Shown in pieces: positions 1-38,882 of a stretch of 38,882 nucleotides of DNA. The stretch's first letter is position 1. Each line of letters starts with the position of its first letter. Location of the stretch: assembly GCA_013002175.1 (NCBI GenBank), contig JABDKP010000012.1:1-38882 (forward strand), read 5' to 3'. The notes under the pieces were generated by a model that worked only from the letters and a program-made list of their open reading frames with translations, was not told the origin of the DNA and did not search any database. This stretch comes from Ilumatobacter sp. (GTDB taxonomy: Bacteria; Actinomycetota; Acidimicrobiia; Acidimicrobiales; Ilumatobacteraceae). The translations under genes and the position numbers were made by a program.

Positions 1-165
1 GACGGCCTCGACCCCGACGAGCTGCTCACGACGCCGTACGTGCTCATCGGCACGGTCGGCGAGATCGTCGAGAAGCTGCACGCGTGTCGCGAGCGCTGGG
101 GCATCACCTACTTCGCGGTGCGCGAACTCGACGCGTTCGAACCGGTCATCGCCGCGTGCCGCTGA
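1..165 (+). CDS. LLM-class F420-dependent oxidoreductase, C-terminal fragment
   Basis: The window opens inside this gene; 54 codons and a TGA remain. The readable tail contains TPYVLIGTVGEIVEKL and then RERWGITYFAVRE, which is the usual end of luciferase-like monooxygenases of the F420-dependent class. In that family a segment of the type 'VLIGTVDEIVEKL' precedes the last helix and 'RWGITYFVV' closes the TIM barrel. Such enzymes use reduced cofactor F420 as hydride donor, and the F420 biosynthesis gene cofC lies 4.4 kb away. Substrate cannot be told from the tail. The family call is by recognition of a short region, so subfamily is uncertain. Confidence 0.7.
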   Translation, partial: DGLDPDELLTTPYVLIGTVGEIVEKLHACRERWGITYFAVRELDAFEPVIAACR

Positions 166-178
166 CGCACCAACCACC

Positions 179-225
179 AACGCGTGAGGTAGGTGCGCGC
201 CACGTGCGCAATTTCCTCACGCGTT
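179..225. repeat. Long imperfect palindrome between oxidoreductase and otsA
   Basis: AACGCGTGAGG at 179-189 is perfectly complementary to CCTCACGCGTT at 215-225. Inside the 25-nt spacer a second stem can form (TGCGC with GCGCA), leaving an internal loop with an AATTT stretch. It could end transcription of the oxidoreductase, act as an operator for otsA, or be a REP-like element. There is no T-run after it. Confidence 0.5.
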
Positions 226-273
226 CGGGTGTGGTGGGCCGCAGGCGGGCGTGTCGCGCCCGCCGGAATCAGG

Positions 274-279
274 TAGACC
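274..279 (+). promoter_or_regulatory. Possible -10 box for otsA
   Basis: TAGACC ends 7 nt before the ATG at 287, the spacing seen for leaderless genes elsewhere in the window. The last base deviates from TANNNT, so this is a weaker case. Confidence 0.35.
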
Positions 280-286
280 AGTGGGC

Positions 287-1720
287 ATGACCGAAGCGGC
301 GACCACCGACCTGGCGCCCGCCAAGGGCAACCCCACCCGGCCGATCGTGATCGCCGCCAATCGCCTGCCGGTGATGCGCGACGACGAGACCGAGACCGGC
401 TGGTCGCCGAGTCCCGGCGGGCTCGTGCGCGCCTTGCTCCCGATGCTGCGCGATTCCGGTGGAACGTGGGTCGGCTGGACCGGCGAGGCCGACGACGCAC
501 CGGCGCCGTTCACGATCGATGGCATCGACGTCCATCCGGTCGAGATCTCCACCGAGGAGATCGAGCTGTACTACGAAGGCTTCTCGAACGACGGGTTGTG
601 GCCGCTGTACCACGACGCACTGCGCGAGTCGACGTTCGACGCGCACCAGTGGGACGCGTACCACCGCGTCAACGAGCGGTTCGCAATCACGCTCGCCAAC
701 ATCGCACCGCCCGATGCGATCGTCTGGGTGCACGACTACCAGTTGCAGCTCGTGCCGGCGATGCTCCGGCGCCAGCGGCCCGACGTCACGATCGCCTTCT
801 TCCTGCACATCCCGTTCCCGCCGGTCGAGTTGTTCTCGCGTCTGCCCTGGCGCGACCAGATCATCGAGGGGCTGCTCGGCTGCGACCTCGTCGGGTTCCA
901 GCGCCCGATCGGCGCGGCCAACTTCACGGCGTGCGCGCACCAGTTGCTCGACGCGAAGGTCGACGACGACGTCATCACGCACGCCGGACACGACTCGGTC
1001 GTGGGGCACTTCCCGATCTCGATCGACTTCGCGGAGGTCGAGGAGATGGCCGCCGGTCGTGCGACCCGCAAGCTGACGAGCCAGTTCCGGACTCGGCTCG
1101 GCGACCCCGAGGTGATCCTGCTCGGCGTCGACCGCCTCGACTACACCAAGGGCATCGGGCTGCGACTCCGCGCCTTCGCAGCCCTGCTCGAGTCCGGCGA
1201 GCTCGACGCCGAGCGGTGCGTGATGGTGCAGGTCGCGACGCCGACGAGGGAGGCGGTCGAGCACTACCAGGACGAGCGCCACGAGATCGAACGACTCGTC
1301 GGGGAGATCAACGGCCGCTACAGCCGCATCGGGCTGCCCGTCGTGCACTACCTGTACCAGACACTCTCGTACGACGACCTGATCGCGCTGTACCGGGCGG
1401 GCGACGTCATGCTGGTGACACCGTTCCGCGACGGCATGAACCTGGTCGCCAAGGAGTACGCCGCCGCGCACATCGACGGTGACGGCGTGCTCGTGCTGTC
1501 CGAGTTCGCCGGAGCCGCCGACGAACTGACCGACGCCGTGCTCGTCAACCCCCACGACGATCGCGCCCTCCAGGAGGCGATCATCACCGCGGTCGAGATG
1601 CACCGCGGCGAACGGCGAACCCGGATGGGTGCGCTGCGCGACCAGGTCAGGCGGATGGACGTGCAGGGGTGGGCGGACCGCTTCCTCGCGGCGATGGAAT
1701 CCGTCAGCGAGCGCGCGTGA
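287..1720 (+). CDS. otsA: Alpha,alpha-trehalose-phosphate synthase (UDP/GDP/ADP-glucose type), GT20
   Basis: Makes trehalose-6-phosphate from a nucleotide-glucose and glucose-6-phosphate, the first step of trehalose synthesis. The 477-residue protein has the GT20 hallmarks in order: NRLPV near the N-terminus, SPGGLVRALLP, WVGWTGE, the VWVHDYQL segment, FFLHIPFPP, GVDRLDYTKG in the donor-binding half, and FRDGMNLVAKEY near the end. Length matches the family. ATG 287 is preferred because a TAGACC box lies 7 nt upstream. In-frame GTG codons at 251 and 281 would add 12 or 2 residues with no conserved content. The gene overlaps otsB by 4 nt (GTGA), so the two should be translationally coupled. Confidence 0.95.
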   Translation: MTEAATTDLAPAKGNPTRPIVIAANRLPVMRDDETETGWSPSPGGLVRALLPMLRDSGGTWVGWTGEADDAPAPFTIDGIDVHPVEISTEEIELYYEGFSNDGLWPLYHDALRESTFDAHQWDAYHRVNERFAITLANIAPPDAIVWVHDYQLQLVPAMLRRQRPDVTIAFFLHIPFPPVELFSRLPWRDQIIEGLLGCDLVGFQRPIGAANFTACAHQLLDAKVDDDVITHAGHDSVVGHFPISIDFAEVEEMAAGRATRKLTSQFRTRLGDPEVILLGVDRLDYTKGIGLRLRAFAALLESGELDAERCVMVQVATPTREAVEHYQDERHEIERLVGEINGRYSRIGLPVVHYLYQTLSYDDLIALYRAGDVMLVTPFRDGMNLVAKEYAAAHIDGDGVLVLSEFAGAADELTDAVLVNPHDDRALQEAIITAVEMHRGERRTRMGALRDQVRRMDVQGWADRFLAAMESVSERA

Positions 1721-2508
1721 CGACACCACCGCACGGCACGGCCGCCGGCGACGACCTCCAGTTCGACGATCCCGGCGCGCTTGCCGCGGTCGTCGCCGAT
1801 GCCCCCCGGCCGCTGCTGATCGGCCTCGACATCGACGGCGTGCTCGCGCCGATCGTCGCGCATGCCGACGACTCCGAACTGCTCGACGGCGTTGCCGCAG
1901 CCGTCGGTCGGCTGGCGAACCGTCCTGACGTGACGGTCGCCGCTGTCTCCGGGCGTTCGCTGGCCAGCATCCGCTCGTTCGGACTGCCGGACGGGCTGGA
2001 GTTGGTCGGTGGCCACGGTATGGAGCGCAGCGACCGCCCGACCCGACCGCTCGACGACGAGGAGGCCGCCCGCCTCACCGAGCTACGCCGGCTCGCCGAC
2101 GACGCGGCCGCGGCCGCCGGCGACGGGGCGTGGGTCGAGCAGAAGTCGGCGAGTGTCGTCCTGCACGTCCGCCAGGCTGACCGGGAGCGCGGGAGTCGGG
2201 CGATCGCCACGCTCGACGAGCAGTGCGCAGCGATCGAGGGCGCCGAGCAGAAGCACGGCAGCGAAGTGCTCGAACTGTTCGCCCGCTCGGCGAGCAAAGG
2301 GGCGGCGATGGCCACGCTCGGCACCGAGGCGGGCGCTGCGACATCGGTCTTCGTCGGCGACGACGTGACCGACGAGGAGGCGTTCGCAGCGTTGGCCGAC
2401 TTCGACATCGCGATCAAGGTCGGCTCGGCCGCGACGATCGCCGGTCACCGCCTCCGCGATCCCGCGGCGGTGCTCGCGTGGCTGCGCGCCCTCGGCGACG
2501 CGCTCTGA
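1717..2508 (+). CDS. otsB: Trehalose-6-phosphate phosphatase (HAD superfamily)
   Basis: Dephosphorylates trehalose-6-phosphate to trehalose. The 263-residue product carries the HAD nucleophile motif LDIDG (Asp38 and Asp40), a Ser motif in AAVSGRS, a lysine in the SKGAAM region and the metal-binding GDDVTDEEAF near the C-terminus. The start is GTG at 1717, whose last two bases form the TGA of otsA; an earlier in-frame ATG at 1669 lies wholly inside otsA. The N-terminal 30 residues are acidic and unconserved. Convergent with rnhB, 23 nt apart. Confidence 0.92.
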   Translation: MTTPPHGTAAGDDLQFDDPGALAAVVADAPRPLLIGLDIDGVLAPIVAHADDSELLDGVAAAVGRLANRPDVTVAAVSGRSLASIRSFGLPDGLELVGGHGMERSDRPTRPLDDEEAARLTELRRLADDAAAAAGDGAWVEQKSASVVLHVRQADRERGSRAIATLDEQCAAIEGAEQKHGSEVLELFARSASKGAAMATLGTEAGAATSVFVGDDVTDEEAFAALADFDIAIKVGSAATIAGHRLRDPAAVLAWLRALGDAL

Positions 2509-2547
2509 CTGCGCGGCCCGGCACGTCGTCGTCAGAACAGCGCAGTC
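2507..2547. terminator. Possible bidirectional hairpin between otsB and rnhB
   Basis: GACTGCGC at 2507-2514 pairs with GCGCAGTC at 2540-2547 across a 25-nt loop, spanning both convergent stop codons. There is no T-run, so the terminator role is a guess from position. Confidence 0.3.
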
Positions 2548-3251
2548 TGACCGGCCGGAGGCGTGCGCCTGATCGCCGTCCACGGGTTGTAGTGATCCAT
2601 GAAGATCCAACTGCGCCGGTGGATCGCGGACGGGCCGTAGCCCTGGATCGCGCTCTTGTGAACCGGGCACGGATATCCCTTGTTCGTGTCGAACGACCAG
2701 TGGGGATAGCTGTCGGCGAGGGCGCGCATCTGGCGATCACGGACGACCTTGGCGAGGATGCTCGCGGCCGCAACGCTGAGACACCGCAGGTCGGCCTTCA
2801 CCACGAGTTCGACGTGCGGGACGGACGGGGACACGAAGTCCCACCTTCCGTCGGTGACCGCGACGTCCGGTGCCAGCGACAGCGAGTCGATCGCGCGTCG
2901 CGTCGCCAGCTTCTGCGCCGCTGACATGCCGAGCCGATCGCACTCGTCCTGGCTCGCGGCACCCACCGACCAGGTCACGCACCATGCGGCGACCCGGTCG
3001 AACAGTGCCTCGCGCTCGGCCTCGGTGAGCAGTTTCGAGTCGCGGACGCCGTTCACCCGAGTGTCCCGCGGCAGCACCGCCGCCCCGACCATCAGCGGCC
3101 CCGCCCAGGCACCCCGCCCCACTTCATCGACCCCGACGACCAGTTCGTGGCCCCGTGCCCACATCTCCTGTTCGATCGCCCGCGTCGGCGCGCGCTTCTT
3201 GCTCGCCCGGACCGGCCGGCGGTTCTTCGCCTTCGTCGACGTGGCAGCCAT
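2532..3251 (-). CDS. rnhB: Ribonuclease HII
   Basis: Removes RNA from RNA-DNA hybrids and single ribonucleotides from DNA. The 239-residue protein has the type 2 RNase H signature VVGVDEVGRGAWAGP (catalytic Asp and Glu), an acidic residue in the VTDGRWD region, and the C-terminal DTNKGYPCPVHKSAI and HRRSW segments. The first 30 residues are a basic extension (KAKNRRPVRASKKR) beyond the usual core. The ATG start has AGGAG touching it, too close for a ribosome site, but CATGAT lies 8 nt upstream, so a leaderless message is likely. Confidence 0.95.
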   Translation of the reverse strand: MAATSTKAKNRRPVRASKKRAPTRAIEQEMWARGHELVVGVDEVGRGAWAGPLMVGAAVLPRDTRVNGVRDSKLLTEAEREALFDRVAAWCVTWSVGAASQDECDRLGMSAAQKLATRRAIDSLSLAPDVAVTDGRWDFVSPSVPHVELVVKADLRCLSVAAASILAKVVRDRQMRALADSYPHWSFDTNKGYPCPVHKSAIQGYGPSAIHRRSWIFMDHYNPWTAIRRTPPAGQTALF

Positions 3252-3259
3252 CTCCTGGC

Positions 3260-3265
3260 ATCATG
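3260..3265 (-). promoter_or_regulatory. Possible leaderless -10 box for rnhB
   Basis: CATGAT on the minus strand, 8 nt upstream of the ATG. The first base differs from TANNNT. Confidence 0.4.
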
Positions 3266-3295
3266 CCAGGCGCAGCCCGCGCGAGCCCGCGCAGG

Positions 3296-4549
3296 TCAGG
3301 AGAACGACGCCGACCCGTCCTCCGGCACCGCCGTGACCGACAGCGGCGCACGGTTCACGCGGGGCGGCGCCGCCCACAACGCCTCGCCCGCCGGGGCCGC
3401 CGTCGACCAGGCGGCGTCGAGGCCGGGAGCGGTCAGCCGCTGCGACTCCCCAGTCTGCTCCCACAGCACGGCGGGTCGTTCGCCATGCCAGCGCACGGCA
3501 TACGAGACCGCCGATCGATCGCCGGTGGGGACGCCGTGGACCTCGAAGTTCGAGCCGAACCAGCGCGTCGGAATGCCGGCCGGGAGCAGTTCTCCACCGC
3601 ACGCGAGATGCCGTTCGACGTCGTGGACGAAGCGCCCGGCGGACCCCGCACGACGGAGCTCGGCGAACGATCCCGCAGGGCGAGTGGCCGGGTTGACCCG
3701 GGCGCGGAGCCGAACGATGTCGCCCAGCGCCCGGTCATCGGACGCGGCCACGGCGATCCGGGCCGCCGCATCGAGCGCCGCGGCCAGGAAGTGGTCGCCG
3801 GACCGGGCGACCGACTCGATCGGGACGACGACCTCGGCCAGCCAGGGATCGGCCGGCTCGCCGCAGCGGACGAGTTCGCCGACGTCGAGCACGAACCCGA
3901 TCGGGTCCACCGCCGCGTCGATCGGACCGTCGAGCATCAGGTCGCAACGCGCGGCGACCACCGCCTCCGCAAGACCGGGGTCCGGGAGGTCGACGCGTCC
4001 GGCCCGCGCGGCGACCGCCGTCCAGCCGCGAGCGACGTCCGACGCGCCCGGTGCACCGGACAACCTCGCCGGCTCTCCCGGCCCAGCGGGCACGTCACGG
4101 TGCGCGAGTGCGACGCGGACCGCGGCGCGATGACCGACGGGCAGCACGATGGCGTCATCCGGCAGGTCGATGCCTTCGATCGGAGCGTCGGCCGGCGGCC
4201 GCTCGGTGAGCACGGGACGGCCCGCGAACGCGACCGCAAACGGGAGCGGCGAGTCGTTCTCGATCTCGACGATCGTGAAACCGCCACCGTCGGCCACCGA
4301 CCACACCCGCTGTACGGCGTCGCCGTCGGGGATGCGGACGCGCGTCTCGATCACCGGCGTTCCATCGACGCGCCGCTGCCGGACCGTCGGCTCGTTCGCC
4401 GGCCGGTGCCAGCGGTCGTCGGCGGCGACGTACCACTCGAGCGTCCGCTCATCGGGACCTGCCAGCGGCGTGACCGCGCCCCATGCGGACACCGCCGCGC
4501 GCCACGTCTGTCCCGTGACGCCGACGGTGGTCGTCGGAACGGCTGCCAT
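3296..4549 (-). CDS. Conserved-looking protein of unknown function (417 aa)
   Basis: I do not recognise this protein. It has no signal peptide or membrane segment, so it is probably cytoplasmic. Residues 1-150 look beta-rich (WYVAADDRWHRP, TRVRIPDGDAVQRVWSVAD, GGFTIVEIENDSPLPFAVAF). The second half looks helical, with repeated Asp/Ala-rich helices (LDAAARIAVAA, RALGDIVRLRARV), then a Trp-rich end (AVRWHGERPAVLWEQT). A beta-sandwich followed by a helical domain recalls glycoside hydrolases of the six-hairpin type, but no catalytic motif can be named. ATG 4549 is favoured over the adjacent GTG 4552 because TAGCCT lies 6 nt upstream. Codon use is strongly G/C-ending, as in neighbours. It is 44 nt upstream of rnhB on the same strand and divergent from cofC. 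Confidence 0.8.
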   Translation of the reverse strand: MAAVPTTTVGVTGQTWRAAVSAWGAVTPLAGPDERTLEWYVAADDRWHRPANEPTVRQRRVDGTPVIETRVRIPDGDAVQRVWSVADGGGFTIVEIENDSPLPFAVAFAGRPVLTERPPADAPIEGIDLPDDAIVLPVGHRAAVRVALAHRDVPAGPGEPARLSGAPGASDVARGWTAVAARAGRVDLPDPGLAEAVVAARCDLMLDGPIDAAVDPIGFVLDVGELVRCGEPADPWLAEVVVPIESVARSGDHFLAAALDAAARIAVAASDDRALGDIVRLRARVNPATRPAGSFAELRRAGSAGRFVHDVERHLACGGELLPAGIPTRWFGSNFEVHGVPTGDRSAVSYAVRWHGERPAVLWEQTGESQRLTAPGLDAAWSTAAPAGEALWAAPPRVNRAPLSVTAVPEDGSASFS

Positions 4550-4555
4550 CACGGC

Positions 4556-4561
4556 AGGCTA
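4556..4561 (-). promoter_or_regulatory. Leaderless -10 box for the 417-aa protein
   Basis: TAGCCT on the minus strand, 6 nt before the ATG at 4549. The opposite-facing cofC box is only 36 nt away, so the two genes share a compact divergent promoter. Confidence 0.5.
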
Positions 4562-4597
4562 TGCACCGCCGGTGAGGAACCGGTGCCCGGCCCCACC

Positions 4598-4603
4598 TAC
4601 AGT
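4598..4603 (+). promoter_or_regulatory. Leaderless -10 box for cofC
   Basis: TACAGT ends 8 nt before the GTG at 4612. No Shine-Dalgarno sequence precedes that start. Confidence 0.6.
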
Positions 4604-4611
4604 GCTGCACG

Positions 4612-5217
4612 GTGCGAGTCGCGGCATTGATCCCGGTCAAAGGCTTCGACGCCGCCAAGGGACGGTTGGCCGGCGTGCTCGACACGTCCGAACGCGCCAG
4701 CCTCGCTCGGTGGGTCGCCACGACGGTCGTCGAAGCGCTCGACCCGATCGACGTGTTCGTCGCCTGCGACGACCCGGTGGTACGGACCTGGGCCACCGCG
4801 CTCGGTGCGACCGTCGCGTGGGGCCCGGGTCTCGGCCTCAACGGGGCGATCGACGACGGCGTGGCGACGATCGCCGAGGCCGGCTTCGACCATGTGTTGA
4901 TCACTCATGCCGACCTGCCCCGACCGTCGTCGCTGCTCGCCGTGGCGCGATGTGACACGGTCACCCTCGTGCCGGACCGCCGGCGCGACGGGACGAACGT
5001 CATGGCGTTCCCGGTGTCCGATCCCGTCGAAGCGTCGTACGGGCCGGGGTCGTTCCGGCGTCATTTCGCGGCGGCCGCCGCGACCGCCCATGCGGTCGAG
5101 GTTCGTGTCGACCCGGACCTGTCGCTGGACATCGACACCGCAGACGATCTCCGCCACCCCCAGATTGACGAGGTGCTGCCACCATGGCTGCGAACGATCC
5201 TGGCCAGCCGTCCGTGA
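4612..5217 (+). CDS. cofC: 2-phospho-L-lactate/phosphoenolpyruvate guanylyltransferase (F420 biosynthesis)
   Basis: Joins GTP to a three-carbon phosphate (phosphoenolpyruvate or 2-phospholactate), giving the precursor that is attached to Fo in coenzyme F420 synthesis; the actinobacterial name is fbiD. The 201-residue protein has the family nucleotidyltransferase start LIPVKGFDAAKGRLAG, the CDDPVV strand, the GLNGAIDDGV segment, ITHADLPR (metal-binding Asp) and PDRRRDGTNVMAF, and ends with the LDIDTADDL pattern typical of CofC. GTG at 4612 is the only sensible start. It overlaps the next gene by 34 nt. Confidence 0.92.
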   Translation: MRVAALIPVKGFDAAKGRLAGVLDTSERASLARWVATTVVEALDPIDVFVACDDPVVRTWATALGATVAWGPGLGLNGAIDDGVATIAEAGFDHVLITHADLPRPSSLLAVARCDTVTLVPDRRRDGTNVMAFPVSDPVEASYGPGSFRRHFAAAAATAHAVEVRVDPDLSLDIDTADDLRHPQIDEVLPPWLRTILASRP

Positions 5218-5960
5218 GCGCGGGGCGCGAAGCGTCGCGCAACCATCCGACACCCGCCTCGGCGCTGGCGATCGGAGCGCACCCGGACGACGTCGAGTTC
5301 GGTGCGGGCGCCGTGCTGGCCAAGTGGGCCGCCGACGGGTGCGTCATCCACCACCTGATCTGCACCGACGGTGCGAAGGGCACCTGGGATGCCGGTGCGG
5401 ACACCGTCGCACTGGCGGCTCGCCGGCAGGACGAGCAGCGTGAGGCCGCCCGGCGTCTGGCGGGCTCACCGGACCGGGCAGGCGACGTGCGCTTCCTCGG
5501 CGACGTCGACGGCGAGCTCGACAGCTCGCTCGTGCGACGCGGCGAGGTGGCGCGCATCATCCGGGAGTTGCAGCCGCAGGTCGTCATGGGCCACGACCCC
5601 TGGAAGCGGTATCGACTGCACCCCGATCATCGGCATGCAGGTCTGCTCACATGCGAGGGGATCGTCGCTGCGCGTGACCCCCACTTCTACCGCGAGCACG
5701 GTCTCGCGGCGCATCGGCCCGATGCGCTGTTTCTCTTCGAGGCCGACGAGCCCGACCACGTCGAGGACGTGACCGCGTTCGTCGATGTGAAGCTCGACGC
5801 ACTCCTTGCCCACACCAGCCAGTTCGAGTCGACGATGAAGGCGCTCGACGCCGATCAGCTCGGGGCGTTTCGGGACCGGATCCGGTCGAGGCTCGCCGAG
5901 CTGGGCGCACCGTTCGGCTTCGGCGGCGCCGAGGTGTTCAAGATCATCACCGACCTGTGA
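5184..5960 (+). CDS. PIG-L family zinc-dependent deacetylase
   Basis: PIG-L enzymes remove N-acetyl groups from sugars or related amides; actinobacterial members include the mycothiol enzymes MshB and Mca. The 258-residue protein carries the metal motif AHPDD (His33, Asp35, Asp36), then ICTDGAKG, the WKRYRLHPDHR segment with a second zinc His, and a C-terminal helix. ATG 5184 has a GAGGTG ribosome site 8 nt away. An alternative GTG at 5214 would overlap the cofC stop as GTGA and remove 10 unconserved residues. Overlap with cofC implies co-translation, but a role in F420 metabolism is only inference. Substrate unknown. Confidence 0.85.
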   Translation: MAANDPGQPSVSAGREASRNHPTPASALAIGAHPDDVEFGAGAVLAKWAADGCVIHHLICTDGAKGTWDAGADTVALAARRQDEQREAARRLAGSPDRAGDVRFLGDVDGELDSSLVRRGEVARIIRELQPQVVMGHDPWKRYRLHPDHRHAGLLTCEGIVAARDPHFYREHGLAAHRPDALFLFEADEPDHVEDVTAFVDVKLDALLAHTSQFESTMKALDADQLGAFRDRIRSRLAELGAPFGFGGAEVFKIITDL

Positions 5961-5968
5961 GACGCGAA

Positions 5969-5992
5969 ACGGGAGGCCCGCAGGCCTCCCGT
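5969..5992. terminator. Bidirectional terminator-like hairpin
   Basis: A perfect 10-bp stem, ACGGGAGGCC with GGCCTCCCGT, and a 4-nt loop, lying between the convergent ends of the PIG-L gene and the basic repeat peptide. No strong T-run follows on either strand. Confidence 0.6.
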
Positions 5993-6028
5993 CTCGGTCT
6001 CGTCGATCGTGATCAGACGATCGTCAGA

Positions 6029-6193
6029 TCACTTCTTCTTGGCTGACCGCTTCTTGGCAGCAGCCTTCTTCTTCGCCGGTGCCTTCTTCGCGGCAGCCTT
6101 CTTCTTGGCCGGACGCTTCTTGGCAGCAGCCTTCTTCTTGGCCGGTGCCTTCTTGGCAGCAGCCTTCTTCTTGGCGGGTCGCTTGGCAGCCAT
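6029..6193 (-). CDS. Lysine/alanine repeat peptide, a detached HU/H1-type tail (54 aa)
   Basis: A 54-residue product with the sequence MAAK followed by four copies of an 11-residue unit that alternates RPAKKKAAAKK and APAKKKAAAKK, ending RSAKKK. It holds 24 Lys and 3 Arg and no acidic residue. This is the composition of histone H1-like bacterial proteins and of the C-terminal tail that actinobacterial HU (HupB/HLP) normally carries fused to its core. Here it begins 4 nt after the HU stop codon in the +1 frame relative to HU, with its own ATG. No clear ribosome site precedes it, so translation would depend on reinitiation after HU. Likely role: nonspecific DNA binding and compaction. A sequencing or recent frameshift that split a fused gene is the alternative. 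Confidence 0.72.
   Translation of the reverse strand: MAAKRPAKKKAAAKKAPAKKKAAAKKRPAKKKAAAKKAPAKKKAAAKKRSAKKK
6050..6181 (-). repeat. 33-nt tandem repeats encoding the basic tail
   Basis: Four consecutive 33-nt units at 6181-6149, 6148-6116, 6115-6083 and 6082-6050, differing mainly in the first codon pair (Arg-Pro or Ala-Pro) and at third positions. The alternation gives a 66-nt higher-order repeat, and copy number is likely to vary between strains. Confidence 0.85.
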
Positions 6194-6197
6194 CAGG

Positions 6198-6482
6198 TCA
6201 GCGGTTGCCGTTGAGGGCTTGCTTCAGCGTCGAGCTGGCGCTGAACTTCATCGCCGTCGAGGCCTTGATCTGCACCGGTGCGCCGGTCTGCGGGTTGCGG
6301 CCCTCGCGCGCCTTGCGCTCGGTGGTGCTGAAGGCGCCGAAGCCCGGCCATGCGACCTTCTCGCCGTCCTTCGTCGCACTGACGACGTGATCGAAGAACG
6401 CACCCAGCGTCCGCTCGGCGTCCGCCTTCGAGACTCCTGCTGCGTCTGAGACTGCGTCGATCAATTCTGACTTGGTTGCCAT
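6198..6482 (-). CDS. hup: HU family DNA-binding protein, core domain only
   Basis: A 94-residue HU protein that binds and bends DNA as a dimer in the nucleoid. It starts MATKSELIDAVSDAAGVSK and has the HU signature GFGAFSTTERKAREGRNPQTG with the DNA-intercalating NPQTG turn, ending with a short helix. Actinobacterial homologues usually run on into a Lys/Ala/Pro tail; this one stops at NGNR and the tail is a separate reading frame downstream. The stop is TGA followed by C, the weakest termination context known in enteric bacteria. The start has a good GAGGAG ribosome site 5 nt from the ATG. Confidence 0.93.
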   Translation of the reverse strand: MATKSELIDAVSDAAGVSKADAERTLGAFFDHVVSATKDGEKVAWPGFGAFSTTERKAREGRNPQTGAPVQIKASTAMKFSASSTLKQALNGNR

Positions 6483-6825
6483 GTGGGCTCCTCTTTCGGA
6501 TGTTCGGATGGTCGTGTCTTCGGTTTGCCGTCGTGCCCGTCACCGATGCCTGCGTGGCGGGCGGATCCCGCTTTCGTCGCGGAACGACCCCCATGAGACC
6601 GACCTGGCCACGGGCTTGCAAGGACCAAACACATTGCATTTGCAATAACCTTTCCCGCGCCGATCGGTCGCGACACGTGGTTCGGGCCCGTGGGTGCCGC
6701 CCAGCGCATCGCGCCACCAGCAGACGCCGGTCCCCATCCACCACCTCGCACCACCGTCGGACTACAACAGAACCCGTTGCGTATGAGCCACCGAACAGCG
6801 ATCCACCGTTCCATCGAGGAGTGAG
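6483..6825. other. Divergent intergenic region between hup and phoH
   Basis: The 343 nt contain no gene I can support. The region is visibly richer in A and T than its surroundings, especially around 6610-6655, and must hold the promoters of hup (leftward) and the PhoH gene (rightward). It contains the perfect palindrome listed at 6633-6646. A TACAAC hexamer near 6764 could serve the PhoH gene. An open frame over 6476-6829 ends in an ATGA overlap with phoH but has A/T-rich third positions unlike real genes here. Confidence 0.6.
6633..6646. promoter_or_regulatory. Palindromic operator candidate upstream of hup
   Basis: ATTGCA-TT-TGCAAT, a perfect 6-2-6 palindrome in a short A/T-rich island about 150 nt upstream of hup and 180 nt upstream of phoH. 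Such a site in a G+C-rich genome suggests a regulator site or promoter core. Confidence 0.45.
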
Positions 6826-8256
6826 ATGACCGACCTGCTTCCGTCCGCCGACACCACGACCACGACAGGCGCCGTGGAGCGGGAAGGTGACGGGACGGGC
6901 CAGGATCGGGCGGACGACAGCAGCGGCGACGGCACCCACCGAACCCGCACCAGGCTCGTGCTCGACACATCGGTGTTGATCGCCGATCCGACCTGCATCC
7001 TGGAGTTTCGTGACGCCAACGTGATCATCCCGCTCACGGTCGTCGAAGAACTCGACGGACTGAAGAGCCGTCGCGACGACGTCGGCCGAGCCGCCCGGAC
7101 CGCGCTGCGAACACTCGAGGAGCTCCGCGTGCGCCACGGCGGATCGCTCGCCGAGCCCGTGCCCACCGGCGCCACCGGCGCCACCGTGCAGATCGAGATC
7201 AACAACATCCGCAAGCACCTGCTCGTCGAGCACGGGCTCAACGCGGAGGTGCCCGACAACCGCATCATCGGCGCCGCGATCGGGCAGTCCGACTACGGGC
7301 CGACGACGATCATCAGCAACGATGCTGCATTGCGGATCAAGGCGGCTCACCTGGGTGTCGCGGCCGCCGAGCACACGCTGGCGCGCACCCGCGACGAACG
7401 CCCGGCGATCGGCTGGACCACGATCGACACCTCCCACGAGGTCATCGACTGCCTCTTCGCAGCCGGCGGGATCGCCACCGGCGCGGTCGTCGACGACGAG
7501 ATGCGCGAGAACGAGTTCGCCGTGCTCCGGTCCGGTTCGCAGTCCGCGCTGGTCCGCACGGTCGGCGACGAGTTCGTGCTGATGACGCAACATCCACCCG
7601 AGCCGTGGGGCCTCCGGCCGCGCAACAAGGAGCAGCGGTTCGCGCTGGAGCTGTTGCTCGACCCGGACATCACGGTGATCGCCCTCGACGGCCGAGCCGG
7701 TACCGGCAAGACGCTGTTGGCGGTTGCTGCGGGCCTCGAGCAGGTGGTCGAGCAGCGCCGCTTCGAGCGGCTGGCGATCTACCGGCCGTTGGTGCCGGTC
7801 GGCCGCGCCGACGTCGGCTTCCTGCCGGGCGGGCTCGATGAGAAGCTCGACCCGTGGATGGCAGCGATCCACGATGCGGTCGTCGCGCTGTCCGACCTCG
7901 GCAGCAATCGCGACGCTCGCAACCTGATCGAGGAACTGACCGAGCGCGGCCAACTGTCGCTGGAGTCGGTGACGTTCCTCCGGGGCCGGTCGTTGCAGCG
8001 CCAGATGGTGATCATCGACGAGGCCCAGAACCTGGAACCGACCACCCTGCGCACGATCCTGACGCGGGTCGGTGAGGGGACGAAGGTGATCTTCACCGGC
8101 GACACCAGCCAGATCGACGCCCCGTACCTCGGCGAGTCGAACAACGCGCTCACGGTGCTCGCCGCCGCGTTCGGCAACCAGCGCTGCTTCGGGCACATCA
8201 CGCTGACATCGTGCGAGCGCAGCGACGTCGCCAGCCTCGCGGCCGAGTTGCTGTAG
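6826..8256 (+). CDS. PIN domain-PhoH family ATPase
   Basis: A 476-residue fusion of an N-terminal PIN ribonuclease domain and a C-terminal PhoH-type P-loop ATPase, the PhoH2 architecture, shown in mycobacteria to unwind and cut RNA. The PIN domain spans about 45-175: LVLDTSVLIADP (first catalytic Asp), VVEELDGLK, then a later Asp in PDNRIIGAAI and SNDAALR. The PhoH domain has Walker A GRAGTGKT (about 289-296), YRPLVPVGRADVGFLPG, Walker B MVIIDEAQN (about 396) and FTGDTSQID. The start has AGGAG 4 nt upstream. The mycobacterial partner PhoAT is encoded just upstream; no convincing counterpart is visible here. Confidence 0.92.
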   Translation: MTDLLPSADTTTTTGAVEREGDGTGQDRADDSSGDGTHRTRTRLVLDTSVLIADPTCILEFRDANVIIPLTVVEELDGLKSRRDDVGRAARTALRTLEELRVRHGGSLAEPVPTGATGATVQIEINNIRKHLLVEHGLNAEVPDNRIIGAAIGQSDYGPTTIISNDAALRIKAAHLGVAAAEHTLARTRDERPAIGWTTIDTSHEVIDCLFAAGGIATGAVVDDEMRENEFAVLRSGSQSALVRTVGDEFVLMTQHPPEPWGLRPRNKEQRFALELLLDPDITVIALDGRAGTGKTLLAVAAGLEQVVEQRRFERLAIYRPLVPVGRADVGFLPGGLDEKLDPWMAAIHDAVVALSDLGSNRDARNLIEELTERGQLSLESVTFLRGRSLQRQMVIIDEAQNLEPTTLRTILTRVGEGTKVIFTGDTSQIDAPYLGESNNALTVLAAAFGNQRCFGHITLTSCERSDVASLAAELL

Positions 8257-8303
8257 CCCTGCCGGGCGTTCACGTGGCACCCGGCGGTGTGACACCGGCT
8301 GTC

Positions 8304-8309
8304 TAGGGT
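8304..8309 (+). promoter_or_regulatory. Leaderless -10 box for the exonuclease gene
   Basis: TAGGGT ends 7 nt before GTG 8317. No ribosome site is present, and the same hexamer at the same spacing recurs at 27628-27633. Confidence 0.65.
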
Positions 8310-8316
8310 TGACGTC

Positions 8317-8877
8317 GTGCCGCTGCCGAGATTCGCCGTCGTCGATCTCGAGACCTCCGGGTTCTCGGTGCGGCGGCATCGCATCCTGCAGGTCGGCATC
8401 GTCGTCATCGAGGCGGACGGCTGCGTCCTCGACGAGTGGTCCACGCTGGTCAAGCTCCGATGGCCGCTGCAGCGCGTCGGCCCGACCGACGTCCACGGCA
8501 TCACCCGACGGATGCTCGCCCACGCGCCCCGGATCGACGACGTGCTCGCCGAGGTGGGCCAGCGGCTCGATGGGGCCGTCTTCACCGCCCACAACGCCGA
8601 GTTCGATGCTGCATTCCTCGTCCGGGCGGCCCGACGCCGTTCTGGGCTGGACCTCGGCCCCCGGCTGTGCACGCTGCGGATGTCGCGCCGGCTCGATCCC
8701 GATCGCCTCGTGTCACACCGGCTCAGCGACGTCTGCGAACGGTACGGCATCGTCATCGAACGCCCGCACGACGCGCTCGCCGATGCAGCTGCCACCGCCG
8801 CCATCCTCCCCCACCTGATCGCTGCGCACGGCATCACCGACGACGCCGAACTCGTTCCGTTCTTCGACCGGTCGTGA
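8317..8877 (+). CDS. DEDDh 3'-5' exonuclease (DnaQ-like)
   Basis: A 186-residue single-domain exonuclease related to the DNA polymerase III epsilon subunit. Catalytic residues are visible: VVDLETSG (Asp10, Glu12), TAHNAEFDAAF (ExoII Asp) and the HDALADA segment with the DEDDh His and final Asp. The VHGITRRML motif before ExoII is typical. Without a polymerase or BRCT domain it may proofread in trans or act in repair or RNA turnover. It ends 7 nt from the convergent pafC gene. Confidence 0.9.
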   Translation: MPLPRFAVVDLETSGFSVRRHRILQVGIVVIEADGCVLDEWSTLVKLRWPLQRVGPTDVHGITRRMLAHAPRIDDVLAEVGQRLDGAVFTAHNAEFDAAFLVRAARRRSGLDLGPRLCTLRMSRRLDPDRLVSHRLSDVCERYGIVIERPHDALADAAATAAILPHLIAAHGITDDAELVPFFDRS

Positions 8878-8884
8878 CGCGCGG

Positions 8885-9847
8885 TCAGTAGGCGGCGAGC
8901 ATCCGCTCGGCCACGGCGCGCACGTCGGCGGCCACGTCTCCGGGTTCGATCACCTCGGCATGCGGCCCGAGCCGCACCAGCAACCGGGTCAGCCAGCGTC
9001 GCGTCGCGACCGGGAGGCGAACCTCGACCCAGCCGGCCGGCTCGTCGAGCGCGCGGACCTCGTCGGTCGGGTACTGCTCGAGCACCCACTGCGCCGGTGG
9101 GGCGAGCCGGATCACGGCACGGGGCACGTCGACATCGGCGAAGAACCGGTCGGGCGCCCCCACCGTCTCCGCCGCCTCGACCGTGCGCCCGGTCGGGACG
9201 AGCGACTCGATGCGGTCGATCCGGAACGTGCGGCGCTGCCCGGATTTGTCGTCGTCGGCGACGACATACCAGTTGCCCGACTCGGCGAACACGTGGCGGG
9301 GCACGATCAGCCGCTCACCGACTTCGTCGCGGGCGGGCGAGTAGTACTCGATCGTCACCTCGGCGTCCGTCGCCGCAGCCTCGGCGAGTTCGTCGGTCAT
9401 CGCCGGGCGCGCCAGGTCGATCGCGACGCCTGCGGTGTCGTCCGACGACGCCGTCGTGGCGATGCCGGCGTCCGACAGGGCGGCCGCCAGCTTGCGCAGG
9501 CCGCGGCCGAGCGGACCGTCGGGATCCGCGCCGGGCAGTTCCATCGCCGCGCGTGCCGACGCCAACAGCGAGAAGCCTTCCGGGGCGGTGAGCCGGAGCG
9601 GCCGGGTGAACAGGCGGGGCACCCCGACGAACACCATGCCGTCGTCGACGAACACGTCGATCATCTCGTCGACGAACGGCGGCAGGCCACACATCGCGAC
9701 CAGTTCGAGATCCTGCTGTACTTCGCCCTCGGTCATGTCGTAGCGGGCCGCGACGTCGGCGAGCGGTACCTCGCCGACCTCCATCAACCACGGCAGCATC
9801 ACGAGCAGCCGACCCAGTCGCGCTTCGGCGCCGCGGCGGCCGCTCAT
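8885..9847 (-). CDS. pafC: WYL-domain transcriptional regulator, PafC-like
   Basis: A 320-residue protein with an N-terminal winged-helix region (LGRLLVMLPWLMEVGEVPLADVAARYDMTEGEVQQDLELV), a central WYL domain (TIEYYSPARDEVGERLIVPRHVFAESGNWYVVADD...RTFRIDRIESL) and a WCX-type C-terminal domain (AVIRLAPPAQWVLEQYPTD). In mycobacteria PafB and PafC act together as an activator of the LexA-independent DNA damage response. The ATG overlaps the stop of pafB as ATGA, so the two are coupled. It is not next to proteasome genes within this window. Confidence 0.85.
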   Translation of the reverse strand: MSGRRGAEARLGRLLVMLPWLMEVGEVPLADVAARYDMTEGEVQQDLELVAMCGLPPFVDEMIDVFVDDGMVFVGVPRLFTRPLRLTAPEGFSLLASARAAMELPGADPDGPLGRGLRKLAAALSDAGIATTASSDDTAGVAIDLARPAMTDELAEAAATDAEVTIEYYSPARDEVGERLIVPRHVFAESGNWYVVADDDKSGQRRTFRIDRIESLVPTGRTVEAAETVGAPDRFFADVDVPRAVIRLAPPAQWVLEQYPTDEVRALDEPAGWVEVRLPVATRRWLTRLLVRLGPHAEVIEPGDVAADVRAVAERMLAAY

Positions 9848-10800
9848 CGGCCCGCCAACCCGCCCACCCAGGCGACGATGTCGGCGCGCACCTCGGGTGG
9901 CCCGAGCACGACGGCGTGGTCGAGCAGCCCGAGCACCCACGACCGGAACGCGTCCAGGTTCGAGGCCGGAACGGAGAGGTCGACCGAACCGTCGGGGTGG
10001 CGGTCGACGACCCGGTCGGCGCCGAGTTCCCGCTCGATCGCCGCGGCCCGAGTCGCGCCGACACGTACGACGGCCTCGATGCCGTCGCTGGGAGCGTGAC
10101 CGATCTGCTTCGGATCGGCCGGGAATGCGTCGCGCGGGTCGAACGACGGCGGCCGCTCGAACGTGCCCGGCTCGCCGACCTCGACCGATTCGGTCGCGAA
10201 CCGGTCGACGCGGAACGTGCGCCGCTCGCCGCGGTCGAGATCGTGACCGACGACGTACCAGAAGCCACCGCGCAGGAGCAGCCCGTACGGCTGGAGGTGA
10301 CGCTGCTCGCCGCGATACGAGAAGCTGATCGCGGACCGCGAGGCAACCGCGGCGCGGAGCGCGGGGAGCTCGGGACGGTCCGGCATGACGGCGGTGACCG
10401 GGAGCCGATCGCCGGCCGACAGATCGCCGCCGAGCTTCCAGATGGCGTCGCGACCGGCGGACGAGCCGCTGCGCACGGCCGCGACCGCCACCTGCAGCGC
10501 CCGCATCTCGTCGACGTCGAGGTCGAGGTCGGCGAGCTCGTACTTCCGTCGGTCGATCGCGTACCGCGAGGAGCCCGCGTCCGGCCCGGCGTCGATGATC
10601 GTGGTGTCGATCGGGACGCCGAGCTCGCGCAGCGCCGCCTTGTCGCGCTCGAATGCGCCGCGGCGGGCGCGGTCGCCGTCGGGATAGTGCTGGTCCAGTT
10701 CCGCGGTGATCTGCAACTGGGTGAGCGGGACGCGTGTCTCCAGCAGCAGTGCGAGGAGGTTCGTCAGTCGTTCGACGCGATCGCCCTGCTTCGTCGCCAT
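9844..10800 (-). CDS. pafB: WYL-domain transcriptional regulator, PafB-like
   Basis: A 318-residue protein. The N-terminal HTH region (RVERLTNLLALLLETRVPLTQLQITAEL, then ARRGAFERDKAALRELGVPI) is the PafB type. The WYL domain follows (ISFSYRGEQRHLQPYGLLLRGGFWYVVGHDLDRGERRTFRVDRF) and a WCX domain ends the protein. It is first of the two-gene unit with pafC. A TTGACT element lies 7 nt before the ATG, the same placement as upstream of the XRE gene at 35 kb. Members normally work as a PafB-PafC heterodimer. Confidence 0.85.
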   Translation of the reverse strand: MATKQGDRVERLTNLLALLLETRVPLTQLQITAELDQHYPDGDRARRGAFERDKAALRELGVPIDTTIIDAGPDAGSSRYAIDRRKYELADLDLDVDEMRALQVAVAAVRSGSSAGRDAIWKLGGDLSAGDRLPVTAVMPDRPELPALRAAVASRSAISFSYRGEQRHLQPYGLLLRGGFWYVVGHDLDRGERRTFRVDRFATESVEVGEPGTFERPPSFDPRDAFPADPKQIGHAPSDGIEAVVRVGATRAAAIERELGADRVVDRHPDGSVDLSVPASNLDAFRSWVLGLLDHAVVLGPPEVRADIVAWVGGLAGR

Positions 10801-10807
10801 GCCGACC

Positions 10808-10813
10808 AGTCAA
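10808..10813 (-). promoter_or_regulatory. Possible leaderless promoter element for pafB
   Basis: TTGACT on the minus strand, 7 nt before the ATG. It does not match TANNNT at position 2, so it may be chance; mycobacterial PafBC targets carry a distinct RecA-NDp-type promoter, which would be worth comparing. Confidence 0.28.
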
Positions 10814-10842
10814 GCAGCCGGGAGCCGTCAACCGGTCGTTGG

Positions 10843-11712
10843 TCAGTGCGGCGCGTAGTCGTAGAACCCGCGGCCGGACTTGCGCCCGAGCAGACCCGCC
10901 TCCACCATGCGCGACAGCATCGGCGGCGGCGCGTACAGCGGCTCCTTGAACTCCTCGTACAGGCTGAGCGCGACCGCCAACGTGGTGTCGAGGCCGATCA
11001 GGTCCGCGAGGCTGAGCGGCCCCATCGGATGGTTGCAGCCCTCGACCATCCCGTGGTCGATGTCCTCGGCGGTGGCGAAGCCGGACTCCATCATCCGGAT
11101 CGCCGACAGGATGTACGGGATCAGCAGAGCGTTGACGATGAAGCCGGCGCGGTCCTGGCTCTTGATCACGATCTTGTCGAGCGTGTCGGTGGCGAACGAA
11201 TGCGCCGCAGCGACCGTCTCCTCGGACGTCATCAGGCTCGTCACCAGCTCGACGAGCTTCAGCACCGGCACCGGGTTGAAGAAGTGAATACCGACGACCT
11301 GCTCTGGGCGCTGGGTTGCGATTCCGAGCTTCATGATCGGGATCGAGCTGGTGTTGCTGGCGAGGATCGCATCGTCGGCCTCGACGACCTTGTCCAGCGT
11401 GCTGAACACGTCGACCTTCATCGGCTCGTCCTCGATCACCGCCTCGATCACCAGGTGCCGGTCGGCCATGTCGCCGAGATCGGTTGTGAACGACAGCCGC
11501 GCCGCCGTCTCGCTGCGCTCGTCCTCGGTCATCTTGTTGCGCGCGACCGCCTTGTCGAACGACCCGAAGATCCGCTCGCGACCACGTTCCGCTGCGCCGG
11601 CGTCGATTTCGCGGACGAGCGTGTCGAGCCCGGCCCGTGCGCAGACCTCGGCGATGCCCGCCCCCATTTGCCCGCATCCGACGATGCCGACGCGCTGGAT
11701 CGATGTGCTCAC
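10843..11712 (-). CDS. fadB2: 3-hydroxybutyryl-CoA dehydrogenase
   Basis: Oxidises (S)-3-hydroxyacyl-CoA with NAD(P), in beta-oxidation or butanoate metabolism. The 289-residue protein starts with a Rossmann fold, VGIVGCGQMGAGIAEV (GxGxxG at 12-17), then VIEAVIEDEPMK, ASNTSSIPI, GIHFFNPVPVLKLVEL (catalytic His) and the C-terminal helical domain with NHPMGPLSLADLIGLDT and GRKSGRGFYDY. The GTG at 11712 is chosen because GGGAG lies 8 nt upstream; an ATG at 11727 in the same frame would add 5 residues and contain that site. Paralogue naming (fadB2, hbd) is by family. Confidence 0.92.
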   Translation of the reverse strand: MSTSIQRVGIVGCGQMGAGIAEVCARAGLDTLVREIDAGAAERGRERIFGSFDKAVARNKMTEDERSETAARLSFTTDLGDMADRHLVIEAVIEDEPMKVDVFSTLDKVVEADDAILASNTSSIPIMKLGIATQRPEQVVGIHFFNPVPVLKLVELVTSLMTSEETVAAAHSFATDTLDKIVIKSQDRAGFIVNALLIPYILSAIRMMESGFATAEDIDHGMVEGCNHPMGPLSLADLIGLDTTLAVALSLYEEFKEPLYAPPPMLSRMVEAGLLGRKSGRGFYDYAPH

Positions 11713-11773
11713 GATTCGGTCTCCCATTCGTTCGGGTGCCGGCCCCGACAGGTCGGCTCGGCTGCGATCCTGC

Positions 11774-11779
11774 CACACT
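11774..11779 (+). promoter_or_regulatory. Possible leaderless -10 box for phoD
   Basis: CACACT, 7 nt before the ATG at 11787. It deviates from TANNNT in the first base. Confidence 0.38.
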
Positions 11780-11786
11780 TCGTGAG

Positions 11787-13388
11787 ATGCAGATGTCGCG
11801 GCGACGCTTCCTCGCCCTCTCCGCGACGTTCGTCGCCGGGTGCACGACCTCGGAGGGGGCCGGATCGGACACGACCCTGTCCCCCACCACCGCATCGCCC
11901 GCCTCGACGAGTACCTCCACCACGTCGACGACGAGCACGAGCACGACATCGACGTCGACGACGAGCACGACCACCACGACCGAGCCGGAACCCGAGTTGG
12001 AGGTGAACCCGTTCACGCTGGGGGTCGCGTCCGGTGACCCCGAAGCGTCGTCGGTCGTGCTGTGGACCCGACTCACCGGCGACCTGCCATCCGCCGGCGT
12101 GACGGTGGAGTGGCGGGCGACCGCCACCGGCGGCACCGAAGTGGCCAGGGGCGAGTTCACCACGGGGGCGCTGCTCGGCGGGGCGGTCCGTGTCATCGCA
12201 GACATCGACCAGCCGGTCGACTACCAGTTCTTCGCCGGCGGATGGGCCTCGCCGGTGGGCCGGACTGCGCCGCTCGTGGCCGCCGACGAGCTGCGGATCG
12301 CGTCGGCGTCGTGCCAGCACTTCGAGTCCGGCTTCTACGCCGCGCACCGCGATCTCGCCGAGTGGGCACCGGATCTGGTGCTCTTCCTCGGCGACTTCAT
12401 CTACGAGGGAGATGCCCGACCGATCGGCGACGATCGCGTGCGCGCCCACGAGGGGCCCGAGCCCACCGACGTCGCCGGGTATCGCGCCCGCTATGCGACG
12501 TACCTCGGCGACCCGCAACTCCAGTCGGCCCGTGCGGCTGCGCCGTGGATCTGCATCTGGGACGACCACGAGGTCGAGAACAACTACGCCGGCCTCGTCT
12601 CGGAGGACGACGCCGACGTGGACGTCTTCGCCCGCCGCCGCGCCGATGCGTACCGGGCGTGGTGGGAGAACATGCCGACGCGGCTGCCGCCGCCGGAGGG
12701 CGGCGTCGACTTCGAGATCTACCGCGGCACCGACGTGCCGGGTACGGATGGCGCGGACCTGCTTCGACTGTCGATGCTCGACGGGCGGCAGTTCCGGTCC
12801 GACCAGGTGTGCGAGACGACGTTCGACCTCGGTCCCCCGTGTGCCGGGTCGGACGACCCCGCACGGACGATGCTCGGCGCCGCGCAGGAGGCGTGGATCG
12901 CGGACCGGTTCGCGTCAACCGCCGCGACGTGGAACTGCGTCGCCCAGCAGACCGTGCTGAGCGATCTGCGCTTCGGTGACGTCGGTGCCATCCTGAACTA
13001 CGACCAGTGGGACGGCTACGCGCCGGCGCGCGATCGGCTCCTGGCCGCTCCGCCGAGCGGCCTGGTCGTGCTGACGGGCGACATCCACCTCGGGGGCGTC
13101 GGCCTGGTCGGTCCGCTCGACGCGCCGGTCGGGGTCGAGTTCGTGACGACGTCGATCTCGTCGGCGGGCAACGTGCCGGTCGACTTCGCGCCGGTCGTCG
13201 AGGGATTCGAGAACATTGTGGCGGCCGATCTCGTCCACCGCGGCTACACGCGGCACACGGTCACGCAACAGGCCTGGACGGCCGAGTACCGCACGGTCGA
13301 CGACATCACCGACCCGGAGTCCGCGGTGTCGACGTGGCGGACGTTCACGGTCCCCGCCGGTGCGGTCGCGGTGACCGGGGACCCCTGA
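11787..13388 (+). CDS. phoD: PhoD-like alkaline phosphatase, Tat-exported lipoprotein
   Basis: An extracytoplasmic metallophosphoesterase that releases phosphate from organic esters. The 533-residue product begins SRRRFLALSATFVAGC, combining a twin-arginine signal with a lipobox (Cys19), so it should be exported folded and anchored. About 45 residues of Ser/Thr repeats and Glu/Pro follow as a tether. The PhoD N-terminal domain starts at NPFTLGVASGDPEASSVVLWTRL. The catalytic domain shows SASCQHFESGFY, LFLGDFIYEGD, WDDHEVENNYAG and LTGDIHLGG. ATG 11787 and ATG 11793 are both possible. Convergent with pgi, 12 nt apart. Confidence 0.93.
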   Translation: MQMSRRRFLALSATFVAGCTTSEGAGSDTTLSPTTASPASTSTSTTSTTSTSTTSTSTTSTTTTTEPEPELEVNPFTLGVASGDPEASSVVLWTRLTGDLPSAGVTVEWRATATGGTEVARGEFTTGALLGGAVRVIADIDQPVDYQFFAGGWASPVGRTAPLVAADELRIASASCQHFESGFYAAHRDLAEWAPDLVLFLGDFIYEGDARPIGDDRVRAHEGPEPTDVAGYRARYATYLGDPQLQSARAAAPWICIWDDHEVENNYAGLVSEDDADVDVFARRRADAYRAWWENMPTRLPPPEGGVDFEIYRGTDVPGTDGADLLRLSMLDGRQFRSDQVCETTFDLGPPCAGSDDPARTMLGAAQEAWIADRFASTAATWNCVAQQTVLSDLRFGDVGAILNYDQWDGYAPARDRLLAAPPSGLVVLTGDIHLGGVGLVGPLDAPVGVEFVTTSISSAGNVPVDFAPVVEGFENIVAADLVHRGYTRHTVTQQAWTAEYRTVDDITDPESAVSTWRTFTVPAGAVAVTGDP

Positions 13389-13400
13389 CGCGGACCGACG

Positions 13401-14942
13401 TCAGCGGTTGTTGCGATACCAGTCGATCAGTGCGTTGGTGCTGGCGTCGTGGGCGTCGGGGCGATGCGCGTCGTCGTCGCCGGTCAGCTCGGGGGTGACC
13501 TGGTTGGCGAGCTCCTTGCCGAGTTCGACGCCCCACTGGTCGTAGCTGTTGACCCCCCACACCGTGCCCTGGACGTGGACGATGTGCTCGTACAGCGCGA
13601 TCAACTGCCCCAGCACTGCCGGTGTCAACTGCTCGGCGACGATCACCGTGTTCGGCCGATTGCCCTCGAAGTGGCGGTGCGGTTCGGCGGCGTTGGCCCG
13701 CCCGAACGCCAGGGCCTCGGACTGGGCGATCAGGTTCGCGATCAGCAGGTCGTGGTGTTGCTGGTACCGATGGTTGGCACGGGCGAAGCCGATGAAGTCG
13801 ACCGGAACCACCCGCGTGCCCTGGTGGATCAGCTGGTAGAAGGCGTGTTGGCCGTTGGTGCCCGGTTCACCCCACACGATCGGGCCGGTGTGGTGGTCGA
13901 CCCGCATGCCGTCGAGGCCGACCGACTTGCCGTTCGACTCCATGTCGAGCTGCTGGAGGTATGCCGGGAAGCGTGCCAGCTCCTGCGCGTACGGCAGCAC
14001 CGCCTTCGTGTCGAACCCGAGGCCGTTGGCGTACCAGACGCCCAGCATGGCGAGCACGACCGGGACGTTCGACGCCAACGGCTCGGAACGGAAGTGCACG
14101 TCGACGGTGTGGAAGCCGGCGAGGAACTCGCGGAACGCGGCCGGGCCGATGGCGATCATCAGCGACAGCCCGATCGCCGAAGCGACCGAGTAACGACCGC
14201 CCACCCAATCCCAGAACCCGAACATGTTGGCGGTGTCGATCCCGAACTCGGCGACCCGCTCGGCGTTCGTGGACACGGCGACGAAATGATCGCGCACCGC
14301 CTGTTCACCGAGGGCGTCGACGAGCCAGGCGCGTGCCGTGCGGGCATTGGTCAGCGTCTCGATCGTGCCGAATGTCTTCGAGGCGACGATGAACAGCGTC
14401 GATGCGGGGTCGGCATCGGCGAGCACGGCGGCGATGTCGGCGCCGTCGACATTCGAGACGAACGAGCAGCGCAGCCGAGGATGGCGGGCCGCCTGCAGCG
14501 CCTCGTACGCCATTGCCGGGCCGAGGTCCGACCCGCCGATGCCGATGTTGACGACGTGGGTGATCGTCGGGTCGGCCCGGACCCGCTCCGCGAACGCGGA
14601 CATCTCGTCGAGAACGGCGTGCACGTCAGGCACGACGTTCTCGCCGTCGATCATGAATTCGCTGCCCCGCGGCATCCGCAGGGCGACGTGCCCGACCGCA
14701 CGATCCTCGGCCACGTTGATGTGCTCGCCCGCGAACATCGCATCGCGCCGGGCCTCCACGCCCGACGTGTGGGCGAGGTCCAGCAGCGCGCCGAGCACGT
14801 CGTCGGTCAGCCGGTGCTTCGAGTAGTCGACGCGGAGGTCGCCGACGTGCTTGACGTACCGTTCGGCGCGACCCGGATCGGTGGCGAAGAGTTCCCGCAG
14901 ATGGGCCGGACGGGGGAGATCGGAGAGTTGCGCGAGGTCCAT
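13401..14942 (-). CDS. pgi: Glucose-6-phosphate isomerase
   Basis: Interconverts glucose-6-phosphate and fructose-6-phosphate. The 513-residue protein has [17 protein letters not shown], the sugar-phosphate-binding SKTFGTIET segment, [36 protein letters not shown] (catalytic Glu near residue 358), and the C-terminal signature ending [14 protein letters not shown]. The ATG is preceded 7 nt upstream by TAGGTT and has no ribosome site. It lies 43 nt downstream of pgl on the same strand; each gene appears to have its own promoter. Glucose-6-phosphate also feeds the trehalose genes at the start of the window. Confidence 0.96.
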
Positions 14943-14949
14943 CCCGGCG

Positions 14950-14955
14950 AACCTA
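14950..14955 (-). promoter_or_regulatory. Leaderless -10 box for pgi
   Basis: TAGGTT on the minus strand, 7 nt before the ATG at 14942, inside the short pgl-pgi gap. Confidence 0.6.
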
Positions 14956-14985
14956 GCGCCGGGCCGCGACGTCGTGCATTCCCGC

Positions 14986-15666
14986 TCAGCCGATCCGGCC
15001 GGCCGCGTCCGGGTCGAGGAACAGCGTCGTCGCGGAGCGGCGGACGTGGCACGCCGGCAGTCGCGGATCGAGGTCCAGCCACCGCCGCACGACGTCGGCC
15101 TTCTCGGCGCCCGCCACGAGGAACAGCCGGCTGCGGGCGGCGTTGATCGGCACGGGCGTCATCGTCATCCGCCCGTGGCCGTTGAACGCACCGACGACCG
15201 CGACGCGCCGTTCGCAGTCCACGACGGCCGCGTCCGGATGAGGGGCCGGCGGCCACGAGGCGGTGTGGCCGTCGCCGCCGAGCCCCAGGTGCACTGCGTC
15301 CAGGGTGGGGAGCTGTGACGCATACCTGCTCGCCGCGCCCTCGACGTCGTGGTCGGTGACCGGCATCGGCCGCAGCAGTGCTGGCACGGCCGACAGCTGC
15401 CGCGCGTTGCGGTCGCGGTGGTCGTCGGCAACGATCCGCTCGTCGACCTGCCAGACGGTCACCCGGCCCCAGTCGAGGTCCTCGTGCACGAACGCAGAGA
15501 GCATCGACGGCGCCGCCGACCCGCCGCTCACCGCAAGGGCGGCCTCCCCCCGACGGCGGATCGCAGAGCGCAACCGGACGCCGAGCGACCGGGCGATGTC
15601 GACAGCCGGGTCGTCCGAGATCCGGATGGTGACTGCGCCATCACGCACGACCCGCGGACGACTCAT
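14986..15666 (-). CDS. pgl: 6-phosphogluconolactonase
   Basis: Hydrolyses 6-phosphogluconolactone in the oxidative pentose phosphate pathway. The 226-residue product shows the SugI/NagB fold motifs [32 protein letters not shown] and [14 protein letters not shown], and ends with the [17 protein letters not shown] helix. ATG 15666 is set by a TATCGT box 7 nt upstream; the open frame extends further but without conserved residues. The usual partner zwf is not in the window; pgi follows instead. Confidence 0.93.
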
Positions 15667-15673
15667 CGCGGCG

Positions 15674-15679
15674 ACGATA
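15674..15679 (-). promoter_or_regulatory. Leaderless -10 box for pgl
   Basis: TATCGT on the minus strand, 7 nt before the ATG at 15666. It faces away from the rarD box 50 nt to the right. Confidence 0.6.
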
Positions 15680-15728
15680 GGCGACGCCACCCGCTCGCCT
15701 CCAGTGCGGCGAAACCGCTGCGTCGCCG

Positions 15729-15734
15729 TACCGT
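15729..15734 (+). promoter_or_regulatory. Leaderless -10 box for rarD
   Basis: TACCGT, 8 nt before the ATG at 15743, divergent from the pgl promoter. Confidence 0.58.
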
Positions 15735-15742
15735 GTCCGGCG

Positions 15743-16675
15743 ATGGCCATCGACCGCCCCGCCGACTCAGTCGACAGCGCCGTCGCTCGGGGTGTCCGGG
15801 TCGGTTTCGCGGCGTACACGATCTGGGGCTTCCTCACGATCTACTGGAAGCAACTGAGCGCGTTCGGCGCGATCGAGCTGATCGGCTGGCGGATGCTGAC
15901 TGCGGCGGTCGTGATGGCCGCGTTGACGACGGTCCGCGGCAACTGGGCACCGCTGGTCGTCGCGCTGCGCGATCGGGGCACGCAACACCGGCTCGTCGCC
16001 GCGGCGCTGCTGCTGACGGTGAACTGGGGGAGCTACGTGTGGGCGGTCGTCAACGACCGCGTCATCGAGACCGCCCTCGGCTACTTCATCGCACCACTGG
16101 CCACGATGGGGATCGGCGTGCTCGTCCTCCACGAGCGGGCCACCGGCGCACAGCGGTTCGCGTTCGTGTGCTCGTCGTGCGCTGTGGTGATCCTGACGAT
16201 CTCGTACGGGCATCCCCCGTGGATCGCGCTCGTGCTCGCGGCGACCTGGAGCCTCTACGGGCTGAGCAAGCGCCGCATCCCGCTCGGGCCGGTCGCAGGA
16301 CTCACCGGTGAGACGCTGGTGCTGTGCGGTCCGGCGCTCGCGATCGTCGCGATCAGTTCGACGCGGGCGGGCAGTGTCGTGGCGTCGGCCGATGCGGCCG
16401 AGTGGGGGTTTGCGCTCGGCACCGGCTTGATCACCGCGATCCCGCTCGTGATGTTCGCCTCCGCGGCGCAGTCGATCCCGTTCACGCTGCTCGGACCGCT
16501 GAACCTGCTCGTTCCCGTGATCAACTTCGGACTCGGCTGGGCGCTGTTCGACGAACCGATGCCGGCGGCGCGGTTCGTGGGGTTCGCGTTCGTCTGGGTC
16601 GCGCTCGTCGCCGTCATGTCCGACCGGGTGCGCCGCGGACGCGGGCCCTCGCCGGCGATCCCCGCGGTAACGTGA
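15743..16675 (+). CDS. rarD: RarD-type EamA family permease
   Basis: A 310-residue inner membrane protein with about ten hydrophobic segments and two EamA halves. The start GFAAYTIWGFLTIYWKQLSAFGAIELIGWRML is characteristic of RarD (E. coli 'chloramphenicol-sensitive' protein), as are NWGSYVWAVVNDRVIETALGYFIAPL and the SLYGLSKRRIPLGPVAGLTGETL loop. The transported substrate of RarD proteins is not established. Its TGA overlaps the -10 box of the next gene, so that gene probably has its own leaderless promoter rather than depending on read-through. Confidence 0.92.
   Translation: MAIDRPADSVDSAVARGVRVGFAAYTIWGFLTIYWKQLSAFGAIELIGWRMLTAAVVMAALTTVRGNWAPLVVALRDRGTQHRLVAAALLLTVNWGSYVWAVVNDRVIETALGYFIAPLATMGIGVLVLHERATGAQRFAFVCSSCAVVILTISYGHPPWIALVLAATWSLYGLSKRRIPLGPVAGLTGETLVLCGPALAIVAISSTRAGSVVASADAAEWGFALGTGLITAIPLVMFASAAQSIPFTLLGPLNLLVPVINFGLGWALFDEPMPAARFVGFAFVWVALVAVMSDRVRRGRGPSPAIPAVT
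16668..16673 (+). promoter_or_regulatory. Leaderless -10 box overlapping the rarD stop
   Basis: TAACGT, 7 nt before the ATG at 16681; its last base is the first base of the rarD TGA. Confidence 0.55.
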
Positions 16676-16680
16676 GGCGC

Positions 16681-16992
16681 ATGCAGCCGCGTCTCCGTCC
16701 GGCTGGCGCGGTCGGTGCACTGTCGGCCGCCGCCGCCGCGTGCACACTGCTCGCCGGGTGCTTCACCACGTCGGCCGACTTCCGGCGCGACGCGGAGACG
16801 TTCATCCGCGACAGCGTGGCGCCCGAACTCGACACCAGCTTCCAATCGGTGTCCTGCACGAAGCCCGTGAACCAGGACGTCGGCACACGGTTCGCCTGCG
16901 AGGCGCTGGACGCGGAGGGCGGTGTCTGGGAGTTCGACAACGTCATCGATGCGCCTGGCGAGTTCACCGTCAACGTGTCACGGCGACCCTGA
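16681..16992 (+). CDS. Small lipoprotein with a DUF4333-like domain
   Basis: A 103-residue secreted protein. The signal peptide ends in a lipobox, CTLLAGC, giving a mature lipoprotein of about 75 residues. The mature part has the layout of DUF4333 domains: an amphipathic helix (DFRRDAETFIRDSVAPEL), a Cys in VSCTKPVNQDVGTRFACEAL and a second Cys about 16 residues on, then WEFDNVIDAPGEFTVNV. The two cysteines may form a disulfide. Function of the domain is unknown. The family call is by pattern, not by search. Confidence 0.8.
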   Translation: MQPRLRPAGAVGALSAAAAACTLLAGCFTTSADFRRDAETFIRDSVAPELDTSFQSVSCTKPVNQDVGTRFACEALDAEGGVWEFDNVIDAPGEFTVNVSRRP

Positions 16993-17072
16993 CCTCGCGA
17001 TTGTCCCCACCGTCGCCTGCCGATCTGGCACGATGCAGCGAGCAGATGATGTTTGTCGAGAAGGGGACCTCC

Positions 17073-17345
17073 ATGAAGAAGACGTGCACGATCCTGATCG
17101 CGGTTGCCGCGCTGGCCGGATGCGGGTCGGGCGGCGTCGATCGTGACGGCAGCCGCGACCTGTTCATCTCTCAGATCGAGGAGTCGACCGGCTTCAAGGC
17201 CGATGCCGACTGCATCGACAAGGTGTTCGACCAGTACAGCGACGACGAGCTGAAGGACTTCGACGAGGCCGAGAACCAGGACACGGCGGCCTTCGAGGAG
17301 TTCTCGGCGAAGCTGATCGAGTGCGTCGACACCGAGACCGGCTGA
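17073..17345 (+). CDS. Small acidic lipoprotein
   Basis: A 90-residue protein with a lipoprotein signal, MKKTCTILIAVAALAGC, then a short Gly-rich linker and an acidic helical domain (DLFISQIEESTGFKADADCIDKVFDQYSDDELKDFDEAE) with two cysteines that could pair. I do not recognise the family, although small secreted domains with a similar two-Cys helical pattern are common in actinobacteria. A GGGGA ribosome site lies about 7 nt before the ATG, so unlike its neighbour this gene has a leader. It is followed by a strong terminator. Confidence 0.8.
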   Translation: MKKTCTILIAVAALAGCGSGGVDRDGSRDLFISQIEESTGFKADADCIDKVFDQYSDDELKDFDEAENQDTAAFEEFSAKLIECVDTETG

Positions 17346-17366
17346 CCGCACGTCACCGCAGACGCG

Positions 17367-17409
17367 AACTGGCCGGCGACTCCGAGGAGTCGCCGGCCAG
17401 TTCCGTTTT
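17367..17409 (+). terminator. Rho-independent terminator
   Basis: AACTGGCCGGCGACTCC at 17367-17383 and its exact complement at 17386-17402 form a 17-bp stem with a tiny loop, followed by CCGTTTTC on the plus strand. It ends the lipoprotein gene and also blocks the convergent liv operon. Confidence 0.8.
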
Positions 17410-17415
17410 CGGATC

Positions 17416-17447
17416 TTCAGATGTTCAGGCGTTCAGGTGTTCAGCCG
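17416..17447. repeat. 8-nt tandem repeat carrying the livK stop codon
   Basis: Four tandem copies of TTCAGNNG (17416, 17424, 17432, 17440). On the minus strand each gives CTGAA, and the copy at 17440 supplies the TGA of livK. Because the period is 8, the TGAs fall in all three frames. Confidence 0.6.
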
Positions 17448-18952
17448 AACGAGCCGCCCTGACCCTCGAAGTCGAGGAACTCGCCACGTGGCTCGAACAC
17501 CAATGAACCGTCCTCGTTGACGACCACTTCCTGCAGCTGGGCGCCCTCGGTCCAGTAGGCGTCGTTGACGCCGTCCAGCTTGAGGGTGCCACCGAGCAGC
17601 GAGTCGTTCGTCAGGTTGGCGTTCCACACCGCAGCCATCAGGTTCACGCGGTTCAGCCCGCCGGGCCGCTCGGAGGCGGCACGGATGACGTCGACGAGGA
17701 ACTCGCCGTACAGGATGCCGGTCGAGAACGAACCGTCGGCGCACGTGACGCTGCCGTACTCGTCGAGGATCCGCTCGATCTCGATGATCTTCGGGTCGTC
17801 GGCCCAGACCGGGTCACCACAGACCTTGTTCGAGTTCGCCATGTACGGGCCGGCACCCTCGTCGCTCAGGGTCTTCGCCTGGTCCTTGACCGGATCGAAG
17901 AACGACGCCAGGTTGTTGCACGTGTACGACATGTACGTGCGGGGGCGCCAGTCACGGGCGGCGAGGTCGGCCGTGGTCTGCGAGCAGAACTTCGACGTCG
18001 TCCCTGCGATCAAGACCTGCGCTCCGGTATCGGCGAGCGTCGTCATCTCGTTGGTGACGTCGGCACCTGCGGGGTCGTGCAACTGTTCGGACACGACATC
18101 GAGCCCGGCACACGCCTCAGATTCGTTCAGCGTCTGCTGGTAGGTCTTGCCGAAGTCGTTGTTCATGATCAGCGCGGCGACGGTCGCATTCTCACCGAAC
18201 TCGTCCTTGATCGCCGTGCACCAGATCTCCGTCTCGGTGACGTAGTTCAAGATGTTGCCGACGGTCCACGGGAAGTTCGCCGGGTCGCCCCAGAACGGGA
18301 AGCCCGACGAGTTGAAGAGCTGCGGAACGCAGGCTTCGTCGGTGATCGGGCGGATCGCCAGGTTGATCGGGGTACCGATCACGTGCCCGAATGCGAAGAT
18401 GTCGTCGGAGTCGATCATCTCCTCGACGTTGGCCACGGCACGACCGGCTTCGTAGCCGTCGTCCTTCGCGATCAGCGTGAGCTCCTTGCCCTCGATCGGG
18501 TCGGTGTCGTTGATGAAGTCGAAGTACATCTGCATGCCTTCGCCGATCGCACCGAATGCGGCGAGCGCACCAGACTGCGGCAGCGTCTGGCCGATGCGGA
18601 TCTCATCGCCGTCGACGCCCTGGAACGGATCCCAGTCGTCGGGGCAGTCGCCGAGGCTCAGCACCGTGCCGGCTGCGACTTCGACGTCGCCCTCGAGCGG
18701 CAGCTCGTCGCCGCCACCGGCGGGCGCCTCGGTGTCCGCGGGTGCCTCGGTGTCAGCGGGTGCCTCGGTGTCACCGGGTGCCTCGGTGTCGGCAGGTGCC
18801 TCGGTGTCGGCAGGTGCCTCGGTGTCGCCGGGTGCCTCAGTTGCGGTCGGCGCGTCCGTTGCCGCCGGCGTGTCGTCGTCGCTGCCACATGCCGCGACGA
18901 TCAGGCCTGCGGCCATCACTGCGGCGATGGACCGTTTCATTGGTGATCGCAT
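17441..18952 (-). CDS. livK: Branched-chain amino acid ABC transporter, substrate-binding lipoprotein
   Basis: The extracytoplasmic solute receptor of the adjacent importer. The 503-residue product has the signal RSIAAVMAAGLIVAAC with its lipobox Cys, then a linker of about 45 residues built from TEAPAD/TEAPGD repeats, then a periplasmic-binding fold: IRIGQTLPQSGALAAFGAIGEGMQMYFDFIND, GYEAGRAVANVEEMI, FAFGHVIGTPINLAI, ALIMNNDFGKTYQQTL and GILYGEFLVDVIRAA. Mature length exceeds typical LivK by the linker and extra loops. ATG 18952 has GGGGAG close upstream; an inner ATG at 18940 is possible. It is last in the operon, 125 nt after livM. The ligand may be an amino acid or a related compound such as an amide. 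Confidence 0.9.
   Translation of the reverse strand: MRSPMKRSIAAVMAAGLIVAACGSDDDTPAATDAPTATEAPGDTEAPADTEAPADTEAPGDTEAPADTEAPADTEAPAGGGDELPLEGDVEVAAGTVLSLGDCPDDWDPFQGVDGDEIRIGQTLPQSGALAAFGAIGEGMQMYFDFINDTDPIEGKELTLIAKDDGYEAGRAVANVEEMIDSDDIFAFGHVIGTPINLAIRPITDEACVPQLFNSSGFPFWGDPANFPWTVGNILNYVTETEIWCTAIKDEFGENATVAALIMNNDFGKTYQQTLNESEACAGLDVVSEQLHDPAGADVTNEMTTLADTGAQVLIAGTTSKFCSQTTADLAARDWRPRTYMSYTCNNLASFFDPVKDQAKTLSDEGAGPYMANSNKVCGDPVWADDPKIIEIERILDEYGSVTCADGSFSTGILYGEFLVDVIRAASERPGGLNRVNLMAAVWNANLTNDSLLGGTLKLDGVNDAYWTEGAQLQEVVVNEDGSLVFEPRGEFLDFEGQGGSFG
18727..18834 (-). repeat. 18-nt tandem repeats in livK (TEAPxD linker)
   Basis: Six direct copies of an 18-nt unit beginning CCTCGGTGTC on the plus strand at 18727, 18745, 18763, 18781, 18799 and 18817, with a degenerate seventh. 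Differences between copies switch Ala to Gly in the encoded hexapeptide. It is probably a length-variable surface tether. Confidence 0.85.
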
Positions 18953-18989
18953 GTTCTCCCCTGTTGGTTTGCCCGGTGGGCTTGATGGT

Positions 18990-19003
18990 GCTGAGTGCTC
19001 AGC
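18990..19003. repeat. Palindrome in the livM-livK gap
   Basis: GCTGAG-TG-CTCAGC, a perfect 6-2-6 palindrome about 40 nt before livK. In the 125-nt spacer it could be an RNA stem that stabilises or separates the livK message, as is common where the binding protein must exceed the membrane parts. There is no direct evidence for that role. Confidence 0.35.
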
Positions 19004-19069
19004 CTGTGTTCGTCGGAACGCTACGGCGCCGAAGCGGCCGCGTCGGGTCCGGCGGGATTCTGTGTCCCT

Positions 19070-19084
19070 GACCTGAGTCAGGTC
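19070..19084. repeat. Palindrome over the livM stop codon
   Basis: GACCTGA-G-TCAGGTC; the livM TGA lies inside it. A small stem with possible attenuation or mRNA end role; weak. Confidence 0.3.
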
Positions 19085-20316
19085 TTCACGCTTGCCGCAT
19101 CGACAGTAGCCGAGTCGGCGAGCGGGTCGATGGTCGGGCCGTCGGCGTTCAGCAGCGGCGGTCGTGCCGGGTTGACCCGGACGAAACGGGCCCGGAGACG
19201 GCGGACCCCGGCGACGATGCCGCCCGGCAGGACGAACGTCAACACGATCAGCATGATGCCGAGGATCAGCCCACCGGTCGGGCCCTGCAGCCACCGTTCG
19301 GGCACGCCCGGGAAGTTCTGCGTCGACGAGGCCCAATCGGGCACGAACGCGATCACGAGGCCACCGACCACGGCGCCAGACAACGTGCCCACACCACCGA
19401 CCACCAGCCCGACGATGAACAGGATCGACAGCAACTGGGTGAAGTCGCCGGGTGAGGCGATGCCCAACTCCGCGACATAGACCATGCCGCCGACGCCACC
19501 GAGTGCCGAGGCGACGCCAAACGACATCGTCTTGTGATAGGCGAGCCCGATGCCGTTGACCGCGGCGCTCGTCTCGTTGTCCCGGACGGCGCGGATCGCC
19601 CGGCCGGGGCGGCTCTTGATCAGGTTGCCGACCATCTTGAAGCACACGACGGCGACGATCGTCATGATGAAGAACGTCCAGACCCGCTGCTCTTCTCGAC
19701 TGGACAGCCCGTCGCCGTCTCCGAAGTACTGCCCGACCAGCGGTATCTTGTGGAGTGCGTCGACGATGCCGTCGAGGGGCAGCCAACCGGGCGGCACGAG
19801 ATCGGAATCGGTCTGCTTGCCTGCGGCCCCCGCCGTGTACGGCTCGAGTTTGTCGAGCAGGATCAGCGACGGCAGGATCGCGGCCAACCCCAACGTGACG
19901 AGCGCGAGGTACAGGCCCTTGATCCGCAGCGCCGGGATGCCGAACGCCATCCCGAAGATGAAGCATGTCGGGATGATGACGACGAGTGTCAGCAGCCAGG
20001 GCCAGTTGTGATCGGCGACGAGCCATGCCGAGAGGTAGGCACCGACACCGAAGAAGAACCCCTGGCCGAGCGACAACTGGCCGGTGAACCCGGCGACGAC
20101 CTGGAGGCCGAGAATCGCGATGATGAACGAGATCGCCTTGGTGACGCGGGTGATACTGATCTTGTAGTCGTTGTCGAACAACGTGATCGACCCGGTGTCG
20201 CTGTACGCGAACGCGACGATCAGGATGAGCAGCAGCAGGATGCCGTACCCGATCAGCTTGTACGTCCGGTACTGGGTCGTGCCCTCGGTGAACTGAAATC
20301 GTGGTGCAGTTGCCAT
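19078..20316 (-). CDS. livM: Branched-chain amino acid ABC transporter permease LivM
   Basis: A 412-residue integral membrane protein, one of the two permeases of the importer. It has about ten hydrophobic stretches, starting LIGYGILLLLILIVAFAYS, and the LivM motifs VVAGFTGQLSLGQGFFFGVGAYLSA and GIGLAYHKTMSFGVASALGGVGGMVYV. The loop between about residues 160 and 200 (EPYTAGAAGKQTDSDLVPP) is longer than usual. GAGGGG lies 5 nt before the ATG. It begins 9 nt after livH. Confidence 0.93.
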   Translation of the reverse strand: MATAPRFQFTEGTTQYRTYKLIGYGILLLLILIVAFAYSDTGSITLFDNDYKISITRVTKAISFIIAILGLQVVAGFTGQLSLGQGFFFGVGAYLSAWLVADHNWPWLLTLVVIIPTCFIFGMAFGIPALRIKGLYLALVTLGLAAILPSLILLDKLEPYTAGAAGKQTDSDLVPPGWLPLDGIVDALHKIPLVGQYFGDGDGLSSREEQRVWTFFIMTIVAVVCFKMVGNLIKSRPGRAIRAVRDNETSAAVNGIGLAYHKTMSFGVASALGGVGGMVYVAELGIASPGDFTQLLSILFIVGLVVGGVGTLSGAVVGGLVIAFVPDWASSTQNFPGVPERWLQGPTGGLILGIMLIVLTFVLPGGIVAGVRRLRARFVRVNPARPPLLNADGPTIDPLADSATVDAASVKT

Positions 20317-20325
20317 GTCGTCCCC

Positions 20326-21216
20326 TCAGACCCGTTCCACCGCTGGGGTGCCGAACAGGCCGGAGGGCTTGAACAGCAGCACGAGCATCAACACGACGAC
20401 CGCGGCGAGCAGGCTCAGCTCGCTCGGCACACCGACATACGGCACGACGATGCTCTGCACCAGGCCGATCGCGAGCCCGCCGACGATCGCTCCCCCCAAG
20501 CTGTCGAGGCCGCCGAGTGCCGCCGCCGACACGGCGAAGATCAGCCCGGTGATCATCACGTTCGGTTCGATCTGGCGGACCGGCGTCGCCACGAACACGG
20601 CCACCGCGAGCGTGCCGACGGCCGCCGCGATCGCCCAGCCGAACTGCAGCGTCGGCCCGACCTTGATGCCGACCAGCTCGCTCGACTCGAGGTTCGACGA
20701 CACCGCCCGGAACGCGAGGCCGATCTTCGTCTTGTTCAGCAGCAGCGTCAGGCCGCCGGCGACGACGAACACCGTGAGCACGGTGAAGATCGTGTACCAC
20801 GAGAGGTTCGCGCCGCCGATCGACGTCGCATTGCCCGACGGGAACAGCTCGGGGAACGCCCGGGGATCGAACCGCCACACGATGCCGGCGATCGCATTGA
20901 TCGCGAGGAACAGTCCGAGCGTGATGATGACGAGCGGCAGGTGATCGGCAGGGTCGAATGGACGGATCAGCGTCCGCTCGATGCCGGCCGCCAGCAGCGC
21001 GCTGAGCAGCATCGCGAGGATGACCGCGCCCCACATCGGCACGCCGCGCTCGGTGGCGAGCACGTAGGCGATGAACCCGCCGAACATCGCGAACTCACCC
21101 TGCGCGAAGTTGATCAGCGTCGTCGCCTTGAAGATCATCACCAGCGCCATCGCGATCAACGCGTACGTCGCGCCGTTCGAGAGGCCGTCGAAGATGCGGT
21201 TGATGAAGAGTTCCAT
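20326..21216 (-). CDS. livH: Branched-chain amino acid ABC transporter permease LivH
   Basis: A 296-residue permease with about eight membrane segments and the LivH start FINRIFDGLSNGATYALIAMALVMIFKATTLINFAQGEFAMFGGF, in which the NFAQGEF cytoplasmic motif is diagnostic. ISAAALGGLDSLGGAIVGGL near the C-terminus is the coupling region. It follows livF with a 5-nt gap and is clearly co-transcribed. Confidence 0.94.
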   Translation of the reverse strand: MELFINRIFDGLSNGATYALIAMALVMIFKATTLINFAQGEFAMFGGFIAYVLATERGVPMWGAVILAMLLSALLAAGIERTLIRPFDPADHLPLVIITLGLFLAINAIAGIVWRFDPRAFPELFPSGNATSIGGANLSWYTIFTVLTVFVVAGGLTLLLNKTKIGLAFRAVSSNLESSELVGIKVGPTLQFGWAIAAAVGTLAVAVFVATPVRQIEPNVMITGLIFAVSAAALGGLDSLGGAIVGGLAIGLVQSIVVPYVGVPSELSLLAAVVVLMLVLLFKPSGLFGTPAVERV

Positions 21217-21221
21217 CGTCG

Positions 21222-21944
21222 TCAGACTCCCAGGTAGGCCTTGCGGATGGCGTCGTCGTGGATCAGGTCGTCGGCGGGCCCTTCGATCTGGATGTGGCCC
21301 GACTCCAGGACGTAGCCCCGGTCGGCGATGCCGAGCGCGAGCTGGGCGTTCTGCTCGACGATCAACATCGTCGTGCCGGTGTCCTTGTTGATGTGCGAGA
21401 ACCGGTCGAACAGGTCCTGCACGATGATCGGCGCAAGGCCGAGCGAGGGTTCGTCGAGCAGCAGCAGGCTCGGGCGCGACATCAACGCCCGGGCGACGGC
21501 CAGCATCTGCTGCTCGCCGCCCGACAGGCTGCCGGCGCGCTGGTTGCGGCGCTCACGCAGCACCGGGTAGACGTCGAACCACTGGTCCATGTCGTCGTCG
21601 ACCTCGTCGTCGTGGCGGATGTATGCACCGACCCGCAGGTTGTCCTCGACCGACAGCTCGGGCAACGTGCCACGTCCCTGGGGCACGTGGGCGACGCCCT
21701 TGCGAACGATCTCGGGCGGCGTCGCCTTGCTGATGTCCTCGCCGCGCAGCTTGATCGTGCCGGTGCGCTGGATCATCCCGGACACCGCACGCAGTGTCGT
21801 GGTCTTGCCGGCGCCGTTCGCCCCGAGGATGACGACGACCTCACCCTCGGCGACGTGGAAGTCGAAGCCGTGGAGCACCTGGATCGGCCCGTACCCGCCC
21901 TCGAGGTGTGAGACGTCGAGGACCTCGGTCCGTTGCTCGCTCAT
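21222..21944 (-). CDS. livF: Branched-chain amino acid ABC transporter ATP-binding protein LivF
   Basis: A 240-residue ATPase with Walker A GANGAGKT (41-48), the Q-loop in HVPQGRGTLPELSVEDNL, the signature LSGGEQQMLAVARAL, Walker B LLLLDEPSLGLAP and the switch His region LIVEQNAQLAL. It starts at the ATG sharing ATGA with the end of livG. The spacing and the GRGTFPELTV-like segment identify it as LivF rather than LivG. Confidence 0.94.
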   Translation of the reverse strand: MSEQRTEVLDVSHLEGGYGPIQVLHGFDFHVAEGEVVVILGANGAGKTTTLRAVSGMIQRTGTIKLRGEDISKATPPEIVRKGVAHVPQGRGTLPELSVEDNLRVGAYIRHDDEVDDDMDQWFDVYPVLRERRNQRAGSLSGGEQQMLAVARALMSRPSLLLLDEPSLGLAPIIVQDLFDRFSHINKDTGTTMLIVEQNAQLALGIADRGYVLESGHIQIEGPADDLIHDDAIRKAYLGV

Positions 21945-22702
21945 GCGGGCACCCCGAGGTAGGCCTCGACGACGGCCGGGTTCTCCTGGACATCGGCGGG
22001 CAGTCCCTCGGCGATCTTGCGACCGAAGTCGAGCACGACGACGTTCTCGGAGATGCCCATCACCAGGCCCATGTGGTGTTCGACGAGCAGGATCGTCAGG
22101 TCGTAGCGGTCGCGGATCCCGGTGATCACCTCCGACAGCAGATCGACCTCGGAGTGGGTGAGGCCGGTGGCCGGCTCGTCGAGCATCAGCAGTTGGGGTT
22201 TGCCGATCAGGCACCGGGCGAGTTCGATCCGCTTCAGCGTGCCGTACGGCAACCCGGCGCACTGGTTGAACGCCACGTGCTCGAGCCCGAGGTCGTGGAG
22301 GATGCCGTACGCCTCCGTGGCCAACTCCCGCTCCTCCTTCTTCCGGCCGATGTTGAGCATCGCCGTCCCGAAGTTCTCCTTGCTGCGGACGTGCGCTCCG
22401 GCCATGACGTTCTCGATCACGCTCATCCGGGGCCAGAGGGCGAGGTTCTGGAACGTGCGGAAGATGCCGGCCTTGGCGATCTGGTGCGGGGGCGTCTTCA
22501 GCAGATCGCGCCCGCCGAATTTCAACGTCCCGTGGGTCGGATCGTAGATCCGGCTGATGACGTTGAACATCGTCGTCTTGCCGGCGCCGTTCGGGCCGAT
22601 CAACCCACAGATCTGACCCTGCTCGATGTCGAAGGTCAGCCCGCTGAGGGCGACGATGCCGCCGAACCTGACCTCGATGTCGTTGACTTCCAACAATGCC
22701 AT
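21941..22702 (-). CDS. livG: Branched-chain amino acid ABC transporter ATP-binding protein LivG
   Basis: A 253-residue ATPase, first gene of the operon. Walker A is GPNGAGKT (36-43), then TFQNLALWPRMSVIENVM, Walker B LLMLDEPATGL and VEHHMGLVMGI at the switch. Where most ABC proteins have LSGGQ, the protein reads LPYGTLKRIELARCL; the LivG family has LPYGxQRRLEIARAL here, so Thr-Leu-Lys at this site is a departure even for LivG. The long RSKENFGTAMLNIGRKKEE insert is normal for the family. An AGGGGG ribosome site stands 8-9 nt before the ATG. Confidence 0.94.
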   Translation of the reverse strand: MALLEVNDIEVRFGGIVALSGLTFDIEQGQICGLIGPNGAGKTTMFNVISRIYDPTHGTLKFGGRDLLKTPPHQIAKAGIFRTFQNLALWPRMSVIENVMAGAHVRSKENFGTAMLNIGRKKEERELATEAYGILHDLGLEHVAFNQCAGLPYGTLKRIELARCLIGKPQLLMLDEPATGLTHSEVDLLSEVITGIRDRYDLTILLVEHHMGLVMGISENVVVLDFGRKIAEGLPADVQENPAVVEAYLGVPA

Positions 22703-22736
22703 TCGCGCGACCCCCTGCTGCTCCGTGGCTGACGGG

Positions 22737-22742
22737 AACGTA
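22737..22742 (-). promoter_or_regulatory. -10 box of the liv operon
   Basis: TACGTT on the minus strand, 34 nt upstream of livG. With a start site about 7 nt downstream it would give a leader of nearly 30 nt that includes the ribosome site. Confidence 0.5.
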
Positions 22743-22859
22743 GCACGCGGCCCGCGCGTCGATTGAGTTGAGCGGCGCGCGGCGGGAGGCAGCGCCGCCC
22801 GAACGTGAGAACTGCGTAAATCTGCGCCGTGCCGATGTCGGTCGGTCGGGCGCGGTGCC

Positions 22860-22865
22860 TAGAGT
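22860..22865 (+). promoter_or_regulatory. Leaderless -10 box for the metallopeptidase
   Basis: TAGAGT, exactly 7 nt before GTG 22873, with no ribosome site. Confidence 0.6.
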
Positions 22866-22872
22866 CGATTGG

Positions 22873-24414
22873 GTGCAGGCGATCAGGCGCGGAGCGATGC
22901 TGGCGGCGATGACGCTGAGCATCGCGGCCTGCGGCGCGGAGGTGCTCGTGGTTGCGGAACGCTCGGACGATCCGTCGACGGCGACGACCTCGCCACCGTT
23001 CCAACCCGACGTCCCCAGCACCGAGGACCCGCCGGTGACGACCACCGAGACCGGAACCGTTCCACCGACCGACCCGGCGACCACGCCCCCGCCCACCGCA
23101 CCGCGGGTGATCGACCGCGAGGCGATCAACTTCGGGCCGAACAAGCCACCCAGCCCGTACGACGACTTCCTCCTGGCGACGGTCACCGACCTCGACGTCT
23201 GGTGGACCGAGCTGTACCCGGAGATCTACGGCGAAGCGTGGGTGCCCCTGCGCGGTGACGTGTACGCCGCGTATCCCGGCCGGCCCGACGACCTGCCCGG
23301 GTGCGGGACGCCACGGACGGGATACCCCGAGGTGCAGGAGTTCGTCGCGTTCTACTGCGGCACCGGTGACTTCATCGTCTACGACGACGGCGACGACGGC
23401 CTGCTCGCCGCCCTCGCGGAGAACTTCGGCGCCGGCACGATCGGCATCGTCCTCGCCCACGAGTACGGCCACGCGATCCAACAGCGGTCAGGGGTCCTCG
23501 AGCGCCGACTGCCGACGGTCGTGTCCGAGCAGCAGGCGGACTGCTTCGCCGGCGCGTGGGCCGCCCGCGCCGCCCGCGGCGAGGGTGGGCTGACGTTCAC
23601 CGACGCCGATGTGCGGTCCGGGCTGATCGCGATGCTCGAGGTCCGCGACCCGGTCGGCATCGACCAGTTCACGCCGGGTGGTCACGGGTCCGGCTTCGAT
23701 CGGGTCGGCGCGTTCCAGGTCGGTTTCCAACGCGGCCCGCAGCGGTGCAGCGAGCTGGACGACGACCCGCTGCCGTTGATGCCGAACCAGTTCAACGACT
23801 CCGAGGACTTCGCCAACGAGGGCAATGCACCGTTCGGCTACGGCGAGCGCGAACTGCTCGGCTTCCTCGTCAACGACCTCAACCTGTTCTGGGCCAACGA
23901 CGCTGCGATCGACGGCTTCGAGCCGCTGACCCTCACCCCGGTGCAGGCCGCGGACGGCGTGCCGTGCACCGATCTCGAACCGGGCTTCGATGCAGGGGTC
24001 GCGTTGTGTCCCTCGACCGACACGGTGTATCTCAACGAGCCGGCGGCGCTCGACCTGTACCGGCAGCCGACGTTCGGCGACTTCTCGATCGGGTACCTGA
24101 TCGGTATCGCGTGGGCCGACGACGTGCAGACCGCGCTGGGGTCGACGCTCGACGGTGAGGCGCGTGAGCTGGCGAACGACTGTCTCACCGGCGCATGGGT
24201 GCAGACGGTCATCCCGGTCGACTTCGCCCTGCCCGAACCGCGCGACCCCGATCGGACGGCGGTCGTGTCGCCGGGCGACCTCGACGAGGCGGTTCGCACC
24301 GCGATCCTGATCGGTGACGTCGCTGCCGACGACGACGTCCTCGGGAGCTCGTTCGAGAAGATCGACGCGTTCCGGCGTGGCGTGATCGGCGGCCTCGACG
24401 CCTGCGACGTCTGA
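22873..24414 (+). CDS. Putative neutral zinc metallopeptidase lipoprotein (YpfJ-like)
   Basis: A 513-residue exported protein. The signal ends LSIAAC (lipobox), followed by about 60 residues rich in Thr and Pro. The catalytic region has the zinc motif HEYGH at 196-200 and, about 20 residues on, EQQADCFAGAW with the third metal ligand, which together define the YpfJ/neutral zinc metallopeptidase family. The N-terminal part of the domain shows LDVWWTELYPEIYGEAWVPL and FYCGTGDFIVYDD, also family features. The C-terminal 200 residues add a family-specific extension with paired Cys. Substrate unknown; presumably acts on the cell surface. GTG 22873 is fixed by the TAGAGT box. Confidence 0.87.
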   Translation: MQAIRRGAMLAAMTLSIAACGAEVLVVAERSDDPSTATTSPPFQPDVPSTEDPPVTTTETGTVPPTDPATTPPPTAPRVIDREAINFGPNKPPSPYDDFLLATVTDLDVWWTELYPEIYGEAWVPLRGDVYAAYPGRPDDLPGCGTPRTGYPEVQEFVAFYCGTGDFIVYDDGDDGLLAALAENFGAGTIGIVLAHEYGHAIQQRSGVLERRLPTVVSEQQADCFAGAWAARAARGEGGLTFTDADVRSGLIAMLEVRDPVGIDQFTPGGHGSGFDRVGAFQVGFQRGPQRCSELDDDPLPLMPNQFNDSEDFANEGNAPFGYGERELLGFLVNDLNLFWANDAAIDGFEPLTLTPVQAADGVPCTDLEPGFDAGVALCPSTDTVYLNEPAALDLYRQPTFGDFSIGYLIGIAWADDVQTALGSTLDGEARELANDCLTGAWVQTVIPVDFALPEPRDPDRTAVVSPGDLDEAVRTAILIGDVAADDDVLGSSFEKIDAFRRGVIGGLDACDV

Positions 24415-24456
24415 GCCTCGCTGTCAGTGCCCCGCTGTCGGTGCCTCGCTGTCAGT
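24415..24456. repeat. Three 14-nt tandem repeats between convergent stops
   Basis: GCCTCGCTGTCAGT at 24415-24428 and 24443-24456 flank a copy with two changes at 24429-24442. The first copy starts right after the metallopeptidase TGA and the last includes the hydrolase stop codon. Confidence 0.8.
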
Positions 24457-25411
24457 GGCGCCGCAGCCGGTCGTCGATCAGGGCGGCGAGTTCGACCGGC
24501 CGGTCGCCCTGCACGCTGTGTCCGGCGCCGTCGACGAGGTGGTACTCCAGCGCGGGCTGCCGTCGCGTGGCCTCTGCGACGTCGGCATCGTCGACCACCG
24601 GTGACAGGGAGCCCCTGACGATCATCAGCGGACAGGTGAGGGCTGCGAAGTCGTCCCACAGCGGGTTCGGGCCACCGTCCTCGGCGAGCACATCGCGCTC
24701 GGGCATCGCGGAGCTGCGGTCGCTGCGATTCGTCCGGTCGTACCGCCACTGCCACGACCCGTCGGGGAGTTGGCGGGCATTGTGCAGGATCCCCCGGCGG
24801 AGGGACGACTCGGACCGGGTGGGGTTGAACTCGACGGTGCGTTGCAGCAGGTCGTCGAAGCTGGGGAACGCCTGGGGGCCGTCGACGAAATCGAGGATCG
24901 CCTTCGTCTTGTCGCGATTCACGCCCGGCGTGATGTCGACCATCGTGAGTGTGTCGACGAGCCGTGGGTGCCGTCGGGCGAGCATCATCGCAGTCAGCCC
25001 TCCGAGGGACATCCCGACGACGTGCACGGGCGTGCGGGCATGCTCGCCGACGGCCACGGCGACGTCGTCGGCGAGATCGGCGGGCGTGTAGGCGCCGTCG
25101 GCGCGCCAGCCGGAGTGGCCGTGTCCGGGCAGGTCGACGGCGAACGCCGGCCGGCCGAGCGCCAGTGCCACCGTGTCCCACGTGTGCGCGTTCTGCGCCC
25201 CACCGTGAACGAAGACGACCTCTGGCGGCGCAGTCCCCCACCGGAGCGCACTCACCAACCGGGGTGGCGAATCGTCTCCGGACGGAACTGCAGACTCCAC
25301 CCGCTCGACCACGGGCACCTCGACGTCCAGGCCGAATTCGGCGATGTTCTCGTGGAACAGGCCGAACTCGTCGTAGTCGACACGTTCGGCCGGCGCGGTG
25401 TCGTCGTGCAC
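24452..25411 (-). CDS. Alpha/beta hydrolase
   Basis: A 319-residue hydrolase with the fold's usual order: FVHGGAQNAHTWDTVALAL (oxyanion strand), VDLPGHGHS, the nucleophile elbow VGMSLGG, an acid in the IVRGSLSPVVDD region and the His in GAGHSVQGDRP. No lid domain specific to one activity can be named, so esterase, epoxide hydrolase or C-C hydrolase are all open. The open frame reaches a GTG at 25501, overlapping the upstream gene, but the GTG at 25411 has TACCGT 7 nt before it and falls close to the conserved YDEFGLFHENIAEFG start. Confidence 0.83.
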   Translation of the reverse strand: MHDDTAPAERVDYDEFGLFHENIAEFGLDVEVPVVERVESAVPSGDDSPPRLVSALRWGTAPPEVVFVHGGAQNAHTWDTVALALGRPAFAVDLPGHGHSGWRADGAYTPADLADDVAVAVGEHARTPVHVVGMSLGGLTAMMLARRHPRLVDTLTMVDITPGVNRDKTKAILDFVDGPQAFPSFDDLLQRTVEFNPTRSESSLRRGILHNARQLPDGSWQWRYDRTNRSDRSSAMPERDVLAEDGGPNPLWDDFAALTCPLMIVRGSLSPVVDDADVAEATRRQPALEYHLVDGAGHSVQGDRPVELAALIDDRLRRH

Positions 25412-25418
25412 GTCCTGG

Positions 25419-25424
25419 ACGGTA
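25419..25424 (-). promoter_or_regulatory. Leaderless -10 box for the alpha/beta hydrolase
   Basis: TACCGT on the minus strand, 7 nt before GTG 25411, in the gap after the L,D-transpeptidase gene. Confidence 0.5.
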
Positions 25425-25484
25425 GTGCTCGATCCGGTGGACGGCGACTCGCTGATCGGCCCACCGGACCGACCCGCAAGCGGG

Positions 25485-26660
25485 TCAGGGGTCGCCGCCA
25501 CCCCCGGCGGGCACGGTCGTGGTGGTCGTCGGCTTCGGCGCTGGTGTCGTCGGTGGGGCGGTCGGCGGCGGAGGCGCCGTCGTGGCTGCGACGGTGGTCA
25601 CCGGCGGGGCGACCGTCGTCGGCGGGATCGTCGTGGTCGTCGTCGTGGTGGACGTCGTCGTGGTCGTCTCGTAGTCGGGGTCGAGCCAGTTGAACGTCGG
25701 TGGCGGCGAGCCGTTCTCCTCGGGCTCCTTCTCGCCGTCCCACACGAACACCTGGTCGCCGTGGGACATCAGCTCCTGCATCGTCTCGGAGATGTTCAGC
25801 GGGATCCGGATGCAGCCGTGCGAAGCCCCCTGCAGCGGCACGTTCAACGCTCCGTGGATGGCGATCCCGTAGTTGAAGTACACCGGGTTCCACATGCCGC
25901 CGAGCGCACTCTGACGGACGCCTTCGACCTCGCGATAGACGGTGAACACGCCGCCCGGCGTGTTCGAGATCCCGCATTCGCCACGGACCAGTGGTTCGGT
26001 GCCGTCGCGGTTGCCGTATTCGCCCGGGCTGATCGTGACTTCCTCGCACCACTCCTCACCGCTGCCGCTCGACATGTGGGTGATCATCATCGGCTGGTCG
26101 TCGTGGAAGATCGCGAGCACCTGCTCGGGCAAGTAGACCTCGGTGTGGTTCGGCGTGGCGTTCGGCCGCCGCGGCTGGATCACGAACGGGTCCTGCATGT
26201 CGTCCCACATCTCGGGGGTGACCTTGCCGGTCGGCGCACTGCTCTCGCGCTCGAGCACGAGCTTCTCGTACGCCCAGACGGCCTTGATCGTCTGATCGCC
26301 GTAGATGCCGTCGGCCGGGCCCGGGACGAACCCCAGCTCGGTCAGCCGTTGCTGGACACGCTTGACGTCTTCGCCGGCGAGGCCGTTCGACAGGGTCCGG
26401 TCGAGCACCGTCTTCTGGATCGGCGCCGTCGTCTCGACCGTGCCGATCACGTCGGGTACCGAGTCGGGGACGACGAGCGTCTGGACCGACACGTCGCTGA
26501 CGAACGCAGAGTCCGCCGGCTGCCGTTGCGCCTCGCCACCGTTGCCGCCACCGCCACCGAGTGCCACGCCGGCCACGACGACGGTCCCGAGCAGGCCCGC
26601 GGCCGCGACGGCCGGCAGCCATTTCGCGGCTGGATTCTGAGGGCGACGGGGATCGTTCAT
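25485..26660 (-). CDS. L,D-transpeptidase with peptidoglycan-binding domain
   Basis: A 391-residue membrane-anchored or secreted enzyme that forms 3-3 cross-links in peptidoglycan. An N-terminal hydrophobic segment (WLPAVAAAGLLGTVVVAGVAL) is followed by a spacer, a PG_binding_1 domain (GLAGEDVKRVQQRLTELGFVPGPADGIYGDQT) and the YkuD catalytic domain, with HGALNVPLQGASHGCIRI holding the catalytic His and Cys283. Unusually, about 65 residues rich in Thr and Pro follow the catalytic domain. There is no lipobox, so the segment is a signal anchor. GACATT lies 8 nt before the ATG. Confidence 0.92.
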   Translation of the reverse strand: MNDPRRPQNPAAKWLPAVAAAGLLGTVVVAGVALGGGGGNGGEAQRQPADSAFVSDVSVQTLVVPDSVPDVIGTVETTAPIQKTVLDRTLSNGLAGEDVKRVQQRLTELGFVPGPADGIYGDQTIKAVWAYEKLVLERESSAPTGKVTPEMWDDMQDPFVIQPRRPNATPNHTEVYLPEQVLAIFHDDQPMMITHMSSGSGEEWCEEVTISPGEYGNRDGTEPLVRGECGISNTPGGVFTVYREVEGVRQSALGGMWNPVYFNYGIAIHGALNVPLQGASHGCIRIPLNISETMQELMSHGDQVFVWDGEKEPEENGSPPPTFNWLDPDYETTTTTSTTTTTTTIPPTTVAPPVTTVAATTAPPPPTAPPTTPAPKPTTTTTVPAGGGGDP

Positions 26661-26668
26661 GGGGGCGG

Positions 26669-26674
26669 AATGTC
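26669..26674 (-). promoter_or_regulatory. Possible leaderless -10 box for the L,D-transpeptidase
   Basis: GACATT on the minus strand, 8 nt before the ATG. A second candidate, TAGATT, lies about 60 nt upstream in the more A/T-rich gap and would give a leader instead. Confidence 0.35.
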
Positions 26675-26816
26675 AGCGAGATCGGCGTGGGGGGACGCAA
26701 CGCAACAGCAACAAATCTACCAACGAACACGGCGCCAACGACCGCGCCCGGCCCACTTCGTCACAGTTTCGTCGATGGTCACACGAGCGACATCGAGAGC
26801 CGGGGCCCGGCGGCGG

Positions 26817-27584
26817 TCAGCGCCGTTCGACGACCGGCTCGATGCCGTCCAGATCGCCCCGCAACTGCCGCATCTCGCGCAAGATCTTCAGGATCACGCC
26901 CGGCGAGCTGAGCGTCGACTCGCCACGGGTCCGCGGGAAGTAGTCGACGCCGAATTGCAGCATCTCGTAGCCGAGCCGCGTCGCCCTGATCACGAGTTCG
27001 GCATCGATGAACGAGCCCTCGCTGTGCAGCTCGACGTGGTCGAACACCCGTGAGCGACACAGTTTGAACGCGAAGTTGATGTCGCGGGCCTTGACGCCGA
27101 ACAGGCTCCGGATCAGCAGGTTGTAGGAGAACGTGTAGATCGTGCGGAGGTATCCCTCACCCGTGCGGTCGAACCGGTAGGCACTGATGATGTCGGCGTC
27201 GTAGTCGATCATCAGCCGCACGGCGCGCGGGAGTTCGGCCATGTCGAACGGCAGATCAGCGTCCGTGTACAGGATCAGGTCGCCGGTGGCCGCGGCGAAC
27301 CCGGTCTTGATCGATCCGCCGAGCTTGCGGTTGTGCTCATGGTGCACGACCCGGACCCGCGGATCCTCGGACGCGATGCGATCGGCGATGGCACCGGTGG
27401 CATCGGTCGAGGCATCGTCGACGACGATCAACTCGTAGTCGGCGATGTCACCGCGTTCGATCAGCACCGCGCACGCCCGGCGAGCCGCGGTGAGCGCGCG
27501 TTCGATGTACTCCTCCTCGTTCCACATCGGGTAGAAGATCGAGAGCTTCTCGAAGGTCGCACCGGTCGTGCCGTCCGCAGTCAC
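26817..27584 (-). CDS. Family 2 glycosyltransferase (dolichyl/polyprenyl-phosphate mannosyltransferase-like)
   Basis: A 255-residue GT-A fold enzyme: LSIFYPMWNEEEYIERAL, ELIVVDDASTDAT, the NRKLGGSIKTGFAAATGD loop and the metal-binding LYTDADLPFD. The absence of a C-terminal membrane pair and the order of motifs resemble the DPM1 group, which charges a polyprenyl phosphate with a sugar. The open frame begins at GTG 27611, but GTG 27584 has TACCCT 8 nt upstream and still includes every conserved residue, so the shorter form is preferred. Sugar and acceptor are unknown. Confidence 0.85.
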   Translation of the reverse strand: MTADGTTGATFEKLSIFYPMWNEEEYIERALTAARRACAVLIERGDIADYELIVVDDASTDATGAIADRIASEDPRVRVVHHEHNRKLGGSIKTGFAAATGDLILYTDADLPFDMAELPRAVRLMIDYDADIISAYRFDRTGEGYLRTIYTFSYNLLIRSLFGVKARDINFAFKLCRSRVFDHVELHSEGSFIDAELVIRATRLGYEMLQFGVDYFPRTRGESTLSSPGVILKILREMRQLRGDLDGIEPVVERR

Positions 27585-27592
27585 GCCGCTGG

Positions 27593-27598
27593 AGGGTA
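27593..27598 (-). promoter_or_regulatory. Leaderless -10 box for the GT2 gene
   Basis: TACCCT on the minus strand, 8 nt before GTG 27584; it lies inside the reading frame if the longer start were used. Confidence 0.45.
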
Positions 27599-27627
27599 CC
27601 TGCGTGGGCACCGCAGGGACCCGCGCC

Positions 27628-27633
27628 TAGGGT
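27628..27633 (+). promoter_or_regulatory. Leaderless -10 box for the small membrane protein
   Basis: TAGGGT, 7 nt before GTG 27641; same hexamer and spacing as for the exonuclease at 8304. Confidence 0.6.
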
Positions 27634-27640
27634 TCACCCG

Positions 27641-28186
27641 GTGATCGAGCAACCCGCGCGCACGTCGGACTTCGCGCCGCCGCTCGGTGCCCCGCAGCGC
27701 GTTCCACCCCCGCCGCCGCCCGTCGACGACCGACCGGGGCGGCTCACGGTGGCCTGGCAGATCATGGTTGCGGCCGGCTGGGCGGCGGTGTTCTTCGCCT
27801 TCGCTGCGACGTGGAAGGTCAGCGAGGAGATCGGTATCGGGACCTGGTGGCTGGGGCCGCGGGCGCAGCCACGCCCGCTGGTCGTCAGCCTGCTGCCGTT
27901 CGCGCTCGCACTCGCCATCTCGCTGACGGCGATCTACAACGTGCGGCGCGTGCCGTGGATCAGCCTGGGTGGCGCACTGTTGGTCGCCGCCATCGCGGTC
28001 TTCGACGTCTCCCGTTCGGGCGGGCTCGCGGCGATCGAGTTCGCGATCGCGGCCGGCGCCGCATTGATCTCGCTCGGCGCGATGGCCGGGACGCGGTCCG
28101 GTGCGGTCGGTCAACACGCGACCTCGCCCACACCGCAGCCGAGCGGTCGCACGCCCGGCGCGCCACTCGACCCACCGTCGATCTGA
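27641..28186 (+). CDS. Four-helix membrane protein of unknown function
   Basis: A 181-residue protein. A Pro-rich cytoplasmic start (VPPPPPPVDDRP) precedes four hydrophobic segments at about 40-58, 80-102, 107-124 and 130-150, and the last 30 residues are a polar Pro/Thr-rich tail. There are no recognised motifs. It is divergent from the GT2 gene over a short gap and could work with it at the membrane, but this is only position. Confidence 0.78.
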   Translation: MIEQPARTSDFAPPLGAPQRVPPPPPPVDDRPGRLTVAWQIMVAAGWAAVFFAFAATWKVSEEIGIGTWWLGPRAQPRPLVVSLLPFALALAISLTAIYNVRRVPWISLGGALLVAAIAVFDVSRSGGLAAIEFAIAAGAALISLGAMAGTRSGAVGQHATSPTPQPSGRTPGAPLDPPSI

Positions 28187-29596
<1,410 letters not shown>

Positions 29597-29605
29597 CCCG
29601 TCCCC

Positions 29606-29645
29606 AGGGGTCAGGCAGGTGTCTGACCCCTGCCTGACCCCTTTT
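29606..29645 (+). terminator. Rho-independent terminator of argG
   Basis: AGGGGTCAGGCAGG at 29606-29619 pairs perfectly with 29629-29642 over a 9-nt loop and runs into TTTT, 10 nt after the argG stop. Confidence 0.75.
29610..29641. repeat. 32-nt direct repeat, copy 1
   Basis: Thirty-two nt beginning GTCAGGCAGGTGTCTGAC recur at 29734-29765 with one mismatch. This copy forms the core of the argG terminator. Confidence 0.85.
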
Positions 29646-29733
29646 CGGGACGTCCGCCGGATGGCCACATGGTGCCGCGCCGCGCATCGCGGCGCATTCC
29701 GCCTGGTCAACGGCATCGCACCCACCGGCAGGT

Positions 29734-29765
29734 GTCAGGCAGGTGTCTGACACCTGCCTGACCCC
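29734..29765. repeat. 32-nt direct repeat, copy 2, with perfect palindrome
   Basis: The single base difference from copy 1 makes 29734-29747 and 29749-29762 a perfect 14-bp inverted repeat. A further small stem, GACCCC with GGGGTC (29760-29776), runs into the stop of the M20 peptidase gene. It probably terminates that leftward gene. Confidence 0.8.
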
Positions 29766-29774
29766 ATTTGGGGG

Positions 29775-30875
29775 TCAGTCGGCGCAGATGTGGTGCACGA
29801 GGGCGGCGATGAGGCGGGCGCGGTCGGGCATCGTGGCCGCGACGACGTGTTCGGTGTCGGCGTGCGCTCCCCCACCGACGGCGCCGAGGCCGTCGAGCGT
29901 CGGAACGCCGATCGCGGCCGTGAAGTTGCCATCGCTGCCGCCGCCGACCGCGAGGCCCGCGATGCCGGGCGAGACCGCCTCGGCGATCGGAAACAGCTCG
30001 GCCGACGCGGACTCCGGCATCGGGGGCCGGTTGATCGCACCGGTGACCTCGATGCTGGCGTCGTCGACGACCGTCGTCAACGCGGCCATCGCCGCTTCGA
30101 CGCGCTCCTTCTCGGCAGCGGACTCGACGCGTACGTCGACGCGCACCTTCGCCTCGGCAGGCACGGTGTTGTCGGCCGTGCCGGCGTGCGCCACGGTCGG
30201 CGTGACCGTCGTGCCGACCGATGCATCGCCGATCTCGTTGATCGCCAGTACCTGGTGAGCTGCTTCGATCAACGCATTGACACCGTTCTCGGGTTCGAGG
30301 CCGGCATGGCTCGCACGGCCGGTGACGACGACCTCGAACGTCCCGCAGCCCTTGCGGCCGGTCTTCAGCGCGCCGCCTGGCGCCGACGGTTCCAGCACGA
30401 GCACCGCACCACACGCCCGTGCCCGCTCCTCGATCAGCGCCCGTGAGTGGATCGACCCGACCTCTTCGTCGCTGCTGAACAGCAACTCGACCCCGGACAC
30501 GTCCGTGAGCGAGGCCAGCCCGTGGAGTGCCTGCACGATGCCGGCGAGCATGTCGAAGCAGCCGGGCCCGGTGACGATGCCGTCGCGGACCTGGAACGGC
30601 AGTCGGGCGAGCGTGCCGAGCGGGAAGACGGTGTCGTGGTGCCCGAGCAGCAACACCTTCGGATCACCGCCGCCGGACCAGTGGACGTGCGGGCCGGCTG
30701 GACTGTCGACGAGCGTCGCCGGGCGACCGAGGTGCCGCTCGATCATCGCCGCGAGTGCCGCGGCCGACGTGTGCAGCGCGTCGAGATCGTGCGACGGCGA
30801 CTCGATCTCGACGAGCGTCCGCACGTCGGCGAGCATCGCATCGAGATCAAAGGCCGAAGCGTCCACAGTCGTCAT
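29775..30875 (-). CDS. M20 family metallopeptidase (carboxypeptidase G2/ArgE-DapE type)
   Basis: A 366-residue cytoplasmic di-zinc hydrolase of amides or peptides. Metal ligands are visible in LLGHHDTVFPLG (His and Asp), GPGCFDMLAGIVQAL (bridging Asp), FSSDEEVGS (catalytic Glu and metal Glu), a later Glu in VLEPSAPGGAL and GAHADTEHV (last His). The GRASHAGLEPENGVNALIEAAHQV dimerisation domain is characteristic of the carboxypeptidase G2 subgroup, which removes C-terminal glutamate. ATG 30875 is set by TACGGT 7 nt upstream; an ATG at 30884 adds three residues. Neighbouring argG and the aldehyde dehydrogenase suggest amino acid metabolism, not more. Confidence 0.9.
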   Translation of the reverse strand: MTTVDASAFDLDAMLADVRTLVEIESPSHDLDALHTSAAALAAMIERHLGRPATLVDSPAGPHVHWSGGGDPKVLLLGHHDTVFPLGTLARLPFQVRDGIVTGPGCFDMLAGIVQALHGLASLTDVSGVELLFSSDEEVGSIHSRALIEERARACGAVLVLEPSAPGGALKTGRKGCGTFEVVVTGRASHAGLEPENGVNALIEAAHQVLAINEIGDASVGTTVTPTVAHAGTADNTVPAEAKVRVDVRVESAAEKERVEAAMAALTTVVDDASIEVTGAINRPPMPESASAELFPIAEAVSPGIAGLAVGGGSDGNFTAAIGVPTLDGLGAVGGGAHADTEHVVAATMPDRARLIAALVHHICAD

Positions 30876-30882
30876 CCCGCCC

Positions 30883-30888
30883 ACCGTA
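30883..30888 (-). promoter_or_regulatory. Leaderless -10 box for the M20 peptidase
   Basis: TACGGT on the minus strand, 7 nt before the ATG at 30875, and 2 nt from a perfect 17-bp palindrome that occupies the region upstream. Confidence 0.58.
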
Positions 30889-30890
30889 TT

Positions 30891-30925
30891 GCGTTACATC
30901 TGGTGCCAGGCACCAGATGTAACGC
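30891..30925. promoter_or_regulatory. Perfect 17-bp palindrome: operator or terminator
   Basis: GCGTTACATCTGGTGCC, one A, then the exact complement. It fills the gap between the TAG of the aldehyde dehydrogenase (30926-30928) and the -10 box of the M20 gene. No T-run follows, so an operator covering the -35 region, or a REP-like palindrome, is as likely as a terminator. Confidence 0.6.
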
Positions 30926-32353
30926 CTAGATCGCGAAGCCGCCGAGTTTGACCTCGAGGTACTCGGCGATGCCGTCGCGGCCGCCTTCTCGCCCGAGTCC
31001 GGAGTCGCCCATGCCACCGAACGGCGCGGCCGCCGACGTGGGGTTGACGTCGTTGATCCCGACGATCCCGAAGCGCAACCCCTCGAAGGTCCGCATCGCC
31101 GTCGACAGATCGTTCGTGTAGACGTACGCGGCGAGGCCGTAGTTCGTGTCGTTCGCCATCGCCAGCACGTCGTCGCCGTCGCCGTACGTGATCACCGGGG
31201 CCACCGGCCCGAACGTCTCCTCGCAGCGGATCAGCATGTCGTCGGTGACGTCGGTGACGAGCGTCGGCGCGTAGAAGTGGCCCGCATCGAACCCGTCCCC
31301 GGTGAGCCGTTGACCGCCGACCGGCACCCCGGCGCCCTTCGCCCGCGCGTCGTCGACCTGGCGGGCGACCTTTGCGACCGCCGCGTCGTTGACGAGCGGG
31401 CCGACGCCGACACCGTCGTCCATGCCGTTACCGGCCTTGACCCGCCCGATGCGCTCGACGAGCGTCTCGACGAACGCGTCACGCCCGGACTCGTGGACGT
31501 ACAGCCGGTTCGGGCTGATGCACGCCTGGCCCGAATTGAGGAACTTCAGCGCCGCCGCCCCCTTCGCCGCATGCTCCGGGTCGGCGTCGGGGAAGACGAC
31601 GAACGGCGCGTGGCCCCCGAGCTCGACCGACACCCGCTTGAGGTTGCCGGCGGCCTGGCCGGCGAGCATCTTGCCGACCGGGGTCGAGCCGGTGAACGTC
31701 AACTTGCGGACCCGCTCGTCGGTGGTGAAGACCTCGCCGATCGGCTTCGGGTCGAGCGCGGTGACGAGGTTGACCACACCGGCGGGAGCGCCGGCGTCCG
31801 CGAACACACCGAAGATCGCCTGCGCGCACAATGGGGTCGCCTCCGCCGCCTTGAGGACCAACGTGCATCCGGCGGCCAGCGCCGGGCCCATCTTGCGGGT
31901 CAACATCGACATCGGGTAGTTCCAGGGCGTGATCGCGGCGACGACGCCGACCGGCTGCTTCAGCACCAGGAATCGCTGGTCAGCGCGCGCGGAGGGCAGC
32001 CACTCACCGGCGACCCGCGTTGCCTCTTCGGCATACCACCGCAGGAAGTCCGCCCCGTACTTCACCTCGGCCGCGCTCGCCTTCAACGGCTTGCCCTGCT
32101 CGCGCGTCATCAGCTCGGCGAGTTCGGCGCTGCGCTCGGTCATCAACTGCCATGCCCGGTACAGCAGGTCAGCACGCTCGTACGCGGTCGTCGACGACCA
32201 CGCGCCGAACGCCCGGTCGGCGGCCTCGACCGCCCGCGTTGCGTCAGCGGCACCGCCGTCCGGGACGTCGCCGATCACGTCGCCCGTCGCCGGGTTCGTG
32301 ACCTCGAACCGGTTCCCGGACGCCGCCTCGCACCATTCGCCGTCGATGTACAT
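30926..32353 (-). CDS. gabD: NAD(P)-dependent aldehyde dehydrogenase, succinate-semialdehyde dehydrogenase type
   Basis: A 475-residue aldehyde dehydrogenase. It has the catalytic Glu in RVSVELGGHAPFVV, the catalytic Cys in NSGQACISPNRLYVHESGRD, the cofactor motif FTGSTPVGKML, and PWNYPMSMLTRKMGPALAAG for the oxyanion Asn. The Cys region and the C-terminal GGMGDSGLGREGGRDGIAEYLEVK are typical of succinate-semialdehyde dehydrogenases of 4-aminobutyrate breakdown; glutarate-semialdehyde is the main alternative. ATG 32353 is chosen because TACTCT lies 7 nt upstream; the open frame runs on into a non-coding repeat. Confidence 0.9.
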   Translation of the reverse strand: MYIDGEWCEAASGNRFEVTNPATGDVIGDVPDGGAADATRAVEAADRAFGAWSSTTAYERADLLYRAWQLMTERSAELAELMTREQGKPLKASAAEVKYGADFLRWYAEEATRVAGEWLPSARADQRFLVLKQPVGVVAAITPWNYPMSMLTRKMGPALAAGCTLVLKAAEATPLCAQAIFGVFADAGAPAGVVNLVTALDPKPIGEVFTTDERVRKLTFTGSTPVGKMLAGQAAGNLKRVSVELGGHAPFVVFPDADPEHAAKGAAALKFLNSGQACISPNRLYVHESGRDAFVETLVERIGRVKAGNGMDDGVGVGPLVNDAAVAKVARQVDDARAKGAGVPVGGQRLTGDGFDAGHFYAPTLVTDVTDDMLIRCEETFGPVAPVITYGDGDDVLAMANDTNYGLAAYVYTNDLSTAMRTFEGLRFGIVGINDVNPTSAAAPFGGMGDSGLGREGGRDGIAEYLEVKLGGFAI

Positions 32354-32360
32354 GCCCGCG

Positions 32361-32366
32361 AGAGTA
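32361..32366 (-). promoter_or_regulatory. Leaderless -10 box for the aldehyde dehydrogenase
   Basis: TACTCT on the minus strand, 7 nt before the ATG at 32353. The first REP-like element begins 8 nt further upstream, over the -35 region. Confidence 0.58.
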
Positions 32367-32373
32367 CGCCCTC

Positions 32374-32430
32374 CCCCGAAATCTGTCGGTGCGAGCCCGC
32401 ACACCGCGGCAAGACCGTCAGATTTCGGGG
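32374..32430. repeat. REP-like palindromic element, copy 1
   Basis: Ends CCCCGAAATCTG (32374-32385) and CAGATTTCGGGG (32419-32430) are perfectly complementary; after one T/T mismatch the pairing continues (CGGT with ACCG). The G+C-rich middle is partly shared with the second copy (GAGCCCGC). Confidence 0.85.
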
Positions 32431-32457
32431 ATCACGGAGACAGTGGCCGGCCGTTCT

Positions 32458-32512
32458 CCCGAAATCTGGCGGTGTGAGCCCGCTCCGCGCAGTGAGACCG
32501 TCAGATTTCGGG
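32458..32512. repeat. REP-like palindromic element, copy 2
   Basis: CCCGAAATCTG (32458-32468) pairs with CAGATTTCGGG (32502-32512). Same orientation as copy 1, 84 nt away; outer parts nearly identical and middle diverged. Together the two fill most of the divergent gap between the dehydrogenase and the CocE-type gene. Confidence 0.85.
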
Positions 32513-32557
32513 GATGGGGGGGCGACGGCCGGTCGTGAGGATCGGATGCGGCGCTGC

Positions 32558-32563
32558 CAAGAT
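32558..32563 (+). promoter_or_regulatory. Possible leaderless -10 box for the CocE-type gene
   Basis: CAAGAT, 6 nt before the ATG at 32570; a weak match to TANNNT. Confidence 0.35.
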
Positions 32564-32569
32564 GCTGCG

Positions 32570-34975
32570 ATGCGGGCGACCCCGGCGATCCTGTTCCTGA
32601 CGGTGCTCGTGGCCGCGGCATGCAGCGGCGACGACGCTCCGGAGGCCGGCACCACGACCACCACCGGCGGCGGCGGTTCGGACTCGGTCCCCGTGACGTT
32701 GCCGCCGGTCGACACCGCCGCGGTCGGCACCGCGGCCGCCGACACGACCGAGCCGGAGGTCCCCGACACGTTGGCGATCCTCGACCTGTCCGACCTCGCT
32801 CCGATGTTGTCGGCCGAGTTCCGGCCCGGCGTCGAGCAACTCGCCGTCCTCGGCGCGGAGCCGGGACTCGAGGTCTCGCTCGTCGCGTTACCGGGCCCTG
32901 CCGACGTGGCCGAGGGCGCCGCGCTCGCCCCGACCGCCGTCGCAGCCGGGACCGTCGACGAGTTCGGCTCCCTGCTGTTCCGCGGCGTCGAGCCCGGCGA
33001 CTTCTACTTCGTGGAATCGGCGGTCTCCCGCGACGGCCCGTTCCAGGTCCTCTCACGCGACACCCACCCCAATCCCGCGTTCTTCGCCGAGCAGCGGCTG
33101 CCGGCTCCGGGATACGGCTACATCACGATGCGCGACGGCACGACGCTGGCTGCGAACGTCGTCCTGCCTGGGCCGGTCGAGGACGGGCCGTACCCGACGG
33201 TCGTCGAGTACTCCGGTTACACGCCGGCCGACCCGGAGGGCCAGGGGTTCGCTGATCTGTTCACGCCGCTGGGATATGCCTACGTCGGCGTCAACATGCG
33301 CGGCACCGGCTGCTCGGGCGGGTCGTTCCGGTACTTCGAGTACGCGCAGAGCATCGACGGCTACGACGTGATCGAGGCCGTCGCCGCGCAACCGTGGGTG
33401 TTCGACAATCGGGTCGGCATGGTCGGCGTGTCGTATCCGGGGATCAGCCAGTTGTTCGTCGCGCAGACCCAACCGCCGAGCCTCGCGGCGATCACGCCCT
33501 TCTCGGTGATCGACGACAGCTACAACTCCACGCTGTATCCCGGCGGGCTGCTCAACACCGGGTTCGCCGTCGAGTGGACCCAGGATCGCGTCGACCAGGC
33601 CCGCCCCGCAGTCGATCCCGCCGGCGCGATCCTCGACGAGGGCGGTCAGAGCTGGGCGAAGGATCGCATCGCGACCGGTGACGACGAGTGCACGGCGAAC
33701 CAATCGATGCGGCTGCAGAATCCCGACCTGATCAGCGAAGTCTTCGACACCCCGTTCTACGAGGCCGACGTCGGCGACGAGATCTCACCACGCCTCTTCG
33801 TCGACCTCATCAACGTGCCGACGTTCGTCGCCGGGGCGTGGCAGGACGAGCAGACGGGCGGTCGCTTCCCGACGATGCTCGACCGCTTCACCGGAACCGA
33901 GCACCTGTACGTCTCGCTGATGAACGGCTTGCACACCGAGTCGATCGGGCCCGCGAACTTCCCGCGCTGGGTCGAGTTCCTCGACCTGTACGTCGCGCAG
34001 CGCACGCCGACCCTCGACACGGCGCGGACGATCGCGCCGATCCTCGCGTCCGGGCTGTACGGGACCGGCCCGATCGAGCTGCCGCCTGACCGGTTCGCAG
34101 GGATGTCCTACGACGACGCGCTCGCCGCCTTCGAGACCGAGCCCGCGGTCCGGGTGCTGTTCGAGGAGGGTGCGGCCGACGGCACACCCGCGCGCACGCC
34201 GCTCCCTCGATTCGTCGAGGAGTTCGAGGCCTGGCCGATCCCGGGCGTCGAACCGACCGAGTGGTTCCTCGCCACCGACGGCGCGCTGCTCCCCGAGGCC
34301 GAGCCCGACAACTCCCGCGCCGGCTACCTCGCGCTTCCCGAAGGGTTCCCCCCGACGTTCTACGAGGGCAGTTCCAGCGACATCTGGCGTGTCGATGTCG
34401 AGTGGGACTGGCAGGAGCCGGCACCCGGTACCGCAGCAACATTCCTCTCGGCGCCGCTCGGGGACACCGTGACGATGATCGGGTCGGCATCGGCGGACCT
34501 GTGGATCAACTCGAATCTCGGCGACACCGACGTCGAGGTCACACTGACCGAGGTCCGCCCGGACGGCCAGGAGATGTACGTGCAGTCCGGCTGGCTGCGC
34601 GCCAGCCAGCGCAAGCTCGACGACGCAGCCTCGACCGTGCTGCAGCCGGTCCACACCCACCTGGAGGCCGATGTCGAGCCGCTCACCGGCGGAGACGGGG
34701 AAGGCGACTTCGACCTCGTCCGCGTCGAGGTCTTCCCGTTCGCCCACGTCTTCCGGGCCGGTTCGCAGATCCGCATCTCGATCGACGCGCCGGGCGGCAA
34801 CCGGCCGGTCTGGATCTTCGACACGATCGCGGGCGGCGAGCAGGTGCAGGTCGCCCTCGGTGGTGATTTCCCGTCGAAGGTCGTGCTCCCCGTCGTCGCC
34901 GGCATCGAGCCACCTGCGGAATATCCCGAGTGCGGCGCCCTCCGCGGCCAACCGTGCCGCGCCTTCACCGGTTGA
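32570..34975 (+). CDS. CocE/NonD family hydrolase lipoprotein (X-Pro dipeptidyl-peptidase fold)
   Basis: An 801-residue exported hydrolase. The signal AILFLTVLVAAAC is a lipobox type and is followed by a Thr/Gly/Val linker. The alpha/beta core starts at YGYITMRDGTTLAANVVLPG, a strand pattern typical of the CocE family, with VEYSGYTPADPEGQG, NMRGTGCSGGSF and the nucleophile in GVSYPGIS (Ser288). The Asp lies in the FVAGAWQDEQTGG region and the His in LMNGLHTESIG. The C-terminal jelly-roll (YVQSGWLRASQRKLDDAA, FRAGSQIRISIDAPGGNRP) completes the fold. About 120 residues between signal and core have no clear match. Esterase and peptidase activities both occur in the family. An earlier ATG at 32546 is possible. 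Confidence 0.9.
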   Translation: MRATPAILFLTVLVAAACSGDDAPEAGTTTTTGGGGSDSVPVTLPPVDTAAVGTAAADTTEPEVPDTLAILDLSDLAPMLSAEFRPGVEQLAVLGAEPGLEVSLVALPGPADVAEGAALAPTAVAAGTVDEFGSLLFRGVEPGDFYFVESAVSRDGPFQVLSRDTHPNPAFFAEQRLPAPGYGYITMRDGTTLAANVVLPGPVEDGPYPTVVEYSGYTPADPEGQGFADLFTPLGYAYVGVNMRGTGCSGGSFRYFEYAQSIDGYDVIEAVAAQPWVFDNRVGMVGVSYPGISQLFVAQTQPPSLAAITPFSVIDDSYNSTLYPGGLLNTGFAVEWTQDRVDQARPAVDPAGAILDEGGQSWAKDRIATGDDECTANQSMRLQNPDLISEVFDTPFYEADVGDEISPRLFVDLINVPTFVAGAWQDEQTGGRFPTMLDRFTGTEHLYVSLMNGLHTESIGPANFPRWVEFLDLYVAQRTPTLDTARTIAPILASGLYGTGPIELPPDRFAGMSYDDALAAFETEPAVRVLFEEGAADGTPARTPLPRFVEEFEAWPIPGVEPTEWFLATDGALLPEAEPDNSRAGYLALPEGFPPTFYEGSSSDIWRVDVEWDWQEPAPGTAATFLSAPLGDTVTMIGSASADLWINSNLGDTDVEVTLTEVRPDGQEMYVQSGWLRASQRKLDDAASTVLQPVHTHLEADVEPLTGGDGEGDFDLVRVEVFPFAHVFRAGSQIRISIDAPGGNRPVWIFDTIAGGEQVQVALGGDFPSKVVLPVVAGIEPPAEYPECGALRGQPCRAFTG

Positions 34976-35003
34976 TCCGGCGGCCGCGGCCGATCGCAGC
35001 TGA

Positions 35004-35009
35004 TTGACT
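35004..35009 (+). promoter_or_regulatory. Possible promoter element for the XRE regulator
   Basis: TTGACT, 7 nt before GTG 35017, the same element and spacing as upstream of pafB. Confidence 0.28.
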
Positions 35010-35016
35010 CTGAGGC

Positions 35017-35847
35017 GTGGCTGAGGTCGCCGACCATCGCAGGGAGCTGGCCGAATTCCTGCGCGCCCGGCGCGAAGCGACCCAGCCCGAACACGTCGGA
35101 CTGCCACGTGGCCGCGGCCGGCGGACGCCCGGCCTGCGGCGTGAAGAGGTGGCGTTGCTGGCCGGCGTGTCGCTGACTTGGTACACGTGGCTCGAGCAGG
35201 GGCGGCGGATCAATGCGTCGAACGACGTCCTGCAGGCGATCGGCCGGGCGCTGCGGCTGGACGACGCCGGCCAGGAGCACCTCCTCGCGCTGACCGAGCC
35301 CGGCACGGCCGAGGTCGATGCCCCGCAGGAGGCGCCGACCGCGCTGATCCGGCTGCTCGATGCGCTGATGCCCGCCCCCGCCTACGTGCTCGGGCCGCAC
35401 TGGGAGTTCGTCGCGTGGAACCGGTCGCAGGAGCGTCTGTACCCGCGCATCGCTCAGCTCGCGCCGCCACGCCGCAACCTGCTCTGGGTGCTGTTCGCCG
35501 ACGCATCGACGCGTGACCTGATCGTCGACTGGGACATCCACGCCCGCCAGGCGCTCGCCGAATTCCGGTCCGCGACGTCCGCCGTACGCCACGACGAGAC
35601 GATGACCGAGTTGATCGATCTGCTCGTCGGTGAGAGTACGGAGTTCGCGGCGTGGTGGCCCGAGCACGACGTGTCGGGATTCGAGACGCGCCTGCGCCGC
35701 TTCTCGCACCCCGTGGCCGGCGAGCTGACCTTCGAGTACCAGCAGCTCGCTCCGGTCGAGTGGCCGGGCCTGCGCGTGGTCGCTCAGCTCCCCGTGCCGG
35801 GGGACGACTCAGCGGAGCGGCTCGCCGTCCGCCACCATCCGTTCTGA
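35017..35847 (+). CDS. XRE family transcriptional regulator with MmyB-like ligand domain
   Basis: A 276-residue regulator. The N-terminal helix-turn-helix covers about 10-85: LAEFLRARREATQPE, RRTPGLRREEVALLAGVSLTWYTWLEQGRRINASNDVLQAIGRALRL. The rest is a MmyB-like PAS-type domain (VLGPHWEFVAWNRSQERLYP, NLLWVLFADASTRDLIVDWD, the VRHDETMTELIDLLVGES segment and VSGFETRLRRFSHPVAGELTFEYQQL) that binds small molecules, fatty acids in the studied case. Family members commonly repress a neighbouring oxidoreductase gene. Here the adjacent convergent unit is a 52-codon small gene. Confidence 0.9.
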   Translation: MAEVADHRRELAEFLRARREATQPEHVGLPRGRGRRTPGLRREEVALLAGVSLTWYTWLEQGRRINASNDVLQAIGRALRLDDAGQEHLLALTEPGTAEVDAPQEAPTALIRLLDALMPAPAYVLGPHWEFVAWNRSQERLYPRIAQLAPPRRNLLWVLFADASTRDLIVDWDIHARQALAEFRSATSAVRHDETMTELIDLLVGESTEFAAWWPEHDVSGFETRLRRFSHPVAGELTFEYQQLAPVEWPGLRVVAQLPVPGDDSAERLAVRHHPF

Positions 35848-35889
35848 TCCGCCGTTCGCCCAGGGCCCGGACGCCCAGCTGGGGCACGG

Positions 35890-36048
35890 CTACTGCTCGA
35901 TCGGCGCCCGCGGGTCGAGCAGCCCGGACTTCAGCACGCCCGGTTCGAGGACGGCCGGCGTCAGCAGCCTGCCGCGCCGTGCGGGCGTGACGTCTCGGGC
36001 GGTCCGACGGTTCAGGCGGGGGGCAATGCGGGTGGTCCGTGACTCCAT
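35890..36048 (-). CDS. Small basic protein, 52 aa, unknown
   Basis: A short gene not matching anything I know. The support is intrinsic. TGAGGAG at 36054-36060 is a near-perfect ribosome site 5 nt from the ATG, better than most in this window, and about 46 of 52 codons end in G or C, as in real genes here. The product has 10 Arg, one Lys and five acidic residues and no Cys (MESRTTRIAPRLNRR at the start, then two turn-rich halves ending LLDPRAPIEQ). It has no signal peptide. It lies between the convergent XRE regulator and the upstream PfkB gene, 125 nt from the latter. A regulatory peptide or modified-peptide precursor can be imagined, but nothing shows it. Confidence 0.6.
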   Translation of the reverse strand: MESRTTRIAPRLNRRTARDVTPARRGRLLTPAVLEPGVLKSGLLDPRAPIEQ

Positions 36049-36066
36049 CTCGTCTCCTCAGGTCAC

Positions 36067-36124
36067 CCCGTCGTGCTTCGACGGGCGATCGGGCCATTGA
36101 AACCGTGTGATGCTTCGGCCCGAT
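36067..36124. terminator. Two hairpins between the PfkB gene and the small gene
   Basis: CCCGTCG/CGACGGG (36067-36073, 36079-36085, 5-nt loop) and ATCGGGCC/GGCCCGAT (36088-36095, 36117-36124, 21-nt loop). They may terminate the leftward PfkB message or structure the leader of the small gene. Confidence 0.4.
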
Positions 36125-36173
36125 GGCGCCCGCGTGAACGCCGCGTTTCGACTCGTGCGATGCGGTGGAACGA

Positions 36174-37097
36174 TCAGTCGCGCCGAGGCGCCCAGTCGGT
36201 TGCGAGGTCGGACCGCCCCGGCGGATCGGCACCTCGCCGGGTCACGACGACTGCGGCGGCGGCGTGGGCCGCGTCGACCGCACGCGCGATCGACGAGAGG
36301 TCGACATGCGCGCGGCCGAATCCAGCCTGCTCCCACCACGCCAGCAGCGCACCGGTGAACGTGTCGCCGGCGCCGATCGTGTCGATGACGGGCGCAGCGA
36401 GCGGAGGGACGGTGACGTCGAGTTGGCCGTCCGGGGTGAGCACCGTGGTCGACTTCGAGCCTGCTGTGACGAGGATTGCGGACGGGCCGGCGTCGAGGAG
36501 TTGCTGCGCCGCGGCGATCGTCGGCAGGCTCGGCTCGAGGTAGTCGAGGTCGTCGTCGCTGACCTTCACGATGTCGGCCCGACCCAGCATGGCGTCGAGC
36601 CGGGCGCGGTACGCGCCGCGATCGGCGATGACCGTCGGACGGCAGTTCACGTCGATCATGACGAGGGTGTCGGCGGGGACCGTCGCAAGCCCGTCGGCGA
36701 TCGTGTCGGCAATCGGCGTGAGCGCGAGTGCGAGCCCGCCGGTCAACAGGACGTCCGGCGGACGCGCGGTGTCGATCGACGCCAGTGACGGCGCGGCGGT
36801 CTGCTCGACGTAGAAGCGGTACACGGCCGCGCCGGTGTCGTCCAGTTCGGCCGCGGCGAGGGTGGTCGGTGCCTCGGTCCGCGGGGCGCTCGAGACGCCG
36901 ACACCATCGGCTTCAAGACGATCGGCGAGCAGTGTCCCGAACCGATCGTGCGACAGCACGCCACAGAATTCGACGTCCGCGCCGAGGAGTGCCGCGGCGC
37001 GCGCCGCATTGAAGGGCGCGCCACCGAGGGCGGATTCGACCGAACCATCGGGCGCGATCACGAGGTCGACGAGCGCTTCACCGACGACGAGCAGCAT
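36174..37097 (-). CDS. PfkB family carbohydrate kinase (fructokinase-like)
   Basis: A 307-residue ribokinase-fold sugar kinase. The N-terminal signature GGAPFNAARAAALLGADVEFCGVLSHDRFGTLL and the C-terminal APVIDTIGAGDTFTGALLAWW (anion hole and catalytic Asp) are both intact. LVMIDVNCRPTVIAD and VKVSDDDLDYLEP are typical of fructokinases. CACGAT lies 6 nt before the ATG, suggesting its own promoter, 45 nt after the anti-sigma gene. Fructose would be the first substrate to test; other sugars are possible. Confidence 0.9.
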   Translation of the reverse strand: MLLVVGEALVDLVIAPDGSVESALGGAPFNAARAAALLGADVEFCGVLSHDRFGTLLADRLEADGVGVSSAPRTEAPTTLAAAELDDTGAAVYRFYVEQTAAPSLASIDTARPPDVLLTGGLALALTPIADTIADGLATVPADTLVMIDVNCRPTVIADRGAYRARLDAMLGRADIVKVSDDDLDYLEPSLPTIAAAQQLLDAGPSAILVTAGSKSTTVLTPDGQLDVTVPPLAAPVIDTIGAGDTFTGALLAWWEQAGFGRAHVDLSSIARAVDAAHAAAAVVVTRRGADPPGRSDLATDWAPRRD

Positions 37098-37103
37098 CGG
37101 CTC

Positions 37104-37109
37104 ATCGTG
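37104..37109 (-). promoter_or_regulatory. Possible leaderless -10 box for the PfkB gene
   Basis: CACGAT on the minus strand, 6 nt before the ATG at 37097. Confidence 0.35.
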
Positions 37110-37142
37110 GCACGTACCGCACGGTGACGCGAGATCGTCGGT

Positions 37143-38078
37143 TCAGCGCTCGATCCTCCGGTCGCCGCGGGCGGACTCATCGAGCGTGGTCGACGGCCGA
37201 CTGGGCTCGGTCGCACCGCGACGTTCGTCCCTTGGAACCGTCGTCTCGACCACCGTGGTCGTCGGGCGGATCGTCGTCGTCGGGCGGACGGTCGTCGGGG
37301 CATGATCGGTCGTGGTCGGGCGAACCGTCGTCGACGGGCGATCGACCGTCGGTGGCCGGTCGGTCGTCGACGGGCGATCAACCGGGCGCACCGCGGTGGT
37401 CGATGGCGCGGGCCGGGTCGACGGACGCGTGTCGCGGGGCGGTGCGGTGGTCGCCGGGCGGGCGTCGCGCGGCGGACGCGTCGACGATGTGGTGTTGTCG
37501 ACGATCCGGTCCCGACCGAGCGTCGTCGTGGGCCGGGTGGTCGTGCCCGTCGAGGGGGGCTCGGTCGCCGGCGGGCTGCGGTCGACGGCGACCGTCGTCG
37601 GAACGGTGGAGGTCGTCGTGGTCGAGACCAGCACGCCGGCGTCCTCGGCGGCGACGACCCCGCGGTCGGTCACCTCGTACATTCCGGGGCCGTACGTCAC
37701 GCCGTCGACGACCAGCGATCCCTCGACGTCGATCTTCGTCCCGGGCCGGAGCTCCACGCCGGCCGCAGCCGCCACGACCGAGCCGTCCGGCAGCACGAGT
37801 TCGACGTCCTCGGCCGCGGCGACGACCAGCGAGTCGTCGTCGCGCCCGAACCATCCGGCGCCCAACACGACGAGCGCGAGGATGCACGCCGCGGCCGCGC
37901 CGACGATGTAGCGCCGGGCCGCCGTACCCCGGCGGAGTGGCACGACGGCCGCCGGCGCGTCGTGCCGATCGGCGTGACAAGCGGCCATCACTCGCCGCTC
38001 CAGCGCCTCGAGGCGGGGCGTGACGTCCTCCACGGCGGCGGACCCGGCCGCTTCGAGGGATCGTTCGACGATCGTCAT
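37143..38078 (-). CDS. Probable membrane anti-sigma factor with FecR-like domain and Thr/Arg/Pro tail
   Basis: A 311-residue single-pass membrane protein encoded directly after an ECF sigma factor with ATGA overlap, the usual arrangement for a cognate anti-sigma factor. The cytoplasmic part (about 1-52) contains HADRH but not a full zinc anti-sigma HxxxCxxC motif. One membrane segment follows (YIVGAAAACILALVVLGAGW). Outside it, residues about 85-145 (LVLPDGSVVAAAAGVELRPGTKIDVEG, VTYGPGMYEVTDRGVV) look FecR-like. The last 160 residues are a low-complexity tail of RPTTT, RPSTT and DRPST repeats. Sigma-binding is inferred from position alone. Confidence 0.78.
   Translation of the reverse strand: MTIVERSLEAAGSAAVEDVTPRLEALERRVMAACHADRHDAPAAVVPLRRGTAARRYIVGAAAACILALVVLGAGWFGRDDDSLVVAAAEDVELVLPDGSVVAAAAGVELRPGTKIDVEGSLVVDGVTYGPGMYEVTDRGVVAAEDAGVLVSTTTTSTVPTTVAVDRSPPATEPPSTGTTTRPTTTLGRDRIVDNTTSSTRPPRDARPATTAPPRDTRPSTRPAPSTTAVRPVDRPSTTDRPPTVDRPSTTVRPTTTDHAPTTVRPTTTIRPTTTVVETTVPRDERRGATEPSRPSTTLDESARGDRRIER
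37327..37379 (-). repeat. Direct repeats in the Thr/Arg/Pro tail
   Basis: A 17-nt sequence, GTCGTCGACGGGCGATC, occurs at 37327-37343 and 37363-37379, within a longer stretch (about 37200-37640) of degenerate repeats encoding RPTTT-like units. Confidence 0.7.
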
Positions 38079-38632
38079 GACCGATCCTCCATCCGTGTGC
38101 GCAGCGCGGCGATCGCCCGGTGCAGCAGCACCGCGACGTTGCCGCGGCTGATGCCCATTGCTGTGGCGGTCTCCGCCGCGGTGAGGTCCGACAGGTAGCG
38201 CAGCGAGATCACCTCCTGGTACCGGGGCGGCAGCTCACCGAGTGCGTCGAGGATCGTCTCGACATCGCTCGATGCGTCGATGGCGGCGAGCCCGTCCGCA
38301 CGATCGCGGTCGACGGCGCCCTCACCGCGCATGGCGGCGAGATGCTCGCGCTGGCGGCGCCTGCTACGTGAACGCATCAGCGTGGCCATCTCGTTGGCGG
38401 CGATCCGGAACAGCCATGGCCTGAACCGTTCACCGTGTTGGGCCCCGAGCTTGTCGAGGGCCCGCCACGCCTTCTCGAACGCCGCCGCAGTGATGTCGTC
38501 GGCGAGATCGACCGACCTCGTTCGGCGTTGTGCGAACGTGTGCACAGCTGTGGCATGGCGGCGGAACAGCAGCGCGAACGACCCGTCGTCCCCATCGAGG
38601 ACGCGGGCGACGAGCGTCCCGTCATCCGGCAC
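38075..38632 (-). CDS. ECF-type RNA polymerase sigma factor
   Basis: A 185-residue sigma70-family factor. Region 2 spans about 12-75 (FALLFRRHATAVHTFAQRRTRSVDLADDITAAAFEKAWRAL, FRPWLFRIAANEMA) and region 4 about 125-180 (LGELPPRYQEVISLRYLSDLTAAETATAMGISRGNVAVLLHRAIAAL). The start is GTG 38632; no good ribosome site or -10 box precedes it, so it may be translated from a transcript of the upstream partial gene 44 nt away. It likely responds to an envelope signal through the membrane protein encoded next. Confidence 0.9.
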   Translation of the reverse strand: MPDDGTLVARVLDGDDGSFALLFRRHATAVHTFAQRRTRSVDLADDITAAAFEKAWRALDKLGAQHGERFRPWLFRIAANEMATLMRSRSRRRQREHLAAMRGEGAVDRDRADGLAAIDASSDVETILDALGELPPRYQEVISLRYLSDLTAAETATAMGISRGNVAVLLHRAIAALRTRMEDRS

Positions 38633-38676
38633 GCTCGTGCCCGCGGTTGCGGCGAGGGACGCATCGGGGGACCGTC

Positions 38677-38882
38677 TCAGTCCGGCTGCTCCGATCGTGT
38701 CTCGTCGCCGGTCGGGCGGGCGTCGACGGCGCGTTGCGGCTCGACACGGACCGAAGCCGTGCTGTCGGTGACCGGTCGAGCCTTCGCCGCATCCGGCCGC
38801 ACCCGAGCCGGCCGCACCGGGTCGGACTGCACCGGGTCGGGCCGCGCGTCGACAACCGGCGCGACGTCGACCGGCGCGGCGC
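38677..38882 (-). CDS. C-terminal fragment of an unidentified protein
   Basis: An open frame without a start runs in from the right edge for 68 codons to a TGA at 38677-38679. The product is a polar Pro/Val/Arg/Asp-rich tail (APVDVAPVVDARPDPVQSD ... GDETRSEQPD) with G/C-ending codons, as in real genes here. It is probably the disordered end of a larger protein. Nothing in the tail identifies it. It reads in the same direction as the sigma factor gene and may be co-transcribed. Confidence 0.55.
   Translation of the reverse strand, partial: AAPVDVAPVVDARPDPVQSDPVRPARVRPDAAKARPVTDSTASVRVEPQRAVDARPTGDETRSEQPD

Follow-up and report, generated by a model that had tools for sequence, protein, structure and literature searches.

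The gene for the DNA-binding protein HU in this Ilumatobacter sp. ends without a C-terminal tail, and four nucleotides behind its stop codon a separate open reading frame (ORF) begins that specifies a Lys/Ala/Pro-repeat, histone H1-like protein. The break between HU and tail is real and conserved, and it is no sequencing error. We consider it probable that the two genes form an operon whose single mRNA yields tailless HU and a free polycation, the latter made by ribosomes that reinitiate after finishing HU.

A tailless HU gene and its adjacent H1-like gene

Both genes lie on the minus strand of the window, the 38,882-nucleotide stretch of contig JABDKP010000012.1 that was analyzed. The HU gene (6482 to 6198) consists of 94 codons and a TGA stop (6200 to 6198). 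Its 94 aa product, taken from the ORF list, matches Pfam PF00216 over residues 3-91 (E 2.7e-30, 104.9 bits against a cut-off of 22.4), a full-length HU/IHF domain match that places it in the HU family, and it is the sole HU match at E 0.001 in its own genome, which is 89% complete. The stop codon and a 4-nt spacer, CCTG, occupy 6200 to 6194 and are followed by the ATG of the second gene (6193 to 6029), which has 54 codons plus TGA and stands in the +1 frame relative to HU. The predicted 54-aa protein, MAAKRPAKKKAAAKKAPAKKKAAAKKRPAKKKAAAKKAPAKKKAAAKKRSAKKK, is composed of four 11-residue (33-nt) units, with basic residues making up half of it (24 AAG and 3 Arg codons out of 54). The preliminary description had reported the 94-codon HU gene with its TGA, the 4-nt gap and the 54-codon, four-unit ORF starting with ATG in the +1 frame, and every one of these features was confirmed, as were its coordinates, on a strand that it had not named.

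Pfam and NCBIfam searches gave the second ORF no name, as all matches fell under the respective cut-offs, including those to PF07382 (11.2 bits, cut-off 40) and NF038053 (15.9 bits, cut-off 80); the longer tail of another family genome (G006) also scored below them, at 28.4 and 34.2 bits. The protein shares composition and repeats with Hc2, the Burkholderia H1-like proteins and the AlgP tail while scoring far below the cut-offs of these two models. To our knowledge, none of those proteins is encoded directly behind HU. According to the available part of PMC9239181, DNA binding was observed for a fragment of the AlgP tail, which resembles H1 in composition. The second protein in the window is probably a disordered, H1-like polycation. 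No further H1-like protein was found in the same genome at E 0.001, which is a weak negative given the low-complexity query.

The arrangement recurs throughout the genus. HU was found in eight of ten genus members searched, counting the window genome; the two without a match, G001 and G004, have completeness values of 78% and 69%. All eight have a TGA, four nucleotides and an ATG leading into a Lys/Ala-rich ORF, with a common spacer pattern of TGA-NCTG-ATG, and one of them is a single-contig genome of 4.8 Mb; an HU-tail fusion was found in none of the eight. The comparison of relatives that the preliminary description had proposed thus came out in favor of a conserved break, since close relatives do not carry uninterrupted fusions and keep both the stop and the 4-nt spacing.

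For the family, 56 loci were collected at one per genome, and three of them were dropped as fused-tail paralogs (L085, L087 and L088), leaving 53 HU loci. In two of these (L017 and L019) the contig ends at or within 12 nt past the HU stop, so that 51 loci could be assessed, and 48 of the 51 have a tailless HU with a separate downstream Lys/Ala-rich ORF, 46 of them recognized by script and two (L009 and L020) by eye. The remaining three, in genomes G013 (L043), G015 (L033) and G028 (L034), have HU with no tail gene behind it, which was either lost or never present. The break is also found in all three one-contig genomes of the family sample (G006, G027 and G045). This recurrence of an HU stop with an adjacent Lys/Ala-rich ORF exceeds what chance would give and upholds the earlier view that the tail is a separate gene, although low complexity prevents proof that all of the downstream genes are homologous.

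Transcription and translation of the second gene

The second gene is followed by a GC-rich hairpin and TTT (5969 to 5992, minus strand), identified by folding the 90 nt after the ORF. The window sequence folds to a lower energy than any of its 300 mononucleotide shuffles. A long GC-rich hairpin was found after the second stop in all nine short-form loci folded (forms are defined below); with 300 shuffles for each of the nine, five loci had no shuffle that was as low, three loci had one and one locus had four. A consensus terminator scan of positions 5800-6900 found nothing, nor did Rfam at gathering score over 5000-8000. The hairpin, which sits between convergent genes, is likely the shared terminator of a two-gene transcript, and HU and the tail gene would thus be transcribed as one mRNA ending there. 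The convergent neighbor is a PIG-L gene (PF02585; 5184-5960) whose end lies at 5960, and a PIN-PhoH gene (PF13638, PF02562; 6826-8256) diverges from HU on the other side. The same PIN-PhoH and PIG-L flank is seen in relatives such as L002, L004, L005, L089 and L090.

The region that separates HU from the divergent PhoH gene contains a perfect 12-nt palindrome, TTGCATTTGCAA (6634 to 6645), which is the only match in the window. In 37 of the 53 family loci the pattern TTGCANNTGCAA precedes HU by 86-197 nt; it is absent from the other 16 and does not occur in the 65 kb that the same loci contribute from the HU start on. In the window's own 3.33 Mb genome, TTGCAWWTGCAA was found once. Across genomes, the palindrome site was present at HU in all 12 searched and was the only copy in five of the 12, while a reversed control pattern occurred 0-4 times per genome. 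The palindrome is a candidate for an operator or promoter element dedicated to the operon. The papers listed by a literature search with its letters looked unrelated, judged by titles and abstract openings. Separately, inspection by eye showed a recurring stretch like TCACATGGTTGTCGTTCCGC ahead of HU in several members of the genus (6483-6633 in the window, minus strand); it has no Rfam match and might act as a leader or as a promoter element.

Translation initiation appears to differ between the two genes. HU has a Shine-Dalgarno sequence, GAGGAG (6493 to 6488, minus strand), with a duplex energy of -8.2 at its start, compared with -1.7 at the second start and a background mean of -2.8 over 2,191 positions in HU coding sequence; by this measure, no site comparable to the HU Shine-Dalgarno was found before the second ATG in the window. 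Energies at the second start range from -1.7 to -4.2 in the genus, around the same background mean.

Measured over 46 family loci, the distance from the HU stop to the second start falls into a short form of 2-8 nt (19 loci, with 4 nt in 11 and 7 nt in five) and a long form of 17-65 nt (27 loci). The short form comprises the window genus and seven other genera, and every genus with a measured gap has one form only. Median duplex energies at the second start are -3.6 in the short form and -6.5 in the long form (Mann-Whitney p 7e-7, a value that overstates the number of events because the loci are not independent). A Shine-Dalgarno-like site of -5.6 or stronger precedes the second gene in 25 of the 27 long-form loci, the exceptions being L048 (-3.8) and L030 (+2.2, where the start was perhaps wrongly chosen). 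The separation is not absolute, as short-form energies include intermediates down to -6.0, and HU's own start is the stronger of the two in 17/19 short loci but also in 19/27 long ones. HU itself ends in TGA in 18 of 19 short-form loci, the other having TAG, versus none of 27 in the long form, which uses TAA or TAG; TGA is likewise missing from the 12 long-form loci whose fetched sequence has a GC content of 60% or more. On a tree of HU DNA the forms cluster, requiring a minimum of four changes versus shuffled means of 16.6 and 18.6, with the reservations that the tree has 285 columns and an uncertain root and that L009 and L020 were labeled by eye.

The short gap and the usually weak or missing Shine-Dalgarno before the second start are the grounds for proposing reinitiation. 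In the short form, a ribosome that finishes HU would reinitiate at the adjacent ATG 2-8 nt on, usually 4 or 7, and polycation would be produced in some proportion to HU, whereas in the long form the second gene would be initiated independently, usually from its own Shine-Dalgarno. The suggestion in the preliminary description that reinitiation sets the ratio of the two products fits the sequence in these respects, with a 4-nt gap in 8/8 genus members and a weak or absent Shine-Dalgarno at the second ATG where HU has one. The distances, 4 nt throughout the genus and 2-8 nt in 19 family loci, lie within the range for termination-reinitiation, as gaps and not as overlaps. Like known coupled pairs, the genes have a very short stop-start distance and a downstream start that lacks a good Shine-Dalgarno, but typical coupled pairs overlap by 4 or 1 nt, while the gap here is +4 and the long-form pairs are far apart. 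The accessible portion of PMC10666635, which likewise finds overlap to be typical, states that coupled genes often encode subunits of one complex, and that in E. coli pairs reinitiation is reduced by 5-70% at 2 nt, by 40-80% at about 13-14 nt and nearly completely at 38 nt. Because a gap of 2 nt is already this costly there, coupling at 4 nt may be weak. By this analogy the short form could be coupled less tightly than overlapping genes and the long form hardly at all, an expectation that agrees with where the Shine-Dalgarno sites occur.

The second protein might instead be initiated on its own, from a start that is leaderless or lacks a Shine-Dalgarno or from an internal promoter in HU, with no reinitiation involved. 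Starts without a Shine-Dalgarno are common in the phylum, and the 25 long-form loci with a site of their own make an independent start something of a family habit. The authors of PMC10666635, in the portion available, regard overlap as a requirement for coupling and scanning after termination as rare, if it occurs. Against an independent start, the Shine-Dalgarno is weak at best within the genus while the 4-nt gap is kept in 8/8, and a consensus scan of 5800-6900, a weak test, found no sigma-70-like promoter. We regard this alternative as possible but rather doubtful, and reinitiation as the preferred reading for the short form.

Programmed +1 frameshifting at the HU stop, which would produce an HU-tail fusion, perhaps beside tailless HU, is very unlikely. 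The tail is in the +1 frame in 16 of 19 short-form loci, a fair point for this explanation, the common gaps of 4 and 7 nt differ by a whole codon, and in the window the tail frame is open from the HU stop through into the tail. The remaining short-form loci, though, have the tail in frame +2 (two loci) or 0 (one locus), all three frames occur in the long form, and the totals over 46 loci are +1 in 22, +2 in 15 and 0 in nine; moreover, whole-codon changes at the end of HU would yield an excess of +1 without selection on the frame. The codon before the HU stop and the base after it vary even inside the genus, with CGC-TGA-C, CGC-TGA-T, AAG-TGA-A and AAG-TGA-C among the contexts of relatives, so that neither a conserved slippery stop context nor a conserved frame relation of the kind expected for programmed frameshifting was found. 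Fusion by frameshifting at CGC-TGA-C, raised in the preliminary description, was thus not supported: preceding codon, following base, spacing and frame all vary, and 25/27 long-form relatives have a Shine-Dalgarno-like site. As a mechanism for the family, frameshifting was ruled out by the variable frames and contexts and by spacings of 2-65 nt. Separate translation of the two genes accounts for the variation in frame and context, which a conserved frameshift does not.

Coding evidence, tail length and assembly

Mismatches between the repeat units point to a translated second gene. In the window ORF, 10 of 15 such mismatches fall at codon position 3, and over 44 tails the counts at positions 1, 2 and 3 are 591, 467 and 920 (of 2,701 each), a third-position excess that supports selection on the protein. 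The best self-match shift was a multiple of three in 44/44 tails, which follows partly from composition. Complete tails are anywhere between 22 and 170 aa long, and this variation, together with the three family genomes from which the gene is missing, would suit a decaying or untranslated remnant. Such a remnant is nevertheless highly improbable in view of the open frame, the start codon, the third-position excess over 44 tails of many genera and the Shine-Dalgarno before the second gene in most long-form loci.

Assemblers have difficulty with this repeat. At 11 of the 53 family HU loci the contig stops within it or shortly ahead of it (eight tails that run off the contig, plus L009, L017 and L019), and two further loci (L016 and L020) contain runs of N. 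The window assembly consists of 191 contigs. Because contigs often break at the repeat and tail length varies, the tail length in the window is uncertain, and its 54 codons may be a collapsed repeat. Repeat length apart, the dull explanation of the preliminary description, namely that a gene in which HU and tail are normally fused has recently undergone a frameshift or was misassembled, is refuted for the break itself despite these difficulties, as the same break occurs in 8/8 genus members with HU and in three one-contig genomes, and no fusion was found in the genus.

Relation to fused tails and known HU proteins

Separate tail genes also occur elsewhere in the class. Outside the family, 90 loci from 89 genomes, covering 15 of 49 families, were sampled, and 31 have a separate Lys/Ala-rich ORF, which lies 41-99 nt past HU in 26 of the 31; in L066 a separate ORF was seen that did not satisfy the composition rule and is left out of this number. 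Many of these ORFs have starts such as VVTVPPAKRR. Names on records of class-level relatives include Acidimicrobiia and Acidimicrobiaceae. A fused tail is found in 17 of the 90 loci, and four (L057, L058, L059 and L200) have both fused and separate tails, so a separate gene is not necessarily a tail that became detached. Twenty loci from other classes of the phylum, sampled among the highest-scoring HU loci in 149 genomes, all lack a separate tail ORF. A wider contig scan gave, among its best 80 loci, 11 that look class-level (L091-L099, L101 and L159) and 69 from other phyla. One contig in that set, titled Bifidobacterium breve (CAMCZG010000028.1; L095), bears the HU and tail gene of the window family, and its name looks wrong.

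Some genomes of the window family encode an additional HU that is divergent and carries a fused Lys/Ala tail of 25-71 residues (L264-L274, L085, L087 and L088). Searched with its own profile at E of at most 1e-30, this paralog was found in 52 of 121 family genomes, which belong to genera g2, g3, g4, g6, g10, g18, g22, g23 and g25. It was found in none of the 33 genomes of short-form genera (30 with an HU match and three without any), where form was assigned by genus and g22 has no assigned form. Several long-form genera (g9, g11, g12, g14, g15 and g21) likewise showed no such paralog. The distribution fits replacement of the fused tail by the free one in the window genus, and phylogeny alone could also lie behind it.

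Like HupB of mycobacteria and HupS of Streptomyces, the locus encodes an HU core together with Lys/Ala/Pro H1-like repeats; unlike in those proteins, HU stops after residue 94 and a separate ORF in another frame contains the repeats. With its stop after codon 94 and no Lys/Ala tail in the HU frame, the window HU is not of the HupB type. A 2017 survey, as far as its available text goes (PMC5683647), gives HU_acti_0, which has no C-terminal extension, as the only HU clade of Acidimicrobiia. The window HU is likewise tailless, a likeness judged against this published statement. Unlike in that account, there is a separate tail gene here, which the available text does not mention, and the window family has fused-tail paralogs. 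Given an Acidimicrobiia clade without extension in that text and four order-level relatives carrying both kinds of tail, a history in which the tail split off HU is not borne out. Among the matches listed in a search of open-licence papers, none dealt with a separate tail gene behind HU.

In mycobacterial HupB the PAKK/KAAK tail is indispensable for nucleoid binding, according to the part of PMC5676037 that was available. The free tail proposed here would coat and compact DNA beside HU, acting in trans as the fused tail of HupB acts in cis. Research on fused tails of the HupB kind treats them as a counterpart of histone H1 in bacteria. Separate adjacent genes with natural variants in spacing and tail length make it directly testable whether HU and such a tail have to be joined. 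The locus also carries a warning for annotation, since a second gene this short and low in complexity is readily overlooked, and assemblies often break at it. Tentatively, this class of actinobacteria may have a two-component chromatin in which an H1-like tail works in trans, as a free polycation of variable length beside HU; the ratio of the two would be set by reinitiation or by an independent Shine-Dalgarno depending on the genus, and lineages without a fused paralog would rely on the coupled free tail.
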